Below, one piece after another: positions 1 to 64,000 of a DNA stretch of 64,000 nt. This DNA is from Parvularculaceae bacterium (GTDB lineage: Bacteria > Pseudomonadota > Alphaproteobacteria > Caulobacterales > Parvularculaceae): positions 171,840 to 235,839 of the forward strand of contig JAGRDS010000010.1 in assembly GCA_020446945.1 (NCBI GenBank). Direction: 5' to 3'. The translations under genes and the position numbers were made by a program. How positions within the stretch are numbered: position 1 is the first letter of the stretch; each line of letters opens with the position of its first letter. The notes beneath the pieces were generated by a model. That model saw only the letters and a program-made list of their open reading frames with translations, did not search any database and had not been told where the DNA came from.

Positions 1-286
1 GCTCATATCCCTCGGCCCTGGTTTCGACCGGCGTCATCGTGCGGATGAGCAAGGCGGTCATTCCGATCGACATCGCGACGAGGGCGCCGATGAAAATGGC
101 GACGAGCAGCGAGCGGTTGTTTCCGCCCGCGAAAAGCGAGGCGGGAAACCCAAAGCAAACGCCGCCAAGAAGTGCGGCCATCGCCATGCCGAAAAATCCG
201 GACCAGAACGGGGTCGAGAAGAAAAAGTCCGGCACGCCGGCGCCTTTGGCGCCAGCGTCTATCATCGGCTTTTCCTTCATGGACAT
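1..286 (-). CDS. hypothetical membrane protein, C-terminus cut by window edge
   Basis: An open frame of 95 codons runs from an ATG at 286 to the left edge without a stop, so the 3' end is missing. The translation begins MSMKEKPMID and has two hydrophobic stretches, near residues 28-50 (around FFGMAMAALLGG) and 60-82 (around LLVAIFIGALVAMSIG), which look like two membrane helices. It is transcribed toward lower coordinates, directly downstream of the quinone-oxidoreductase-like gene with a gap of 19 bases, so the two may be cotranscribed. I do not recognise the family. A second in-frame ATG at 280 is an alternative start. Confidence 0.6.
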   Translation of the reverse strand, partial: MSMKEKPMIDAGAKGAGVPDFFFSTPFWSGFFGMAMAALLGGVCFGFPASLFAGGNNRSLLVAIFIGALVAMSIGMTALLIRTMTPVETRAEGYE

Positions 287-305
287 GGTGTTATTGTGTG
301 CGGAT

Positions 306-1313
306 TTAGTCGATCGTCAATACGGCCTTTCCCTGCACCTTCCGGCTTTCAACGAGCTTTAACGCCTCGCCGGCCTGTTCCAGCGGAAAGCGCGCGGTGA
401 CGCGCGGTTTAACTTTGCCTTGCGTGTACCAGTTGAGAAGTTCGCTTACATGTTCTCCATGGCGCTTCGGATCGCGCATCGTAAACGCGCCCCAGAATAC
501 GCCGACGATCTGGCAGCTTTTCAGCAAAGTAAGATTGAGCGGCAGTTTCGGAATGCCGGCCGGAAAGCCGACGACAAGGAAACGCCCTTCCCAGGCGAGC
601 GCGCGCACCGCAGGTTCGGCGTAATCGCCGCCGACCGCATCATAAACGACGTCGACGCCGTCGCGGCCGGTAAGTTTTGAAGCGGCGGCCTTTATCTGGT
701 TCGAAAGCGCTTTTTGCCCCTCCTTATCGATATCTTTCGGGTAGATGATGAAATCATCAGCGCCGAGCGTGCGGGCGAACGCGGCTTTTTCCGGCGATGA
801 AACGCCCGCGATCACTTTCGCGCCCATCGCCTTTCCTATTTCGATCGCCGCCGCGCCGACGCCGCCCGATGCGCCGAGAATGAAAAGCGACTCGCCGCTT
901 TTGATATGCGCGCGGTCTTTAAGCGCATAATGCGACGTTCCATAAGTCATAAGAAAGCCGGCGGCTTCGTCGAACGCCATCGCGTCCGGAATTTTCACCG
1001 CTGCTTTCACGTCGACGACAAGATCGCTTGCATAACCGCCATGAAGCGTCATCGCGAGAACCCGTTCGCCTATCGCGAAAGCCGTAACGCCGTCGCCGAG
1101 CGCGTCGACTACGCCGGCGACTTCGCCGCCCGGCGCAAAGGGGCGTGGCGGGCGAAACTGGTACATGTCGCGAATAATAAGCGTATCCGGAAAATTGACG
1201 CCGGCCGCTTTCACGCTGATCCTGATCTGTCCGGGACCGGGTGCGGGCGTCGGCGCTTGCGTCAGTTTCAGGCTGTCCGGACCGCCCGGCTCATGGCTCA
1301 TCATCGCTTTCAT
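306..1313 (-). CDS. NADPH:quinone oxidoreductase-like MDR enzyme
   Basis: A 335-residue member of the medium-chain dehydrogenase/reductase superfamily, quinone-oxidoreductase (zeta-crystallin) branch, expected to reduce quinones or enones with NADPH in the cytosol. Visible features are an N-terminal GroES-like domain (about 1-120, with GGEVAGVV), a Rossmann domain with the nucleotide-binding GASGGVGAAAIEIG at about 146-160, and VVYDAVGGD near 225. The Cys-rich structural zinc loop of true alcohol dehydrogenases is absent, as is usual for this branch. The start at 1313 follows an AGGA-like ribosome site 8-9 bases upstream. The substrate cannot be told from sequence. Confidence 0.85.
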   Translation of the reverse strand: MKAMMSHEPGGPDSLKLTQAPTPAPGPGQIRISVKAAGVNFPDTLIIRDMYQFRPPRPFAPGGEVAGVVDALGDGVTAFAIGERVLAMTLHGGYASDLVVDVKAAVKIPDAMAFDEAAGFLMTYGTSHYALKDRAHIKSGESLFILGASGGVGAAAIEIGKAMGAKVIAGVSSPEKAAFARTLGADDFIIYPKDIDKEGQKALSNQIKAAASKLTGRDGVDVVYDAVGGDYAEPAVRALAWEGRFLVVGFPAGIPKLPLNLTLLKSCQIVGVFWGAFTMRDPKRHGEHVSELLNWYTQGKVKPRVTARFPLEQAGEALKLVESRKVQGKAVLTID

Positions 1314-1422
1314 CGGAAATCCTGCTTCTTCGACTTGCGGAAAACCGGCATCTTACGCATGGTCGCGGTCTCGACAATGTCGAAGCTCACCTGCTTCGGC
1401 GCGAATTCTTGCGGAGGGTTTC

Positions 1423-1743
1423 ATGCGGATTTGGGGTCAGCTCGCCGGCGCGGGTATTGCGTTTGTACTGCTCGCCTCCTGCGCGACGGCGGCGAAATAT
1501 ACCCTGCGCGACCGGTTCGAGGCGATCGGTCTTTCGCCGGCGATGGCCGGGTGCATGGTCGATGATCTCGACGACCGGCTGGACGATCGCGACCTGCGCG
1601 ATCTCGCCGACTACTCCGTTTCGATTTCACGCGCCGACACGCCGCTGGAGGCGGTCGAGCGCCTGCTTGAAATCGACAATCCGCGCGCTGTCGCCGCCGT
1701 CGGGCGCGCCGCGTTTTCCTGCGTGACCGGATTTGTTCGGTGA
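1423..1743 (+). CDS. small predicted lipoprotein
   Basis: A 106-residue protein beginning MRIWGQLAG, with a hydrophobic signal and lipobox LLASC that puts the lipidated cysteine at residue 20. The mature part is short and acidic, with an Asp/Arg-rich segment (DDLDDRLDDRDLRDLADY) and two further cysteines. I chose the ATG at 1423 because GGAGGG lies 6 bases upstream and the signal peptide starts there; the open frame continues further upstream without justification. The stop overlaps the GTG start of the MFS gene, so the two are probably translationally coupled. Function unknown. Confidence 0.65.
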   Translation: MRIWGQLAGAGIAFVLLASCATAAKYTLRDRFEAIGLSPAMAGCMVDDLDDRLDDRDLRDLADYSVSISRADTPLEAVERLLEIDNPRAVAAVGRAAFSCVTGFVR

Positions 1744-3056
1744 GGGATATCGCGGGCGGTCCCGCGCCGGCGAACAGGACTGAAACGAAGACGGATCCAT
1801 ATTCCTGGTACGTCCTTGCGATTTTGACGCTCGTTTACACGTTCAACTTCGTCGACCGTCAGATAATCGCGATCGTTTCCCCGGCGATCAAGGAAGAGCT
1901 TGGGCTGTCCGATTCGGTTCTCGGCCTTTTGAAAGGGCTCGCCTTCGCGGTGCTTTACACGCTGCTCGGCATTCCGATCGCATGGGCGGCGGACCGCTGG
2001 AACCGCGTCAATATCGTTTCGCTCGCGCTCGCCGTCTGGTCGGCGTTCACGGCGATGTCGGGGCTTGCGGCGAACGCGCTGCAATTGACGCTCGCACGTA
2101 TCGGCGTCGGGATCGGCGAGGCGGGCGGATCGCCGCCTTCGCACTCGATCATCTCCGATTATTTCCCGAAAGAAAAACGCTCAACCGCTTTGTCGATCTA
2201 TTCGCTCGGCATTCCGTTCGGCCAGACGCTTGCTTTTCTCGCAGGGGGTTGGGTGCTTGAAAATCTCGGCTGGCGAAACGCATTTTTCGTCGTCGGCATT
2301 CCCGGCGTCGCGCTCGCCATCCTCATGAAATTCACCGTGCGCGAACCAGAGCGCGGCGCGCAGGACGCCGGCGCGCGCGCGCATGCGGTGTCCTTCAGGC
2401 AGGGCGCGGCGAGGCTGCTCGCCATTCCTTCATTCTGGGGTCTTCTCGTGGCGGCGACCGCGGCGTCCTTCACCGGATACGGCGTTGGTTTGTGGGCGGT
2501 CGATTATTACCGGCGCACGTTTGAGCTTTCCTATCAGGAAATCACAATTCCGCTCGGCGTATTGAACGGCACCGCTTACGTGCTTGGCACCTATCTCGGC
2601 GGCGTGCTGACCGACCGTTTCGGCAGGAAGAACAAGGGCGCTTACGCCTTTATCCCCGCGCTCGGCATGCTGTTCACAATCCCGGTCGGGCTGTTTCAGC
2701 TCTGGGCGCCGACTCCGTTCTGGGCGTTTTTCTGGGCGGCGCCGTTTCTCGTCGGGCTGGGAATGTATCTGGGGCCGACCTGGGCGCTCGTGCAAACGCT
2801 CGCGCCGGCGAATATGCGCGCCTTCGCTGTCGCTTTCATGTTCTTTATCCTCAATCTGATCGCGCTCGGCTTTGCGCCCCTATGGGTCGGCGCCCTGTCC
2901 GATTATTTCGCGAACGCTTTCGGCGAGGTCAAAGGACTGCAAATTGCGATGTCGACGCTGGTCTTTACGAGCGCGATCTCTGTCGGCGCCTTTTTCTGGA
3001 CGGCGCGGAAATTGCCGGCCGACTGGGCGAAGGCGACGGGAGAGGCTGCGAACTAA
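1740..3056 (+). CDS. MFS transporter, spinster-like
   Basis: A 438-residue inner-membrane transporter with about 12 hydrophobic helices. The first helix carries the NFVDRQI signature typical of the spinster-like MFS subgroup, followed by the loop motif WAADRWNR and GIGEAGGSPPSHSIISDYFP after helix 4. The subgroup is common in alphaproteobacteria, but substrates are mostly unassigned, so none is given. It starts at GTG 1740, whose last two bases are the first two of the preceding lipoprotein gene's TGA. A DUF1801 gene follows after 11 bases with its own good ribosome site, which suggests a three-gene operon. Confidence 0.85.
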   Translation: MRDIAGGPAPANRTETKTDPYSWYVLAILTLVYTFNFVDRQIIAIVSPAIKEELGLSDSVLGLLKGLAFAVLYTLLGIPIAWAADRWNRVNIVSLALAVWSAFTAMSGLAANALQLTLARIGVGIGEAGGSPPSHSIISDYFPKEKRSTALSIYSLGIPFGQTLAFLAGGWVLENLGWRNAFFVVGIPGVALAILMKFTVREPERGAQDAGARAHAVSFRQGAARLLAIPSFWGLLVAATAASFTGYGVGLWAVDYYRRTFELSYQEITIPLGVLNGTAYVLGTYLGGVLTDRFGRKNKGAYAFIPALGMLFTIPVGLFQLWAPTPFWAFFWAAPFLVGLGMYLGPTWALVQTLAPANMRAFAVAFMFFILNLIALGFAPLWVGALSDYFANAFGEVKGLQIAMSTLVFTSAISVGAFFWTARKLPADWAKATGEAAN

Positions 3057-3067
3057 CGGAGGCGTAG

Positions 3068-3538
3068 ATGCCTGCTGCGGAAAAAAAGAAAAAAACGCCG
3101 GCCAGGAAGATAACGGCGGAACTCAAAACAAAACCGACCGCAAGAAGCGTCGCCGCCTTTATCGACGCGACGCCGAACGAACAGCGGCGCAGGGATGCGA
3201 AGACAGCGCTTGCGTTGATGAAGAAATGGACCGGCCTCAAGCCGAAAATGTGGGGGCCGTCGATTGTCGGCTTCGGGTCTTACCACTACAAATATGACAG
3301 CGGGCGCGAAGGCGACATGTGCATGACGGGATTTTCGCCGCGCGCCTCGGCGCTTGTCTTTTATGTTATGGGCGGCGCGCCGGAACGAGACCCCCTGTTC
3401 GGGAAACTCGGCAAATACAGGACCGGAAAGTCATGCCTTTACATCAATAAGCTCGACGATGTTGATCTCGGCGTGCTTGAGAAGATCGTGCGCCGGTCCG
3501 TCGCCTATATGCGAAAGACCTATCCGACGACGGACTAG
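3068..3538 (+). CDS. DUF1801 domain protein
   Basis: A 156-residue cytosolic protein. After a Lys-rich N-terminus (residues 1-25) comes a DUF1801 (YdhG-like) domain, with ARSVAAFIDA, a KMWGPSIVGFGSYHYKY core at about 58-74, and a C-terminal RTGKSCLYINKLDDVDL segment. The biochemical function of this family is not established. The start is supported by GGAGG 6 bases upstream. It is the last gene of a probable operon with the lipoprotein and MFS transporter and is followed by a hairpin that could terminate both this gene and the convergent CTERM genes. Confidence 0.8.
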   Translation: MPAAEKKKKTPARKITAELKTKPTARSVAAFIDATPNEQRRRDAKTALALMKKWTGLKPKMWGPSIVGFGSYHYKYDSGREGDMCMTGFSPRASALVFYVMGGAPERDPLFGKLGKYRTGKSCLYINKLDDVDLGVLEKIVRRSVAYMRKTYPTTD

Positions 3539-3543
3539 ACAAA

Positions 3544-3583
3544 AGAAGCGCCCGCGCGCCGGATAAGCGCAGCGGGCGGTTCT
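3544..3583. terminator. imperfect hairpin between convergent genes
   Basis: AGAAGCGCCCGC at 3544-3555 pairs with GCGGGCGGTTCT at 3572-3583, with one mismatch and a 16-base loop. It lies in the 72-base gap between two convergent genes and is flanked by AAAA on one side and TTCTT on the other, so it could act in both directions. The T-runs are weak. Confidence 0.45.
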
Positions 3584-3610
3584 TCCCCAGCCGACAACTC
3601 GATATTCCGC

Positions 3611-4432
3611 CTAAATTTCTATCGAACCGTCCGCGTTCTTTATTCTCCGTGTAAAGAATAAGCCGGCCAGCGCGGAGGCGAACAGGAAAAGGGCGCCCGG
3701 TATCGGCGTTTCAAGAACGGGCGGTTCGATTTCGCCGTCCGGATCGCCCGGCGTCACGCCGCCGCCGCCCGGTGTTTGACCGCCGCCGCCCGGTGTTTGA
3801 CCGTCGCCGCCCGGCGCGGCGCCGTCTCCTGGATGGGGCGGATTGGGTCCGGGCGGATGCGGCCCTCCGCCGTCACCGATTCCGCCGCCGCCAATTCCGC
3901 CGCCATCGCCGAACATTCCGAGCGCGACCAGCGTGTCGAAACCCTGAATGCGGGGAACGCCGGCGCCGTCGCCGTCTGTTTGAATGCCGGAATCCTCCGC
4001 CGACAGGCCGGCGGCGATTGCAATAGGCGATTCAGGCTCGCGCGCGAAATCGTCGGACGTTAGGCCCGCAATCTTAAGGGAGGGTGCAATAACGCGCGAA
4101 CCTTCGCCGCCCTTGGTGACGCGCGGCGCTGGAAGGACGGGTTCGTCGTCCGCAGGCGCGAGCGCAACAGCCTCCGGCATTTCAACCGGCGCCGTCGCGG
4201 CGGGTGCGTCGCTTTCGGGCGCCGTCCGTTTCGCCTGGAATTCCGGCGCGAATGCGACATAAAGATCGGCGGCGAGCATTGCGGAAAGCAGGACGCAGGC
4301 CGCGATGATTGCGGCGCGCCGTTTAAAGCGGGCCGATATTCGCTTTTGAACTGGCTTGCGTGACGGTGCGGCGCCGCAATTATCCGATTGCGACGCCGTT
4401 GCGCCTGTCGAGATGTCGAAGGTCGCGGTCAC
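3611..4432 (-). CDS. Gly/Pro-rich protein with PEP/VPxPA-CTERM-like sorting signal
   Basis: A 273-residue protein with a signal-anchor-like helix at about 39-61, preceded by a basic cytoplasmic tail (KRISARFKRR). An Ala/Pro-rich linker follows, then a Gly/Pro-rich low-complexity stretch at about 175-235 with QTPGGGG repeats. The C-terminus carries the tripartite signal of exosortase or PEP-CTERM-like targets: PIPGALFLF, a hydrophobic helix, and an Arg pair (FFTRR). It starts at GTG 4432, nine bases after the stop of the companion CTERM gene, with no clear Shine-Dalgarno, so coupled translation is likely. Known biology of PEP-CTERM proteins suggests C-terminal processing and envelope or matrix export. 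No exosortase is encoded in this window. Confidence 0.65.
   Translation of the reverse strand: MTATFDISTGATASQSDNCGAAPSRKPVQKRISARFKRRAAIIAACVLLSAMLAADLYVAFAPEFQAKRTAPESDAPAATAPVEMPEAVALAPADDEPVLPAPRVTKGGEGSRVIAPSLKIAGLTSDDFAREPESPIAIAAGLSAEDSGIQTDGDGAGVPRIQGFDTLVALGMFGDGGGIGGGGIGDGGGPHPPGPNPPHPGDGAAPGGDGQTPGGGGQTPGGGGVTPGDPDGEIEPPVLETPIPGALFLFASALAGLFFTRRIKNADGSIEI
3760..3801. repeat. two perfect 21-bp tandem repeats inside a Gly-rich coding region
   Basis: The unit CGCCGCCGCCCGGTGTTTGAC occurs at 3760-3780 and again, identical, at 3781-3801, and a diverged third partial copy begins at 3802. On the minus strand the unit encodes the heptad QTPGGGG in frame. A 21-bp period allows copy-number change without a frameshift. 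Confidence 0.9.
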
Positions 4433-4441
4433 GGTTTTTAC

Positions 4442-5119
4442 TCAGCTTTTACGCTGACGCCGCGCGAAGGAAAATCCGGCGAGCGCGGAGCCGAACAATA
4501 ACGCCGCGCCGGGGATCGGCACTTCAGATGTCAGGAGATCCTGAGATCCGTTGGCGGCGAAAACGTCAAAACGCAGCGGTTTGTAATCGCCGGATATGAT
4601 CTGCGCCCAGAATGTCTGCGCTTTCGACAACACGTCGGTCGAAAGGACTTTGAACGAACCCGAGGACAGGTTGAAATTGGCGGCGCCGTCTTCGGTGATT
4701 TCCCAGATTATCGTCTGCAGCGCGGCGGCCGAGGTGGAATCTTTCAGGCCCGTTCCGGCGGTGAGGAAATTTCCGTAAAGCGCGCCGACCGCATTCCTGT
4801 CGGACGCCGTCGGAAAATAAGTCTGGTCGGCGACGCGCTGATGTTCTCTCGGCAGGCTCAAATGCTCGTCGATCTGCAGGCAGAAGGTAAGGAAGTCCGT
4901 CCAGGCGCCGCCGTCGGAGAACTGGAGGCTGAAAACGCCGGCTGAAACCGCACGATTCGAACCGTCATGCGAAATCCAGACATTTCGTCCGAGGCCGCTC
5001 GCAAATGCGGATGAGCCGTTATTCGGGTTGTCTCTTACGGTGACAAGGGCGGCGTCTGCGGCGCCGGTTAACGCTAGCGAAGCCGCCGCTGCGGCGAAGA
5101 TTGTCTTAATTCGGGACAT
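4442..5119 (-). CDS. secreted protein with PEP/VPxPA-CTERM-like sorting signal
   Basis: A 225-residue protein with a cleavable-looking signal peptide (MSRIKTIFAAAAASLALTGA, cleavage near AADA-AL) and a C-terminal VPIPGAALLFGSALAG helix followed by the basic tail FARRQRKS. This arrangement, with the motif at about 200-225, matches PEP-CTERM-type sorting signals. The middle contains FLTFCLQIDEH and a Thr/Ser-rich region, as in Cys-containing PEP-CTERM ectodomains, but I cannot assign a fold. Its gene comes first in a two-gene unit with the Gly-rich CTERM protein. The start at ATG 5119 is preceded by GAGGC. The pair probably shares the same sorting enzyme, encoded elsewhere. Confidence 0.7.
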   Translation of the reverse strand: MSRIKTIFAAAAASLALTGAADAALVTVRDNPNNGSSAFASGLGRNVWISHDGSNRAVSAGVFSLQFSDGGAWTDFLTFCLQIDEHLSLPREHQRVADQTYFPTASDRNAVGALYGNFLTAGTGLKDSTSAAALQTIIWEITEDGAANFNLSSGSFKVLSTDVLSKAQTFWAQIISGDYKPLRFDVFAANGSQDLLTSEVPIPGAALLFGSALAGFSFARRQRKS

Positions 5120-5276
5120 TTGAGCCTCTGGAACTGTGAACGAAAGGTTACAGGGCCGCTCAATTCAAGTTTGCTGCCAGCGCGAGGCTCTCAGCCTGCG
5201 GCGGCTGCGATCGAATCGCGTGCGCGCCGGCGCTGGAAAGCCGGGAACGGGGGAACAAGCGTGTTTGCGCGCCGCC

Positions 5277-5306
5277 TTGTCGTTTCGCCGCGCCTGCCGC
5301 TATAGA
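5277..5306 (+). promoter_or_regulatory. candidate sigma-70-type promoter for metG
   Basis: TTGTCG at 5277-5282 and TATAGA at 5301-5306 are separated by 18 bases, or 17 to the overlapping CTATAG. The predicted transcription start lies about 20 bases before the metG ATG at 5334. This is a by-eye match only. Confidence 0.4.
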
Positions 5307-5333
5307 CGGGGCCCCTCGCTCTGAAAGGCACCC

Positions 5334-7043
5334 ATGGCCCGCATCCTGATCACTTCGGCGCTGCCCTATATCAACGGCATCAAGCATCTCGGCAATCTCG
5401 TCGGCTCGATGCTGCCGGCCGACGTCTATGCGCGCTTTGAGCGGGCCCGCGGCGCCGACGTGCTTTTCCTTTGCGCAACCGACGAACATGGAACGCCGGC
5501 CGAACTCGCCGCGCGCGCCGCCGGACGCACTGTCGAGCAATATTGCGAGGAGCAGCACGAGATCCAGAAAAAGGCCTGCGCCGATTTTGCGCTTTCCTTC
5601 GATCATTTCGGGCGCTCGTCCGGCCCGCAAAACGAAAAGCTGACGCAGCATTTCGCCGCCGTTCTCGAAAGGAACGGCCTGATCGAGGAACGGGTCGACC
5701 GGCAGATTTACTCAATCGACGATCAGCGCTTCCTGCCTGATCGCTATGTCGAGGGTACGTGCCCGCATTGCGACTACGAAAAGGCGCGCGGCGATCAATG
5801 CGACAATTGCGGGCGATTGCTCGATCCGGTCGAGCTGAAAAATCCCTATTCCTCGATATCGGGTTCGAAGAACATCGAAGTGCGCGAGACAAAGCACCTG
5901 TATCTCCTGCAATCGCAATTGCAGGGGAGGATAGCCGACTGGGTGGCGTCGAAACCGGACTGGCCTCAGCTTACGAAATCAATTGCAGGAAAATGGATCA
6001 AGGAAGGCCTGCAGGACCGGTCGATAACGCGCGATCTGTATTGGGGCGTGCCGGTCGAACAGGACGGAAAAGCCCGCCCCGGTTTCGAGGCTAAGGTTTT
6101 CTATGTCTGGTTCGATGCGCCGATCGAATATATCGCCTGCACGCAGGAGTGGGAGGAGGCGGGCAAGGGCGCCGGCTGGCGATCCTGGTGGCGCCTCGAC
6201 GAGGGCGCGGACGATGTTCGCTACGTCCAGTTCATGGGCAAGGACAACGTCGCCTTTCACACCGTTTCCTTTCCGGTGACGCTGCTCGGCTCGCGCGAGC
6301 CGTGGAAGACCGTCGACGCGCTGAAATCGTTGAACTGGCTGACATGGTATGGCGGCAAATTCTCGACCAGCCAGAACCGCGGCATTTTCATGGACCAGGC
6401 GCTTGAGCTTTTGCCCGCCGACTATTGGCGCTGGCACCTGATGGCCAATGCGCCGGAATCAGACGATGCTTCCTTCACGCTCGAACATTTCGCGGGCGTC
6501 GTGAACAAGGATCTCGCCGACGTTCTCGGCAATTTCGTCAATCGCATTACGCGCTTTTGCAATTCGAAATTCGGCGCGGAAATTCCCGCAGCGGGCGCCT
6601 ATGGCGACGCGGAAGAAACGCTTGTCGCCGATCTCGACGCGAAAATCGCAGCCTACACCGCTGCGCTCGAAGCGATGGAGTTCAGGAAGGCGTTCGCCGA
6701 GCTTCGCGGCATCTGGGTCGCGGGCAACGAATATCTGCAAATCGCGGCGCCGTGGACCGCGTTCAAGACCGATCCGGACCGCGCGGCGGCGGGCGTGCGC
6801 GCTGGCCTCAATCTTATCGTCTTGTTCGCCGCGCTTTCTGCGCCGGTCATTCCGGATACGGCGGAAAAAATGTTCGCGATTTTCGGCCTCGATCCCAAAG
6901 CGGCGGGCCGCTGGCCGCAATCGGCGAAGAACGCGCTCTCATTCCTGGAGCCGGGACGAAAATTCGACCTGCCGGATGTTCTGTTCAGAAAAATCGAGGA
7001 TGAGCAGATCGCCGAATGGCGGGAAGAATTCGGGGCGGAGTGA
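5334..7043 (+). CDS. metG: methionyl-tRNA synthetase
   Basis: A 569-residue class I aminoacyl-tRNA synthetase that charges tRNA-Met in the cytosol. The HIGH-type motif appears as HLGN at 18-21. A zinc knuckle has C143, C146, C156 and C159 (CPHC and CDNC), and the KMSKS-type loop is KFSTS at 342-346. The C-terminal alpha-helical anticodon-binding region is present. The dimerising Trbp111-like extension found in some longer MetG proteins is missing, in keeping with 569 residues. It stands alone between the CTERM pair, which is divergent, and an SDR gene downstream. The start ATG at 5334 gives the conserved N-terminus [15 protein letters not shown]. Confidence 0.96.
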
Positions 7044-7132
7044 TCGGCGACTGCGCGCGCTTGATGACTTGACCCGGCGCCGCGCGATAGAATGGCGCGG
7101 ATGATTTCCACGCCAGACCGGAGCGCTGCCGC

Positions 7133-7918
7133 ATGAAAAATCTTTTCTCTCTTGAAAACCGCACCGCGCTCATCACCGGCGGCTCGCGCGGGATCGGCAA
7201 GATGATCGCGCGCGGCTTTCTAGAGCATGGCGCGCGCGTTTACATATCTGCGCGCAAGTCTGAGCAATGCGAGGCGACGGCGGAAGAATTGTCGAAATTC
7301 GGGAAATGCGTCGCAATTCCCCAGGACGTTTCAAGCGTCGATGGCTGCAAGGCGCTCGAACGCATTTACGGCAAATCGGAATCCTCTCTCGATATTCTCG
7401 TAAACAATGCGGGCGCGGCGTGGGGCGCCGATTTCGACGATTTTCCGGAAAGCGGCTGGGACAAGGTGATGGACCTGAACGTCAAGTCGCCGTTCTTTCT
7501 TACGCAGGCGTTTCACGAAAAACTGAAAGCCGCCGCGTCCAGCCAAAGGCCCGCCAAGGTGATCATGATCGCCTCGATCGACGGCGTGCGCATCAATCCG
7601 TGGGAGACTTACTCCTACCAGGCGTCGAAAGCGGCGGTCATTCACCTGACCCGGCGCATGGCCGCGCGCCTCATCAGGGACAATATCTGCGTTAGCGGCA
7701 TCGCGCCCGGCGCCTTCGCATCCGAAATGAACAAGGCCGCGCGCGATCACGAAGCGATGGTCGCGAAAATGGTGCCGGCGGGACGCATCGGCGCCGAAGA
7801 AGACATGGCGGGCGCGGCGATTTTTCTCGCCAGCAGGGCGGGCGACTATGTCGTCGGCGATACGCTCGCGGTCGACGGCGGCGTCGCCTATTCAAGTTTC
7901 GGCCATTTCGGAGGATAG
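7133..7918 (+). CDS. SDR oxidoreductase, RhlG/FabG-like
   Basis: A 261-residue classical short-chain dehydrogenase. It has the cofactor glycine motif GGSRGIG at about 16-22, NNAG near 90, the catalytic Ser in IASIDGVR, and the Tyr-Lys pair in YSYQASK. The C-terminal VDGGVAYSSFGHFGG is typical of RhlG-like or 3-ketoacyl reductase-like members. The substrate is unknown, and a lipid or ketone reduction role is inferred only from family resemblance. A GGAG site lies upstream of ATG 7133. The next SDR gene begins 4 bases after this stop, so the two form an operon. Confidence 0.85.
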   Translation: MKNLFSLENRTALITGGSRGIGKMIARGFLEHGARVYISARKSEQCEATAEELSKFGKCVAIPQDVSSVDGCKALERIYGKSESSLDILVNNAGAAWGADFDDFPESGWDKVMDLNVKSPFFLTQAFHEKLKAAASSQRPAKVIMIASIDGVRINPWETYSYQASKAAVIHLTRRMAARLIRDNICVSGIAPGAFASEMNKAARDHEAMVAKMVPAGRIGAEEDMAGAAIFLASRAGDYVVGDTLAVDGGVAYSSFGHFGG

Positions 7919-7922
7919 GCGA

Positions 7923-8894
7923 ATGACCAAACAGCAACCGATAAACTCGCCCTTCCACGCAAAATCAACCGCGCTTGAAGTCGTCGAGGGCGTCGATTTG
8001 GCAGGCAAATTCGCCATCGTCACCGGCGGCTATTCCGGCATTGGGGTTGAGACAGTGCGTGCGCTCGTCGCCGCCGGCGCCGACGTGCTCGTTCCGGCGC
8101 GCGATATCGCCAAGGCGAAGGACGCGCTGAAGGAATTCGGCGCGAAGGTCAGCGTCGCTGCAACAGACCTTTCCGATCTTGCGAGCGTCACGGAGTTTGC
8201 GCGCGTTCAAGTTGCAACAGGCAAGCCTTTGCATCTGCTTATTAACAATGCGGGCGTAATGGCGTGTCCGGAAAAGCGCGCGGGAGATAATTGGGAGTTG
8301 CAATTCGCGACGAACCATATCGGCCATTTCGTGTTGACGAATGAACTGGCGCCGTCGCTGAAAAAAGCGAATGGCGCGCGCGTCGTTTGTCTCTCCTCCA
8401 CGGGGCATAAACTCTCGCCGATCCGCTGGGGCGACATTCATTTCAGGAAAGAGCCCTACAACAAATGGATCGCTTACGGTCAGGCGAAGACGGCGAATTC
8501 GCTCTTCGCCGTTGAGCTCGATGCGCGGATGAAAAATGACGGCGTTCGCGCTTTCGCGGTGCATCCGGGCGGCATCTTCACGCCCTTGCAGCGGCATCTC
8601 GACAAGGAGGAGATGATCGCACTCGGATGGCTCGGACCGGACGGCGAATTGTCCGACATGGCGAAGCAGATGTTCAAAACGCCGGAAGCGGGCGCCTCGA
8701 CGACAATCTGGGCGGCGACGTCGGCGCAGCTTGACGGCGAAGGCGGCGTCTATTGCGAGAACTGCAATATCGCCACGTTAGGGGGCGAGGGCTCGCCGCG
8801 CTGGGCGGACGTGCAGCCGCACGCCGTCGATGCGGAACAGGCCGCGCGCCTCTGGCGCGAAACGGAAGCGATGCTTGATCAAGCGAAAAAATAG
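7923..8894 (+). CDS. SDR oxidoreductase, retinol-dehydrogenase-like
   Basis: A 323-residue short-chain dehydrogenase of the extended or retinol-dehydrogenase-like group. It carries TGGYSGIG near 35-42, NNAGVMACP, ATNHIGHFVLTN, and the catalytic YGQAK. I chose ATG 7923, which follows a strong GGAGGA at 7910-7915 inside the end of the preceding gene; the frame extends upstream to 7848 only by overlapping that gene. It is cotranscribed with the upstream SDR. The region after it contains a decayed hydrolase gene. Substrate not assignable. Confidence 0.85.
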   Translation: MTKQQPINSPFHAKSTALEVVEGVDLAGKFAIVTGGYSGIGVETVRALVAAGADVLVPARDIAKAKDALKEFGAKVSVAATDLSDLASVTEFARVQVATGKPLHLLINNAGVMACPEKRAGDNWELQFATNHIGHFVLTNELAPSLKKANGARVVCLSSTGHKLSPIRWGDIHFRKEPYNKWIAYGQAKTANSLFAVELDARMKNDGVRAFAVHPGGIFTPLQRHLDKEEMIALGWLGPDGELSDMAKQMFKTPEAGASTTIWAATSAQLDGEGGVYCENCNIATLGGEGSPRWADVQPHAVDAEQAARLWRETEAMLDQAKK

Positions 8895-8927
8895 TCGCTC
8901 TACTAATGTTGCGACAGATATAGCAAT

Positions 8928-9388
8928 CCCGGAACACGCAGCGAATATTCAAACACGGGTTTTTCGGTTGTCGCCGCTGTAATCGAGAGTGTGACGGGCG
9001 AAACGCTTGAAGAAACGCTTAGAAATAAAATATTCGAACCGAACGGGCTGAAACGAACAGGCTATCATTTCAACCTTTCGGACGGCCAGTCCTGTGCTTA
9101 CGGATATGACAATGACGTATGTCAGGACAATATTTCAAACCGCATCGCCGATTTGGGCGAGGATTGGTGGGTGCTGAAAGGCAAAGGAGGCATTCAAGCG
9201 TCGGCGCGCGACATGCAGCGATGGGCGCATGTCTTGCGCGGCGAGGGCGCATTACGCCCGCAGACGATCCGCGCGATGATTTTTTCTTTTATCTTGTCGG
9301 GAATAGCGGTGAAGAGGTGTCGAAAGACGCCGTACGGATGGTGCGCAAGAAATTGTTCGAAGCGGGCGATGGACCGCCGGGCGGTTAG
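8928..9388 (+). pseudogene. remnant of a serine hydrolase (class C beta-lactamase-like) gene
   Basis: From about 8928 the plus strand reads PGTRSEYSNTGFSVVAAV and continues through VTGETLEETLRNKIFEPNGL, which closely resembles the middle of beta-lactamase-family serine hydrolases, including the YSN catalytic element. No start codon or SxxK segment precedes it, so the 5' third is missing. The match holds to ARDMQRWAHVLRGEGAL at about 9240 in one frame, then shifts near 9280. A different frame gives FYLVGNSGEEVSKDAV, which resembles the family's C-terminal strand and ends at TAG 9388. The roughly 80 residues expected between these parts are absent. I infer 5' truncation plus an internal deletion with frameshift. 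Confidence 0.7.
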
Positions 9389-9425
9389 GCGCCTGCGGTC
9401 CATCGAGATCGAATAGTTTCTCGCG

Positions 9426-11201
9426 CTAGAAAACCGCCTTCGCTTGCGATTCACCCATCATCGCCTTGCGGACCATCGGGATCGGCGGACCGCCATAGGA
9501 AAGGAATTCATCGTGGAATTCCTTCCACCCTTCAAGGCCGGTCGCGTCCGGATAGTTTTTCGCAACCCAGTCATTGCGCAACCGGCGGATCATCAACTTG
9601 CCCATCGTATAATTGAGATAGGCGGGATCATAGGTGCCGCGTGCGGCCTGCTGCATCGAATTGCCGGCGTCCTGATAGCATTCGTTGCGGAACAGGTTGA
9701 GGCTTTCCTCAACCGTCATGCCTCTCGCATGCAGACCGATCGCCGACAGGTAACGGCAATTTCGCAGCAGCGCGTTCGAAAGCTGGCCGATTTTTGTTTC
9801 AGGATCGCCGTCATGCAGCCCGGCCTCCAGCATCATTTCCTCGCCGTAATGCGCCCATCCCTCGGCGAAGGCGTAACCGACGAACAGCTTTCCGAAAATC
9901 GACTTGGCGCGATTTGCATGCAGGAAGTTGAGGAAATGGCCCGGCCAGACTTCGTGAACGGACGTGCCGAGCAAATCCATCTTGCCGGGAATATACGCCG
10001 CGCGCGTTTCCGCATCCCATGACGGGTCCGGCGGCGAGATATAATAGACGGACGGCAAGCCGGTTTCATAAGGGCCGGGTATGTCGATATAGGCCGAATT
10101 CTGCCGGTTATAGGGCGGGGATTCCTCGACCAGCGCTTCTTCCGTACCCGGAATGGAAACGAGATTCTTCTCGATCAGGAATTGCTTTAGCGGCGGCAAT
10201 TGCCGGCGCGCTTCTTCAACCGGTCCGTCCTCGGGCTTGTCCGCAGCCATCTTGCCCATGCAATCGGCCATCGACGCGTCCGGCGCATAAACGGCGCAAG
10301 CCTCCGCCAGCGCATCCTGGTTGCGCTTCAGGTCCGCACGGCCGATCGCTTCGAGTTCGTCGAGCGAAATATCGACGCCCTCGGTGCGGCGCACCATTGC
10401 GTGAAACTTGTCGGCGCCGAGCGCGAAGCCGGCATCTGTCGCGGGCACGGAGCCGACATGGTCTGAGACATCCTGCATCGCGGCGGCGGCTGCGGCGGCG
10501 GCGTCGTCGAATTCGGCCTGCAACTGCGCGTCATCGACCGAGGCGAAAGCCGCTTTCGCATCGCCGAGATAATATTCGGCGTATCCGCTAAAGCCCGCCT
10601 GCGCCAGTTTCAAATAGGTTGCCGGGAGCGGCAGCGTCAGATTCTCCTTGATGTGTTCTGCGGCCTCCGGCACGCCTTTCAGATATTTGATGAATGCGCG
10701 CAAGCGCGTTTCCGCGTCAGCGTAGGGGCGCGTCGCATATACCGAAGGGCTCAATCCGCCGATATAAAAACGGGGGTTCTTGTGCGGCGCGTCGGCGTCT
10801 TCGAGCCAGAAGAGTTCGCCATCCATCACGCTGATCAGATAATCGCGTTCGAATTTTTCGGCGTCCGTCATATTCGTATCATCGACGGCGCGCGCATCGG
10901 CGATCGCCTTTTTGCGCATTGCGATATTCGCCGCGATGCCTTCTTCGCTCCAGTCGGGAAGTTCGCCGTCGAATTCGTGCTTGCCCTGATTGACGGCGAA
11001 ACCGGGGTTCAGCGGAAAGTAACCGTCGAGAAAAGACGCCATGAAATCCGGCCAGGGCGAGGCGGCTTCAATCTCGGCGCCGGATGCTGTTTCAGCGGGC
11101 GCGGCGATTTCTTCGCCTGTTTCCGTCCCGGCCTGTTTCGCGCAGCCCGCCGCAGCGAGCGCGCCGAGCGAGGCGGCGAGCAATAATTTGTGCAATTTCA
11201 T
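9426..11201 (-). CDS. DUF885 family lipoprotein, predicted metallohydrolase
   Basis: A 591-residue protein with a lipoprotein signal (MKLHKLLLAASLGALAAAGC, lipidated C20), an acidic low-complexity linker, and a DUF885 domain. The metal-binding-like helix reads HEVWPGHFLNF, followed by AFAEGWAHYGEEMM, which together provide HExxxxH-type and downstream Glu ligands. DUF885 proteins are thought to be zinc-dependent peptidases related to the M32-like fold, here anchored in the periplasm. The start at 11201 is preferred over an upstream in-frame ATG at 11249 because GGAG precedes it and the signal peptide begins there. Confidence 0.85.
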   Translation of the reverse strand: MKLHKLLLAASLGALAAAGCAKQAGTETGEEIAAPAETASGAEIEAASPWPDFMASFLDGYFPLNPGFAVNQGKHEFDGELPDWSEEGIAANIAMRKKAIADARAVDDTNMTDAEKFERDYLISVMDGELFWLEDADAPHKNPRFYIGGLSPSVYATRPYADAETRLRAFIKYLKGVPEAAEHIKENLTLPLPATYLKLAQAGFSGYAEYYLGDAKAAFASVDDAQLQAEFDDAAAAAAAAMQDVSDHVGSVPATDAGFALGADKFHAMVRRTEGVDISLDELEAIGRADLKRNQDALAEACAVYAPDASMADCMGKMAADKPEDGPVEEARRQLPPLKQFLIEKNLVSIPGTEEALVEESPPYNRQNSAYIDIPGPYETGLPSVYYISPPDPSWDAETRAAYIPGKMDLLGTSVHEVWPGHFLNFLHANRAKSIFGKLFVGYAFAEGWAHYGEEMMLEAGLHDGDPETKIGQLSNALLRNCRYLSAIGLHARGMTVEESLNLFRNECYQDAGNSMQQAARGTYDPAYLNYTMGKLMIRRLRNDWVAKNYPDATGLEGWKEFHDEFLSYGGPPIPMVRKAMMGESQAKAVF

Positions 11202-11358
11202 GAAGGTCTCCGATCGGTCGAACAGAATTGACGGGCCGGACCATGGCACGATGAACGTATTAATGCCAAGGACCGCATGGTCGCATGCGTCTTTAGCTTT
11301 CGCGCCCGTGCGCCGATGGATGCGAAGCGGGCGCGCGCGTTAGGGTTACGCCAGCTAT

Positions 11359-12435
11359 CTAATCCATCGTTACGCCGAACAAGGCGCCGATTGCGAATGT
11401 TGCGCCGCCGGCGAGCGCGCCGATGACGAGCATTCGAACGCCGCCGAGAAACGCATTGCGGCCGGAAAAGAGGCTCGTAATCGCGCCGACGCCGAACAGC
11501 GCAAAGCCGGCGATAATGCAGGCGAAGGGAACCGGCGAAGACGCGCCGGCCAGAAACGGAATGAGCGGCAGGAATGCGCCGCCCGAAAACGCGGCGAATG
11601 ACGACAGGCCCGCGCCGGCGGCGGAGCCTAGATCGTCGGGGTTGAGGCCGAGTTCTTCGCGCGCCAGCGTATCGAGGGCCGTTACCGGGTCTGCGATCAG
11701 TTTCTTCGCGACGCTCCGCGCTTCCTCAAGCGGCAGCCCGCGCGCTTCATAGATAAGCGCTAGTTCTTCGGCTTCTTCTTCAGGATAGAGTTCAAGCTCC
11801 TCTTTTTCCTGCGCGATCTGGTACTCAAACATTTCGCGTTGCGTGCGCATGGAGACATATTCGCCCGCCGCCATGGAAAAGGCGCCGGCGAGCAGGCCGG
11901 CGACGCCGGTGATGAATACGGTTTCGTTGGCGACGCCCGCGCCCGCCATTCCGAGAACGAGGCTGGTGTTCGAGACGAGTCCGTCATTGACGCCGAAAAC
12001 GCCGGCGCGCAGGACGCCGCCATTGCCGCGCCTGTGCCGCGCGCCGATCTCGCCGATCGTCGTCGGCATCGCATGCGCGCCGGGAAGCATCCTGCCGGAA
12101 TAGACGGAAAGACCGCGCACTTTCATCGCGGTGAGAACGATCCTGATGCGGCGGGGACCGAAGATCGCGATCAATTTTTCGACTATTCGGGTTCTAAGGT
12201 TCGGCGTAAAGGCGCGATCAGTTTTGTATTTGCGGGCGATGATCGCCGCCTGACCTTCGCATTCAGCGGCGAGTTCTTCGAACAGGCGCTTGATTACAGG
12301 GTCTTTTTCAGCCGCGGCGACTGCTCTTGTCAGATAGGCTGCGGCTTTTTCCCGCCGCCAGCTTCGCTCATGTTCGATATGCGAACAGGTCATTTTCAGG
12401 TAAGGCCTTTCGAAATGCTGCGAATTGCCTAACAT
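11359..12435 (-). CDS. VIT1/CCC1-family transporter with N-terminal ferritin-like domain
   Basis: A 358-residue protein. Residues 1-140 are helical and rubrerythrin-like (HIEHERSWRREKAAAYLTRA, then RLFEELAAECEGQAA). The C-terminal part is a VIT1/CCC1 domain with GVFGVNDGLVSNTSLVLGM, SMAAGEYVSM, a charged cytoplasmic metal-binding section (EKEELELYPEEEAEELALIY) and three further membrane helices. Family members move Fe2+ or Mn2+ out of the cytosol, and the ferritin-like part probably senses or delivers metal. The start is uncertain: ATG 12435 or ATG 12393. The gene diverges from an amidohydrolase gene with only 31-73 bases between the starts. Confidence 0.85.
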   Translation of the reverse strand: MLGNSQHFERPYLKMTCSHIEHERSWRREKAAAYLTRAVAAAEKDPVIKRLFEELAAECEGQAAIIARKYKTDRAFTPNLRTRIVEKLIAIFGPRRIRIVLTAMKVRGLSVYSGRMLPGAHAMPTTIGEIGARHRRGNGGVLRAGVFGVNDGLVSNTSLVLGMAGAGVANETVFITGVAGLLAGAFSMAAGEYVSMRTQREMFEYQIAQEKEELELYPEEEAEELALIYEARGLPLEEARSVAKKLIADPVTALDTLAREELGLNPDDLGSAAGAGLSSFAAFSGGAFLPLIPFLAGASSPVPFACIIAGFALFGVGAITSLFSGRNAFLGGVRMLVIGALAGGATFAIGALFGVTMD

Positions 12436-12466
12436 GGACTGACTCGTGTTCTCCGGAGGGGTGTTG

Positions 12467-14080
12467 ATGAGAGTGATAGCGTTCGCGGCGATGCTGGCCG
12501 CGATGGCGGGGCAGGCTTTTGCGGCGCCCGAAGGTGTTGCAGCGCGTCATGACGCGACAGGACCGTACAAGAGGCTGATCGTTCGCGGCGCGACATTGAT
12601 CGACGGATCGGGCGCGCCGCCCTTCGGACCGGTCGATATCGTCGTGGAGAACGATCGCATTTCGCGGATCGTGTCGGTTGGAAGCCCCGGACTTGAAATC
12701 GATCCCGAAGATCGCCCGCCTTTGAACGGCGGGACGGAAATAGATGCGACCGGCAAATATGTCCTTCCGGGTTTCGTCAACCTGCATGGCCACATCCACA
12801 GCAGGGAATCCGGGCAGGGCGTGCCGCCCGATTACATTTTCAAGCTCTGGCTGATGCATGGCGTGACGACGGTGCGCGAGGTCGGCAACGACAAGGGCGC
12901 GGCCTACACGAACGAATTGCTGAAAGCGAGCGCGCGCAATGAAATCGATGGGCCGCGAATTTATTCCTACCCGTTTTTCGGCACATGCGGCTCGGGCGGG
13001 GTCGATACGCCGGGCGAGGCGCGCGCGGAAATCCGCGCCTGCAAGAATTCCGGCGCGTCGGGAGTCAAGTTTTTCAGCGCCCCCGAGGAAATCTTGTGGG
13101 CCGCCTTCGATGAAGCGAAAAAACTCGGCCTCAAGACGACGATGCATCACGCGCAACTGGCCGTCGCGCATGCCGACGTTCTCGACACATCGGGCCACGG
13201 GCTAACTTCGATGGAACACTGGTACGGCCTTCCCGAAGCGCTGTTCGAAGACAAGGCGATCCAGGATTATCCGGTCGACTACAATTATTCCGACGAGCAG
13301 CACCGATTCGGCGAGGCGGGGAAATTGTGGGCGCAGGCCGCAGCGCCGGGCAGCGAGCGCTGGAATTATGTTCGCGATACGCTGCTGGAGCGCAATTTCG
13401 CAATCATCCCGACTTTCACAATCTATCTTGCAAGCCGCGACTGGATGCGCACGCGCCGCGCCGAATGGCATGACGAATTCACAATGCCGTCGCTTTGGAA
13501 TTTCTATCGCCCCGACCGCAACGCGCACGGCTCCTACTGGTTCGACTGGGGCACCGAGCAGGAGGTCGCCTGGCGCGACAATTACAAGCGCTGGATGACG
13601 TTTATCAATGAATACAAGAACAAGGGCGGGCGCGTCGGGGCCGGAGAGGACGCCGGCTATATCTACTCGACCTATGGTTTTGGATATATCCAGGAACTGG
13701 AACTGCTGCGCGAGGCGGGGTTTCATCCGCTCGAAGTCATCCGCGCGGCGACGCTTGACGGCGCGCGCATCCTGGGCGCGGAAAGCGATATCGGCTCAGT
13801 GCAGGTCGGCAAGAAAGCCGATCTTGTAATCGTCGGTGAAAATCCGCTCGCCAATCTGAAAGTCCTCTATGCGACGGGCCATATCAAACTCGATCCGGAA
13901 ACGAACAAGCCGGTTCGCGTCGGCGGCGTTGATACGGTGATCAAGGACGGGCTCGTCTATGACGCGAAAGCGCTGGCGGCCGAGGTGAAAGCGATGGTTG
14001 CGGCGGAGAAAGAAAAAGCCGGCATCGCGCCGGGGCCCATGCCGATCGTCGATTTTAATTTTGAGAGTACGGAGAGATGA
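12467..14080 (+). CDS. secreted amidohydrolase
   Basis: A 537-residue protein of the imidazolonepropionase-related amidohydrolase superfamily. A signal peptide (MRVIAFAAMLAAMAGQAFA) directs it to the periplasm. Metal-binding motifs are HGH in NLHGHIHS, histidines in TTMHHAQLAVAHAD and HGLTSMEHWYG, and the late Asp in GAGEDAGYI. The substrate is not assignable; family members act on peptides, lactones or cyclic amides. I chose ATG 12467, which follows GGAGGGG by 6 bases, over an upstream in-frame ATG at 12446. The stop overlaps the beginning of the M20 peptidase gene, which suggests the two products act together, perhaps on dipeptides or acyl-amino acids. Confidence 0.85.
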   Translation: MRVIAFAAMLAAMAGQAFAAPEGVAARHDATGPYKRLIVRGATLIDGSGAPPFGPVDIVVENDRISRIVSVGSPGLEIDPEDRPPLNGGTEIDATGKYVLPGFVNLHGHIHSRESGQGVPPDYIFKLWLMHGVTTVREVGNDKGAAYTNELLKASARNEIDGPRIYSYPFFGTCGSGGVDTPGEARAEIRACKNSGASGVKFFSAPEEILWAAFDEAKKLGLKTTMHHAQLAVAHADVLDTSGHGLTSMEHWYGLPEALFEDKAIQDYPVDYNYSDEQHRFGEAGKLWAQAAAPGSERWNYVRDTLLERNFAIIPTFTIYLASRDWMRTRRAEWHDEFTMPSLWNFYRPDRNAHGSYWFDWGTEQEVAWRDNYKRWMTFINEYKNKGGRVGAGEDAGYIYSTYGFGYIQELELLREAGFHPLEVIRAATLDGARILGAESDIGSVQVGKKADLVIVGENPLANLKVLYATGHIKLDPETNKPVRVGGVDTVIKDGLVYDAKALAAEVKAMVAAEKEKAGIAPGPMPIVDFNFESTER

Positions 14081-14082
14081 AA

Positions 14083-15462
14083 ATGAAAAGACTTTTGCTC
14101 GCCGCCGCCGCGTCGGTCGCTTTTTGCGCGCCGGCCATGGCCGAAGACAAGGCGCTCGCTGACGCCGTCGCCGCCGATTACCCTTATGTTTTCGAACTCT
14201 ACAAGCATTTCCACGAGAATCCGGAACTCTCGTTCAAGGAAAGCGAGAGCGCCAAACGCATGATCAGCGAACTTGAAGGGCTCGGCTTCAAGGTGACGGC
14301 GGGCGTCGGCGACAAATGGACGAAAGCAAAGGCGAAAAAGGACGCCGGCAAGCTTGAGGACGGTGTCGGCGGCTATGGCTTTGTCGCCGTCATGAAGAAC
14401 GGCGAAGGGCCGACATTGATGATTCGCGCCGATATGGACGCGCTGCCGCTCGAAGAAAAAACCGGGCTTTCCTACGCCAGCAAGGTCGTCTCGACCGACT
14501 ATAACGGGCAGACGGCGCCTGTCATGCACGCCTGCGCGCATGACAGCCACATGGCGATCATGGTCGGAACGGCGCGCCGTCTTGCGGCGATGAAAGACCA
14601 GTGGAAGGGCACGCTCATCATGATCGGCCAGCCCGCCGAAGAAATCGGTCTCGGCGCAACGGCGATGCTGGAGGACGGGCTCTACAAGAAATTTCCAAAG
14701 CCGGATTACGTCATCATGGAACATACGTCCGGCTGGGATCCCGCCGGCGCGGTCACCTATACGTCCGGTTACGCGCTCGCCAATGTCGACAGCGTCGATA
14801 TTTATGTGAAGGGCGTCGGCGCGCACGGTTCGGCGCCGCATATCGGCAAGGATCCGATCGTCATCGGCGCGCAGATCGTCAACGCGCTGCAAACGCTAAT
14901 TTCGCGCGAAACCAATCCGCTCGATTCCGGCGTCGTTACGGTCGGCTCGTTCCAGGCCGGCTACAAGCACAATATCATTCCGGACGAGGCGCATCTCCAG
15001 ATCACCGTGCGCTCCTACAAGGACGAGGTGCGCGAACACCTTCTCGAAGGCATCAAGCGGATTGCGATCGCGCAGGCGCAGTCGGCCGGGCTTCCTCCTG
15101 AATTGATGCCGGTCGTGAAAATCGAACAGGATTACACGCCCTCGACCTACAACAATCCGGAGCTTACTGCGCGCGTCATGGCGGCGGTCGGCGAAAGTCT
15201 CGGACAAACGCGCGTCTATGAGCGTCCGCCGTCGATGGGCGGGGAGGATTTCAGCCAGTTCGGGCGCACGGAAGATAAAATTCCGACCATGATGATGTGG
15301 GTCGGCGGCCTCGATCCGGCGGCCTATCGCGCCGGCGTCGATGGTACGGGGCCGGTCCCGCCGGGCAACCACTCGCCGCTTTTCGCCCCGGTCCCCGAAC
15401 CGACATTGAAATCCGGCGTGCAGGCGATGACGGCGGCCGCGCTCGAACTGCTCGGCGAATAA
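14083..15462 (+). CDS. M20-family amidohydrolase (hippurate-hydrolase-like)
   Basis: A protein of 459 residues (461 from the upstream ATG at 14077) with signal peptide MKRLLLAAAASVAFCAPAMA. The M20/IAA-amino-acid hydrolase core shows RADMDALPLEE, the metal motif MHACAHDSHMA, the catalytic PAEEIG, MEHTSGWDP, and the dimerisation domain with GAHGSAPH. These enzymes remove an acyl group or cleave a peptide bond using two metal ions, here probably in the periplasm. GGAG at 14071-14074 is too close to ATG 14077, so ATG 14083 is the better start. It is coupled to the upstream amidohydrolase. A strong hairpin lies 40 bases after the stop. Confidence 0.88.
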   Translation: MKRLLLAAAASVAFCAPAMAEDKALADAVAADYPYVFELYKHFHENPELSFKESESAKRMISELEGLGFKVTAGVGDKWTKAKAKKDAGKLEDGVGGYGFVAVMKNGEGPTLMIRADMDALPLEEKTGLSYASKVVSTDYNGQTAPVMHACAHDSHMAIMVGTARRLAAMKDQWKGTLIMIGQPAEEIGLGATAMLEDGLYKKFPKPDYVIMEHTSGWDPAGAVTYTSGYALANVDSVDIYVKGVGAHGSAPHIGKDPIVIGAQIVNALQTLISRETNPLDSGVVTVGSFQAGYKHNIIPDEAHLQITVRSYKDEVREHLLEGIKRIAIAQAQSAGLPPELMPVVKIEQDYTPSTYNNPELTARVMAAVGESLGQTRVYERPPSMGGEDFSQFGRTEDKIPTMMMWVGGLDPAAYRAGVDGTGPVPPGNHSPLFAPVPEPTLKSGVQAMTAAALELLGE

Positions 15463-15501
15463 TCGCCAAGCCGTTTGACGCGCCGCGCTTTCCCTAAGAA
15501 A

Positions 15502-15525
15502 AGCGGGCCCCTTTCGGGGCCCGCT
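15502..15525. terminator. bidirectional rho-independent terminator
   Basis: A perfect 10-bp stem, AGCGGGCCCC paired with GGGGCCCGCT, encloses a TTTC loop. Read on the minus strand it is followed by TTTCTTA, and on the plus strand by CGTGTTT. It sits between the convergent M20 peptidase and S8 subtilase genes. Confidence 0.85.
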
Positions 15526-15551
15526 CGTGTTTCAGGGTCGAATTTCGACCC

Positions 15552-16913
15552 TTATTGCGTCGCCTTGTCGGCGCGCACCATGCCATGTCCGAATTCCTGA
15601 CGGCTGCCGATATTTTCGGCGCTTCGCGTCAGCAGAGCGCGCAATGCATTCGGCTTCATGCCCGGATTTTTCGCCTTGACGAGCGCGGCCACGCCGGAAA
15701 CGTGCGGCGTCGCCATCGACGTGCCGCCTTTCCAGCCCCAGCCGGGCGCGCAGCTGAACGTCGCCGCGCAAGCGGGGTCAGCGGCTACGGTCGTGCTGAG
15801 GATGAGATATTCAAACCAGTTGGCGGGGCGCCCGCTGTCGCAGGTGTCGATCTGCCCGCAATCGCCGCCAGGTCCGGCGATGCCGACCGGCGCGCCGTAG
15901 TTTGAATAAAACGCCCGGATGTCGAACGAGTTCGGGAACGGATAGCGAGGCGCCGGCTGAACGCCCGTCGCGCCCACATTCAGGATCTGCGGAATGTCGC
16001 CCGGCACATGAATGATGGTTCCGTTAAGGTCGAGCCCGCTATTGCCGGCTGACGCGACCATCAACGTGCCCTGTTTCGCAACGTAATTGGCGACACGCTT
16101 TTCAGCGGCGACATAGGTTGCGAGATCATTCGTGCCCTGACCGCCGAACTGGGCCGTCCCGCCAAGGCTCATCGAAATGACATCATAGCCCAGATCCGCC
16201 GCGTCGATCATCGCCGCCCAACGCGAGTCGGTGTAGGAGCAAACGCCGCAATCGGGGATCACCTCAAACGTATTGTAGGATGCGATTTTGGCGTCGGGCG
16301 CGACGCCGACGGCGCCGCCGCCGAAATTCGCCGCAGCCGTTCCCGCCGTGTGCGTACCGTGATCGCTATATTCCGGATACGGATTGCATCCGCCGATCGT
16401 AAAATCGCCGCCATCGGTCCCGGCCGAGGTGAAGCATCTCGCCGACACGACATTGCTGGCGAGATCCGGGTGGTTCCAAGCGACGCCGGTGTCGATGATC
16501 GCGACAGTTGCGCCGTCGCCGGTGTAACCGTTCGCCCATGCCTCCGGCGCGTGAACGCGGTCGATGCCCCACATCAGACCGGCGTCCGAAAACGCCGCGC
16601 CGCCCGCTTCGGGCGCCGCCGCATCCGTTGTCGCCGGCAATGTATCCGCTGCGCCGCCGCCGACTTTCGCTACGCCTGCAATGGCGCTTGCGTTGGCGAT
16701 GAATTGCGCATCGGCAGACGTTGCGATCGCAACGCCGACTTGGGGCAAGGTGCGCACAATCGCGCCGCCCGCCGCAGCGACATCCGCCTCCAGGCTGCTC
16801 GGAATCCGATTGTTCTTCATCAAGATGATGTAACGACCGTCATTCGCCATCGCCGATGCGCCAAGCGCAGCGACCGATACCGTTGTTGCGGCCAGGATTT
16901 TTCCTATTTTCAT
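15552..16913 (-). CDS. secreted S8 subtilisin-like serine protease
   Basis: A 453-residue subtilase with signal peptide MKIGKILAATTVSVAALGASAMA, a propeptide-like I9 region (about 25-85, GRYIILMKN), and a catalytic domain. The triad is D141 (AIIDTGVAW), H185 (YSDHGTHTAGT) and S399 (GGTSMATPHVSG); the oxyanion-hole Asn is in SAGNSG near 291. Several cysteine pairs (C221/C224, C352/C358, C382/C388) suggest disulfides in an exported protein. The ATG at 16913 follows GGAGGA by 6 bases; an in-frame upstream ATG at 17003 lacks support. It diverges from a protease-bearing autotransporter, so it could process that or other surface proteins. Confidence 0.9.
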   Translation of the reverse strand: MKIGKILAATTVSVAALGASAMANDGRYIILMKNNRIPSSLEADVAAAGGAIVRTLPQVGVAIATSADAQFIANASAIAGVAKVGGGAADTLPATTDAAAPEAGGAAFSDAGLMWGIDRVHAPEAWANGYTGDGATVAIIDTGVAWNHPDLASNVVSARCFTSAGTDGGDFTIGGCNPYPEYSDHGTHTAGTAAANFGGGAVGVAPDAKIASYNTFEVIPDCGVCSYTDSRWAAMIDAADLGYDVISMSLGGTAQFGGQGTNDLATYVAAEKRVANYVAKQGTLMVASAGNSGLDLNGTIIHVPGDIPQILNVGATGVQPAPRYPFPNSFDIRAFYSNYGAPVGIAGPGGDCGQIDTCDSGRPANWFEYLILSTTVAADPACAATFSCAPGWGWKGGTSMATPHVSGVAALVKAKNPGMKPNALRALLTRSAENIGSRQEFGHGMVRADKATQ

Positions 16914-16932
16914 GCAACGTCCTCCAATGTAA

Positions 16933-16948
16933 TTCACAGACCTGTGAA
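16933..16948. promoter_or_regulatory. inverted repeat in the S8 protease leader, candidate operator
   Basis: TTCACAG-AC-CTGTGAA is a perfect 7-bp inverted repeat ending 20 bases upstream of the protease start codon. The half-sites are in the reverse order of a CRP site (TCACA then TGTGA), so a CRP call is not supported. It could be an operator or an RNA hairpin just upstream of the ribosome site. Confidence 0.4.
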
Positions 16949-17089
16949 CGCTATCGAAAACAAAAAACGCCACAAGCGCTTGACTGAATTGCGCTAGAAT
17001 CATTCAAATTTGAAGTCCGAAACGGAGATTTGCTGCCAAGAATTCGTGCATTTGGTGTGCGTTGGAAAGGGATCAACCCTTTCCCGATG

Positions 17090-17262
17090 TGTCGGAATGC
17101 GGAAGCCGCGCGCGCCCTATCGCACGTCCGAGGCCGCTCGGCGGCGGCGGGCGCGCACAGGAATGAAGGCCTGCGCGCGGGATCGTTTTCTCGACATCGG
17201 CGCGATCATCTTTTTACCTTTCACTCTCGGCGTCATTTCCTGTTTGATCGATATGACCGTGT
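17090..17262 (-). pseudogene. degraded galU fragment
   Basis: The minus strand here reads DVEKTIPRAG and then a Gly-Leu-Gly-Arg-Ala-Ile segment, matching the intact GalU of this window (NVEKTIPRAGDLSYTRQ and GLGHAVW). After a frameshift the upstream part reads E-MTPRVKGKKMI, matching EATLKAKGKNDI. At the DNA level the shared block GCGCGCGGGATCGT-TTCTCGACAT aligns with galU around 21618-21645, and similarity continues on both sides. There is no start codon, and the frame is broken, with a stop at about 17075. It occupies the otherwise gene-free 520-base gap between the S8 protease and the autotransporter. Boundaries are approximate. Confidence 0.7.
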
Positions 17263-17434
17263 TTAAATGATTGCGCCCGGCTTTAGGAGGCGCAATTCAG
17301 GATGTTCCACTTAAGCAACTGAAAACAAATACTATTTTCGACCTGGACGCCGACACCTTAATATGTGGGCGGCGCTTGGGCGATTGGTTAATGCGTGGTA
17401 ACTATTTGGTGAGGCAACTAATGGGGAAGTTGGA

Positions 17435-20400
17435 ATGCCGAAATCAAACAGTAATGCATCCTTGTTCCGTAACCGCTTGAACGCCGGCGTATCAGGCGTC
17501 GCTCTCGCTCTTATCGTTTCTTCGATAGCAGGTCCGGCGAACGCACTGGTCGTTCGCGATGATGTCGGCGTCGACGGCGCCGTTGACACAACGAACATCT
17601 GGGGCGGCGTCGGCCAGATGTTCAATCGCCGCGACAATGGCGATGGAACCATCTCGACATTCCTATGCACCGGACAGCTAATCAATCCGCGTACGGTTGT
17701 TTTCGCGCAGCACTGCACATCCGGCGTGATGGATGAAGGATACGGACCCGGCCTGACCAACCATATGGGTTTCAGTTTCAATCCGACCGACACATTCACC
17801 GGATTTGACGATTGGCGGCGCGACGAGTTCGGCGTCATCAACGATCCATTGACGGGCGTATGGGAAAGCCTTCCCGATCAGGATTTCTATAACGTCCTTC
17901 AGGTGCAATCCGTATTCAACGTCGCGGAGCCGTTTCCGGGCGGCGATGTCGTGATGGCGTCATTCGATACGCCGGCGGCGGGCCTGCCGACTTACGGCAT
18001 GTTGTTTTCGCCGCTGACCGCGCCGACCCATGCGACCGTCGTCGGCTATGGAACGAACGGCGTCGGTTCAACCGGCGATATCGGCGGCATCGATTTCAAA
18101 CGCCGCGTCGGCGAAAACATGATTGACGGCCTTTTTTCGCAGAATGATTTCGTCGCCGGCGTCTTTAACGTTCCGGGCGCCGATTTTGCGGATCCATCGG
18201 CCGAACAGCTTTTATATCACGTCGATTTCGACCGGCCCGACCGGACGCCCGGCGATTGCGCGCGCGGCGAATTTTTCGGATTCGGCTTCGGCAACGATAT
18301 TGTCTGCAACACGCCTCCTTTCGCCGGTTTTCAGCCGCTGACCTGGGACAACACGTCGGCGATCCTGACAAATGACCAGATCGACTGGTACCCCGGCGAC
18401 GCGCTTCCAAATGAGGCCGGTACGGCGGGCGGCGATTCCGGTTCCGCGCTCTTCGCCGATCAGATCTATTCGCGCCCGCTTATCACCGGCGTGCTTTCCG
18501 GCGGCTGGGTCACGGGTTTCTTCGGCGTCAACGGCGGCTATGGCGATGTCAGCTATTATAATCCGTTGTTCCTGTTCCGCGACTGGCTCGTTCAGAACAA
18601 TCCGTATGTTTACGCCTCGGCGCGGCACGGAAACGGAAACTGGAGCGATCCGTCCCACTGGGTCCAGAATATGGATCCGAACTATTTCTATATCGACAAG
18701 TTCGGGCGGGTCCGTAACGGATTGCCCGCGCAGCCGGAGCCCGGCTATGGCGCGGACAGGCCGAAATTCGGAACCGTCTTCGATCTCGATATTCCAACTG
18801 ATGTGGAAGGCCAGACCGGGGCCGCGCCGGCGGCGCCCGCTGCGTCCGCGGCGAGCGGACTGGCAACCGCAAGCGATATCGGCGTTCTCGGCTCAGCGCC
18901 GCAGAGCTGGTCGGCGGGCGGACATTCGAGCTCGTCCGGCCCGACGGCGAGCGTCGGCGCGCCGACAGGTCCGGGCTCACGGAATTTCGTTCCGAACAAT
19001 GATTATGGAACTTACGGAACGTGGACATCATCGGCGGACGGCACAGCCCGCTTTTACGATGTGACGCTCAACAATTTCGGGCGCACGCGCGTCGATATGG
19101 ATGTCGAGATAGACAATCTGACCGTTTCCGGCTTCTTCTCGACGCTGGACGTGCTGGCGGGCAAAAATCTCAACGCCCTCATCGCCGTCGACCAGAACCG
19201 CGGATTCGTCAATGTCGATGGAACGGTGTCGGCGCGCGAATACATGCTTTGGGGCGGCGTCCTCACCGGCGATGGAACCATCAACACGCAGACGCTTTAC
19301 AACGTCAAGGGCGCAATGTCCGCCGGCGGCGTGCTTTCGACAGGCGAACTGACGATCAACGGCGACTACGTTCAATCGTCGCACGGAACGCTTTTGATCA
19401 ACATTCGCGGCGACCGGCGCGGCGTTTCGAATGATCATATTCAGGTCAATGGCGACGCCAGCCTCGCGGGCTATGCTTTGACGACGCTCAATAACGGCAG
19501 CAGGATCCTGCGCTGGCAGGATACGTTCAATGTATTGAGCGCCAACAATGTTATCGGCAATTTCGATCATGTGATTGTGCCGTCGCCGGTTCTTTACGGC
19601 GTAAGCACGGTAAATGGCGGCGAGGTCGACATTCAGATCAAGGCGCGCAGGATCGGTTCCCTGTTCGGGGCCGGCAGCTCGCTTTCCTCGCTTGGCTCCG
19701 CGCTTGATAAGATTAGGTGGGGCGGCGGCTATTCGTCTCTCTCCAATGTGTTCACGCTTGTCGACTCGTCATCATTCGACAACTTTGCGACAAGGCTGTT
19801 CAGCCTGACGCCGCAAAGCGCGTTTTCGCAAGCGGGTCTTGTGACGGGCTTTAACAACACATTCGTCCAGCACCTGACCGCTCGAAATGCGGAACTTCGC
19901 GCCGGCGTGCGCGGCGTATCCTACAGCGGCCTTCGCAGCGCATTCGCAAACGCCGAGCGTGCAAGCGGCGCGCCGATAGCCGCGTCTGGCGCAGACAACG
20001 CTTTCTCGCAGCACACGAGAGCCGCGCCGGAGGAAAATCGTCTTGGAATGTTCATTTCCTCTCGCGGTTTCTATAACGCGGATACGCATTCGTTGACGGC
20101 CGGGGCATTTCAGAACCTGTCGCGTCTCGATCCGATGCTGCCTTCGGCGTCTTACGATCCCATAATCGGCGACACGACGAATTACGGCGATCTGACAATC
20201 GGCGCGGATTATCGTTTGACCGATACGATGGCGGTCGGCGTTTCAATGTCGACGACGAAATTCGACCTGGCTTCGAATGCGGCGTCGCCGCTCTCCAGCA
20301 GCAGCGTCGGCCTGTCCGCCTATGCGACCAAATATGGCAGGAACTGGTATGTCGACGGCTATTACAGCGTGTCGCAGCACGAATTCACTGCGGCTCGTTC

Positions 20401-20962
20401 GACGCTGGACATCGCCGAGGAACTCTCGCCCTTTGAGCGGTTCAACGGCGCACAGGCCCAAAGCGCGCCATCCGCCCGCCAAACGCTGGCCGGCGTGCGC
20501 TCCGGCTATACGTTTGAGCCGCTAAAGGGCCTCCTGATCGGGCCGATGGCGAGCCTGATCTACTCGAACACGGAGTTTGGTTCGTATACTGAAAACGGCG
20601 CAGGCCAGTTCGACCTGATCGTCGGCGAACGCAATCTGACGTCAATCGCAACGTCGGCGGGCGCGAGCATTCAATACAATCACGTGACGAGCCGCGGAAA
20701 GCTGATCAGCGCGTTCAGCGAATTTTCCGTCTCGCACGAATTGGGCGATACGAGAGAAGTTATTCCGGCGGCGTTCGCGCTGGCGCCGGATGCCCAGTTC
20801 GAAATCGACCGCTTGCTTGATCCGACATGGTACTCGGCGTCCGCCGGGTTGACGTTCGCCGCAAGCGACAAGCTTTCGACGTCCGTCGTCGTCGGCGCGG
20901 ATCTGGATCGCGGCCCGCTCAGCCAGTACTATACGAGCATGCGGTTCAATTTCCGGTTCTGA
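17435..20962 (+). CDS. autotransporter with N-terminal trypsin-like (S1) protease domain
   Basis: A 1175-residue type V secretion protein. A signal peptide ends near ANA at residue 38. A chymotrypsin-fold domain (about 45-400) has a plausible triad of H93 (VFAQHC), D171 (FPGGDVVMASFD) and S336 (GTAGGDSGSALF), with cysteine pairs C78/C94 and C275/C291. A GNWSDPSHW element (about 405) starts the autotransporter passenger, followed by an Ala/Ser linker and beta-helix repeats with GVLTGDGTIN and GVLSTGELTINGDYVQ. The last 290 residues are a beta-barrel ending MRFNFRF, with a terminal Phe for BAM recognition. The usual TAAHC is replaced by FAQHC. The promoter is not obvious; a strong terminator follows. 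Confidence 0.9.
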   Translation: MPKSNSNASLFRNRLNAGVSGVALALIVSSIAGPANALVVRDDVGVDGAVDTTNIWGGVGQMFNRRDNGDGTISTFLCTGQLINPRTVVFAQHCTSGVMDEGYGPGLTNHMGFSFNPTDTFTGFDDWRRDEFGVINDPLTGVWESLPDQDFYNVLQVQSVFNVAEPFPGGDVVMASFDTPAAGLPTYGMLFSPLTAPTHATVVGYGTNGVGSTGDIGGIDFKRRVGENMIDGLFSQNDFVAGVFNVPGADFADPSAEQLLYHVDFDRPDRTPGDCARGEFFGFGFGNDIVCNTPPFAGFQPLTWDNTSAILTNDQIDWYPGDALPNEAGTAGGDSGSALFADQIYSRPLITGVLSGGWVTGFFGVNGGYGDVSYYNPLFLFRDWLVQNNPYVYASARHGNGNWSDPSHWVQNMDPNYFYIDKFGRVRNGLPAQPEPGYGADRPKFGTVFDLDIPTDVEGQTGAAPAAPAASAASGLATASDIGVLGSAPQSWSAGGHSSSSGPTASVGAPTGPGSRNFVPNNDYGTYGTWTSSADGTARFYDVTLNNFGRTRVDMDVEIDNLTVSGFFSTLDVLAGKNLNALIAVDQNRGFVNVDGTVSAREYMLWGGVLTGDGTINTQTLYNVKGAMSAGGVLSTGELTINGDYVQSSHGTLLINIRGDRRGVSNDHIQVNGDASLAGYALTTLNNGSRILRWQDTFNVLSANNVIGNFDHVIVPSPVLYGVSTVNGGEVDIQIKARRIGSLFGAGSSLSSLGSALDKIRWGGGYSSLSNVFTLVDSSSFDNFATRLFSLTPQSAFSQAGLVTGFNNTFVQHLTARNAELRAGVRGVSYSGLRSAFANAERASGAPIAASGADNAFSQHTRAAPEENRLGMFISSRGFYNADTHSLTAGAFQNLSRLDPMLPSASYDPIIGDTTNYGDLTIGADYRLTDTMAVGVSMSTTKFDLASNAASPLSSSSVGLSAYATKYGRNWYVDGYYSVSQHEFTAARSTLDIAEELSPFERFNGAQAQSAPSARQTLAGVRSGYTFEPLKGLLIGPMASLIYSNTEFGSYTENGAGQFDLIVGERNLTSIATSAGASIQYNHVTSRGKLISAFSEFSVSHELGDTREVIPAAFALAPDAQFEIDRLLDPTWYSASAGLTFAASDKLSTSVVVGADLDRGPLSQYYTSMRFNFRF

Positions 20963-20988
20963 TGTCCCGCGCTCTAGCGCGTAAATAA

Positions 20989-21018
20989 AAAAAGGCGGGG
21001 CCAGAGCCCCGCCTTTTT
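20989..21018. terminator. strong bidirectional rho-independent terminator
   Basis: AAAAAGGCGGGGC at 20989-21001 pairs perfectly with GCCCCGCCTTTTT at 21006-21018 around a CAGA loop, giving a 13-bp stem with U-tracts in both directions. It separates the convergent autotransporter and galU genes. Confidence 0.95.
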
Positions 21019-21045
21019 AATTTGCCGGCCCCGCGGATCGCCGGC

Positions 21046-21915
21046 CTAGAGGCGCGCGCGGATATAGTCCGCGAGGGCGGCGCCGAATTCGTCGTTTTTT
21101 ATGCCGAGATCGGCATTCGCCTGGAGCCAGCCGAGTTTCGATCCGCAATCGTGAATGACGCCTTCGCAAATGCAGGCGTGAAACGTCTGCCGCGCATTCA
21201 GCTTGTTCATGGAATCGGTTAGCTGAATTTCCCCGCCGGCGCCTTTTTCCTGCGTTTCAAGCAGCGGGAAAATATCCGGTTGCAGGATGTAGCGCCCGAT
21301 AATGCGAAAGTTCGACGGCGCGTCTTCCGGCTTCGGCTTTTCGACCATGCCGGTCATTTCAATCAGATTTTCCTTGCGCGCTTTGGGTGCGATGACGCCG
21401 TATTTGGACGTGTCTTTCTGCGGCACTTCTTCGACCGCTACGAGATTGCCGCCGACGTTTTCATAGGCGTCGACCATCTGCCGCAAAAATCCCGGCCTGT
21501 GCGGCACGATTTCATCGGGAAGCGAAACCGCGAACGGTTCATCGCCGATTATCGCGCGCGCGCACCATACCGCGTGCCCAAGACCGAGCGGGGCCTGCTG
21601 GCGCGTATAGGAAAGATCGCCCGCGCGCGGGATCGTCTTCTCGACATTGGCGAGAATATCGTTTTTCCCTTTCGCTTTCAGCGTCGCTTCCAGTTCGAAG
21701 GCGTGATCGAAATAATCCTCGATCGCCGATTTGCCGCGCCCGGTGACCAGAATAACATGCTCGATCCCCGCATCGCGCGCTTCCGACACGACGTAATCAA
21801 TCAACGGACGGTCGACGACAGGCAGAAGTTCCTTCGGAATGGATTTTGTCGCAGGCAATACGCGCGTGCCGAGGCCGGCGACGGGAATAACGACTTTTTT
21901 GACTGGCTTTGGCAT
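21046..21915 (-). CDS. galU: UTP--glucose-1-phosphate uridylyltransferase
   Basis: A 289-residue nucleotidyltransferase that makes UDP-glucose from UTP and glucose-1-phosphate for envelope polysaccharides. The signature GLGTRVLPATKSIPKELLPV at about 14-33 holds the nucleotide-binding loop. VEKTIPRAGDLSYTRQ, LGLGHAVWCAR and the ILVTGRGK segment are all typical of bacterial GalU, and the length is normal. It starts at ATG 21915, 14 bases after the stop of the DUF3089 gene upstream, so these two are probably cotranscribed. A degraded second galU-like fragment lies about 4 kb away. Confidence 0.95.
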   Translation of the reverse strand: MPKPVKKVVIPVAGLGTRVLPATKSIPKELLPVVDRPLIDYVVSEARDAGIEHVILVTGRGKSAIEDYFDHAFELEATLKAKGKNDILANVEKTIPRAGDLSYTRQQAPLGLGHAVWCARAIIGDEPFAVSLPDEIVPHRPGFLRQMVDAYENVGGNLVAVEEVPQKDTSKYGVIAPKARKENLIEMTGMVEKPKPEDAPSNFRIIGRYILQPDIFPLLETQEKGAGGEIQLTDSMNKLNARQTFHACICEGVIHDCGSKLGWLQANADLGIKNDEFGAALADYIRARL

Positions 21916-21929
21916 TTCGCTCCACTCGT

Positions 21930-23114
21930 TCAGTTCGGAACCTTGTTGATCGGGCTGGCGCCGAGATCGATTGTTTCGCCGATAGGCGCAAGCGGTACGG
22001 GCTCGACTTTCAACCGTTCGTTCAACGCTTTAAGGCGCAATCCTGCGTTTTCGGCGAGATCATAGTAAAAAAGGTTAAAGGGCTGCGATTTCCATTTATC
22101 GCCGAACCAGTCGCCGCGCCGCAAAATGCGCCGTTTGGGCGTATCGACGACAAGAACGCCGTTCGCGCAGCGCGCCCCGACCGCGCGGGCGATCGGCGGC
22201 GGCATTGCGCCATAGGCGATGCCTGTCGCAGACGCCGCGCCGATATTGTTTGCGGCGGGCGCGTAGTCGCCGCCGCGCCGCCAGGTGAGCGGGTTGACGC
22301 AGACCAGATCGGAGCTCGTGAAGGAGCGAAGCTCCCCGGCCGCGTTCCAGGCGAGCGAGCGGTCGCGTATGCGCTCCATCTCCTCGTCGAAACGTGGCTC
22401 GTAATCGACATAGGAAACGAGACAGCGCACCGCATCCGCCGCGTCGCATACGGGAAGCGGCGGATTGAGACCGTTGAGAAATTCGCCGGGCGTCGATGCG
22501 CCGATCACATAGGCGGCGACGAGGTGTCGGCGAAGCGGATTGAACTCGCCCTGAAAATATTCGTTGAGAAGGCCAAGAACATGAAGACCGCCCTGGCCGT
22601 AGCCGACGAGAATGATCGGACTGGCCGCATCGCGCGTTTCAAGGAACGCCCGGAAGGCGCGGCTGACATCGTCATAGGCGAGGCGGCGCGCGGCGAGGCC
22701 GTCATATTTATGCGTGAAAAGGGAATAAAGCGTCGCTTCGCGGTAGCGCGGCCCGTATACATTGGCGACGCCGAGAAATGGCCCCGCCTCGTTCGGCGCT
22801 GCGATCTTGCGCCGGACCTCTTCGGATTTGCGATCGTTGATCGGCGCATTCCACGCCTTGCCGCGGTAATAGGTCGTTGAATGAACGTAAAATGCGTCCG
22901 CCGGCGATTTGCGCGATCCGTCCGGCCATAAAAGCCAGGCGCCGCGGGCCGCATATTCGGGTTGAGGCGGCGGCGTTACGGTCTGGAAGGGCGCACGGGG
23001 CGTTGCGAAAAACCGGAAAATCCCGTTCTGGAATACGACCACCGAGGCGATGAACAGAACGGCGAGGAGGCCGGCCGCGCCGTATCCCGCCCGTTTCCAC
23101 GTCAAAAAAGCCAT
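21930..23114 (-). CDS. DUF3089 family protein lacking the usual nucleophile serine
   Basis: A 394-residue membrane-anchored protein. One helix at about 7-28 (KRAGYGAAGLLAVLFIASVV) precedes a DUF3089 alpha/beta-hydrolase-like domain with FYVHSTTYY, GPFLGVANVYGPRYREATLY and YDDVSRAFRAFLE. The nucleophile elbow, normally GHSQG in this family, reads GYGQG here, so glycine replaces the serine. The rest of the domain seems intact. Either catalysis has been lost or the protein has another role. I chose ATG 23114 because the membrane helix begins there; an ATG at 23165 is also in frame. It lies just upstream of galU. Confidence 0.75.
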   Translation of the reverse strand: MAFLTWKRAGYGAAGLLAVLFIASVVVFQNGIFRFFATPRAPFQTVTPPPQPEYAARGAWLLWPDGSRKSPADAFYVHSTTYYRGKAWNAPINDRKSEEVRRKIAAPNEAGPFLGVANVYGPRYREATLYSLFTHKYDGLAARRLAYDDVSRAFRAFLETRDAASPIILVGYGQGGLHVLGLLNEYFQGEFNPLRRHLVAAYVIGASTPGEFLNGLNPPLPVCDAADAVRCLVSYVDYEPRFDEEMERIRDRSLAWNAAGELRSFTSSDLVCVNPLTWRRGGDYAPAANNIGAASATGIAYGAMPPPIARAVGARCANGVLVVDTPKRRILRRGDWFGDKWKSQPFNLFYYDLAENAGLRLKALNERLKVEPVPLAPIGETIDLGASPINKVPN

Positions 23115-23269
23115 CAACACGCCGTCCCGTCGTCTCGGCGCCGACAATAAAGGGTCACAACCCATTGATAAACGGCAAGGATGAGATTTTGCAGATTGCT
23201 CCCGCGATAGGTGCTTTGGTAATCCCTTTGGGAGAGGATCGATCCGAAAGACAGGCGTGAAAGCGGTTT

Positions 23270-24088
23270 ATGAGCGAGGAAAGCGAAAAATCGGACCGGC
23301 CGGATGCTGAAAAGCCGGCGCTGGAAACGCCGCTCATCAGGCCGCGAAAGCCGACGCTTCTCTCCGGCCTGAGGACGAGTTTTATCGCCGGCGTCGTTGT
23401 CGCTGCGCCGCTCGCCATCACCGCTTCGATTATTTACTGGTTCGTCAGCGGACCGATGCGCAAGCTCGACCTGTTCGTGCGCAATATTCTTCCCGCCGGC
23501 GACAGCAATATCGAAACGATCACGCGGGCCATTCCCGGTTTCGGCGTCATCGTCGCGATCGCCGGTCTCGTCGTTCTCGGCGCTTTCGCCAAGAATTTCG
23601 TCGGGCGCTCGCTTATTCGCACGGGCGAGAAAATTCTCGATTCGATGCCGGTCGTCCGCAACCTGCACCGCTTCTTCAAGAACGTATTCGAAACCGCGCT
23701 TCAAAAATCGGCGCGCTCGTTCAAGGAGGTCGGCCTTGTGGAATATCCGCGCAAGGGCATGTGGGCGATCGCATTCGTCGTCGGCGAGAGCATGGGCGAA
23801 ATCAATCATCATCTGGCGGGCGGTAAGGAACCGTTCGTCAGCGTATTCATTCCGACGGTGCCGAACCCGACTTCGGGATTTCTTATCTATCTGCCGCGAA
23901 AAGACCTGACGCCGCTGACGATGTCGATAGAAGATGCGGCCAAGCTTGTATTCTCGATGGGTCTCGTCGTGCCGGAGTTTTCGAATCCCGACGATGCGGT
24001 GAAGAAACTTGAAAAAATGGCCGAGGAAGCCGCGCAGGAGCGCCGCTCGCTACTTTCGCGCTTTTCCGTTCGAAAAACCGGCGCCTGA
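23270..24088 (+). CDS. DUF502 family membrane protein
   Basis: A 272-residue protein with an acidic N-terminus (MSEESEKSDRPDAEKPALET), two membrane helices (about 37-62, SFIAGVVVAAPLAITASIIYW, and 88-107, GFGVIVAIAGLVVLGAF), and a soluble C-terminal DUF502 domain with VEYPRKGMWAIAFVVGE and FIPTVPNPTSGFL. The function of DUF502 is unknown; the family is often found near recG in alphaproteobacteria, as here, where recG is convergent with only 2 bases between stops. The gene diverges from the DUF3089 gene. Confidence 0.9.
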   Translation: MSEESEKSDRPDAEKPALETPLIRPRKPTLLSGLRTSFIAGVVVAAPLAITASIIYWFVSGPMRKLDLFVRNILPAGDSNIETITRAIPGFGVIVAIAGLVVLGAFAKNFVGRSLIRTGEKILDSMPVVRNLHRFFKNVFETALQKSARSFKEVGLVEYPRKGMWAIAFVVGESMGEINHHLAGGKEPFVSVFIPTVPNPTSGFLIYLPRKDLTPLTMSIEDAAKLVFSMGLVVPEFSNPDDAVKKLEKMAEEAAQERRSLLSRFSVRKTGA

Positions 24089-24090
24089 TC

Positions 24091-26172
24091 CTATCCGGCG
24101 CGCAACAGCCTGATCGCGTTATCGCGGCTGAACAGGTAAAGCAGCGTTCTCAACGCTTCGCCGCGCGGCGTTTTCAGCTCGGGATCTTTTCCGACGATCA
24201 GCGCGGCGTCGTCGCGCGCGGCGAGCAGCAATTCGCCGTGTGCGGCGTAATCGGCGAACAAGAGATTCGGAAAACCAGATTGCGCCGCGCCAAGCAGGTC
24301 GCCCGCGCCGCGCAGGCGCAAATCTTCTTCGGCGATCTTGAAGCCGTCCTGCGTCTGCCGAAGGATTTTAAGGCGCGCCGCAGCGGTCTCGCCGAGCGGT
24401 CCCTTGTAAAGGAGAAGGCAAGAAGCCGCCTTGTCGCCGCGTCCGACGCGCCCGCGAAGCTGGTGAAGTTGCGCAAGGCCGAAACGCTCGGCGTGTTCTA
24501 TCGCCATAACGACGGCGTTCGGCGCATTGACGCCGACCTCGATCACCGTTGTCGCGATCAGGAGGGACAGCGCGCCTTTGTGGAAACGCTCCATGACGGC
24601 GTCTTTTTCCGCCGCCGGCATTTTACCGTGTACGAGCCCGACCTTGTCTCCGAATACGCTATGAAGATGGCGATAGCGTTCTTCAGCCGCTGTCAGATCG
24701 AGCTGATCGGATTCTTCAACGAGCGGGCAAACCCAGTAGACCTGGTCGCCGCGTTTGATAACGCGGGAGACGGCGCCGATAACTTCGTCGATGCGCTCTA
24801 CGGGGATAGCGCGCGTATCGACGGGTTTGCGTCCCGGCGGTTTCTCGCGGATCGCGCTCGCGTCCATGTCTCCGTAAGCCGTCAGCGCCAGCGTTCGCGG
24901 GATCGGCGTCGCCGTCATGACGAGAAGATCGGCGCGCCAGCCCTTGGCGGTGAGCGCCGCGCGCTGCTGGACGCCGAAGCGGTGCTGTTCGTCGATGATG
25001 ACGAGGCCGAGATCCTTAAACGCGACATCTTCCTGGATAAGCGCGTGCGTGCCGATGAGCAGGTTGATTTCGCCGGCTTTAAGGCGCGCCAGCTTTTCGG
25101 TTCGCGCCGCGCCCTTGTCGCGGCCGGTGAGCACTTCGACCGCTACGCCCGACTTTTCCGCGATCGGCGCCAGCGTTTCCAGATGCTGGCGCGCGAGAAT
25201 TTCGGTCGGCGCCAGCAGCGCGGTTTGCGCGCCGGCTTCTATTACGAGCGTTGCGGAAAGAAAGGCGACGACGGTTTTTCCCGAACCGACATCACCCTGT
25301 ATGAGGCGCACCATGCGATCTTCCGCAGCGAGATCGGCTTCTATCTCCTTCAGCGCAGCGTCCTGCGCGCGCGTCAGCGTGAACGGAAGCGCTTGCAGCG
25401 CTTTTGCTTTCAATGCGCCGCGCGCCTTGAACGGTCTTCCCGCAGACTTCTTGCGCGACCTGCGGATGAGCGCGAGCGCTAACTGGTTCGACAGGAGTTC
25501 ATCATAGGCGAGGCGCAAAAGGGCGGGCGCGGACGGTGATAAATCCGCTGACGATTGCGGCGTGTGCAAACGCTCCAGCGCATCGTTGAAGGATGGAAAT
25601 CCGTTCTTTTCAAGCCACGCCGCATCCTGCCATTCGTCGAGCCTCGGCGTGCGCGAAAGGGCGCCCTGAACCGCCTTGCGCATGACGGAGGCGGGCAATC
25701 CCGCCGTCAGCGGATAAACAGGTTCGAACAGCGCGAGCGCGCCGTTCTCAGCCGGATCGACGATGTGGTCGGGATGCGTCATCTGGCGCGCGCCGCCATA
25801 TTCTTCAACGCGCCCGGAAATTATGCGCGTCGATCCTTCCGGCAGGGCCCGCGCAAGGTAGTCTGCGCGCGCATGGAAAAAAACGAGCGTGATAAAGCCC
25901 GTCTCGTCCGAACAGATAACCTTGTAAGGCGCGCGTTTTACAGGCGCGGGATGATGCTTGTCGACGCGAACTTCCATCGTCGCGATCGCGCCCGGCGCGG
26001 CGTCGGCGATTTTCGGCCGGCTGCTGCGATCTATAAGGGCGTGCGGGCGTGTGAAAAGCACGTTTACGACGCGCGGGCCGGCCGCCTTTTGAACGAGTGC
26101 GGCGAGGCGCGGCCCGACGCCTTTCAGCGCGGTGACGTCGGCGAAAAGAGGGTTGAGAACTTCCGGACGCAT
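24091..26172 (-). CDS. recG: ATP-dependent DNA helicase RecG
   Basis: A 693-residue superfamily 2 helicase that rescues stalled replication forks and remodels Holliday junctions. An N-terminal wedge/OB domain (about 1-200, with GVGPRLAAL) is followed by helicase motifs: Walker A GDVGSGKTVVA, the DExx box IIDEQHRFGVQQR, TATPIPRTL, ATTVIEVGVNAPN and QLRGRVGRG. Length and motif order are normal for RecG. It is divergent from sdhE with a 59-base gap, an arrangement common in alphaproteobacteria. Confidence 0.97.
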   Translation of the reverse strand: MRPEVLNPLFADVTALKGVGPRLAALVQKAAGPRVVNVLFTRPHALIDRSSRPKIADAAPGAIATMEVRVDKHHPAPVKRAPYKVICSDETGFITLVFFHARADYLARALPEGSTRIISGRVEEYGGARQMTHPDHIVDPAENGALALFEPVYPLTAGLPASVMRKAVQGALSRTPRLDEWQDAAWLEKNGFPSFNDALERLHTPQSSADLSPSAPALLRLAYDELLSNQLALALIRRSRKKSAGRPFKARGALKAKALQALPFTLTRAQDAALKEIEADLAAEDRMVRLIQGDVGSGKTVVAFLSATLVIEAGAQTALLAPTEILARQHLETLAPIAEKSGVAVEVLTGRDKGAARTEKLARLKAGEINLLIGTHALIQEDVAFKDLGLVIIDEQHRFGVQQRAALTAKGWRADLLVMTATPIPRTLALTAYGDMDASAIREKPPGRKPVDTRAIPVERIDEVIGAVSRVIKRGDQVYWVCPLVEESDQLDLTAAEERYRHLHSVFGDKVGLVHGKMPAAEKDAVMERFHKGALSLLIATTVIEVGVNAPNAVVMAIEHAERFGLAQLHQLRGRVGRGDKAASCLLLYKGPLGETAAARLKILRQTQDGFKIAEEDLRLRGAGDLLGAAQSGFPNLLFADYAAHGELLLAARDDAALIVGKDPELKTPRGEALRTLLYLFSRDNAIRLLRAG

Positions 26173-26231
26173 GCGGCTTGATTATCCGGCGGTTTTTCCC
26201 TTTTGTCTAAGGCGTCGCAAGGGGACCGCGA

Positions 26232-26573
26232 ATGCCCGTCGAAAAAACCGCCGGAACGCCCCAGGAGAACACCGTGGAGAACTCTCTGGAGAACGCCGCC
26301 GAGACCTTGGAAACGCGCCGCAAGCGCCTGCTCCATCGCGCCCGCTATCGCGGTTTCAGGGAGGCGGATATCCTGGTCGGCGGTTTCGCCGAAGAGGCGC
26401 TTCCCGAAATGTCGGCCGAAGAACTCGCCGCATTCGAGATTTTGCTCGCGTGCAACGACCATGATCTTTACGCTTGGATAACCGGCGGCGCGCCAGCGCC
26501 GGGGGATGTGGACGAGGCGATCATCGCGCGTATGCGCGCCTTCGATGCGGCGGCGAAAATCCGCGCCGGCTGA
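26232..26573 (+). CDS. sdhE: succinate dehydrogenase assembly factor 2 family protein
   Basis: A 113-residue SdhE (YgfY/SDHAF2, DUF339) protein, needed for covalent FAD attachment to SdhA. The conserved RG-containing helix is RYRGFREADILVGGFAEE, followed by FEILLACNDHDLYAWITG. The N-terminal 25 residues (Glu/Thr-rich, EKTAGTPQENTVENSLENA) are longer than in E. coli SdhE. GGGGA lies 6 bases upstream of ATG 26232. The gene sits between recG and mfd, as in many alphaproteobacteria. Confidence 0.92.
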   Translation: MPVEKTAGTPQENTVENSLENAAETLETRRKRLLHRARYRGFREADILVGGFAEEALPEMSAEELAAFEILLACNDHDLYAWITGGAPAPGDVDEAIIARMRAFDAAAKIRAG

Positions 26574-26588
26574 AGGGTTGCGAAAGCC

Positions 26589-26649
26589 GGGGCGAGCAGT
26601 TAGCTCTCGCCCCCCGTTTGAGAACGCGGGCGCCAAATCCGGCGCCCGC
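26589..26649 (+). terminator. two successive hairpins between sdhE and mfd
   Basis: GGGGCGAG at 26589-26596 pairs with CTCGCCCC at 26606-26613, followed by CCGTTTG. A second perfect hairpin, GCGGGCGCC (26626-26634) with GGCGCCCGC (26641-26649), follows and ends 29 bases before the preferred mfd start. The first could terminate sdhE weakly. The second has no T-run, so it may instead affect mfd translation or message stability. Confidence 0.5.
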
Positions 26650-26678
26650 GCGAAATGCTGTTTGCGCGAAGGTTCCTG

Positions 26679-29600
26679 ATGACGCTCGTTTCCGGCGTTC
26701 AGAAAATATCCGGCGAAGAAGGCTGGACATCGAAGGCCAGCTTTCCCGTTTATGACGCGCCTGACGGCGCCGACGCGATGGCGCTTGCGCAAGCTGCGAA
26801 AACGCGCGGCGGCCTCATCGTATACATAGCGCGCGATGGCGCGCGCGCCGCCGATATGATGAGCGCGCTCCAGTTCTTCGCACCGGAAGTCGCCCGGATT
26901 GACTATCCGGCCTGGGATTGCCTTCCCTATGACCGCGTTTCGCCCTCGGCTGCGGTTTCGGCGTTGCGCATGGCCGCGCTCAGCGTTCTCGCGCGGCGCG
27001 AGGAGCAATCCCCGCTAATTCTCGTGACGACGATCAATGCCGCGACGCAGAGAACGCCGCCGAAAAGCCTTGTCGAAAAATCAGCGTTTCGCGCGCGCCC
27101 CGGCGAAAGCGTTTCGATGGACGCGCTTGTCGCCTATCTCGTATCGAACGGTTACGCGCGCGCATCGACCGTTCGCGAGGCTGGCGAATTCGCCGTGCGC
27201 GGCGGGCTTGTCGATCTTTTTGCGCCCGGCGGCGAGGAGCCGATACGTCTCGATTTTTTCGGCGACAGCCTAGAATCGATCCGCGCCTTCGATCCCGTTA
27301 CGCAGATGACGACGCGCCAGCTTGTCGAGGTCGATCTCTCGGCCGCGACGGAAGCGTTGCTGACCGAGGAGACGATTGCGCGATTTCGCGCCGCATTTCG
27401 CGCCGAGTTCGGCGCGGCGAGCGACGATCCCGTTTACGCCGCCGTCAGCGAGGGCCGCAAACATGCGGGCATGGAACACTGGTTGGCGCTTTTCTACGAG
27501 ACTATGGACACGCTGTTCGATTTCGCGCCGGACGCGCTGTTCGTTCTCGAACATCTCGCCGATGAAGCCTCGACGGACCGCTTCGCCGCCATCGACGATT
27601 ATTACAATGCGCGCGCGGAAGATCTCGCCGCGCCGCGGCCGAAAAATTCCGAATTCGCCGCGCCGTCCTATCGCCCGCTTAAAGCCTCATTGATGTATCT
27701 GCCGGCGGATGAATGGGCCGAAAGGCTCGCCGCCGTTCCCGTAAGGCGGCTGACGCCTTTTTCTCCGCCCGACGAAAAGCGCGCCTTTTCTTTCGGCGCC
27801 AGGATCGGGCGCACGTTCGCGGCCGAACGCGCGGCGGAAAAGGTGAACGTATTCGACGCGCTCGGCGCGCATATCGACGATCTCGCAAGCGAAAACCGGC
27901 GCGTGTTCATCGCCTGCTGGACGGACGGGTCCGCAGATCGCATGCGCGCGGTTCTCGACGAACATGGCATGTCCGATGTTGCGCATTTTTACGACTGGCG
28001 GGCGGCGGTCGGCGCGAAAGGGCGCGTGGCGACGATCCTGCTCGGGCTTGAAACGGGCTTCGTCACGGCGGACGCCGCATTCATTTCGGAACAGGATATT
28101 CTCGGCGACCGGCTCGTGCGGCGCGGCCGGCGCAAGCGCGCCGAGAACTTTCTCACCGAGGCGTCGAGCCTTCTCGTCGGCGATCTCGTCGTTCATGTCG
28201 ATCACGGCGTTGCGCGCTATGCGGGTCTGAAAACGCTGGACGTGCAGGGCGCGCCGCATGACTGCCTGCAACTTGAATATGCGGGCGGCGACAAGCTGTT
28301 TTTGCCGGTTGAAAATATCGATCTCCTGTCGCGTTTCGGTTCGGACGATCCGAACGCGCAGCTTGACCGGCTCGGCGGCGCCGGCTGGCAGAACCGCAAG
28401 GCGCGCATCAAGGCGCGCGTCAGGATGCTCGCCGAGCAGCTGATCGCGATTGCGGCCAGGCGCGAAATGAAAACGACCGACAGCGTTTCGCCGGCGACCG
28501 GCGCCTATGACGAATTTTGTTCGCGTTTCGCCTACGCCGAAACAGAGGACCAGGAAAATGCGATCGCCGATGTTATCGAGGATCTGGCGCGCGGGCGCCC
28601 GATGGACCGGCTCATTTGCGGCGATGTCGGGTTCGGCAAGACTGAGGTCGCGCTGCGCGCCGCATTCGTCGTCGCGATGACGGGGCGCCAGGTTGCGGTC
28701 ATCACGCCGACTACCCTGCTTGCGCGCCAGCACCTGAAGAATTTCACTGAACGCTTCAAGGGCTTTCCGTTGAATATCGGCGGTTTGTCGCGGCTCGTCA
28801 GCGCCGGCGACGCCTCGAAAGTGAAAGCCGGTCTCGCCGACGGCTCGATCGATATTGTCGTCGGCACGCACGCCCTGCTTTCAAAGACGATCAGGTTCCG
28901 CGATATCGGCATGGTCATCGTCGATGAGGAACAGCATTTCGGCGTCAAACATAAGGAGCGCCTGAAGGAATTCCGCGCCGATACGCACGTGTTGACGCTG
29001 ACGGCGACGCCGATCCCGCGAACGCTTCAACTGGCGATGAGCGGCATTCGCGATTTGTCGCTTATCGCGACGCCGCCGATAGACCGCCTCGCCGTGAGAA
29101 CGACCGTCGGCCCGTTCGATCCCGTCGTCACGCGCGAGATGATCCTTCGCGAGCATTATCGCGGCGGGCAGAGCTTTTACGTCGCGCCGCGTATCGCCGA
29201 TCTTGACGGGATCGCGGAATTCCTGACCGAAAGCGTTCCGGAAGTTCGCTTCAAGATTGCGCACGGCCAGATGGCCGGCGGCGAGCTTGAAGATATCATG
29301 AACGCCTTTTACGACGGCAAGTTCGATATTCTCGTTTCGACGACGATCGTTGAATCCGGCCTTGATATTCCGACTGCGAACACGCTCATCATCCACCATG
29401 CCGATCGCTTCGGTCTCGCCCAGCTGTACCAGTTGCGCGGGCGCGTCGGGCGATCAAAACTCCGCGCCTATGCGTATCTGACGACTTCGCCGCGCAAAAC
29501 GCTGACGCCGGCGGCGGAACGCCGGCTGAAAGTCATGCAATCCCTCGATACGCTCGGCGCCGGGTTCACGCTGGCGAGCCACGATCTTGATATTCGCGGC

Positions 29601-30176
29601 GCCGGAAACCTGCTCGGCGAGGAACAGTCGGGGCAGGTCAGGGAAGTCGGCGTCGAGCTGTATCAGCACATGCTTGAAGAAGCGGTGGCGGAATTGCGCG
29701 AGGGCGATGCGCGCGCTGACGATCAATGGTCGCCGCAGATAAATCTGGGCGCGTCGGTCCTTATTCCCGAAGATTATGTTGAAGATCTGAACGTGCGTAT
29801 GGGGCTTTATCGCCGGCTTGGCGATCTGCGCGAGGATGGCGACATTCAGGCGTTCGCCGCAGAAATGGTGGACCGCTTCGGGCGATTGCCGCGCGAGGTC
29901 GAACACCTTCTTCAAATCGTTCAGATCAAGGAGCAATGCAGGAGAGCGGGCGTTGCGAAAATCGACGCCGGGCCGAAAGGCGCCGTCGTATCCTTCCGGA
30001 ACGACCAGTTCGCCAACCCGGCGGGGCTGGTCCGGTTTATTTCAGACTCGCATCTGGAGGTGAAATTGCGGCCCGATCAGAAACTCGTTTTTCATCAAAG
30101 CTGGCCGGACGACAAGGCGCGCCTCGCCGGATGCCGGAAGGTTCTGGCGCTTCTGGGCGAAATCGCCGCGGCGTGA
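26679..30176 (+). CDS. mfd: transcription-repair coupling factor Mfd
   Basis: A 1165-residue translocase that removes stalled RNA polymerase and recruits UvrA. The order of domains is UvrB-like N-terminal region (YPAWDCLPYDRVSPS), RNA-polymerase-interacting CarD-like domain (GDLVVHVDHGVARYAGL at about 500), RecG-like helicase motor with Walker A GDVGFGKTEVALRAAF, DEEQHFGVKHKE, TATPIPRTLQLAM and QLRGRVGRS, and a C-terminal TRCF domain. ATG 26679 is chosen because GAAGG lies 6 bases upstream; ATG 26655, eight codons earlier, is possible. Confidence 0.97.
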   Translation: MTLVSGVQKISGEEGWTSKASFPVYDAPDGADAMALAQAAKTRGGLIVYIARDGARAADMMSALQFFAPEVARIDYPAWDCLPYDRVSPSAAVSALRMAALSVLARREEQSPLILVTTINAATQRTPPKSLVEKSAFRARPGESVSMDALVAYLVSNGYARASTVREAGEFAVRGGLVDLFAPGGEEPIRLDFFGDSLESIRAFDPVTQMTTRQLVEVDLSAATEALLTEETIARFRAAFRAEFGAASDDPVYAAVSEGRKHAGMEHWLALFYETMDTLFDFAPDALFVLEHLADEASTDRFAAIDDYYNARAEDLAAPRPKNSEFAAPSYRPLKASLMYLPADEWAERLAAVPVRRLTPFSPPDEKRAFSFGARIGRTFAAERAAEKVNVFDALGAHIDDLASENRRVFIACWTDGSADRMRAVLDEHGMSDVAHFYDWRAAVGAKGRVATILLGLETGFVTADAAFISEQDILGDRLVRRGRRKRAENFLTEASSLLVGDLVVHVDHGVARYAGLKTLDVQGAPHDCLQLEYAGGDKLFLPVENIDLLSRFGSDDPNAQLDRLGGAGWQNRKARIKARVRMLAEQLIAIAARREMKTTDSVSPATGAYDEFCSRFAYAETEDQENAIADVIEDLARGRPMDRLICGDVGFGKTEVALRAAFVVAMTGRQVAVITPTTLLARQHLKNFTERFKGFPLNIGGLSRLVSAGDASKVKAGLADGSIDIVVGTHALLSKTIRFRDIGMVIVDEEQHFGVKHKERLKEFRADTHVLTLTATPIPRTLQLAMSGIRDLSLIATPPIDRLAVRTTVGPFDPVVTREMILREHYRGGQSFYVAPRIADLDGIAEFLTESVPEVRFKIAHGQMAGGELEDIMNAFYDGKFDILVSTTIVESGLDIPTANTLIIHHADRFGLAQLYQLRGRVGRSKLRAYAYLTTSPRKTLTPAAERRLKVMQSLDTLGAGFTLASHDLDIRGAGNLLGEEQSGQVREVGVELYQHMLEEAVAELREGDARADDQWSPQINLGASVLIPEDYVEDLNVRMGLYRRLGDLREDGDIQAFAAEMVDRFGRLPREVEHLLQIVQIKEQCRRAGVAKIDAGPKGAVVSFRNDQFANPAGLVRFISDSHLEVKLRPDQKLVFHQSWPDDKARLAGCRKVLALLGEIAAA

Positions 30177-30244
30177 AAATTCCGTTCCGGCCGACGCCGG
30201 AAAAATCTGGAGAAATCCCCCGCTTCGCAGACCCGGCGCGAATG

Positions 30245-30610
30245 CTAGCCCTGTCGGCTCGCCTCAGGCTCCCAGAGTTCGATCGCATTTCCTTCCGGAT
30301 CGTGAATGCGTGCGAAACGTCCAACGCCCGGCATATCCCATTCAGGTTTTCTGATAACTTCGATACCTGCGGCCCGCAGTTTCTCGCACATTTCGTCAAG
30401 ATCATCGACGCGCAGGTTCAGCATCCATTGCTTGTCCCGTTCGAAATAATCCGTGTCGGCGGCGAAGGGAGAAAAAACGCTCGGTCCGGCTTGCGTGTCC
30501 CAGACGCCGTATTCTCCGGCGCCGACGCCGAGATGTTCGGCGTACCATGCGCGCAGCGCGTCAGGATCGTGCGATCGAAAAAAGAACCCGCCAATTCCTG
30601 TAACGCCCAT
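30245..30610 (-). CDS. VOC (glyoxalase/bleomycin-resistance-like) family protein
   Basis: A 121-residue single-domain VOC protein made of two beta-alpha-beta3 modules. The first begins GIGGFFFRSHDPDALRAWYA and the second RFARIHDPEGNAIELWEPE, the latter carrying the typical HDPEGN motif and metal-ligand Glu. Proteins of this size are usually dimers. Substrates vary widely (glyoxalase, dioxygenase, antibiotic binding), so no function is assigned. It is convergent with mfd and appears to be monocistronic. Confidence 0.85.
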   Translation of the reverse strand: MGVTGIGGFFFRSHDPDALRAWYAEHLGVGAGEYGVWDTQAGPSVFSPFAADTDYFERDKQWMLNLRVDDLDEMCEKLRAAGIEVIRKPEWDMPGVGRFARIHDPEGNAIELWEPEASRQG

Positions 30611-30735
30611 CCGGTATTTTCCTTGCGCGATTGAAAAAGCGGCGCGAGCCTAACACGCGCGCGCCCGATCGGCGAGTGCTATGCTGGGATAATCGCGCTA
30701 GCGGAATCCGCGTTGAAGATCGCGGCGCATCCGGC

Positions 30736-32037
30736 CTATCCCGCCGCGCTGTACGATGACGATCGCAGATTTCGGAACAGCGCGGCGATTGTTTCTTCAA
30801 GATCATCGCCGGGATGGCGCTGGACCGCGCCGACGGCGATTTCGGCGCCGGCGATCGCGGCGCGCGGCAAAGAACCGCCGATTACGCCTTCCAGTCTTTC
30901 GGCGATGCGGCGCGCTTCGCTTTCCTTTACGCCGCGCAACAGGACGACGAGAGAACCCGGCGCAAGGCGCGCGATCATATCTTCCGCGCGCAGGATGCGC
31001 GATGCGGTTTTGGCCGCCTCAAGAATAACGCTGTCCGCCGTCTGCGGCCGGATCTGCAACGCCGCGAAGGAAACGGCTTCGTTCGCGTCATCGGCGCGCT
31101 GGAAAATGCGTGTCGCATGAAAGGCGAAGAAGCGCGCCGAGGCGGCGTATCCCCGGCCGCCGCCGACGCCCTCCGGTGCGCGCAGGAATGCGCGGACGGC
31201 GGCCGCCATGCGCGCGCGGCGCGCCGCGAGGTCGATCCGTCGCGACAGATCGGCTTCGATATGGCCGGCCTGTATAACGTCGAAGCCGTCGCGAACGAGA
31301 AACCGGTCGAGAATATCGGCGTCTTCGCACGCAAGCAGGACCGGAACGGACCGGTATTCGCGGTGGCGGCGCAACGCCCGCGCCAGCGCGAAAAGGAGAT
31401 CGCCTTCGCTTTTCGGAAGGAAGATCGCACTGTCGAATTCGCCGTGATCGAGCGCGCGCATCACCTGTCCGGCGGTGAAAACGCATGTCGCCTGAGCCGC
31501 GCCCGCGCGCACGGCGTTAAACGCAGTCAGCGTCAAGGGCGATGGCGCGCCCGCGACAAGCACGCGAAGCGCCTGCTTTTCCTGATGCAATCGGGCGAAA
31601 GAAACGGGACGCCCGTCAGCGACCAGGCTTTTCACCCTTTCACCCATTTCATCGACAAGCGCCGAAAGGCGCAGGCGCTCGCGGATCGCCGCCATGACGG
31701 GCGCGGCGTCCTCTCCGACAAAGCAGACATCGCCGCGCCGGCGCAAAAAGGCGCGCGTATTTTCGTCAATCTCCGATGAGGCGAGAATAACGGCGCCCGC
31801 CGTCGGCGCGAGGCGCCGCGCGCGCGTCAAAAGCTCATTGGCGAGCGTCCGGTCGGTTTCAACGCCGCGCAGATCGACGACGGCGATGTCGAAGCGATCC
31901 CCGGCGGCGCTCTCGTCAGGATCGACAAGGCGGTATTTCGAAGTCTTTGCAGCGTCGCGAACCCGCGCGCTCACCGCCCGGCCGCGAGAAAGCCAGGCGA
32001 CGATCGCCTTCCTGTCGGCGCCGTCAAGGTTAATCAT
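30736..32037 (-). CDS. degenerate PleD-like protein (receiver-like domains plus degenerate GGDEF)
   Basis: A 433-residue cytosolic protein. Residues about 1-125 look like a receiver fold with FDIAVVDLRGVE in the phosphoacceptor position. Residues about 165-285 look like a second receiver fold (LRVLVAGAPSPLT, then FDSAIFLPKSEGD) that lacks the expected Asp. The C-terminal 130 residues follow a GGDEF domain (AVSFAALQIRP, RILRAEDMIARL, ARRIAERLEGVI), but the signature GGDEF loop is replaced by APGSL, so diguanylate cyclase activity is not expected. I infer a PleD-like architecture that has become a binding or scaffold protein. The neighbouring VanY gene is transcribed in the same direction. Confidence 0.65.
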   Translation of the reverse strand: MINLDGADRKAIVAWLSRGRAVSARVRDAAKTSKYRLVDPDESAAGDRFDIAVVDLRGVETDRTLANELLTRARRLAPTAGAVILASSEIDENTRAFLRRRGDVCFVGEDAAPVMAAIRERLRLSALVDEMGERVKSLVADGRPVSFARLHQEKQALRVLVAGAPSPLTLTAFNAVRAGAAQATCVFTAGQVMRALDHGEFDSAIFLPKSEGDLLFALARALRRHREYRSVPVLLACEDADILDRFLVRDGFDVIQAGHIEADLSRRIDLAARRARMAAAVRAFLRAPEGVGGGRGYAASARFFAFHATRIFQRADDANEAVSFAALQIRPQTADSVILEAAKTASRILRAEDMIARLAPGSLVVLLRGVKESEARRIAERLEGVIGGSLPRAAIAGAEIAVGAVQRHPGDDLEETIAALFRNLRSSSYSAAG

Positions 32038-32080
32038 GCATTCAAAGCCTTACGGAGCCGGTTGGAAAGGGACAATCCGC

Positions 32081-33838
32081 TTAGGGCCGGCCGCCATTCG
32101 GCCTGTTATTCAATTTGCGGGCCGCCGCGAGGTTTTCACCGGCGCGGTCTTTTACGATCGCGGTTTCGTCACCGCCCGCGGGGACGATTTTCGGTTCTTC
32201 AAGGCAGATGTCGCTCTCTCCGGCCGCTGAAAAACCGCCTGTCACCGCCCTTTGCTGATAGCAGGGCAGGGCGGCGAGAAATTCCTGCGGTTTGTGGATC
32301 GGTCCGACTTCGCGAAAGAGCTGCGCGGTGCGTACGCCGACATATCGCCAGTGCCAGGGCTCGTAACTGTCCGCGCCCGGCAGATAGTTGTTCCCCGGCG
32401 GGTAAGAGAGAATGAAACCGAAGCGGAAACCATTTTCCTCAAAGCACTGATAGGAATTGTCGCTCTGGCGCATGAGGCGGCCGTCGACGTCGATATCGGC
32501 GGCGAGGCCGGTTTGATGTTCGGACATGCCGGGCGGCGTGACGGTGCCTTTCGCGCCGATCCGCCTGAATAATTCCCGCTGCGTCGCGTAAGCGCGATAG
32601 CCTGAACGCAGCGAAAGGCGCTCGCCCGATTCCGCGCGGCAAAGCGAAATCAGTTGCGCGAGGCGCACCGGCATATTCGCCTCGCGCGCATCGTCATCAG
32701 GATCGGCGGCGAGCCTGATCGACATTTCCTCCAGATCGGCGTTTTTCGAAAGCGCGATCGTATAGTCTGCGGCGCGAACGAGATCGCCGGGCGCGTAGGA
32801 CGCCTTTAACGGAAACTGCTGCGAGACGGGGCGGTCGATATCGAGGCGCCGGTCGCGAATTCGATTGGCGGCGTAGCGCTGCTCGCCGAATGCGTCGCGA
32901 AACAGGCTGCGCATATGTTCGTTCAGCGCCTGCGCTTCGGTCGCGCGGCCCTGCGCCTCGTAAACGCCGGCCAGCAGGCGGATATAAAGGCTGAGTTCGG
33001 GGCTGTTTGCGCCTTTCGCCTTTTCCTGCGCGTGAAAGGCTTCAAGATAAAGTTTCTCCGCGTCTTCCAGTCGTCCCATCCGCTGATAGACGGGGCCGAG
33101 CATCAAGGCGATGCGCACTGTGTCCTGATGATCATCTCCCAGAATATCGCGCCGGACGGAAAGCGCGGTGGAAAGCAGCCCGGCCGAGGCGTAAAGGCCA
33201 TCGTCGCGAAGCGCGAAGAACGCGCCGACGCGCGTCATGTCGGCGGCGGCGGAAAGTTTCGCCTCGCGCGCGCCGGAAAAATATTCAGGGCTTCCCGTCG
33301 GCTTCAACGCTTCAGTGAACAAGGCGCCCGATGAGGAGATAAGGCCGGCGTAAAATGATTGTACGGAATGACCGGCGCCGGCCTCGCTTCGCGATGCCGC
33401 GTCTCCGGAAAGTTTCAGGAATTCGTTGTAGATCGAAACGGCGCGCGCAATGTCGCGTTCGATGATGCGCGCGCGCGCAAGCCGGTCGTCGAGGATTGCG
33501 CGTTCGATTTCGCCGAGACCGCTCGCCCAGTTGGTCGAAAGCGCTTCCTCATAAAGCGCGGCGCTGCGCGCATAACGGCGCGCTTCGAACGAGGTCGCTG
33601 CGACTTTCGCCCTGAACGGCGCAAGTTCGTCGGCGCTGGCGCCGTTTTCGGCGCGCAGTTTGATCGTGCGAAGGCCGTAACCTTCCGCCATGCCGGGATG
33701 GCCGCCTTTTCGAAGCGCGTCGAAACGGCTTTCCGCGGCGTCGGGATCGGTCCAGACGGTCGCATAAAAAGCAGTCGCATAGATCGCGGCGAGCGCCAGA
33801 AACGCGCACGCAAACATTGGCGGCGGACGCAACTTCAT
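32081..33838 (-). CDS. M15 VanY-type D,D-carboxypeptidase with N-terminal TPR region
   Basis: A 585-residue envelope protein. A single N-terminal helix (about 7-27, FACAFLALAAIYATAFYATV) anchors it, TPR-like helices fill about 45-330 (ARIIERDIARAVSIYNEFLK, RMGRLEDAEKLYLEAFHAQE, EAQGRATEAQALNEHMRSL), and the C-terminus is an M15B D-alanyl-D-alanine carboxypeptidase. Zinc-site motifs are SEHQTGLAADID and EPWHWRYVG, with the substrate-binding RSGYRAYATQ before them. It probably trims peptidoglycan stem peptides, and the TPR part may dock partners. The fusion to a long TPR region is less common than the stand-alone enzyme. Confidence 0.85.
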   Translation of the reverse strand: MKLRPPPMFACAFLALAAIYATAFYATVWTDPDAAESRFDALRKGGHPGMAEGYGLRTIKLRAENGASADELAPFRAKVAATSFEARRYARSAALYEEALSTNWASGLGEIERAILDDRLARARIIERDIARAVSIYNEFLKLSGDAASRSEAGAGHSVQSFYAGLISSSGALFTEALKPTGSPEYFSGAREAKLSAAADMTRVGAFFALRDDGLYASAGLLSTALSVRRDILGDDHQDTVRIALMLGPVYQRMGRLEDAEKLYLEAFHAQEKAKGANSPELSLYIRLLAGVYEAQGRATEAQALNEHMRSLFRDAFGEQRYAANRIRDRRLDIDRPVSQQFPLKASYAPGDLVRAADYTIALSKNADLEEMSIRLAADPDDDAREANMPVRLAQLISLCRAESGERLSLRSGYRAYATQRELFRRIGAKGTVTPPGMSEHQTGLAADIDVDGRLMRQSDNSYQCFEENGFRFGFILSYPPGNNYLPGADSYEPWHWRYVGVRTAQLFREVGPIHKPQEFLAALPCYQQRAVTGGFSAAGESDICLEEPKIVPAGGDETAIVKDRAGENLAAARKLNNRPNGGRP

Positions 33839-33995
33839 GCCCCAGCTTACCCCTCGTATCGCCGAAACCCCATCATTTGTGACGATATCACCCCAATCGC
33901 GTCAAGGCGAGCTTTCGGGCCCGGCGCAGTTCCTGCGGTTGGCGCGCGCCGGGGAATGCGGATAAACGGTCCGGCTGATCGGCAGGAGCGAGGCG

Positions 33996-34721
33996 ATGAA
34001 GCGTACCGGACGGCGGCGAATTTATCTGATGCGGCACGGGCATGTGGATTATTTCGAGCCCGGAATCACGGACCCGCGCTCTGTGCCGCTGACGCCCGAA
34101 GGCCGCCGCCAGGCCGGCGCCGCGCGCGACGCGCTCTGCGATGTCGAATTCGACCTGGTTGTCCACAGCGGGCTGCCGCGAACGCGCGAGACGGCCTCGA
34201 TCATTCTCGAAAACCGGGAAATCGCGCCGATCGTTGAGGCGGGGCTTGAGGAACTAAAAAGCGGCTGGGTCGTCGCGGAAAGCCGCGAGGAACTGGCGGC
34301 GATGCTCGCCTTCAGTTTTGACGATGCGGCCGAGCCGGGCGCGAGCTTCCTGCCTGAGGGGGAGACATTCGCCGACGCGCAGGAACGGATCGTAAAGGGG
34401 ATCAACGCGCTTATCGCCGGGCGCGATTGGCGGCGCGCCCTCATCGTCGCGCATGAGGGGGTCAACCGCATCCTGCTCGGCTGGGCGTGCGGCGGCGGGC
34501 TGAGGACCATAGGCGCGTTCGAACAGGATCTGTGCTGCATCAATGTTATCGATCTCGACATCGCCCCGCGCGAGGATGGCGCCGGCGTCCAGATCGAGCG
34601 CGCGATCATCAAGGCGGTGAATGTGACGCCCTACGATTTCCTAAAGGATGCGCTCCCGCGGACGAGCCTTGAACACCTGTTCGAAATCGATTTCGGCCGC
34701 GGGCGCCCGGCGCGCCGCTGA
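33996..34721 (+). CDS. histidine phosphatase family protein
   Basis: A 241-residue member of the phosphoglycerate-mutase-like histidine phosphatase superfamily. The catalytic RHG motif is in YLMRHGHVDYF at about 11-21, the second Arg in HSGLPRTRETA, a Glu in PEGETFADAQERI, and the late His in ALIVAHEGVNR. Substrate unknown; relatives dephosphorylate sugar phosphates, proteins or nucleotides. The C-terminal FGRGRPARR tail is basic. It diverges from the VanY gene and is followed by an unknown membrane protein. Confidence 0.88.
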   Translation: MKRTGRRRIYLMRHGHVDYFEPGITDPRSVPLTPEGRRQAGAARDALCDVEFDLVVHSGLPRTRETASIILENREIAPIVEAGLEELKSGWVVAESREELAAMLAFSFDDAAEPGASFLPEGETFADAQERIVKGINALIAGRDWRRALIVAHEGVNRILLGWACGGGLRTIGAFEQDLCCINVIDLDIAPREDGAGVQIERAIIKAVNVTPYDFLKDALPRTSLEHLFEIDFGRGRPARR

Positions 34722-34866
34722 TCGCGAAATTGTTGATTTTGACCGTCTGCTCATCAAAGGTATGGTCCGGCGTCCGGGCTGCCATGGTCGTTCCTCATGA
34801 GCGGGCGGCGCGGGCAGGGGGTTGAGGGCGGAGTTGCGGGCTGGGGCGCGCAGACAGGGGTGCGAC

Positions 34867-35721
34867 ATGGCATATGGAGCCAAACGCGGCATCAAGACGC
34901 CGGGCGAATACGGACTGTTCGATTTAGCGGGACTGGGGCTTGCCGGGTCAGCCGGCATCGTCGCCGCGCTCATCACCGATTATCAGCAAAAGGGCGAGGC
35001 CTCCTCGCTTTACACGATCAATCAATGGGCGGCCGCGCTCGGCGATATTCTGGGCTTTGGCCCGACGCCGTTATGGATGGTCGTACTCGGTCTCATCGCC
35101 GCAGGCGCCTTGTCGATATTCTATTTCCAGCCGATCACGCGCCAGGGCGCGTTCGCACAGGGCTTCGGCCTGCTGGCGGTTATCATGACGGCCGCGCCCG
35201 CGGACCTTGCAAGCGGAATTCAATCCACGGGCATGGCGCTTCCCGATCTCGATCCTGTCGCGATCGAGCGCGAGGCGTCGCTTTCCGGCGGCGTCGTGCG
35301 CGCTGCGTTCGAGGGTGAGGGCGCGCGTATCGTCGAGGCGCAGGAATCGCGCGCGGCGCGATACGTCGTTGAAATAAACGTTGCGTTTCCCGGCGGCGTT
35401 CCCGCCGATGTCAGCGCGATGATACGGCGCGGCGACCTGCGCGGCCGGCTGCATAACGCCGACACGAACGAGACGTTCAACCTTTTCCGTTCCGCCGGCG
35501 GCGATATCGTCGTTCGCGGCGACAGTCTCGTCATTCGCGCCGGCGTTCCCGCACGCTCGACGCAGGCGACATTGTGGGTGCGCATCGAAGCGGTCGGTTA
35601 CGCGATCGAAGAGCAATCGGCGCAAGCCTCCGTCGGTGCGCCGCTCGATTGGAATGTGACGATGCGCCCCTCATCGACGCCGCTGTTCATCCAGCGTCTC
35701 GGCAAGTCCTACTGGTTCTAA
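34867..35721 (+). CDS. uncharacterised membrane protein
   Basis: A 284-residue protein I do not recognise. It has hydrophobic segments at about 16-33 (LFDLAGLGLAGSAGIVAAL), 58-80 (LWMVVLGLIAAGALSIFYF) and 88-108, and then a 180-residue soluble part rich in beta-strand-like patterns (ARYVVEINVAFPGG, DIVVRGDSLVIRAG). This suggests an exposed beta-sandwich after the membrane helices. It ends with PLFIQRLGKSYWF. ATG 34867 is preferred because it follows a G-rich site and the protein starts MAYGAKRG; an in-frame ATG at 34822 has no support. The gene is preceded by histidine phosphatase and followed by a 96-base gap with no feature. Confidence 0.7.
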   Translation: MAYGAKRGIKTPGEYGLFDLAGLGLAGSAGIVAALITDYQQKGEASSLYTINQWAAALGDILGFGPTPLWMVVLGLIAAGALSIFYFQPITRQGAFAQGFGLLAVIMTAAPADLASGIQSTGMALPDLDPVAIEREASLSGGVVRAAFEGEGARIVEAQESRAARYVVEINVAFPGGVPADVSAMIRRGDLRGRLHNADTNETFNLFRSAGGDIVVRGDSLVIRAGVPARSTQATLWVRIEAVGYAIEEQSAQASVGAPLDWNVTMRPSSTPLFIQRLGKSYWF

Positions 35722-35817
35722 AGCGCCGTTGCTTCGAACGGAATCGGGACGCCGCTTCAGGTTTCTTGTTTTTCGCATTCATGACGGCGAACCGCGCATG
35801 CTTTGTGTGGAAACGCC

Positions 35818-36345
35818 TTAGCGCGGTCGAAGGGGCATGCGCATCGCCACACGCGGCGCGAAAGCAAAGCCCCAGTCCGCTTCCTTCCGGATCGTATCGA
35901 CAAGGCCCGCGCGCGCAGGCTCGGGCGAAAACAGTTCAAATCCAAGCCGTGCGTAATAGGGCGCGTTCCACGGCGCGTCGCGATAAGTCGTCAGCGTCAT
36001 CTCGCCGATATTGCGCGCGAGCGCCCATTCGCCGGCTGTTTCGATCAAGCGGCGGGCGACGCCCCGGCGCTGAAATTCGGGCGCGACGTCGATCTCTGCG
36101 AGGTGAATGACGCCGTCCAGCAGCTCGCACATGGCGAAGCCGACAAGCTCGCCCAAATCGGTTTCGGCGACGAAGGTTATGCTTTCGTCTATAGCGCGCC
36201 GGTGTTCGGCCTCGCTGCGGTTCGGCGCATCGGCGCAATAGTCGTAACCGATCGTACGAAACAGCTCCGCCGCGCGGTCTTCGATTTCGATCATCTTTTC
36301 GATGTCGCCATGGCGCGCCGGCCGAATGGAAATAATTGAACTCAT
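35818..36345 (-). CDS. GNAT family N-acetyltransferase
   Basis: A 175-residue acetyl-CoA-dependent acetyltransferase. The N-terminal SIISIRPARHGD is typical, and motif A is IDVAPEFQRRGVARRLIE, the Q/R-x-x-G-x-A pyrophosphate loop. Later, NAPYYARLGFE marks the C-terminal strand. Substrate unknown. Its start ATG overlaps the TGA of the 2OG-oxygenase gene (ATGA), so the two are translated together. Confidence 0.9.
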   Translation of the reverse strand: MSSIISIRPARHGDIEKMIEIEDRAAELFRTIGYDYCADAPNRSEAEHRRAIDESITFVAETDLGELVGFAMCELLDGVIHLAEIDVAPEFQRRGVARRLIETAGEWALARNIGEMTLTTYRDAPWNAPYYARLGFELFSPEPARAGLVDTIRKEADWGFAFAPRVAMRMPLRPR

Positions 36346-37286
36346 GCGAGACCGATTTCTTCAAGGCGCTGTTTCAAAAAATCATCCGCCCTGATCGGCG
36401 CGCGCGCAGGGCGCGAACCGGCGCAGCCCGGAATGCATTCAAGCATCGCGTCGCGATGGGGATGCATGAAAAACGGCATCGAATAGCGCGAGACATTGGC
36501 GCCTTTCGGGTTGACGACGCGGTGGGTCGTCGCCGGAATGACGTCGTTGGTGATGCGCGCCAGCATGTCGCCCGCATCGACGATAAGGTTTTCCGGCGCA
36601 GTCTCGACAGGCATCCATTCGCCGTCGCGATCGAGAAGTTCAAGGCCGGCGCCGTCGGCGGCGACGAGAATGGTGATGAGGTTGATGTCTTCATGCGCCG
36701 CCGCGCGAACGGCGAGCGGGTCGGCGTCGGCGGGCACCGGCGGATAGTGAAGGAGGCGAAGAATGGAATTGCCGTTGGTCGCCATCTTCTGAAAATAATC
36801 GTTTTCAACGCCGAGCGACGGCGCGAGCGCTTCAAGCATCGCGAACCCGGCGTCTTCAAGCGCGGCGTAAAGATGCAGGAAGGTTTCGCGAAACCGCGCC
36901 GGCTCGGCGGGCCATTTATTGGCGGGATAAATATCGGCGAGCGGTGAGGCGAACGCGAATTCGCGACCGACATGCCAGAATTCTTTCAGATCCGCGACTT
37001 TCGCGTCCTTCGCATGTTCGCGCCCGAACGGCGTGTAGCCGCGCTGGCCGTCCGGGCCGGCGAAACAGGCCATTTTCCGCTCCAGCGGACGGGCGAAAAA
37101 CTCTTTCGACAATTGATAGGCGCGCGCCAGCAGTTCGGGCTTTATCCCGTGATCCTTCAATATGATGAAGCCGAAATGCTGAAACCCCTCCATGAGATCG
37201 GCGATAAAGGCGCGCCGCGCGGCGCCGTCGCCGAGGACAAACGAATTCAGGCTGAGTTCCGGCACCCGATTCAATTTTCGGGTCAT
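36342..37286 (-). CDS. isopenicillin-N-synthase-like 2OG-Fe(II) oxygenase
   Basis: A 314-residue non-haem iron oxygenase. The DIOX_N region (about 1-130) is followed by the 2-His-1-carboxylate iron site: H and D in AAHEDINLITIL and the distal H in ATTHRVVNP, with the 2-oxoglutarate or substrate-binding RYS in SRYSMPFFMHP. Bacterial relatives have few known substrates, so none is given. It is the first gene of a two-gene unit with the GNAT gene, which suggests joint modification of a small molecule. Confidence 0.9.
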   Translation of the reverse strand: MTRKLNRVPELSLNSFVLGDGAARRAFIADLMEGFQHFGFIILKDHGIKPELLARAYQLSKEFFARPLERKMACFAGPDGQRGYTPFGREHAKDAKVADLKEFWHVGREFAFASPLADIYPANKWPAEPARFRETFLHLYAALEDAGFAMLEALAPSLGVENDYFQKMATNGNSILRLLHYPPVPADADPLAVRAAAHEDINLITILVAADGAGLELLDRDGEWMPVETAPENLIVDAGDMLARITNDVIPATTHRVVNPKGANVSRYSMPFFMHPHRDAMLECIPGCAGSRPARAPIRADDFLKQRLEEIGLA

Positions 37287-37400
37287 GGCTGTTTCCCGTA
37301 TTTTTTTTCGATTAGCGGCGCATTCAGCGGGCGCGTCAAGGGCGCGGCAGCGGTTTGTTAACCAAAATTGCTTTCTATCTACACAATTGAAGAGGGACGA

Positions 37401-37796
37401 ATGGGCCTCAAGCTCAGTCTGAAGCCGGGTGAAAAACTCGCCATAAACGGGGCTGTGATCGTGAATGGCGAGCGCCGTGCGGAGTTTATCGTCGAGAACA
37501 GGGCGAGCATCCTGCGCGAGCGCGACATTATGCGCGCTGAAGATGCGACGACGCCGGCGCGGCGCGTCTATCTTCCAGTGATGATGATGGCGCTCGACCC
37601 GTCAGAGCGCGTGCGCCTTTTCCGCGAGTTCGAGCAGCGGCTGACGGAAATCGCCGGCGTATTGTCGGAGCCTTCGGCGCTTTCAATCTGCCTGAAGATT
37701 TCCGCCGCGGTCGCCAACGGGGCCTATTACAAGGCGCTCGGCCATTGCCGCGCGCTAATCGAGTATGAACGCGAAAGATTGAACGATGTCGCATGA
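37401..37796 (+). CDS. flbT: flagellar biosynthesis repressor FlbT
   Basis: A 131-residue cytosolic protein. In Caulobacter, FlbT binds flagellin mRNA leader RNA and destabilises it until the hook is complete. Recognisable features are GLKLSLKPGEKLAINGAVI, ARRVYLPVMMMALDPSERV and the C-terminal YYKALGHCRALIEYE. ATG 37401 follows GAGGG by 4-5 bases; a non-ATG start further upstream is less likely. A TTAACC half-site of the CtrA type lies at 37358-37363. The gene overlaps flaF by 11 bases. Confidence 0.92.
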   Translation: MGLKLSLKPGEKLAINGAVIVNGERRAEFIVENRASILRERDIMRAEDATTPARRVYLPVMMMALDPSERVRLFREFEQRLTEIAGVLSEPSALSICLKISAAVANGAYYKALGHCRALIEYERERLNDVA

Positions 37797-38148
37797 AGCC
37801 TATCAGCGAGCGCAGAAAACGACCGCGCAGCCGCGGGACGCGGAATATCGCGCATTTTCAGAAGCGACGCGGCGGCTGATGGCCGCGATGGAATCGGGGC
37901 GCGAGGATCTGAAGCAGTTGATCGACGCCATTCACCTGAACCGCTCGCTTTGGGGCGCGCTCGCGTCCGACTGCGCCGATCCGGAAAACCGGCTTCCTTC
38001 CGAAACGCGCGCGCTTATTATCTCGCTGTCGCGCTGGGTCTCGCTTTATTCGACGGATGTGATGCAGAAGAAGGAAAGCGTCGAACCGCTGATCGATGTC
38101 AATCGCATCATCATGGACGGCCTTGCCGGAAAAAAACCAGCCGCCTAG
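37786..38148 (+). CDS. flaF: flagellar biosynthesis regulator FlaF
   Basis: A 120-residue protein of the FlaF family, which promotes flagellin production in alphaproteobacteria, opposite to FlbT. The family pattern includes YQRAQKTTAQPRDAEYRAF, ATRRLMAAM and NRSLWGALASDCADPENRLP. It overlaps flbT by 11 bases, so translation is coupled. A hairpin with a T-run follows, 31-60 bases past the stop. The separation from flagellin suggests that flbT-flaF and flagellin have separate promoters. Confidence 0.92.
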   Translation: MSHEAYQRAQKTTAQPRDAEYRAFSEATRRLMAAMESGREDLKQLIDAIHLNRSLWGALASDCADPENRLPSETRALIISLSRWVSLYSTDVMQKKESVEPLIDVNRIIMDGLAGKKPAA

Positions 38149-38161
38149 CCGCAATAGCTCA

Positions 38162-38207
38162 CCCGGCAAAAATTGACCGCCCGGCAGATTTTGCCGGGCT
38201 GTTTTTT
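38162..38207 (+). promoter_or_regulatory. terminator with alternative upstream pairing after flaF
   Basis: GCCCGGCA (38179-38186) pairs with TGCCGGGC (38192-38199), and a TTTTTT run follows at 38202-38207, giving a rho-independent terminator. A second upstream element, CCCGGCAAAA (38162-38171), pairs perfectly with TTTTGCCGGG (38189-38198). Because both use the same right arm, the two hairpins exclude each other. This is the layout of an attenuator, but no leader peptide or ligand is evident. Confidence 0.6.
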
Positions 38208-38316
38208 CCGTCTGCTGAGGAAAATCCGTTTAGGTCTCATTAGGCTTACCCGCGCAAGCAAGAAAAATCGCGCCTTGCAAAGGGCGAAATTAATCATTCT
38301 TTCCAGTTTCCAAACC

Positions 38317-38330
38317 GGCAGGTTCCTTGC
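38317..38330 (+). promoter_or_regulatory. sigma-54 promoter and structured leader of flagellin
   Basis: GGCAGGTTCCTTGC at 38317-38330 has the required GG-N10-GC spacing and matches the TGGCACG-N4-TTGC consensus closely. The predicted transcript starts near 38342, about 74 bases before the flagellin ATG. The leader holds a 6-bp hairpin (GAGCGA-AAAA-TCGCTC, 38374-38389) and an AAGGGAG ribosome site at about 38401. In Caulobacter, FlbT acts on the flagellin leader, so this hairpin is a candidate target. Confidence 0.7.
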
Positions 38331-38415
38331 TCGCGACATTACGCCGGCCGTGCGCCCCAAGCGCGCGCCGGGGGAGCGAAAAATCGCTCTTGAACCCAGA
38401 AAGGGAGTTTGACCG

Positions 38416-39249
38416 ATGGTCAACAACGTCTCCACCAATCCGGGCGCGCTCGTCGCCCTTCAGAACCTCAACCGCATTTCCGCCCAACTTGAAGACGTGC
38501 AGCGCCGCGTCTCGACCGGCAAGCAGGTTTCGAGCGCCAAGGACAATCCGGCGCTCTACGCGCTGGCGCAAAAGCAGCGCGCCGAACTCGCCTCGATCGA
38601 ACCCGTTCAACAGGGCTTGAGGGTCGGCGCGTCTGCGGTCGACGTCGCGATTGCGGCGGGCGAGGGGATTTCCGACATTCTCGTTCAGATGCGGGCCATC
38701 GCCTCTCAGGCGTCGGACCCCGCGCTCGGCGCGTCGGAGCGCACCTTGTTGCAGGATCAGTATGTGGCGCTCGCCGATCAGGTCGGGCGCCTAGTCGACA
38801 GCGCGACGATCGGCGGCCGCAATCTGCTCGACGGCACGACCGCTCTCCTTTCCGTCAACGCCAGCACGGACGGTTCGTCCACGATCGATATCGACGGTTA
38901 TAACCTGACTTCGGGATCGACGACGGTTTTGACTTTCGACTGGACGGGCGGCGATCTCGGCGCGGCGGGAACCGCGGCGACCGAACTGGCCGATATCGAC
39001 ACGTCGATCGACAATCTGACGAGCGCGCTTGCAGCGCTCGGCGCCGGTTCGAATTCGCTGACATTGCAGGGAAATCTTCTGACCCGCGTCGCGGATGCGC
39101 TCGAAGTTTCGATCGGCAATCTTGTCGACGCCGACCTCGCGAAAGAAAGCTCGCGTCTCCAGGCGCTGCAGGTGCAGCAGCAACTGGCGATCCAGACGCT
39201 GTCGATCGCGAATGCGGCGCCGAACGCGATCCTTGCGCTGTTCGCGTAA
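38416..39249 (+). CDS. flagellin
   Basis: A 277-residue filament protein, short like other alphaproteobacterial flagellins. The conserved N-terminal D0/D1 region reads VSTNPGALVALQNLNRIS and RRVSTGKQVSSAKDNPA, and the C-terminal region includes QQQLAIQTLSIANAAPNAIL, which ends in LALFA. The centre (about 135-190) is small and variable, as expected for the surface-exposed domain. It is exported by the flagellar type III system. A sigma-54 promoter and structured leader lie upstream, and flbT and flaF come before it on the same strand. No other flagellin gene is in the window. Confidence 0.95.
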   Translation: MVNNVSTNPGALVALQNLNRISAQLEDVQRRVSTGKQVSSAKDNPALYALAQKQRAELASIEPVQQGLRVGASAVDVAIAAGEGISDILVQMRAIASQASDPALGASERTLLQDQYVALADQVGRLVDSATIGGRNLLDGTTALLSVNASTDGSSTIDIDGYNLTSGSTTVLTFDWTGGDLGAAGTAATELADIDTSIDNLTSALAALGAGSNSLTLQGNLLTRVADALEVSIGNLVDADLAKESSRLQALQVQQQLAIQTLSIANAAPNAILALFA

Positions 39250-39304
39250 GGCGCGCTTTCACCAGCCGCCGCGCCACGGTTGACGCGGCGGCGGGCAGGC
39301 GAAG

Positions 39305-39700
39305 ATGGATGTGAATGCATTATCCCAGGCGTCGGCGGCTCAAGCGGGAGCGAATTCGGAATTCGAACGTTCCGGCCACGCCCGGCGCCAGGCGCTGGAA
39401 GAAAGCCGGCGCTCCGTCACCGAACGCGAACTTGCGCGCGCCGATCAATCGAAAGCGCGATCGGCCGAACAACTCGCCGAATTGCGCGAAGCGGTCGCGC
39501 GCGCCGTCGGCGCCAATACCCGCCTTTCGATAGCGCGCGCCGAAAACTCGCTCGAATTCATCTACCGGGCGATCGATATAGATACCGGCGAGATCGTCAA
39601 TGAATGGCCGCAGGACGTATTCATCGAACTTATCCGCGGGGTGCGCGAAGACGTTCGAACTGATGTCGATGCGGGTCTGATACTCGATAACGTCGCCTGA
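39305..39700 (+). CDS. FlaG-like protein
   Basis: A 131-residue protein. The N-terminal 65 residues are polar and helical (ARRQALEESRRSVTEREL, KARSAEQLAELREAVARAV). The C-terminal part, ARAENSLEFIYRAIDIDTGE followed by IVNEWPQDVFIELIRGV, follows the FlaG pattern, in which a strand-turn-strand with DxxTGE is followed by P-x-(D/E) and a helix. FlaG proteins influence filament length. Its position 55 bases after flagellin supports a flagellar role, but the match is weaker than for a classic FlaG. Confidence 0.6.
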   Translation: MDVNALSQASAAQAGANSEFERSGHARRQALEESRRSVTERELARADQSKARSAEQLAELREAVARAVGANTRLSIARAENSLEFIYRAIDIDTGEIVNEWPQDVFIELIRGVREDVRTDVDAGLILDNVA

Positions 39701-39804
39701 TTTGGCTGGGGGGCCTGCCTGCGCCCGGTGCGCGCCAGCGGCGCGGCCGGGCGTCTTTTTATCTCGATTGACCGACCCTGCGGCCCCGGCGCATAAGGGC
39801 CGCC

Positions 39805-41460
39805 ATGTTGAAACAGACCGCCGCCCGCCATCTCGTCGACGCGCTCGTTATGAACGGCGTCAGCCATGTATTTTGCGTGCCGGGCGAAAGCTATCTCGCC
39901 GTTCTCGACGCGCTTTACGATGTCCGCGACCGGATCAGGCTCATCGTCTGCCGGCATGAAGCCTCAGCCGCGAACATGGCGGAGGCGTATGGCAAGCTGA
40001 CCGGCAAGCCGGGGATCGTCATGGTGACGCGCGGGCCGGGCGCGACGCAAGGCTCGGTCGGCGTTCACACCGCCTTCCAGGATTCAACGCCGATGATCAT
40101 GTTTGTCGGCCAGGTGGCGCGCGACCAGCTCGACCGTGAGGCCTTCCAGGAGATCGACTATCGTCAGATGTTCGGTTCCGTCGCCAAATGGGCGAGCGAG
40201 ATCGATATCGCGTCGCGCGCCGGCGAATATGTGAACCGCGCTTTCGCGACGGCGCAAAACGGCCGGCGCGGCCCGGTCGTGCTGGCGCTTCCTGAAGACA
40301 TGCTGACAGAAGAGGCGGAGGCGGAACCGCTGCCGCCGGCGCCGCTTGCCATGGCCGCGCCCGATGAGCGCGCGCTTGAATTGCTGCGCGAGCATTTGGG
40401 CGGCGCCGAGCGCCCGTTCCTTCTGGTCGGCGGCGGCGGCTGGACGCAGCAGGCCGTTGCAGACCTGAAAATTTTCGTTGAAGCGACCGGCCTGCCGGTC
40501 GGCGCATCTTTCCGCTCGAAGGACCTTTTCGACAATCTGCATCCCCAATACGCCGGCGATGTCGGCATCGGCCCCAACCCGAAACTCGTCGAACGCATCA
40601 AGGCGTCCGATCTTGTCATCGCCTTCGGCCCGCGTCTTGGCGAAATGACGACTTCCGGATACTCGCTTCTTGAAGCGCCTCTCGCCAGGCAGCCGCTCAT
40701 TCATATTCATCCGGGCGCTGAGGAACTCGGCCGCGTCTATTCGCCGGTGCTGGCGATCAACGCCGCGCCGGAAACGATGGCGCGCGCGCTCGCCGCGGAA
40801 ACCTGGACGCAGGACGAAAGCTGGCTGCAACAGGCGTACGCCGCCCATTCCGATTTCGAGGCGTTTTCAGCGCCGGTGAAAGTCGGCGAGGGCGTGAACC
40901 TGTCGGAGGTGTTTTCGTGGCTCGACAGGAATCTCGCCCCGGATGCGATCATGTGCAACGGCGCCGGCAATTATGCGGCGTGGCTGCACCGGTTCTATCG
41001 CCACAAGGCGTTCCGGACGCAACTGGCGCCGACGTCGGGCGCAATGGGCTACGGCTTTCCCGCCGCGATCGCGGCGAAGGCGGCGTTCCCCGCGCGCGAG
41101 GTGGTCTGCGCGGCGGGCGACGGCTGTTTCATGATGGCGTCGAACGAACTGGCGACCGCCGTACAATACGGCCTCAATGTCATTACGCTCGTTTCGAACA
41201 ATTCGATCTACGGCACGATCCGGATGCATCAGGAACGGGACTATCCGGCGCGCATAAGCGGCACCGATTTGCGCAATCCGGACTTCGCAGCCTATGCGCG
41301 CTCCTTCGGCGCCTTCGGCGCGACAGTGACGAATACGGAAGATTTCCCGGCGGCGTTTGAAGCGGCGCGCGCGAGCGGTCTGCCCGCCGTCATCGACCTT
41401 AAAACCTCACCCAATGAAATCGCGCCCGGGCGGACGATCGAGGGGTTGAGGAAGCGCTAG
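39805..41460 (+). CDS. thiamine-pyrophosphate enzyme, acetolactate-synthase-like
   Basis: A 551-residue TPP enzyme of the IlvB-like family. Residues 1-170 form the pyrimidine-binding domain with the catalytic E52 in CRHEASAANMAEAYG; the central domain follows; and the PP domain carries GDGCFMMASNELATA and VSNNSIYGTIRMHQE. No regulatory subunit is nearby, and the gene is not in an isoleucine/valine cluster, so biosynthetic acetolactate synthase is not assured. Alternatives include a 2-oxoacid decarboxylase or another IlvB-like enzyme. The stop shares a CTAG tetranucleotide with the convergent DUF2156 gene. Confidence 0.88.
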   Translation: MLKQTAARHLVDALVMNGVSHVFCVPGESYLAVLDALYDVRDRIRLIVCRHEASAANMAEAYGKLTGKPGIVMVTRGPGATQGSVGVHTAFQDSTPMIMFVGQVARDQLDREAFQEIDYRQMFGSVAKWASEIDIASRAGEYVNRAFATAQNGRRGPVVLALPEDMLTEEAEAEPLPPAPLAMAAPDERALELLREHLGGAERPFLLVGGGGWTQQAVADLKIFVEATGLPVGASFRSKDLFDNLHPQYAGDVGIGPNPKLVERIKASDLVIAFGPRLGEMTTSGYSLLEAPLARQPLIHIHPGAEELGRVYSPVLAINAAPETMARALAAETWTQDESWLQQAYAAHSDFEAFSAPVKVGEGVNLSEVFSWLDRNLAPDAIMCNGAGNYAAWLHRFYRHKAFRTQLAPTSGAMGYGFPAAIAAKAAFPAREVVCAAGDGCFMMASNELATAVQYGLNVITLVSNNSIYGTIRMHQERDYPARISGTDLRNPDFAAYARSFGAFGATVTNTEDFPAAFEAARASGLPAVIDLKTSPNEIAPGRTIEGLRKR

Positions 41461-43103
41461 TCCGGCGCCGAACCGGGCGGCGGCGAATTCGTCAACATGG
41501 CGATCTGCGCCAGCGCGACGGGAAGCGACAGGGCGCCTTTGGTTACGAGATAGCGCGGCTCCCATTCCGGTTTGAACTTGTCCTTGAATTTGCGCAGTCC
41601 GTCGAAGTTGTACCAACGCCCGCCCTGTTCGTAGATGAGTCGGCCGAGCCGCGCGAAAAGCGGCGCCTGGCGTTCTTCGGCGAGACCCGATAGGGGCGCC
41701 ATCGAAAGATCGAATTTTTCGTACCCCGCGCCCTTCGCCCAGAGCAGTATCTCGGCGAGCAGGAAATCCATGGTGGAGGGCGGCGCCTCGTCCGGCGCGT
41801 AACGCATCAGATCGAGCGCGGCCCATACACCGTCCGGCGTTTGCAGGATCGTGCCGAATGCGACGGCCGCGCCCTTCACGCGCGCGACGGCGATCGGGCA
41901 ATGATCAAGAAACGAAGGCTCGAAGCGTCCGAGCGAAAACCGCTTTTCGCCCGTTTTGTGCATGGCGAGCCAGGCATCGGAAACCGGACGCAATTCTTCG
42001 ATAAGCGACGCGCTGTGCGGCGGGGCGTGTATCTCGAATTTCGCCCCGTCGCGCCGGGTCAGTTTCCTGCTGGCGTAGCGAATGGATTCGCGCGCCTTTC
42101 CGGCGAGTGAAAAATCAGCAAGCGGAATAACCGCGTTCTCGCCGATTTTCTCGATCTTCAGGCCGAGGTCGAGAAGATCGGGGAGCAATTCAACGGGTGC
42201 GGAGTAAATGACCGGTTTCAATCCCTGCGCATCCGCATGCGCGCAAAAGGCGGTGATGAGCGCCCGGCGTTCGGATTTCAGACCGGACGGGCCGCCGAGC
42301 GAGATGAGACTGCCGCCGAACGCGACAAAGGGAATGAAACTCGCCCCGCCGGGCGAGAACAGGAACGCGAATTCACCAGAATAGGACAGCATCGTTTCGG
42401 GCCTTGCGCCTTCGGCCTTTTGAAGGACGGCGCCGATACGCGAAAAATCATCCGGGTTTGCGGTCTCTGGCGGCGGTCTGTGGATGCCGGCGATATAGCG
42501 CCAGATTGCGATAACGCCGACGGCGGCGAAAGCCGTCGCCACCGGCCTTGCGCCCCGGCCGATTACCGGATCGGTGAACAGCGAATGAAACGGCGCGGTG
42601 CGGAATGCGGGGTGCGTCGCAGCCCACAGGACGGCGGCGAAGGCGCCGGCGATAAGCGCCGCGCCGGCGCCGGCGAACCAGGCGAGCGGCAGGCGCAGCG
42701 AAAATGCGCGCGCGCGGCGATAAAAAGCGCGTCTTACAGCGAACAGAAAAAACGCGAATGAAATTTGGAACGCGGCGTCGAAATACCGTTCATGATGGAA
42801 CACGAAATAGATGGCGGCGATGACTGCGAGCGCGCTCGCGGTCCACATTGAAGCATCGACGCGCCGGCGCAATCCGATTGCGAGCGCCATTTGCGCAACG
42901 CCGACAAGCGCGGCGATCATGCTGGGCGCTTCAACCGCAATCAGCGCGACTGCGTCGGCCGTGCGCGGATGCGCGCTTGGATTCGCCGCCGATATGATCG
43001 TCGCCGCGCCGGCGAGAAAAGCGATCGCAGCGGCGAGATTCGGCGCAGCGTCGCTGACGAACGCGCTGATGATTTTTGTTTTCTGCGCGGGTTCAGGACG
43101 CAA
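41457..43103 (-). CDS. MprF-like membrane protein with DUF2156 (phosphatidylglycerol lysyltransferase) domain
   Basis: A 548-residue protein. Residues about 1-215 contain roughly six hydrophobic segments (IAAAIAFLAGAATIIS, MIAALVGVAQMALAIG, FFLFAVRRAF, FAGAGAALIAGAFAAVLWAA), fewer than the flippase part of full MprF. The rest is a DUF2156 domain with a GNAT-like fold (RESIRYASRKLTRRDGAKFE, then STMDFLLAEILLWAKGAGY). Family members transfer aminoacyl groups from tRNA to phosphatidylglycerol, lowering surface charge. It starts at TTG 43103; no ATG gives the full N-terminal helix. Its stop codon shares CTAG with the TPP enzyme's stop. Confidence 0.8.
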   Translation of the reverse strand: MRPEPAQKTKIISAFVSDAAPNLAAAIAFLAGAATIISAANPSAHPRTADAVALIAVEAPSMIAALVGVAQMALAIGLRRRVDASMWTASALAVIAAIYFVFHHERYFDAAFQISFAFFLFAVRRAFYRRARAFSLRLPLAWFAGAGAALIAGAFAAVLWAATHPAFRTAPFHSLFTDPVIGRGARPVATAFAAVGVIAIWRYIAGIHRPPPETANPDDFSRIGAVLQKAEGARPETMLSYSGEFAFLFSPGGASFIPFVAFGGSLISLGGPSGLKSERRALITAFCAHADAQGLKPVIYSAPVELLPDLLDLGLKIEKIGENAVIPLADFSLAGKARESIRYASRKLTRRDGAKFEIHAPPHSASLIEELRPVSDAWLAMHKTGEKRFSLGRFEPSFLDHCPIAVARVKGAAVAFGTILQTPDGVWAALDLMRYAPDEAPPSTMDFLLAEILLWAKGAGYEKFDLSMAPLSGLAEERQAPLFARLGRLIYEQGGRWYNFDGLRKFKDKFKPEWEPRYLVTKGALSLPVALAQIAMLTNSPPPGSAPD

Positions 43104-43180
43104 AGTGACCCATCCCGATGGTTGTTGCAGCGATCAACAGCGCCGTTTTGCGGCGGAGCGCAACCGGCGGCGTGAAAGTT

Positions 43181-43411
43181 CTAGATTGTCGGGCGGCCGA
43201 TCCGTTCAAGCGTGTTGAAGGAATCGATCAGCTTGCGGCCAGCAGGCGTCGGCAAGCCGTTCTTGTCCAGCCAGCGATGGGCGATCGCCGCTTCGAGCAG
43301 GCGATCATTGTTTTCGACGCCGTCGAGCTGGCGCACGAATTTAAGGATGTTCCTGGCGATAACGTCGTCGGTCACGCGGCCCTCTCTTGAACGATCAAAC
43401 CAGCCAATCAC
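43181..43411 (-). CDS. small hypothetical protein
   Basis: A 76-residue basic protein (MIGWFDRSREG to LERIGRPTI) with no signal peptide or membrane helix. The middle (VIARNILKFVRQLDGVENND, then LLEAAIAHRWLDKNG) looks helical. I do not recognise it. It lies 77 bases upstream of the DUF2156 gene on the same strand. Its codon use looks like its neighbours, which supports it as a real gene, but a chance frame cannot be excluded. Confidence 0.5.
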   Translation of the reverse strand: MIGWFDRSREGRVTDDVIARNILKFVRQLDGVENNDRLLEAAIAHRWLDKNGLPTPAGRKLIDSFNTLERIGRPTI

Positions 43412-43635
43412 ATAGCATTGGCCGAAATGGCTAGTTTTTTTCGTCTAAATGGTACGCCTACGCTGAAATACGACTTTGGCGATTACACACCCGATTTTCG
43501 AATCTGGCAAGAGAGCCTGAAGCGCCGGCGCCGGCCGAATGGGGCGTTGAAACGTCGCGCCCCCTGTAAACGCCCGTGGAACGTGATAAATGGCCGCAAA
43601 TTCCTCGAAATCCCTTGAAAAACGACGGTGCGCTC

Positions 43636-44946
43636 ATGGACCACGGCAAAAACGAATTCACCACGAATGCGGCTCTCAAGGCCCGGCGCGATGAGGCGTT
43701 GCCGGCTGGATTGCCTTCAAAATCAGGAGTTTATGTCGCCAAAGCGGAAAATTCCGAACTTTGGGACGTCGAGGGCAAGCGTTACATCGATTTCATCGGC
43801 GGCATCGGCGTGCTGAATGTCGGCCACCGCCATCCCAAGGTTGTCGAAGCGGTCAAGCGTCAGGCCGACGCGTTTTTGCATACGAGCTTCGGCATTGCGC
43901 AGTATGAGGTCTATGTCGAACTCGCCGAACGGTTGAACAAGCTCGCTCCGGGGCCGACGAAAAAGAAAACCGCCCTGTTCAATTCGGGCGCGGAAGCGGT
44001 CGAGAACGCCGTCAAATTCGCGCGGCGGATAACCGGCAGACCCGGAATTATTGCATTCGAAGGCGCATTCCACGGCCGTACGCTTCTCGCAACGACGCTG
44101 ACCGGCAAATCGAAACCCTACAAGCAGGGCTTCGGACCGCTCGTGCCGTCTATTTTTCATGCGCCCTATCCGGACGCCTATCACGGCGTCAGCATTGAAA
44201 GCTGCGTTCGGTATCTCGAACAGATTTTCAAGACCTCGATTCCGGCGGAGGAGGTTGCGGCGATTATCGTCGAGCCGGTGCAGGGGGAAGGCGGCTTCAA
44301 TCCGGCGCCGGCGGAATTCTTGCGTCACTTGCGCATGCTCTGCGACAAGAACGGCATCCTGCTGATCGCCGATGAGATCCAGTCCGGCATGGGCCGTACA
44401 GGTAAAATGTTCGCTTTCGAACATGCCGGCGTCGAACCCGATCTGTTGTGCGTCGCCAAATCGATCGCCGCCGGCATGCCGCTTTCGGCGCTGGTCGGCA
44501 AAGCCGATCTTCTCGACAAGATCGCACCGGGCGGAATGGGCTCGACCTATGGCGGCAACCCGGTCGCCTGCGCGGCGGCGCTCGCCGTTCTCGATATTTT
44601 CGAGGAGGAGCAATTGCTCGCGCGCTCGGACGTGATCGGGCGGAAGGTCGCCGAAAGCTGGCGCGCGCTTCAGAGCGGCGTCGCGAAGGGATTTTTCGGC
44701 GATGTCCGCCAGTTCGGCGCCATGATCGCGGTTGAATGCGTGAAGGACGGCGATGCGGCCCAGCCGAATGGCGAGCTTGCCGGCAGGATTCAGGTGGAAG
44801 CGCGCGACCGCGGACTCATCATGACGACCGCCGGCGCCTATGCGCAATGCCTGAGATGCCTCGTCCCCCTGACGATCTCGGACACGATGCTCGATGAAGG
44901 GCTGGAGATTTTCGCCGAGGCGACGAAGGCCGCGCTCGCCGGCTAG
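43636..44946 (+). CDS. gabT: class III aminotransferase, 4-aminobutyrate transaminase-like
   Basis: A 436-residue PLP enzyme of the ornithine/GABA aminotransferase class. It shows the PLP-phosphate loop FNSGAEAVENAVKFAR, the FEGAFHGRTLLATTLTGK segment, the Asp motif LLIADEIQSGMGRTG, and the catalytic Lys in LLCVAKSIAAGMPLSAL. Length and pattern fit GabT, which moves the amino group of GABA to 2-oxoglutarate. No succinate-semialdehyde dehydrogenase is adjacent, so the exact substrate is inferred. I chose ATG 43636, which gives MDHGKNEF; an in-frame upstream ATG at 43576 would add 20 residues. Confidence 0.85.
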   Translation: MDHGKNEFTTNAALKARRDEALPAGLPSKSGVYVAKAENSELWDVEGKRYIDFIGGIGVLNVGHRHPKVVEAVKRQADAFLHTSFGIAQYEVYVELAERLNKLAPGPTKKKTALFNSGAEAVENAVKFARRITGRPGIIAFEGAFHGRTLLATTLTGKSKPYKQGFGPLVPSIFHAPYPDAYHGVSIESCVRYLEQIFKTSIPAEEVAAIIVEPVQGEGGFNPAPAEFLRHLRMLCDKNGILLIADEIQSGMGRTGKMFAFEHAGVEPDLLCVAKSIAAGMPLSALVGKADLLDKIAPGGMGSTYGGNPVACAAALAVLDIFEEEQLLARSDVIGRKVAESWRALQSGVAKGFFGDVRQFGAMIAVECVKDGDAAQPNGELAGRIQVEARDRGLIMTTAGAYAQCLRCLVPLTISDTMLDEGLEIFAEATKAALAG

Positions 44947-45024
44947 GCCCGGCGCCCCAAGGCTGGCCGTAGGCGGAGACTCAGGCGACGATCCGTGCGC
45001 GATACGCGGATCGAGGGGCTTTCT

Positions 45025-45261
45025 ATGGTCAGGATTGTCGCATTCTGGGGCGGATTATGCCTTCTGGCGCTTGTCGGCGCCTATTTCGCCACAAGCATCA
45101 TCGTGTGCGCCGGTGCGATCGGGGGAAATATCGCCCAATGCGCGAAATCGACCGCCGCGTCGGTTTTGCAATCGCCCGCCGCCATAATGGGGTTGTGCCT
45201 GTCGCTGCTTGCAATCCAGTATTCGGTTCACCGGCGCAATCCGCAGCGCTTTATCCGTTAG
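45025..45261 (+). CDS. small membrane protein
   Basis: A 78-residue protein with two predicted helices (VRIVAFWGGLCLLALVGAYF and AAIMGLCLSLLAIQYSV) separated by a short loop containing two cysteines. It ends with the basic HRRNPQRFIR. ATG 45025 follows GAGGGG by 7 bases; an in-frame ATG lies 10 codons further upstream. No family is recognised. It lies between the aminotransferase and the hybrid kinase on the same strand. Confidence 0.6.
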   Translation: MVRIVAFWGGLCLLALVGAYFATSIIVCAGAIGGNIAQCAKSTAASVLQSPAAIMGLCLSLLAIQYSVHRRNPQRFIR

Positions 45262-45375
45262 CGGATCGTTTCGCGAAAAGACGGCTAACGCCGGATTAAC
45301 AAGCATTGAAAATTTGCTGCGTATCCTTGCACACCCGCGTTCATTTTAAACCGGAGTTTACGATCGAATGCAAAA

Positions 45376-47988
45376 TTGATCGCGACGAGCTATGCGATGG
45401 CGGGCGGGCGTGTGCGACTGAATACTCTGTTAACTGCGATTTTTGTCGCAACATGCTTGTACGGAGCGAAGGCCGAAGTGATCGGCGCCGAATCGCGTCA
45501 CGGGCATGCAAATCCGGACAAGCCGGAATGGTATATCGACGCGGAAAAACTCGCGCACGCCGTATACGAAGAAAAACTGTTCATCACCGCCGATGATGAC
45601 GCAAAGCTTCGTGCTGAAGCGCTGGCGGCGAGCGGGGAAGAGCGCCTGCGCCGGCTCGTCATGGTGATCGAGGATGATCTGACGTTCGGTTATGCGCAGA
45701 CGGCGCGCGAACTTTATCCGTTATTCGAGCAAAGCGCGCGTGAGTTGAACAGCGCACGTTATATGGAATTGCTCAAAACGCTGAAGATTTATGAGCGAAC
45801 GACGCAGGGCGATTCGTTGAGCGCGGCGCGCGATCTTGAAACGATTACGGTTCGATCGAGAGATCCCTATGTGGTCGCAAAGGCTGCGACCTACGCGGCT
45901 TATGCGCTCGCCGATAGCGGTATGCCGGGCCGCGCATTCGAACTGATCAGAAAAGGTTTCGACGCGGCGAATCTGATCGACAATAATGAGGAGTTGCTCT
46001 CGAACCTTCACGGCGCATGGTCTTATGTCGCCCAATCCTCCGGCGACAGCGAATCGGCGATCAACCAGACGCGCTTGTATGTCGACTATTCGCGGCGCGC
46101 CGGCCTGCCGGTTGACGGCGTGACGATACTTTTCAACCTGGCTATACACATGGCGAATAATGACGAATTCGCCGCCGCGCGTGAATTCGCCGCGATGGAA
46201 TGGGAACTGGCGCGCGATAGCGGGTTAGAGGCGGAAAATTTCTTCGCCGCCTATCTTTGCGCGACGATCGCTGATGCGGCGCATGATTTCAGCCAGTCCG
46301 AAAAATGCGCGCGCGAAGCGGTGGAAAGCCCGACGCCAGCGGAAGGCCACCTTCCTATCGCAAGGACGCTTCTCGCCAAGGCGCTCGCAAATCTCGGCCG
46401 CGTCGGTGAAGCGCGTAAAATCTATTCGGAACTCGATGCGACGATCGACCCCGCCGCCGCGCCGGTGGAAGCGTTGGGCGTTCAGAAACTGAAAGCCTAT
46501 ATCGCCGCCGCCGAAGGGCGGAGCGCCGATGCGATGCGCTATTTCGAGGATTTTCATCGCGCGCATTCGCGCATGCAAAGCTCGAATTTCAACAGCGGCG
46601 TGAGAGAACTGCGCGCCTCGATGGAGGCTGAACTCGCCAGCGCCAAATCCGTCGCCGACGCTAACGCCGAGATCGCCCGCATGATGGCCGAGCGCGTCAA
46701 TAATCAAAGAATGATGCTGCTGTTCGCCGCCCTTTTATCGGTCGCCGCAGCGCTGGCGATTTACGCCTATCAACGCAATGCGCGCATCCTCGCCGAAGCG
46801 CGCCGATCGGCTGAGGAGGCGAACCACGCCAAAACCGAGTTTCTTGCGCTGATGAGCCATGAACTGAGAACGCCGCTGAACGGCGTTCTCGGCATGACCG
46901 CTGGATTGTTAAGCGACGAAATAAGCGGGCCGCAACGCGAGAAAGCGTCGGCGATCCTCGATTCCGGTCAAACGCTGCTGGCGTTATTGAACGATGTTCT
47001 CGACTTGTCGAAAGTCGAGGCCGGAAAGCTTGAGGTCTCGCCGGTCGACGCCGATTTTCGCGAAACGCTCGATCGCGTCGTCAAACTGTTCGAGCCGCTC
47101 GCGGAAGATCGCGGAACGAGGCTGATCGTCAACTACGATGCCGGCGCGCCGGACTGGGCCCGCTTTGATCCGGTGCGCGTGCGCCAATGCGTTACGAACC
47201 TCATTTCGAATGCGGTGAAGTTCACCAGCGTCGGCGAAATTGCGATCGATGTGCGCGCGCAACGCGCCGAAGCCGGGAATGTCTTCGCCGTCACGGTTCG
47301 CGACACCGGGATTGGCATGGACGAAGAAACGCTGAAGCGCCTCTTCCGTCCTTATTCGCAGGGCGACGCCACAATCGCGCGGCGCTTCGGCGGAACCGGG
47401 CTAGGACTCGCGATTGCGCAAAGGCTCGCGCGGGTGATGGGCGGCGACGTATCTGCGCAAAGCGCAGTGGGCGAGGGAACGACAATGACGTTCACCTTCC
47501 AGGCCGGTCCTTCGCAAGCGCCAGCACCCAAGGACGAGAGCGAAAACCTGATCGGCGATCCGCTCAACGTTATTTCCCTGCTGCACGAAAAAAGCGTGCT
47601 GATCGTCGATGATGTCGTGGTGAACCGGCAGGTCGCGCGCCTTTTCGTAAAACCGTTCGGCGCCCGGATCATCGAAGCGCAAAGCGGCGAGGAGGCGCTT
47701 GATATTCTAAACGCCGAGAAGGTCGATCTTGTCCTCCTTGACGTGCAGATGCCCGGCATAGACGGATGCGAAACCGCCCGGCGCGTCCGGGCGTCGTCTT
47801 CGGTCAACGCCGATGTCGCGATAATCGCTTTGACGGCGGGCGTTGTCGAAGGCGACAAGGAGCGGTGCCTTGACGCGGGCATGAACGAATTCGTCGCAAA
47901 GCCGCTCGACGTGCGCGGTCTTTCCAGCGCGATCGTCGCAGCGATGAGCGACACGACGCGCAGCGCACGCCGCGGGGCGGCCGCCTAA
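45376..47988 (+). CDS. hybrid sensor histidine kinase with TPR-like sensor
   Basis: A protein of up to 870 residues. A signal-like N-terminus (LLTAIFVATCLYGAKA) precedes a periplasmic region (about 35-440) of helical TPR-like repeats. A membrane helix at about 446-465 (LLFAALLSVAAALAIYAY) comes next, followed by a HisKA domain with phospho-acceptor H495 in LMSHELRTPLNGVLG, then a HATPase domain with NLISNAVKF, DTGIGM and GGTGLGLAIAQ. The receiver domain has phospho-acceptor D789 in LVLLDVQMPG and K in EFVAKPLD. No cognate regulator is adjacent. The start is uncertain: TTG 45376, or ATG 45397. A near-match CtrA box (TTAA-N7-TGAA) lies at 45296-45310. Confidence 0.9.
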   Translation: MIATSYAMAGGRVRLNTLLTAIFVATCLYGAKAEVIGAESRHGHANPDKPEWYIDAEKLAHAVYEEKLFITADDDAKLRAEALAASGEERLRRLVMVIEDDLTFGYAQTARELYPLFEQSARELNSARYMELLKTLKIYERTTQGDSLSAARDLETITVRSRDPYVVAKAATYAAYALADSGMPGRAFELIRKGFDAANLIDNNEELLSNLHGAWSYVAQSSGDSESAINQTRLYVDYSRRAGLPVDGVTILFNLAIHMANNDEFAAAREFAAMEWELARDSGLEAENFFAAYLCATIADAAHDFSQSEKCAREAVESPTPAEGHLPIARTLLAKALANLGRVGEARKIYSELDATIDPAAAPVEALGVQKLKAYIAAAEGRSADAMRYFEDFHRAHSRMQSSNFNSGVRELRASMEAELASAKSVADANAEIARMMAERVNNQRMMLLFAALLSVAAALAIYAYQRNARILAEARRSAEEANHAKTEFLALMSHELRTPLNGVLGMTAGLLSDEISGPQREKASAILDSGQTLLALLNDVLDLSKVEAGKLEVSPVDADFRETLDRVVKLFEPLAEDRGTRLIVNYDAGAPDWARFDPVRVRQCVTNLISNAVKFTSVGEIAIDVRAQRAEAGNVFAVTVRDTGIGMDEETLKRLFRPYSQGDATIARRFGGTGLGLAIAQRLARVMGGDVSAQSAVGEGTTMTFTFQAGPSQAPAPKDESENLIGDPLNVISLLHEKSVLIVDDVVVNRQVARLFVKPFGARIIEAQSGEEALDILNAEKVDLVLLDVQMPGIDGCETARRVRASSSVNADVAIIALTAGVVEGDKERCLDAGMNEFVAKPLDVRGLSSAIVAAMSDTTRSARRGAAA

Positions 47989-48803
47989 AACGCCGACGCG
48001 CTTTCGAATATTTCGAGATGGCGCCGCATGATCGCCGGCCATAGCTTTTGCGCATCAGGGCATTCGACGCCGAAAACATCGCGAACGGCGCGGGCGTATT
48101 CGTCCGCTGTTTCGATCAGCGACTTGTTCTCGCCGCGCGGCGACAAAATCCTCAGAACGCGGCCGCGCATCGAATAATGCGTGTCCTCGGCCCAGCGTTG
48201 CAAAACGGCGTTCTGCATAAACGGCGACGAGGGATCGGTTTGCAGGAACCGACACTGCCTTTCGAGCATCGCCTCATCATCGACTGCGCGATTGAAGTCA
48301 TAGCTCATCGCGCCCATGCGTTCGTCTTCGGTGAAACGCCACCACCCTGAGCCGAGATCGGAAAGGCGGTAATTGAATGCGCCGATGCTGATCGGGCCTT
48401 CGCGCATGGCGAACGGGTCGATCGGCCCGCTTCCAAATCCGACATCGCAGATAAAGCGCGCGTCGTCGATTTCGACGAGAAGGACAAGATGATTGCCGAT
48501 CACGTCGTCGCCGGATTTTTCGCGCATGACCGCGCCGGCAAGGCGCGTCACCCTGAAACCGATCTCGTCCAGCGCCCAGCCGAGCAGACCGTTCATTTCA
48601 TAGCACCAGCCGCCGCGACGGCGATTGACGATCTTGTCGAATGCGTTCGCGGCGCTGCGGTCGGAGGGGGCGCCAAGTTGCACGTCCAGGTTTTCATAGG
48701 TGAGCGATAGCGCATGCGCGCGGTGAACGCGCCGCAGCCCGTCAATATCGGGCTTTACCGGACCGCGCACGCCGATGCGCGCTAGATAGGCGTTGAGATT
48801 CAT
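47985..48803 (-). CDS. arylamine N-acetyltransferase
   Basis: A 272-residue NAT enzyme that moves the acetyl group of acetyl-CoA to arylamines or hydrazines. The Cys-His-Asp triad is C67 (RRRGGWCYEMN), H105 (GNHLVLLVE) and D120 (FICDVGFGSG), spaced as in characterised NATs. I chose ATG 48803, giving MNLNAYLARIG; the frame continues 19 codons upstream without a plausible ribosome site. It is convergent with the hybrid kinase, whose last base is inside its stop region, and lies downstream of a 170-base gap without features. Confidence 0.92.
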   Translation of the reverse strand: MNLNAYLARIGVRGPVKPDIDGLRRVHRAHALSLTYENLDVQLGAPSDRSAANAFDKIVNRRRGGWCYEMNGLLGWALDEIGFRVTRLAGAVMREKSGDDVIGNHLVLLVEIDDARFICDVGFGSGPIDPFAMREGPISIGAFNYRLSDLGSGWWRFTEDERMGAMSYDFNRAVDDEAMLERQCRFLQTDPSSPFMQNAVLQRWAEDTHYSMRGRVLRILSPRGENKSLIETADEYARAVRDVFGVECPDAQKLWPAIMRRHLEIFESASAF

Positions 48804-48975
48804 ACGGTGCGACCCCCCAATAAAAAACAAGGCAGAATTCGCGGCGCCAAGTAGTCTCAAGCCGCTAGCGGTTTGGCAATTCGGCCCGGAAAAGAAATTT
48901 TAACGCCCGAACGAATCGTTCCCAACGGCGACGCTTTTGACCTGTGGCGATATTGTCCTGCGGCGCGCCGGGGGT

Positions 48976-50274
48976 TCAGGGCTTGTCCGTTTGCGGCTGG
49001 AGTCGTTCGGGTTCTGACGCGAGAATCGTCGTTGAATCCTCAAAGCGGTCGGCGCGCGCCATCTGCGGAAACAGGCGGAACCAGGACAGCGCCGTGACGA
49101 TGGCGACCGAGCCGCCGAGGATGACGGCGCCGATCGGACCGAGAAATCGCGCCGCGACGCCGGATTCGAATTCGCCGAGCTCGTTCGAGGCTGAAATGAA
49201 AATGAATGAGACGGACGCGACCCGCCCGCGCATGGCGTCCGGCGTTGCAAACTGGATGAGCGACTGGCGAACATATACGGAGATCATGTCCGCCGCGCCC
49301 GTAATCGCCAGCGCCGCCATCGACAGCCAGAAAAACGGAGAAAAGGCGAAAGCGAGCGTGCCCGCGCCGTAAACGACGACGGCCCACATCATCCAGGGGC
49401 CGACGCGCCGTTCGAGCGGGCGCATGGCGAGCAGCATGGCGACGGCGGCGGCGCCGAAGGCGGGCGCGGCGCGCAGCACGCCGAGCCCTTCCGCGCCGAC
49501 ATGCAGGATATCGCGCGCGAAAACGGGCAGCAGCGCCGTCGCGCCGCCGAAAAACACGACGATGAGATCGAGCGATATCGCGCCAAACACGATCTTGTTG
49601 TCGCGAACATATTTGAGGCCCTCTATCGCCATCGCAAATCCGCGCGCGTTCGCAATGGGCTGTTGTTTCGGCGTATTCGCGGAAAGGATGGCGATCACCG
49701 CGGTCACGATCATCGCGACGCTGACCCCGTAGACGATCTCGCCGCCGAATGCGTACAAAATTCCGCCAATCGCCGGTCCGACGATCGCCGAAACCTGAAA
49801 CCCGAGCGAATTCCACGCAATCGCGCTCGCAAGTTCGCTGCGCGGCACGAGCGTCGGATAGAGCGCGTTCGACGCCGCGGGCGTAAAGGCGTTAACGCCG
49901 CCGAGAATGACCGCGATTGAAAAGATCGTCGGCAGAACATGCGGCCCGCTCATATTGACGGTCGCGATCAGCCCCGCGCCGGCGATGGCGCGAATGATGT
50001 TGGCGATGACGAGGATCGATTTCCGGTCGAAACGGTCGGCGGCCTGCCCGCCGACAAGCGAAAGTCCGAGTACGGGAAGAAACTGCGCCAGCCCGACAAG
50101 GCCGAGAATGAACGCTGACTCTTCCACGGGGTGCGTCTGGCGCGCGACGTCATAAACCTGCCAGCCGATTGCGACGGCCTGCATCTGGCGGGCCGCCGAC
50201 AGCAATTGCCGCATGATCCAGTAGCGGGCGTAATCGCGGTGGCGAAAAATCTGGAACGAAGGGACGAGTGTCAT
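48976..50274 (-). CDS. MFS exporter, EntS-like
   Basis: A 432-residue transporter with about 12 helices, of the MFS_3/EntS-like group. It begins MTLVPSFQIFRHRDYARYW, followed by the typical LSLVGGQAADRFDRKSILV after helix 2 and AIAWNSLGFQVSAIVGPAIGG around helix 5-6. Relatives export siderophores or drugs, but no substrate is indicated here. No Shine-Dalgarno precedes ATG 50274, and an in-frame ATG 20 codons upstream is possible. It lies downstream of phaC on the same strand, about 90 bases away. Confidence 0.85.
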   Translation of the reverse strand: MTLVPSFQIFRHRDYARYWIMRQLLSAARQMQAVAIGWQVYDVARQTHPVEESAFILGLVGLAQFLPVLGLSLVGGQAADRFDRKSILVIANIIRAIAGAGLIATVNMSGPHVLPTIFSIAVILGGVNAFTPAASNALYPTLVPRSELASAIAWNSLGFQVSAIVGPAIGGILYAFGGEIVYGVSVAMIVTAVIAILSANTPKQQPIANARGFAMAIEGLKYVRDNKIVFGAISLDLIVVFFGGATALLPVFARDILHVGAEGLGVLRAAPAFGAAAVAMLLAMRPLERRVGPWMMWAVVVYGAGTLAFAFSPFFWLSMAALAITGAADMISVYVRQSLIQFATPDAMRGRVASVSFIFISASNELGEFESGVAARFLGPIGAVILGGSVAIVTALSWFRLFPQMARADRFEDSTTILASEPERLQPQTDKP

Positions 50275-50365
50275 CAGGGGGCGGGGCGGCGAGGAAGGGG
50301 AAGACCGGGCCGCTATAGGCGAGGTCGCGCGCAATGGCCATGCGCGCGGCGAAGATAGCCCGCCC

Positions 50366-52270
50366 TTACGCCTTCACTTTTACGTAGCCGCCCGGCGCAT
50401 CCTCTATCGGTTTCAATCCGCCGTCGCCGGGCGTGCGCGCCGGAACTTTTCCGGGCGATACCTTGTCGAGCCATTCGATCCAGTACGGCCACCACGATCC
50501 GGCGTGACGTTCGGCGCGCTCTTTCCAGTCGTCGAGTCTTTGCGGCAGCGCGGGATTGATCGAGTGATGATATTTCTTTTTGTCCGGGTGGTTGACGACG
50601 CCGGCGATATGGCCAGATCCGGCGAGCATATAGGTGACATCCGCGTTGTCCTTCGACGCGAACAGTCGCGCTGTGCGATAGACCGAGTTATGCGGCGCGA
50701 TATGGTCGGTTTCGCCGGCCTGCATGAAAATCGGAATATCGACGTCGCCGAGATCGAGCGTTTCGCCGTCGATAACCATTTCGCCTTTGGCGAGGCGATT
50801 GTGCTGATAGAATTCGCGCAAATAAAACATGTGGACGTTTTTCGGCATCCGCGTCGCATCCGAATTCCAGAACAGGAGATCGAATTTCGCCGGATCCTTG
50901 CCCTTCATGTAATTGTCGATGACGAACGACCAGATGAGATCGTTAGAGCGCAACATGTTGAAGGTTGTCGCCATCGCGCGCCCTTCAAGTACGCCGCCGG
51001 CAGCGTCCATCTGTTTTTCGATGGCGTCGAGCTGTTCGTCATCGACAAAGAGAAGGAGATCGCCGGATTCTTCAAAATCGGCCTGCGCGGTGAAGAATGT
51101 CGCCGATTTGATCCGTTCATCGCCCTTTTTCGCCATCAGGGCGAGCGCGGTCGCGAGCATTGTTCCGCCGATGCAATAGCCGATCGCGTCGACCTCGTTT
51201 TCGCCCGTCGCCTCCTTCACGGCGTCAAGCGCGGCGAAACATCCGCCCTTTATATAGTCCTCAAACGTCTTGCCCCCTTGCGAGGGTTCGGGATTGACCC
51301 AGGAAACGACGAATACCGTCCGCCCCTGTTCGACCATCCAGCGGATAAACGAGTTTGCCGGCTGGAGATCTAGAATGTAAAACTTGTTGATCCAGGGCGG
51401 GAAGATTAGAAGCGGTCGCTTTGCGACTTTCTCCGTCATCGGCGCGTACTGGATCACCTGCATGATCTCGTTCTGGAAAACGACCTTGCCGGGCGTCGTC
51501 GCGATGTTCACGCCGAGTTTGAAATGCTCGAGATCGGCCTGCCGGATGGCGAGCGCGCCTTCGCCCCGGTCGAGATCCTCCAGAAGGTTGCGCATCCCTT
51601 TCAGGATGTTTTCCCCCTTGGTTTCGATCGTCGTTTCGACGACTTCGGGATTTAATATCGGGAAGTTCGTCGGCGCGATCGCATCAAGGAATTGCTGCGT
51701 GTAAAATTCGGCTTTTTTCTTTTCGTGTTCGTCCATCCCCTCGAGCTGGTGAATGGTCGTTTTCAGCCATCTGGCGTAGGTCAGGTAGGATTGCTTGACG
51801 AAATCGAGCATCGGGTTTTCGCGCCACGCCTTGTGCGCGAAGCGCCTGTCGCCGGGTTCCGGTTCAATCGCCGGACCGACATCCTCGCCGGCCATTTTGC
51901 GGCCCATCGTCGCCATCAGCTTCGCGTAATCGCCCCAGAGATTGAACTGGCGCTGCATGACGGTGCCGGGATCGCCGGCGAGCGCCTCCATCATTTCCTG
52001 AAGCGACTCGCCGATATTGAGCGGATCGGCTGATTTACGTCCCGATGCGACTTTAAGGGCGTCCGCCTGTTTCAGGAAGAAGTCCCGCACCACTTCCTGC
52101 CCGGCGCCGGTCGTTTCGACGAGATATTCGGACAGGGCGTCGAAATCTTCAAAGAGGCTTTTTTCCGCCCCGCCATCGTCATTCGCGGCCTTTACGCCGG
52201 CGCCTTTCCTCGCCGAAGGCTTTTTCTTCGTCGTTTTCGGCTTGTCAGTCGGATGTTCAGCTTGCGTCAT
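50366..52270 (-). CDS. phaC: class I poly(3-hydroxyalkanoate) synthase
   Basis: A 634-residue PHA synthase that polymerises 3-hydroxyacyl-CoA into storage granules. A Lys/Ala-rich N-terminal extension (1-45) is followed by the PhaC N domain and the alpha/beta-hydrolase catalytic domain. The nucleophile is C366 in the lipase-like box GYCIGG; later motifs are QAGETDHIAPHNSVY (Asp) and GSGHIAGVVNHP (His). The length fits class I. No phaA, phaB or phasin gene is adjacent. GAGG precedes ATG 52270. It diverges from the lipoprotein/AlaC pair with a 49-base gap. Confidence 0.95.
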   Translation of the reverse strand: MTQAEHPTDKPKTTKKKPSARKGAGVKAANDDGGAEKSLFEDFDALSEYLVETTGAGQEVVRDFFLKQADALKVASGRKSADPLNIGESLQEMMEALAGDPGTVMQRQFNLWGDYAKLMATMGRKMAGEDVGPAIEPEPGDRRFAHKAWRENPMLDFVKQSYLTYARWLKTTIHQLEGMDEHEKKKAEFYTQQFLDAIAPTNFPILNPEVVETTIETKGENILKGMRNLLEDLDRGEGALAIRQADLEHFKLGVNIATTPGKVVFQNEIMQVIQYAPMTEKVAKRPLLIFPPWINKFYILDLQPANSFIRWMVEQGRTVFVVSWVNPEPSQGGKTFEDYIKGGCFAALDAVKEATGENEVDAIGYCIGGTMLATALALMAKKGDERIKSATFFTAQADFEESGDLLLFVDDEQLDAIEKQMDAAGGVLEGRAMATTFNMLRSNDLIWSFVIDNYMKGKDPAKFDLLFWNSDATRMPKNVHMFYLREFYQHNRLAKGEMVIDGETLDLGDVDIPIFMQAGETDHIAPHNSVYRTARLFASKDNADVTYMLAGSGHIAGVVNHPDKKKYHHSINPALPQRLDDWKERAERHAGSWWPYWIEWLDKVSPGKVPARTPGDGGLKPIEDAPGGYVKVKA

Positions 52271-52319
52271 GGCCTCGGTTCGCGTTTAGCTGGCTCAATC
52301 GTTATAAGGCGGGCTACAC

Positions 52320-52778
52320 TTGCGTGCAAAAGTCTCATATTTCCTTATCGCGCTCCTGGCGTCGGCCGGATGCGCGAACGGGCTTAAGCGGATAGCTCCG
52401 CCCGGCATTGTCAAATACGAAGACCGCGCGAAGGGCGAACCGGTCAGCCCGGAGATCGAAGCGCGCATTGAAACGCATAATCGCGAGCGCGCCGGCGGCT
52501 TTCCGACCCTGGGCGAGCAGCCGGGAAGGGCGCCGGACGGCATTGCCGCGCCCGAACGCGCAGCAATGGAGGCGTCGCTCCTTCAGGCGCGCGATGAGTT
52601 GAACGAGGCGATTTCGAACGATCGCCGGCTCGCCGACGCCGAACGGCTCGAAAGTCTGGAGGAAAGCCGGGATGCGCTCGGTTCGGCCGTATTGAAGGAC
52701 GACGCCGCTGCGCGGCGCGAGCGCGGCCTGCCGGCGCGACGCGCACCCGACGCGCCGCAAAACGCAGACGAGCGATAG
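52320..52778 (+). CDS. predicted lipoprotein
   Basis: A 152-residue protein with a lipobox signal (FLIALLASAGC, lipidated cysteine at residue 18) and a polar, helix-rich mature part full of Glu, Arg and Ala (ARIETHNRERAGG, RDELNEAISNDRRLADAERL). It starts at TTG 52320, the only start that keeps the signal peptide, with AAGGCGG upstream. It is followed 9 bases later by the AlaC-type aminotransferase gene, so they form an operon. Function unknown. Confidence 0.7.
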   Translation: MRAKVSYFLIALLASAGCANGLKRIAPPGIVKYEDRAKGEPVSPEIEARIETHNRERAGGFPTLGEQPGRAPDGIAAPERAAMEASLLQARDELNEAISNDRRLADAERLESLEESRDALGSAVLKDDAAARRERGLPARRAPDAPQNADER

Positions 52779-52787
52779 GCCCTCAAC

Positions 52788-53969
52788 ATGCCGTCGGCCG
52801 AAGAATTTTACCGGATCAAGCGTCTGCCGCCTTATGTCTTTGAAGAGGTGAACGCGCTCAAGGCGCGCCTGCGCGCCGCAGGGCGCGACGTCATCGATTT
52901 CGGGATGGGCAATCCCGATATGGATACGCCCGCGCACATTATTGAAAAACTCGTCGAAACGGCGCGGAAGCCGCGCACGGGGCGCTATTCCGCGTCGAAA
53001 GGGATCATCGGCCTCAGACGTTCGATTGCGCGCTATTATGAGCGCCGTTTCGGCGTCGCGCTCGATCCCGCGCGCGAAGTGATTGCAACGCTCGGCTCGA
53101 AAGAAGGTTTCGCCAATCTGGCGCAGGCGATCACCGCGCCCGGCGACGTCATCCTCGCGCCCGATCCCGCCTATCCCATCCACGCCTACGGCTTCATCAT
53201 CGCCGGCGGCGTCATTCGCGCCGTTCCCGCGCCGACGCCTGAGGCTTATCTGTCGGGCATGGGCCGGGCGATCGCGCATATCACGCCCAAACCAACGGCG
53301 ATGGTGCTGAATTACCCGTCCAATCCGACGGCGCAGACGGTCGATCTCGACTTTTACAAGGACGCCGTCGAATTCGCGAAAAAACACGATATCTGGATCC
53401 TGTCCGATCTGGCATATTCGGAGATTTATTTCAGCGAAACGCCGCCGCCTTCGATCCTCGCCGTTCCGGGTGCGAAAGACATTTGCGTTGAAGTGAACTC
53501 CTTGTCGAAAACTTACGCGATGGCGGGCTTTCGCATCGGCATGGCGGTCGGCAATGATCGGCTCATCGCCGCGCTTGGCCGCGTCAAATCCTATCTCGAT
53601 TACGGCGCCTATACGCCGATCCAGGTGGCGGGCGCCGCCGCGCTGGACGGCCCTCAGGATTGCGTCGACGAAATCCGCGCAATCTACAAATCGCGGCGCG
53701 ACGCGCTCGTTGAAAGTTTCACCAACGCCGGCTGGAAAATCCCGTCGCCGCCTGCGTCGATGTTTGCGTGGTCTGAAATACCCGAAGAATTCCGTGCGCT
53801 CGGCTCAGTCGGTTTCGCCAAAAAGCTCATGGAGGAGGCCGATGTCGCCGTCGCGCCGGGCCTCGGCTTCGGCGAACATGGCGAAGGTTTCATCCGCATC
53901 GGTCTCGTCGAAAACGAGCAACGCATCCGGCAGGCCGCGCGCAATGTGAAGAAAATGCTGATGCGGTGA
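52788..53969 (+). CDS. alaC: AlaC-like class I/II aminotransferase
   Basis: A 393-residue PLP enzyme. The N-terminus FYRIKRLPPYVFEEVNALKA and IDFGMGNPDMDTP closely match AlaC-type glutamate-pyruvate aminotransferases, a group also annotated as LL-diaminopimelate aminotransferase in alphaproteobacteria. PLP-site motifs are LNYPSNPTAQTV, SDLAYSEIYF and the catalytic Lys in NSLSKTYAMAGFRIG. The gene symbol is provisional. In many related genomes this gene is followed by homoserine dehydrogenase and glpX; here a barrel protein and a lipoprotein lie between it and glpX. Confidence 0.85.
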   Translation: MPSAEEFYRIKRLPPYVFEEVNALKARLRAAGRDVIDFGMGNPDMDTPAHIIEKLVETARKPRTGRYSASKGIIGLRRSIARYYERRFGVALDPAREVIATLGSKEGFANLAQAITAPGDVILAPDPAYPIHAYGFIIAGGVIRAVPAPTPEAYLSGMGRAIAHITPKPTAMVLNYPSNPTAQTVDLDFYKDAVEFAKKHDIWILSDLAYSEIYFSETPPPSILAVPGAKDICVEVNSLSKTYAMAGFRIGMAVGNDRLIAALGRVKSYLDYGAYTPIQVAGAAALDGPQDCVDEIRAIYKSRRDALVESFTNAGWKIPSPPASMFAWSEIPEEFRALGSVGFAKKLMEEADVAVAPGLGFGEHGEGFIRIGLVENEQRIRQAARNVKKMLMR

Positions 53970-54006
53970 AATGCCGCCCAAGTAAAGACGCCGCGAATAT
54001 TTAGCG

Positions 54007-54021
54007 TTAATCCGAATTTAA
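54007..54021 (+). promoter_or_regulatory. perfect CtrA box
   Basis: TTAA-TCCGAAT-TTAA, followed by CC, exactly matches the TTAA-N7-TTAA recognition sequence of the cell-cycle regulator CtrA. It lies 46 bases before the start of an outer-membrane barrel gene in a short AT-richer intergenic stretch, the usual position for a CtrA-controlled promoter. Confidence 0.7.
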
Positions 54022-54066
54022 CCGTGAAGAACTAGCTCCTTCCTGACCTTAACAAAGGGGGAGAAT

Positions 54067-54690
54067 ATGAAACGCTTTGCACTCGCGGTTGCTTTATCTT
54101 TATGCGCGACGCATGTCGGCGCGCAGGACGTTTCGTCCGGATCGTCCTTCAAATACGGTTCTTCCGGCGGCTCGGTCTATTCAAACTACGGCTCGACGGT
54201 TTTCGTTCGCGGAAGCTACGCATTTTCGGGCAGGATCGCCGGCGTATCGGGTTCGGTTGATGCGCCTGGCGGCGCGGTCGGCATTCGCTGGCCCTTGCGC
54301 CGGTCGGGCCGATCGACGATCGGCGTTGAAACCGAGTTGTTTTACCTGCGCGATTCTGAAAGCGCGTTGCTGGCCGGTTCGCCTGTAAACGCTTCGGCCT
54401 GGGGTTTGACCGGCCTTGTCGGTTTTCGCTGGGATCTGAAAACCGACGTCGGCGTCAATCCGTTCATGTCTGTCGGCATCGGTCCGAGTTATCAAAGAGC
54501 GAAGGGCGATGTGAGCGGAGTGACTTTCTCCGTCGACGATTTCACCTTCGCCTATTCCGGCCGCGCCGGCGCGACGATCGATCTGAGCGACCGGCTCGCG
54601 CTCGAAACCGCCTATCGGTATCTTGGCACCAGCCAGGCCGGAACGCCCGGCGTTCATGCCGGCGAAATCGGCTTGAATCTCAATTTCTGA
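54067..54690 (+). CDS. outer-membrane beta-barrel protein
   Basis: A 207-residue protein with signal peptide MKRFALAVALSLCATHVGAQ and an 8-strand-like pattern of alternating residues (TVFVRGSYAFSGRIAG, AVGIRWPLRR, STIGVETELFYL, AWGLTGLVGFRWDL, PFMSVGIGPSYQR, FTFAYSGRAGATIDL, LALETAYRYLG), ending GEIGLNLNF with the terminal Phe used by the BAM machine. It resembles small OmpA/OmpW-like porin barrels. GGGGGAG lies upstream of ATG 54067. A perfect CtrA box lies just upstream, so cell-cycle control is likely. Confidence 0.85.
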   Translation: MKRFALAVALSLCATHVGAQDVSSGSSFKYGSSGGSVYSNYGSTVFVRGSYAFSGRIAGVSGSVDAPGGAVGIRWPLRRSGRSTIGVETELFYLRDSESALLAGSPVNASAWGLTGLVGFRWDLKTDVGVNPFMSVGIGPSYQRAKGDVSGVTFSVDDFTFAYSGRAGATIDLSDRLALETAYRYLGTSQAGTPGVHAGEIGLNLNF

Positions 54691-54706
54691 ACGCCGCGCC
54701 GCGCGC

Positions 54707-54729
54707 CGCCGGCGCTTCATGCGCCGGCG
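54707..54729. terminator. GC-rich hairpin between convergent genes
   Basis: CGCCGGCGC (54707-54715) pairs perfectly with GCGCCGGCG (54721-54729) around a TTCAT loop, in the 54-base gap between the barrel and lipoprotein genes. T-runs are short, so termination may be partial. Confidence 0.55.
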
Positions 54730-54744
54730 GGCGTCCCTTATCGG

Positions 54745-55245
54745 TTATTCCAGCGTCTGCTGATTTTCCGCGTTCGAAATTGTTGTCTGGATATCGAGCG
54801 GCTTTGCGATCTCGGCGCCAGGCGTCTTGTAAACGCTCAACTCGCCATCGACCCAAAGACCGATCTCGATCGCGTTCGCCGAAGGTTCGGCGAGGAAATA
54901 AAAGGCGTTTGAGCCGCCTTCATGCGCCTTGTTTCCAGATGTGAAGAATACGTCGCCCTCGCGTTGCAGTGGGGCGGACGTCTCGCTGTTCTGGACGAGG
55001 ATGTCGAACCGGTCGCCGAGAAGGCTCTTGAGCGCAGGCGTTAAAGCGCTTTCCTCAAACAGCTTGCTGTCGCGAGGATGCTGACCGACAAAGGCGTCAA
55101 GAGCGCCGACGGTTTCGACCGCTGACGAAGCGGTTTGTGCGCCGGATTGCTCCGTCGCCCGCGTCGAGGTCGGATGATCGGTCGTGTTGCCGCACGCAGC
55201 CAGAAAAGCCGCCGAGATTACGGTGATGGATAGGGCTGAGCGCAT
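54745..55245 (-). CDS. predicted lipoprotein of unknown function
   Basis: A 166-residue protein with lipoprotein signal [18 protein letters not shown] (lipidated C18). The Thr/Ser/Ala-rich linker (about 20-45) leads to a compact domain with [35 protein letters not shown] and [20 protein letters not shown], which looks like a small periplasmic domain. I do not recognise the family. The ATG 55245 follows GGAG by 8 bases; the frame continues upstream without a better start. It is convergent with the barrel gene and divergent from glpX. Confidence 0.75.
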
Positions 55246-55571
55246 TTTTGTTCTCCATAATGATGAAATCGAAAACATCCCGCCTGCGGAAAATTTCCGA
55301 TGGTTTTGTTGTTCGTCCAGGCGCGATTTCGGGCCGATGACAGTTGCACGAACTGGCCTCATGCAAACGGTTTGCGGCCGGAATATGTTGTCGATATGGC
55401 GGCCCGCCGGCGCTGTTCAAGGCGTTTTTCGGCGCAAAACATCCCAAAATCTGCGCGCGGCGCCGGCGGCGGGGCTCAATTCGCCTGCGGCCGGACTGGA
55501 TTTTGGCCCGCTCTGTGCTAGTCGGGGCCTTCAACGCTTATAAACGCCGATTCAACGCTAAACCGGGGACT

Positions 55572-56534
55572 ATGATGGCCGACGCCGAATTTCTTGACCG
55601 TATTCTGACAATGGAGATCGGACGCTGCACGGAGGCGGCCGCGGTCGCCGCATCGAAGATGATCGGACGCGGCGACAAGAACGGCGCCGACCACGCGGCG
55701 GTCGAGGCGCTGCGCCGGGCGTTCGACAAGCTCGATGTCGACGGGACGGTGGTGATCGGCGAGGGCGAGCGCGATGAGGCGCCAATGCTTTATATCGGCG
55801 AACCGGTCGGCACCAGGAAAGGCCCCGCCGTCGATATCGCGCTCGATCCGCTCGAAGGAACGGACCTGACCGCGAAGGGCATGGGCAACGCGCTTGCGGT
55901 CGTCGCGATGGCGACCAAGGGCACCATGTTGCACGCGCCGGACACCTATATGGACAAGATCGCGGTCGGTCCGGGCTATCCTGAGGGCGTCGTCGATCTC
56001 GACGCCAGCGTCAAGGACAACATCACCGAACTCGCCAGGGCCAAGCGCGTGAAGCCGGAAGACATTACGCTTTGCGTTCTCGACCGCGAACGCCACCAGC
56101 ATATTATCGAGGCGGCGCGCGGCGTCGGCGCGCGCATCATGCTCATTCCGGACGGCGACGTCGCCGGCGTTTTCCATACGACGGAACCGGCGACCGGCAT
56201 CGATCTCTATATGGGACAGGGCGGCGCGCCGGAGGGCGTTCTCGCTGCAGCGGCCCTACGCTGCGTCGGCGGGCAGATGCAGGGCCGGCTCGTCTTTCGC
56301 AATGACGACGAAAAAGCGCGCGCGGCGAAGGCCGGCATCACCGATCTCAACCGTAAATACGCCTTGATGGACCTTTGCGGCGGCGACGTCTTTTTCGCCG
56401 CCACCGGCGTCACCAACGGGACCATGCTCGACGGCGTTAAATGGGAAAAGGATCATGTCGTCATGCATACGGTCGTGATGCGCTCGAAAACCGGCACGAT
56501 CCGCTATGTCCGCGCGAGGACTAAACGCTGGTGA
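55572..56534 (+). CDS. glpX: class II fructose-1,6-bisphosphatase GlpX
   Basis: A 320-residue GlpX enzyme for gluconeogenesis, removing the 1-phosphate of fructose-1,6-bisphosphate. The metal and substrate motifs are visible: GEGERDEAPMLYIGE, DPLEGTDLTAKGMGNALAV and the GGAPEGVLAAAALRC segment. Length is normal. The start ATG 55572 (or 55575) follows GGGGAC and gives MMADAEFLDR, whereas the open frame runs further upstream without a ribosome site. The usual alphaproteobacterial neighbours (homoserine dehydrogenase, recJ) are not adjacent on either side. Confidence 0.95.
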   Translation: MMADAEFLDRILTMEIGRCTEAAAVAASKMIGRGDKNGADHAAVEALRRAFDKLDVDGTVVIGEGERDEAPMLYIGEPVGTRKGPAVDIALDPLEGTDLTAKGMGNALAVVAMATKGTMLHAPDTYMDKIAVGPGYPEGVVDLDASVKDNITELARAKRVKPEDITLCVLDRERHQHIIEAARGVGARIMLIPDGDVAGVFHTTEPATGIDLYMGQGGAPEGVLAAAALRCVGGQMQGRLVFRNDDEKARAAKAGITDLNRKYALMDLCGGDVFFAATGVTNGTMLDGVKWEKDHVVMHTVVMRSKTGTIRYVRARTKRW

Positions 56535-56690
56535 TTGCGCGCGGGACGGGGCCGAAACGGCTCATTCCCCTGCCGCGTTAACCATTCCGGCCCGCGTAAC
56601 CGGCCGATTTCCCCCGCAAAAGGCGATTAGGCACGGTCATTGCAGCCAACCGGAAAGGCGCGGCGTTGGGAATGCCGGATGGGAAGCGCA

Positions 56691-57302
56691 ATGAGAGTTA
56701 ACGCGGTCACGCCTTTTGGACAGGAAAGCGGCGCCAGCGATATTTCGCTGTACGATCTCGTTTCCCTGCACGCGAAAATCACGCAAGCGTCAGGCGCCCT
56801 GTCGCCCGCCGCGCGTTTTACCGCCGGTTCGCTCGACGAAACCGGCGACGCCTCCAGCGACGCGCGCGTGCTGGAAGTCCTGCTGCGCGAGGAAAAGGAA
56901 CAGCTCGACTGGCGCAGGCAATTGCTGGCGCGCGAGATCCGGGCGGCTATTCCGCGCACGCGCTTTGAACAACTGCAAAAGCTTCGCTTCGAACTGAACA
57001 ATTGCGGCGAGGATGAAATCGCCGCCGAGGCCGCACTTGCGGGTTTCCTGAAAATCGAAAGCGATCCGATGCATGAGCTGGGGGAGAATGCGACAATCGA
57101 GCTTGTCGCCGATGGCGAACTCTCGCGCACGGAAATGGTCGAAAGCATCTGTGAGGAACTGGCCCTCGCCGAGCGCGCCGTACAGCTTCTTTGCGGCCAG
57201 CGGCCCGAACTTCAAGGCCTGAAAAGCCTGATAGCCCGATCGGTCGCGCGTCTTGAGAGCATGGACGACGAGCCATACCCCTACGCGCTGGCCGCCGAAT
57301 AA
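56691..57302 (+). CDS. hypothetical helical protein
   Basis: A 203-residue acidic protein, almost entirely helical (EEKEQLDWRRQLLAREIRAA, RTRFEQLQKLRFELNN, ERAVQLLCGQRPELQGLKSL), with no signal peptide or membrane helix. A coiled coil is likely at about 60-105. I do not recognise the family. ATG 56691 follows GGGAAG by 4 bases. A TTAACCAT CtrA-type half-site lies at 56578-56585, about 105 bases upstream. An ABC exporter gene follows 65 bases downstream on the same strand. Confidence 0.65.
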   Translation: MRVNAVTPFGQESGASDISLYDLVSLHAKITQASGALSPAARFTAGSLDETGDASSDARVLEVLLREEKEQLDWRRQLLAREIRAAIPRTRFEQLQKLRFELNNCGEDEIAAEAALAGFLKIESDPMHELGENATIELVADGELSRTEMVESICEELALAERAVQLLCGQRPELQGLKSLIARSVARLESMDDEPYPYALAAE

Positions 57303-57351
57303 CGCGCCGCATCCCCTGATCGCTGACGCCGCTATGCAGCCTCCCGCCGTC

Positions 57352-57369
57352 ATGGCAGAAGGCTGCCAT
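57352..57369 (+). promoter_or_regulatory. hairpin covering the ABC exporter start codon
   Basis: ATGGCAG (57352-57358) pairs perfectly with CTGCCAT (57363-57369) around an AAGG loop. The loop is the only Shine-Dalgarno-like sequence before the exporter's ATG at 57368, and the right arm takes in the A and T of that start codon. Translation of the exporter might be controlled by this fold. Confidence 0.4.
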
Positions 57370-59209
57370 GTTTTCGTTTTTTGAACGCCGGCTTGATCCC
57401 TTTCCGCAAACGCGCCTCGGCGCGCCGCCGAAGGGCTTGCTTGCTTTTTGCTGGCACTTTGTTCGCGATGCGCGCTGGTGGCTTGTCGCCGTTGTCGTCC
57501 TGACGGCCGCGATCGCCGTTGTCGAAGTGATGATGTACGGGTTTTTGGGCCGCATCGTTGACTGGCTCGCCGGCGCCGAGCGCGAAGGGTTTTTGAACCG
57601 AGAGGCGGGAACGCTTGCGGGCATGGGTGCGGTCCTTCTCGTCATTTTGCCTTTGACGGTCTGGTTCCAGTCACTCGTCGTGCATCAGGTGCTACTCGGC
57701 AACCTGCCGATGAGCGCGCGCTGGCGCATGCATCGGCGCCTTCTCGGCCAGTCGATGGGATTCTTTTCGAGCGATTTCGCCGGACGTATTGCAACGAAAG
57801 TGATGCAGACATCGCTCGCCGTACGCGAGGCGGCGATGAAGCTGCTGGAGGTTCTGGTTTACGTCGTCGTCTATTTTCTCACCATGATCACGATGATTGC
57901 GAGCGCTGACTGGCGTCTCGCCGCGCCGCTGGCGCTCTGGCTCGTTGTCTATATTCTGCTTGTCGTTTATTTCGTGCCGCGCCTCGCCAAAATCGCCGAG
58001 CGGCAGGCCGATGCGCGTTCAGCGATGACGGGGCGGATTGTCGACAGCTACACCAATATCGCGACGGTGAAACTATTCGCCCATGCGGGACGCGAAGAAG
58101 CCTACGCCCGCGACAGCATGGAGAATTTTCTTTCGACCGTTCATCCGCAAATGCGCCTTGTCACGCTGTTTCAAACGAGCGTTTACCTGAACAACGGCGC
58201 TGCGATTTTCGCCATCGCCGGGTTCGGCGTTGCATTCTGGCTGGGTGATCAGATTTCCGTCGGCGCCATCGCCGTGGCGATCGCGCTCGCGCTGCGCCTT
58301 AGCGGCATGTCGCAATGGGTTATGTGGGAGGTCGCGGCGCTGTTTGAAAATATCGGCACGGTCTATGACGGCATGGAGACGATGACGAAGCATCTTGACG
58401 TTCGCGACGCGCCGGATGCGAAAAAACTGCAACGCCCGGAAGGTGCGATCGACTTCGACAACGTCTCGTTCCACTACGGAAAAGACGGCGGCGTAATCGA
58501 TAAATTCGCGCTGAAGATCGCGCCGGGCGAAAAAGTGGGACTGGTTGGAAAATCCGGCGCCGGCAAAACGACGCTGATGAATTTGCTTCTTCGTTTCTAC
58601 GACGTTGAATCCGGGCGCATCCTGATCGACGGCGTGGACGTGAAGAGCGTGACGCAGGAATCGCTGCGCGCGCATATCGGCGTCGTGACGCAGGATACAT
58701 CGCTGCTGCACCGGTCGATCCGCGAAAATATCGCCTATGGCCGGCCGGATGCGAGCGAGGCGGCGATCTGCGAGGCGGCGCGCCGCGCTGACGCGATTTC
58801 GTTTATTGAAACGCTGGAGGACAATTACGGCGGAACGGGCTTTGACGCGCAGGTCGGCGAACGCGGCGTCAAGCTTTCCGGCGGCCAGCGCCAGCGCATC
58901 GCGATCGCGCGCGTCTTTTTAAAAAACGCGCCGATCCTCATTCTTGATGAGGCGACTTCCGCACTCGATTCGGAAGTCGAGGCGGCGATCCAGGAAAACC
59001 TGTTCCGCCTGATGGAAGGAAAAACCGTGATTGCGATCGCGCACCGGCTATCGACGATCGCGCAACTTGATCGGCTGATCGTTCTGGACAAGGGCCGGAT
59101 CGTGGAATCGGGATCGCATGAAGAGCTGATCGGGCGCGGCGGGCTCTACGCCGATCTCTGGGCGCGTCAATCGGGCGGGTTCATCGCCTATGACGCAGAG
59201 GTTGATTAA
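57368..59209 (+). CDS. ABC exporter, fused permease and ATPase
   Basis: A 613-residue half-transporter. Residues about 1-340 form a six-helix type IV exporter domain, and the ATPase domain carries Walker A GLVGKSGAGKTTLMN, the signature KLSGGQRQRIAIAR, Walker B ILILDEATSALD and the switch IAHRLST. It probably forms a homodimer and exports lipid or peptide-like substrates; no substrate is indicated. A hairpin overlaps the start codon. The tdh gene is convergent after a 63-base gap. Confidence 0.92.
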   Translation: MFSFFERRLDPFPQTRLGAPPKGLLAFCWHFVRDARWWLVAVVVLTAAIAVVEVMMYGFLGRIVDWLAGAEREGFLNREAGTLAGMGAVLLVILPLTVWFQSLVVHQVLLGNLPMSARWRMHRRLLGQSMGFFSSDFAGRIATKVMQTSLAVREAAMKLLEVLVYVVVYFLTMITMIASADWRLAAPLALWLVVYILLVVYFVPRLAKIAERQADARSAMTGRIVDSYTNIATVKLFAHAGREEAYARDSMENFLSTVHPQMRLVTLFQTSVYLNNGAAIFAIAGFGVAFWLGDQISVGAIAVAIALALRLSGMSQWVMWEVAALFENIGTVYDGMETMTKHLDVRDAPDAKKLQRPEGAIDFDNVSFHYGKDGGVIDKFALKIAPGEKVGLVGKSGAGKTTLMNLLLRFYDVESGRILIDGVDVKSVTQESLRAHIGVVTQDTSLLHRSIRENIAYGRPDASEAAICEAARRADAISFIETLEDNYGGTGFDAQVGERGVKLSGGQRQRIAIARVFLKNAPILILDEATSALDSEVEAAIQENLFRLMEGKTVIAIAHRLSTIAQLDRLIVLDKGRIVESGSHEELIGRGGLYADLWARQSGGFIAYDAEVD

Positions 59210-59272
59210 GGCGCACAGGACTTGCGGCGGCGGCCCGTTTGCGCGTTCCGGCGCAATGGCGCATTCGCTGCG

Positions 59273-60307
59273 CTACCAATCGAGAATGACCTTTCCAGAT
59301 GCGCCCGAGCGCATGACGTCAAAGCCTTTCTGGAAGTCGGCCGCCGGAAGGCGATGCGTCAGGATCGGTTTCAGATCGAGCCCCGCCTGCAACAGCGCGC
59401 CCATTTTGTACCAGGTCTCGAACATGCGCCTTCCGTAAATGCCCTTGATTTCGAGACCCTTGAAAATAACCTTGTCCCAGTCGGCGCCGGCGCCGTTCGG
59501 CATGATGCCGAGCATCGCAATCTTGCCGCCATGGTTCATCGTATCGAGCATTGAAGCGAAAGCGGCCGGTGCGCCGGACATTTCAAGACCGACATCGAAC
59601 CCTTCGCTCATGCCGAGATCGGACATCACATCGCGCAGGTTTTCTTTCGAAACATCGACGGCGCGCGATGCGCCCATCTTCCGCGCAAGGTCGAGGCGGT
59701 AGCCGTTGACGTCGGTGATGACGACATGGCGCGCGCCGACAAAACGCGCAATCGCCGCCGCCATGATGCCGATAGGCCCCGCGCCGGTGATCAATACATC
59801 CTCGCCGACAAGATCATAAGCGAGCGCGGTGTGCGCCGCATTCCCGAAGGGATCGAAAATCGCGCCCATCTCGTCGGGAATATCGTCCGGCAGGCGATAA
59901 ACGTTGAAGGCCGGCGCCGATACGTATTCTGCGAACGCGCCCGGCCTGTTGACCCCGATGCCGAGCGTGTTGCGGCATAGATGGCGCTGGCCCGCCCTGC
60001 AATTGCGACAATAGCCGCACGTCACATGACCTTCGACGGAAACGCGGTCGCCGATTTTCATTTTTGAATGTTCGGGATGAACCTCCGACCCGATCTCGAC
60101 GATATGGCCCATGAATTCATGGCCGACCGTCATCGGTACGGGAACCGTCTTTTGCGCCCATTCATCCCAATTATAGATGTGGACGTCAGTGCCGCAGATC
60201 GCCGTCTTTTTCACTTCGATAAGAACGTCGTTGGGGCCGATCTCCGGCCGCGCGACATCGGCCATCCAGATCCCTTCTTCCCGTTTGGCTTTGACGAGCG
60301 CGCGCAT
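59273..60307 (-). CDS. tdh: L-threonine 3-dehydrogenase
   Basis: A 344-residue zinc-dependent MDR enzyme that oxidises L-threonine to 2-amino-3-oxobutyrate. The catalytic zinc Cys is C38 in [15 protein letters not shown], followed by [12 protein letters not shown], the structural zinc loop [15 protein letters not shown], and the NAD-binding [14 protein letters not shown]. The length of 344 residues and these motifs fit Tdh closely. The usual partner kbl (2-amino-3-ketobutyrate CoA ligase) is not adjacent. GGAGGA lies upstream of ATG 60307. Confidence 0.93.
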
Positions 60308-60531
60308 TCATTTTTCCTCCCAGAGGGTTGGCGATGATTAGCGCGTCGGACAGGGCGGGGGAAGGGCGGGCGTTCACGTTTGATCCGATCCGCACCGGAT
60401 AAATCCCGAAAGGCGCTAGCCGGCCGACCCGAAGGCGCGGGAATCGCCGGACAATGCGTTTTGAATTCCGCCTTGCCGGGCCGGGCGCGAAGCGGCTAGT
60501 CATCCCGCCTCGGTCAATAAGACGAAGAGAT

Positions 60532-61227
60532 ATGTTGTTTCGAAAACGCAAACACGGACGCCTCAGGCAGTCGTCGAGTTTGAAATCGCTCACGGCGCGC
60601 GGCGTCGAGATTGCGACCGTCATAGATGTCGGCGTTCAGCGTGAAACGCCGTCTTTGATCGAATGCTTCCCGACAGCCGGGCACCTTCTTTTTGAACCGG
60701 TGAAAGAGTTTCACGGCGATATCGCCGCGAATTACCGCAATATTCGCCACGCGATTTTCGATTGCGCGGTTTCGAACCGCGACGGCGAGGGACGCTTGAA
60801 ATCCCTGCAGATCTCCGGCGCCGGCGTGACGCACGCTCATGTCGGCGAGGAAGGGGAAGCGGTGCGTCTTGCGCGCCTCGACACCGTCTTGCCCGTCGCC
60901 GGCTTTGCGCCGCCCTATTTGTTGAAAATTGACGTCGACAGCATGGATGCGACCTTGAACGCGCTTGCCGGCACGGAAGGAATTATGAACGATGTCGCCT
61001 GTATCGTTTGCGAAATGGTGGCTGTTCATTTCGTATCGCTCGCCCAGCGTATCGAAGCGGCGGGTTTCAGGCTTTGGGATATCGTCGAATGCTGTTATTA
61101 CGACGATGTTCTGTATCAAAGCGATGCGGTGTTCGTTCGCAGCAGCCTGATCCGGTCGAACCCGCGCCTCAAGCCGTTCAATTTCGACAAATACGATCCG
61201 CAGAAATGGCGAATGATCGGGGGATAG
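60532..61227 (+). CDS. FkbM family methyltransferase
   Basis: A 231-residue SAM-dependent methyltransferase of the FkbM type. The SAM motif I region is IATVIDVGVQRETPSLIECF, followed by LLFEPVKEFHGDIAANYRN, and the FkbM-type LLKIDVDSMDATLNALAG. Family members methylate sugars or secondary metabolites; the substrate here is unknown. ATG 60532 follows GAAGAGAT; the upstream extension to 60454 is not supported. It diverges from tdh. A possible 20-residue ORF and a CPA1 antiporter follow. Confidence 0.85.
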   Translation: MLFRKRKHGRLRQSSSLKSLTARGVEIATVIDVGVQRETPSLIECFPTAGHLLFEPVKEFHGDIAANYRNIRHAIFDCAVSNRDGEGRLKSLQISGAGVTHAHVGEEGEAVRLARLDTVLPVAGFAPPYLLKIDVDSMDATLNALAGTEGIMNDVACIVCEMVAVHFVSLAQRIEAAGFRLWDIVECCYYDDVLYQSDAVFVRSSLIRSNPRLKPFNFDKYDPQKWRMIGG

Positions 61228-61232
61228 GGCCT

Positions 61233-61295
61233 ATGGCGCCTGAAAGACCTGAACCGGCGGGCGAAATGAAAAAGGTGGTTTTCCGCCTGGCATGA
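61233..61295 (+). CDS. possible 20-residue leader ORF before the antiporter
   Basis: An ATG at 61233, preceded by GGGGGAT, opens a 20-codon frame (MAPERPEPAGEMKKVVFRLA) whose TGA at 61293-61295 overlaps the antiporter ATG at 61292-61294 (ATGA). The overlap and ribosome site make translational coupling plausible, but the peptide itself is not recognisable. Confidence 0.3.
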   Translation: MAPERPEPAGEMKKVVFRLA

Positions 61296-62527
61296 TCGCC
61301 GAACCGCTCATCATTATCGCGCTTTGCGTCATTTTTTACGGCGCATTTTCCTCGCTGCTCTCCAGAACGGTTTTCTCCGCGCCCATGCTGTTTACTTTCG
61401 CCGGGCTTGCGACCGGCGCGGGCGGCCTCGGCCTCATCGACATTCAGGTCGAAAACGCAACCCTTGAAGGTTTCGGCGAATTGACGCTCGGGCTAATCCT
61501 GTTCGCCGACGCGGCGTCCACCAATTCGCGCATCCTCCTGAAACGCAGCGCGTTGCCGCTGCGGCTGTTGCTGATCAGCCTGCCGCTGACGATCGGTTTC
61601 GGCGCGCTTGTCGCGATCGGCCTGTTTCCGACTATGAACTGGCGCGAATGCGCGCTTGTCGCCGCCATTCTCGCGCCGACGGACGCTGCGCTCGGCCTCG
61701 CCGTTACTGCAAGCAAACAGGCGCCGGAGCGTATCCGTCAGGCGATCCTTGTCGAATCCGGTTTCAATGACGGGCTCGCCTTGCCAGCCGTGCTGTTATT
61801 CGCCGCACTCGCCTTTTCCATGAAGGTAGGCGGCGGCGCCGGCGCGGCGGACTGGATTTCTTTCGCGCTTCGCCAGATCGTCGTCGGCGTTTTCGTCGGC
61901 GGCGCGATTGGTTATGCGTTTGGCCGTTTTATCGGTCTCGCCGATGTGAATGGCTGGATCGCGCATGGGTTTGGTAATCTTTCGACGATCGGCGTCGCCG
62001 TCCTTACGCTCTTCGGCGCCCATATCGCAGGCGGCAACGGATTTATCGCCGCATTCGCCGGCGGTCTCGTTTTCGGCGGCGTCTGCATGTCGCGAGCGGG
62101 CGCGCTTACCGATTTCGTCGAAGAGGAAGGCCAATTGTTCAGCCTGATCATTTTCTTTTTCTTCGGCGCCGTTTTGCTGCCGCGCGCCGCCGAGCAGGTC
62201 ACACCCGCCTGCATCGTTTATGCGCTGTTGAGCCTTACCATTATCCGCATGGCGCCGACATGGATATCGCTGTCAGGTACGGGGCTGAAAGCGCCCTCGC
62301 GCGCATTTATCGGCTGGTTCGGCCCGCGCGGGCTCGCTTCCATCCTGTTCCTGATGGTCGCGGTCGAACATGAAGAAAACGCGCGCCTCTCTCAGGCCGA
62401 GGCGATCGTATATGTCACGGTTTTCCTCAGCATTATCCTGCATGGAGCGAGCGCAGCGCCGTTCACACGCGCTTACGCGAAAACAAGGGCGGCGAAAGAG
62501 GAAATCAATGAAAGCGCCGGCGCCTGA
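61292..62527 (+). CDS. Na+/H+ antiporter, CPA1 (NhaP-like) family
   Basis: A 411-residue inner-membrane antiporter with about 12 helices. Signature segments are FGELTLGLILFADAA near residues 60-75, AAILAPTDAALGLAV with the conserved Asp of helix 4, and LVESGFNDGLALPAVLLFAA, the ES-x-x-ND motif that binds the cation. These features fit the CPA1/NhaP group, which exchanges Na+ or K+ for H+. The C-terminus is short, without a large cytosolic domain. hemB is convergent, with 12 bases between the stops. Confidence 0.92.
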   Translation: MIAEPLIIIALCVIFYGAFSSLLSRTVFSAPMLFTFAGLATGAGGLGLIDIQVENATLEGFGELTLGLILFADAASTNSRILLKRSALPLRLLLISLPLTIGFGALVAIGLFPTMNWRECALVAAILAPTDAALGLAVTASKQAPERIRQAILVESGFNDGLALPAVLLFAALAFSMKVGGGAGAADWISFALRQIVVGVFVGGAIGYAFGRFIGLADVNGWIAHGFGNLSTIGVAVLTLFGAHIAGGNGFIAAFAGGLVFGGVCMSRAGALTDFVEEEGQLFSLIIFFFFGAVLLPRAAEQVTPACIVYALLSLTIIRMAPTWISLSGTGLKAPSRAFIGWFGPRGLASILFLMVAVEHEENARLSQAEAIVYVTVFLSIILHGASAAPFTRAYAKTRAAKEEINESAGA

Positions 62528-62539
62528 GCGCGAACGCCG

Positions 62540-63535
62540 TCAGCCATTCAAAAGCCTCGCGGCCCTGGCGGCGAAATAGGTGATGACGCCATCCGCGCCG
62601 GCGCGGCGGATCGCGGTGAGGCTTTCGAGTATCGCGCGTTCCTCGTCTATCCATCCATTTTGCGCGGCGGCCATGATCATCGCATATTCGCCGGAGACCT
62701 GGAACGCGAAGGTCGGCATCTGAAATTCAGTTTTGACGCGGTGGATAATATCGAGATAGGCGCCGGCCGGCTTGATCATCACGCTGTCGGCGCCTTCCGC
62801 GATATCCATGGCGGTTTCGCGCAGCGCTTCGTCCGTGTTCGCCGGGTCCATCTGATAGGTGCGCTTGTCGCCCTTCAAAATCCCGGTGGAGCCGATCGCG
62901 TCGCGATAGGGTCCGTAAAAACATGAAGCGTATTTCGCCGCGTATGACATAATCTGGACGTTTTCAAATCCTTCCGCATCCAGACCTTTCCGGATCGCGC
63001 CGATGCGCCCGTCCATCATGTCCGACGGCGCAATAATGTCGAAACCGGCGCGCGCCTCGACGACAGACTGGCGAATGAGCGCGTCCACTGTGAGGTCGTT
63101 TACGATTTCGCCGTTCTCAAGGAAGCCGTCATGTCCGTGATCGGTGTAGGGGTCGAGCGCGACATCGGCCATCAGCCCGATATCGGGGACGGCGTCCTTG
63201 ATCGCCTTCGCCGCGCGGCACATCAAATTGTCCGGATCGAAGGCGAGATCGGCGCTCGCCGAGCGGTCCTCGGCCGAAGTGTGGGGAAAAAGCGCTAGCG
63301 CGCTTACGCCCAACGTTTTTGCTTCCCTGGCGGCGGCGACTGCGCGATCGACCGACAGGCGGCAGACGCCGGGAAGCGAGGCGACAGGCTCCTCGATGTT
63401 TTCGCCCTTGCGGATCACCATCGCCCAGATGAGTTTTTGCGGGGAAAGGCTTGTCTCGGCGACCAGCGCGCGCGACCAGGGCGCCGATCGCGTCCTGCGC
63501 AGGCGGGTCGACGGAAAGGTTTGGGAAACATTCAT
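62540..63535 (-). CDS. hemB: delta-aminolevulinic acid dehydratase (porphobilinogen synthase)
   Basis: A 331-residue enzyme of tetrapyrrole synthesis, condensing two 5-aminolevulinates into porphobilinogen. The Schiff-base lysines are K201 (SYAAKYASCFYGPYRD) and K255 (SVMIKPAGAYLD). The metal region reads DVALDPYTDHGHDG, with Ala/Asp in place of the Cys of zinc-type enzymes, so this is the Mg/K-dependent type usual in alphaproteobacteria. The start ATG 63535 is assumed. It diverges from an LdtR-like regulator gene across a 150-base gap. Confidence 0.95.
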   Translation of the reverse strand: MNVSQTFPSTRLRRTRSAPWSRALVAETSLSPQKLIWAMVIRKGENIEEPVASLPGVCRLSVDRAVAAAREAKTLGVSALALFPHTSAEDRSASADLAFDPDNLMCRAAKAIKDAVPDIGLMADVALDPYTDHGHDGFLENGEIVNDLTVDALIRQSVVEARAGFDIIAPSDMMDGRIGAIRKGLDAEGFENVQIMSYAAKYASCFYGPYRDAIGSTGILKGDKRTYQMDPANTDEALRETAMDIAEGADSVMIKPAGAYLDIIHRVKTEFQMPTFAFQVSGEYAMIMAAAQNGWIDEERAILESLTAIRRAGADGVITYFAARAARLLNG

Positions 63536-63593
63536 CTTTTACAAGCGCTTTTACGGACTTCAGCGAAGTCATGCCCCTTAAAGACGTTCATTG

Positions 63594-63611
63594 CAATTTG
63601 ATTGCAAATTG
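63594..63611. promoter_or_regulatory. inverted repeat between hemB and ldtR
   Basis: CAATTTG-ATTG-CAAATTG is a perfect 7-bp inverted repeat with a 4-bp spacer, about 60 bases upstream of hemB and 75 bases upstream of the MarR-type gene. Its length and AT-rich palindromic form suit a MarR-family operator, so it may be an autoregulatory site, but no experiment supports this. Confidence 0.45.
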
Positions 63612-63685
63612 ATCGACGGCATTTAACGGGCCTTTTAGAGAATTCGCTTAGCGTTACTAGAGAATTTGGTCGAGTGAGGCTTATT

Positions 63686-64000
63686 ATGGCGGTGGTGGGA
63701 CAGGCGATGGTCGGAGCGGCGGCGCAGGGCGTTAACAGCCAGGCTGATCCTGAGGCGTTGCGCGGCGCCTATCTGCAACTCCTCCACCTCGTTGAACGCA
63801 TGCACCGTCAGCTTCTGGACGTCATCAAGGACGAACTTGAGCGTCTTGGCCAGACCGATATCAATTCCGTCCAGGCGCTGCTTCTTTACAATATCGGAGA
63901 TGCGGAGCTGACGCCGGGCGAATTGCGCTCGCGCGGCCACTATCTCGGCTCGAACGTTTCCTACAACCTTAAGCAATTGGTTGATAAAGGGTATATTCGC
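63686..64000 (+). CDS. ldtR: LdtR-like MarR-family regulator, C-terminus cut by window edge
   Basis: The 105 visible codons start MAVVGQAMVG and contain a dimerisation helix (LRGAYLQLLHLVERMHRQLL) and a winged helix-turn-helix (QALLLYNIGDAELTPGELRS, then SNVSYNLKQLVDKGYI). This closely resembles the LdtR type of MarR regulators, which control cell-wall transpeptidase genes in alphaproteobacteria. The rest of the protein lies beyond 64000. ATG 63686 is the likely start. It is divergent from hemB and has an inverted repeat in its upstream region. Confidence 0.85.
   Translation, partial: MAVVGQAMVGAAAQGVNSQADPEALRGAYLQLLHLVERMHRQLLDVIKDELERLGQTDINSVQALLLYNIGDAELTPGELRSRGHYLGSNVSYNLKQLVDKGYIR

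Follow-up and report, generated by a model that had tools for sequence, protein, structure and literature searches.

A degraded, minus-strand piece of galU lies between two protease genes in a Parvularculaceae genome, and we judge, with a probability of about 0.88, that it is a dead fragment, a partial copy of the resident galU made in this lineage that decayed without selection. The relic is a real and ordinary pseudogene fragment, so far seen in no other genome. It is of little importance as a gene remnant; its one use is as the scar of a DNA rearrangement downstream of galU, where gene content varies among related Parvularculaceae. The features referred to below lie in the window, that is, the whole 64,000-nucleotide stretch of DNA that was analysed.

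15552..16913 (ORF start up to 17003), minus strand: S8 subtilase gene, bordering the gap opposite the autotransporter (ORF; Pfam Peptidase_S8, E 1.3e-44)
17107..17247, minus strand: galU relic, partial and frameshifted, codons about 73-120 (alignment, shuffles, tree)
17248..17281, minus strand: possible extra galU-like stretch after an 8-base gap (lenient alignment; anchored extension within shuffles)
17435..20962, plus strand: autotransporter gene, 1175 aa, with a trypsin-like N-terminal part, adjoining the relic (Pfam Autotransporter, E 1.1e-35; Trypsin, E 3.8e-4)
21046..21915, minus strand: intact galU of 289 aa, from which the relic presumably derives (ORF; Pfam NTP_transferase, E 8.5e-25)

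A fragment of galU in the intergenic gap

The initial annotation had pointed to a frame-broken, minus-strand segment of galU in this gap, and sequence comparisons bore this out. The relic matched positions 21557-21698 of the intact gene, on the same strand, with 108 of 142 columns identical (76%) and one gap (blastn E 4e-25 against the galU region, 1.2e-21 against the whole genome and, when the window was compared with itself, about 2e-21; of the three non-trivial matches in that comparison, this one far outranked the others). The local alignment scored 110, whereas 1000 dinucleotide-preserving shuffles averaged 21.1 and never exceeded 29, so that the observation survives the shuffled-sequence check that had been named beforehand as its possible refutation. 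At the protein level, tblastn of intact GalU against 16914-17434 produced one significant match, in frame -3 and covering residues 86-120 (20 of 35 identical, E 4e-8), and the peptide DVEKTIPRAG, already read from this gap, was recovered inside it as ADVEKTIPRAG. The span first proposed, 17090-17262, does contain the relic, although its secure limits are narrower, at 17107-17247.

The intact gene is the single full-length galU match in its genome, and in a search of the whole genome the relic matched this gene and, apart from it, the gap itself alone. We take the product of 21046-21915 to be GalU, Pfam assigning it to the wider NTP_transferase family only. The gap had also been described as the only gene-free one over 400 bp, which did not hold: with ORFs of at least 100 aa, chosen greedily, the window contains four such gaps between ORFs (1314-1739, 17004-17434, 43104-43575 and 44947-45375), inside which shorter genes could lie. 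No repeats were reported inside the gap with the relic.

What is recognisable in the relic is limited to GalU residues about 73-120. Three scoring schemes were used for alignments anchored at the ends of this core; two retrieved no further galU and the third remained within the shuffle range, indicating that the relic covers about one sixth of galU. A lenient alignment past the core paired TGATCGATATGA with TGATCGAAATAA after the 8-base gap; the pairing is not significant, and the stretch at 17248-17281 may be a real continuation of galU. An unanchored extension of the right flank, obtained with one scheme, was rejected: its score was reached by 8 of 300 shuffles, and the match, at 22027-22041, lies outside galU and out of register. 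Within the core, a one-base gap near window position 17210 shifts the frame, and a stop is met in each of the three frames. Homology to a parent gene, a broken or truncated frame and loss of codon-level constraint (see below), by which pseudogene fragments are recognised, were all found.

The relic groups with the resident galU

Identities and trees were calculated for the resident galU, the relic and the galU genes of 16 relatives, mostly the nearest among many fetched; the nearest genes come from Parvularculaceae, Marinicaulis, Parvularcula and unclassified Alphaproteobacteria. The relic was 75.9% identical to the resident galU and 70.9, 70.2 and 66.0% identical to those of relatives G001, G008 and G007, respectively. 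IQ-TREE, with 18 rows, placed the resident galU and the relic in one clade (support 95/84), with branches of 0.029 and 0.30, respectively, and FastTree grouped the two with a support of 0.91. Trees representing an older duplication were worse than the best tree but not rejected, with p-AU 0.16 for the relic outside the resident gene plus G001, and p-AU 0.096 for the relic outside the resident gene plus G001, G008 and G007, in an analysis that rests on 141 bases and a long relic branch. At the four sites where the resident galU differs from G008, G001 and G007 alike, the relic agrees with the resident gene at two and with the sister sequences at two. This would fit a copying event within the lineage of this genome that preceded the last changes in its galU, although four sites decide little.

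The relic changed without coding constraint

Mismatches between the relic and the resident galU are spread over codon positions 1, 2 and 3 as 11/14/9 (11/14/8 in the pairwise alignment), whereas over the same stretch the resident galU differs from those of G008, G001 and G007 by 5/1/15, 2/2/15 and 4/2/22, respectively (Fisher p for the relic pattern against each pair, 0.0019, 0.0004 and 0.00009). When changes were polarised with G008 and G001, 23 of 25 mapped to the relic and the other 2 to the resident galU. Judged by these substitutions, the relic has decayed without coding constraint from soon after it was copied. The even distribution over codon positions, together with the 23 changes against 2, argues against an initial period in which the paralogue was a functional gene.

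galU loci of relatives and the proposed lost paralogue

DNA from the gap matched 5 of the 40 relatives searched, within galU itself in four of them and as a 41-base match elsewhere in the fifth (G006). We found no second galU of comparable strength near galU in 41 loci, which, with six contigs represented twice, amount to about 35 distinct places; the sole second galU-like DNA around galU in this set was a 26-base match (L076, E 0.001). G002, G003 and G020, whose assemblies consist of 230 to 470 contigs, yielded no near-identical galU (best E 1.2e-5, 3.3e-7 and 3.2e-7), and G031 yielded only pieces of the gene. None of the genomes searched proved to be a close strain showing an intermediate state.

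The one relative fetched with both flanks, an M20 peptidase gene and galU, is G008, which contains neither the autotransporter nor the relic between them. The initial annotation had suggested checking whether sister genomes carry a full galU paralogue at this place, and G008 has the same flanks without one. It carries instead a 158-aa ORF and a 744-aa ORF, the latter presumably subtilase-like, which show no match to the S8 gene or the autotransporter of the window. What lies between the M20 gene and galU (15463-21045) thus differs between G008 and the genome studied here. In the other loci fetched from the same genus, where ORFs were read for G001 and G007, no window protein from the left of galU had a counterpart next to galU that passed the cut-off. 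The site downstream of galU looks variable within the genus. The titles and abstract openings covered by a literature search held nothing on this locus.

These comparisons weigh on the lost paralogue that the initial annotation had offered as one option, taken here as a full-length second galU that would have functioned under selection and later been lost through deletion and frameshift. The relic has the orientation of galU and lies within an intergenic gap, and an older duplication is compatible with the tree tests (p-AU 0.096). However, a functional period would leave an excess of third-position changes, which is missing, the gap shows no galU beyond 142 bp, and none of the relatives examined has a comparable second galU, which makes such a history improbable.

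Distribution of the flanking protease genes

The autotransporter gene is patchily distributed: it occurs in 5 of 62 genomes of the family, including that studied here, which is the only carrier among nine genomes of the genus. The S8 gene occurs in 4 of the 62, again including this one. Seven loci were fetched around relatives of the two genes, four of them autotransporter loci, and none contained galU. The genome studied here gave no autotransporter match besides the gene itself. Among 72,556 plasmid records, two matched the autotransporter, both partially and at less than 35% identity, and a genome contig collection gave 11 pattern matches, none confirmed as a relative.

Such patchiness would suit an arrival of the relic in foreign DNA, as a piece of another species' galU that hitch-hiked with the autotransporter. 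We consider this still less probable than a lost paralogue: the best match of the gap DNA is the resident galU, with 100 bits as compared with 67.1 for G008 and 64.4 for G001, the tree puts the relic with that same gene, and the four autotransporter loci lack galU.

Proposed origin of the relic

The grouping with the resident galU, the 23 of 25 changes on the relic branch and the even codon positions together point to a partial copy of the resident gene rather than a lost working paralogue. A rearrangement of the DNA downstream of galU probably gave rise to the copy. A piece of galU, 142 bp or longer (codons about 73-120), would have been copied, in direct orientation, to about 4 kb downstream of the galU 3' end. 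It could be what is left of a single-crossover integration or tandem duplication in which the autotransporter came to lie between two galU copies or, alternatively, a short template-switch copy made during rearrangement. The piece would never have been a working gene, or would have lost its function at once, and would then have accumulated substitutions spread evenly over codon positions and a one-base frameshift. Nothing is recognisable beyond the core that would show the mechanism or the original length of the copying event.

What was observed is the homology with its orientation and partial extent, the frameshift, the closeness to the resident galU, the unconstrained pattern of change and the lack of a counterpart in the relatives examined; the copying itself, and any connection to the autotransporter, are inferred. 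The initial annotation had offered, as its other option, a duplication carrying the autotransporter that was followed by decay. Duplication and decay are supported by the 75.9% identity, the 95/84 clade and the 23 changes against 2, whereas carriage of the autotransporter by the same event is only possible, its relatives in the family lying away from galU and its own genome having given no second match.

The relic resembles a pseudogene from a partial (truncated) duplication in being a partial copy with a frameshift, no codon-position bias and an intact parent nearby; the sole difference is that it sits between protease genes, both of patchy distribution. Single-crossover (Campbell-type) integration and tandem duplication leave direct repeats around the inserted stretch, and here galU sequences in the same orientation lie on either side of the autotransporter. 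Unlike in that model, only 142 bp of the left copy are present, and no intact repeat or donor was found.

There is very little to recommend the idea that the relic was co-opted and retained as RNA, with an autotransporter leader running through it, antisense to galU mRNA and dampening galU, such that expression of the surface protease would lower UDP-glucose synthesis: the relic plus strand is 76% complementary to galU mRNA, and the predicted duplex reaches -203.7 kcal/mol as compared with a mean of -107 in 100 mononucleotide shuffles, but pairing of this energy is expected from homology alone, a simple scan detected no sigma-70-like promoter in 16850-17500, and the relic changes far faster than galU. 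A similarly simple scan for non-coding RNA families (Rfam) found none in the gap; five matches, all below gathering scores, were all located between the autotransporter and galU.

Other features of the window

No tRNA genes were found in the window. Between the convergent autotransporter and galU genes, an inverted repeat rich in G+C, with runs of A and T on its flanks, occupies positions 20985-21025 and by eye looks like a shared two-way terminator; the sub-threshold Rfam matches cluster at this site. Finally, a 28-base identical match on opposite strands (28999-29026 and 24890-24917) connects two helicase-like genes, which we take to be RecG-like and Mfd-like, and is likely a shared helicase motif.
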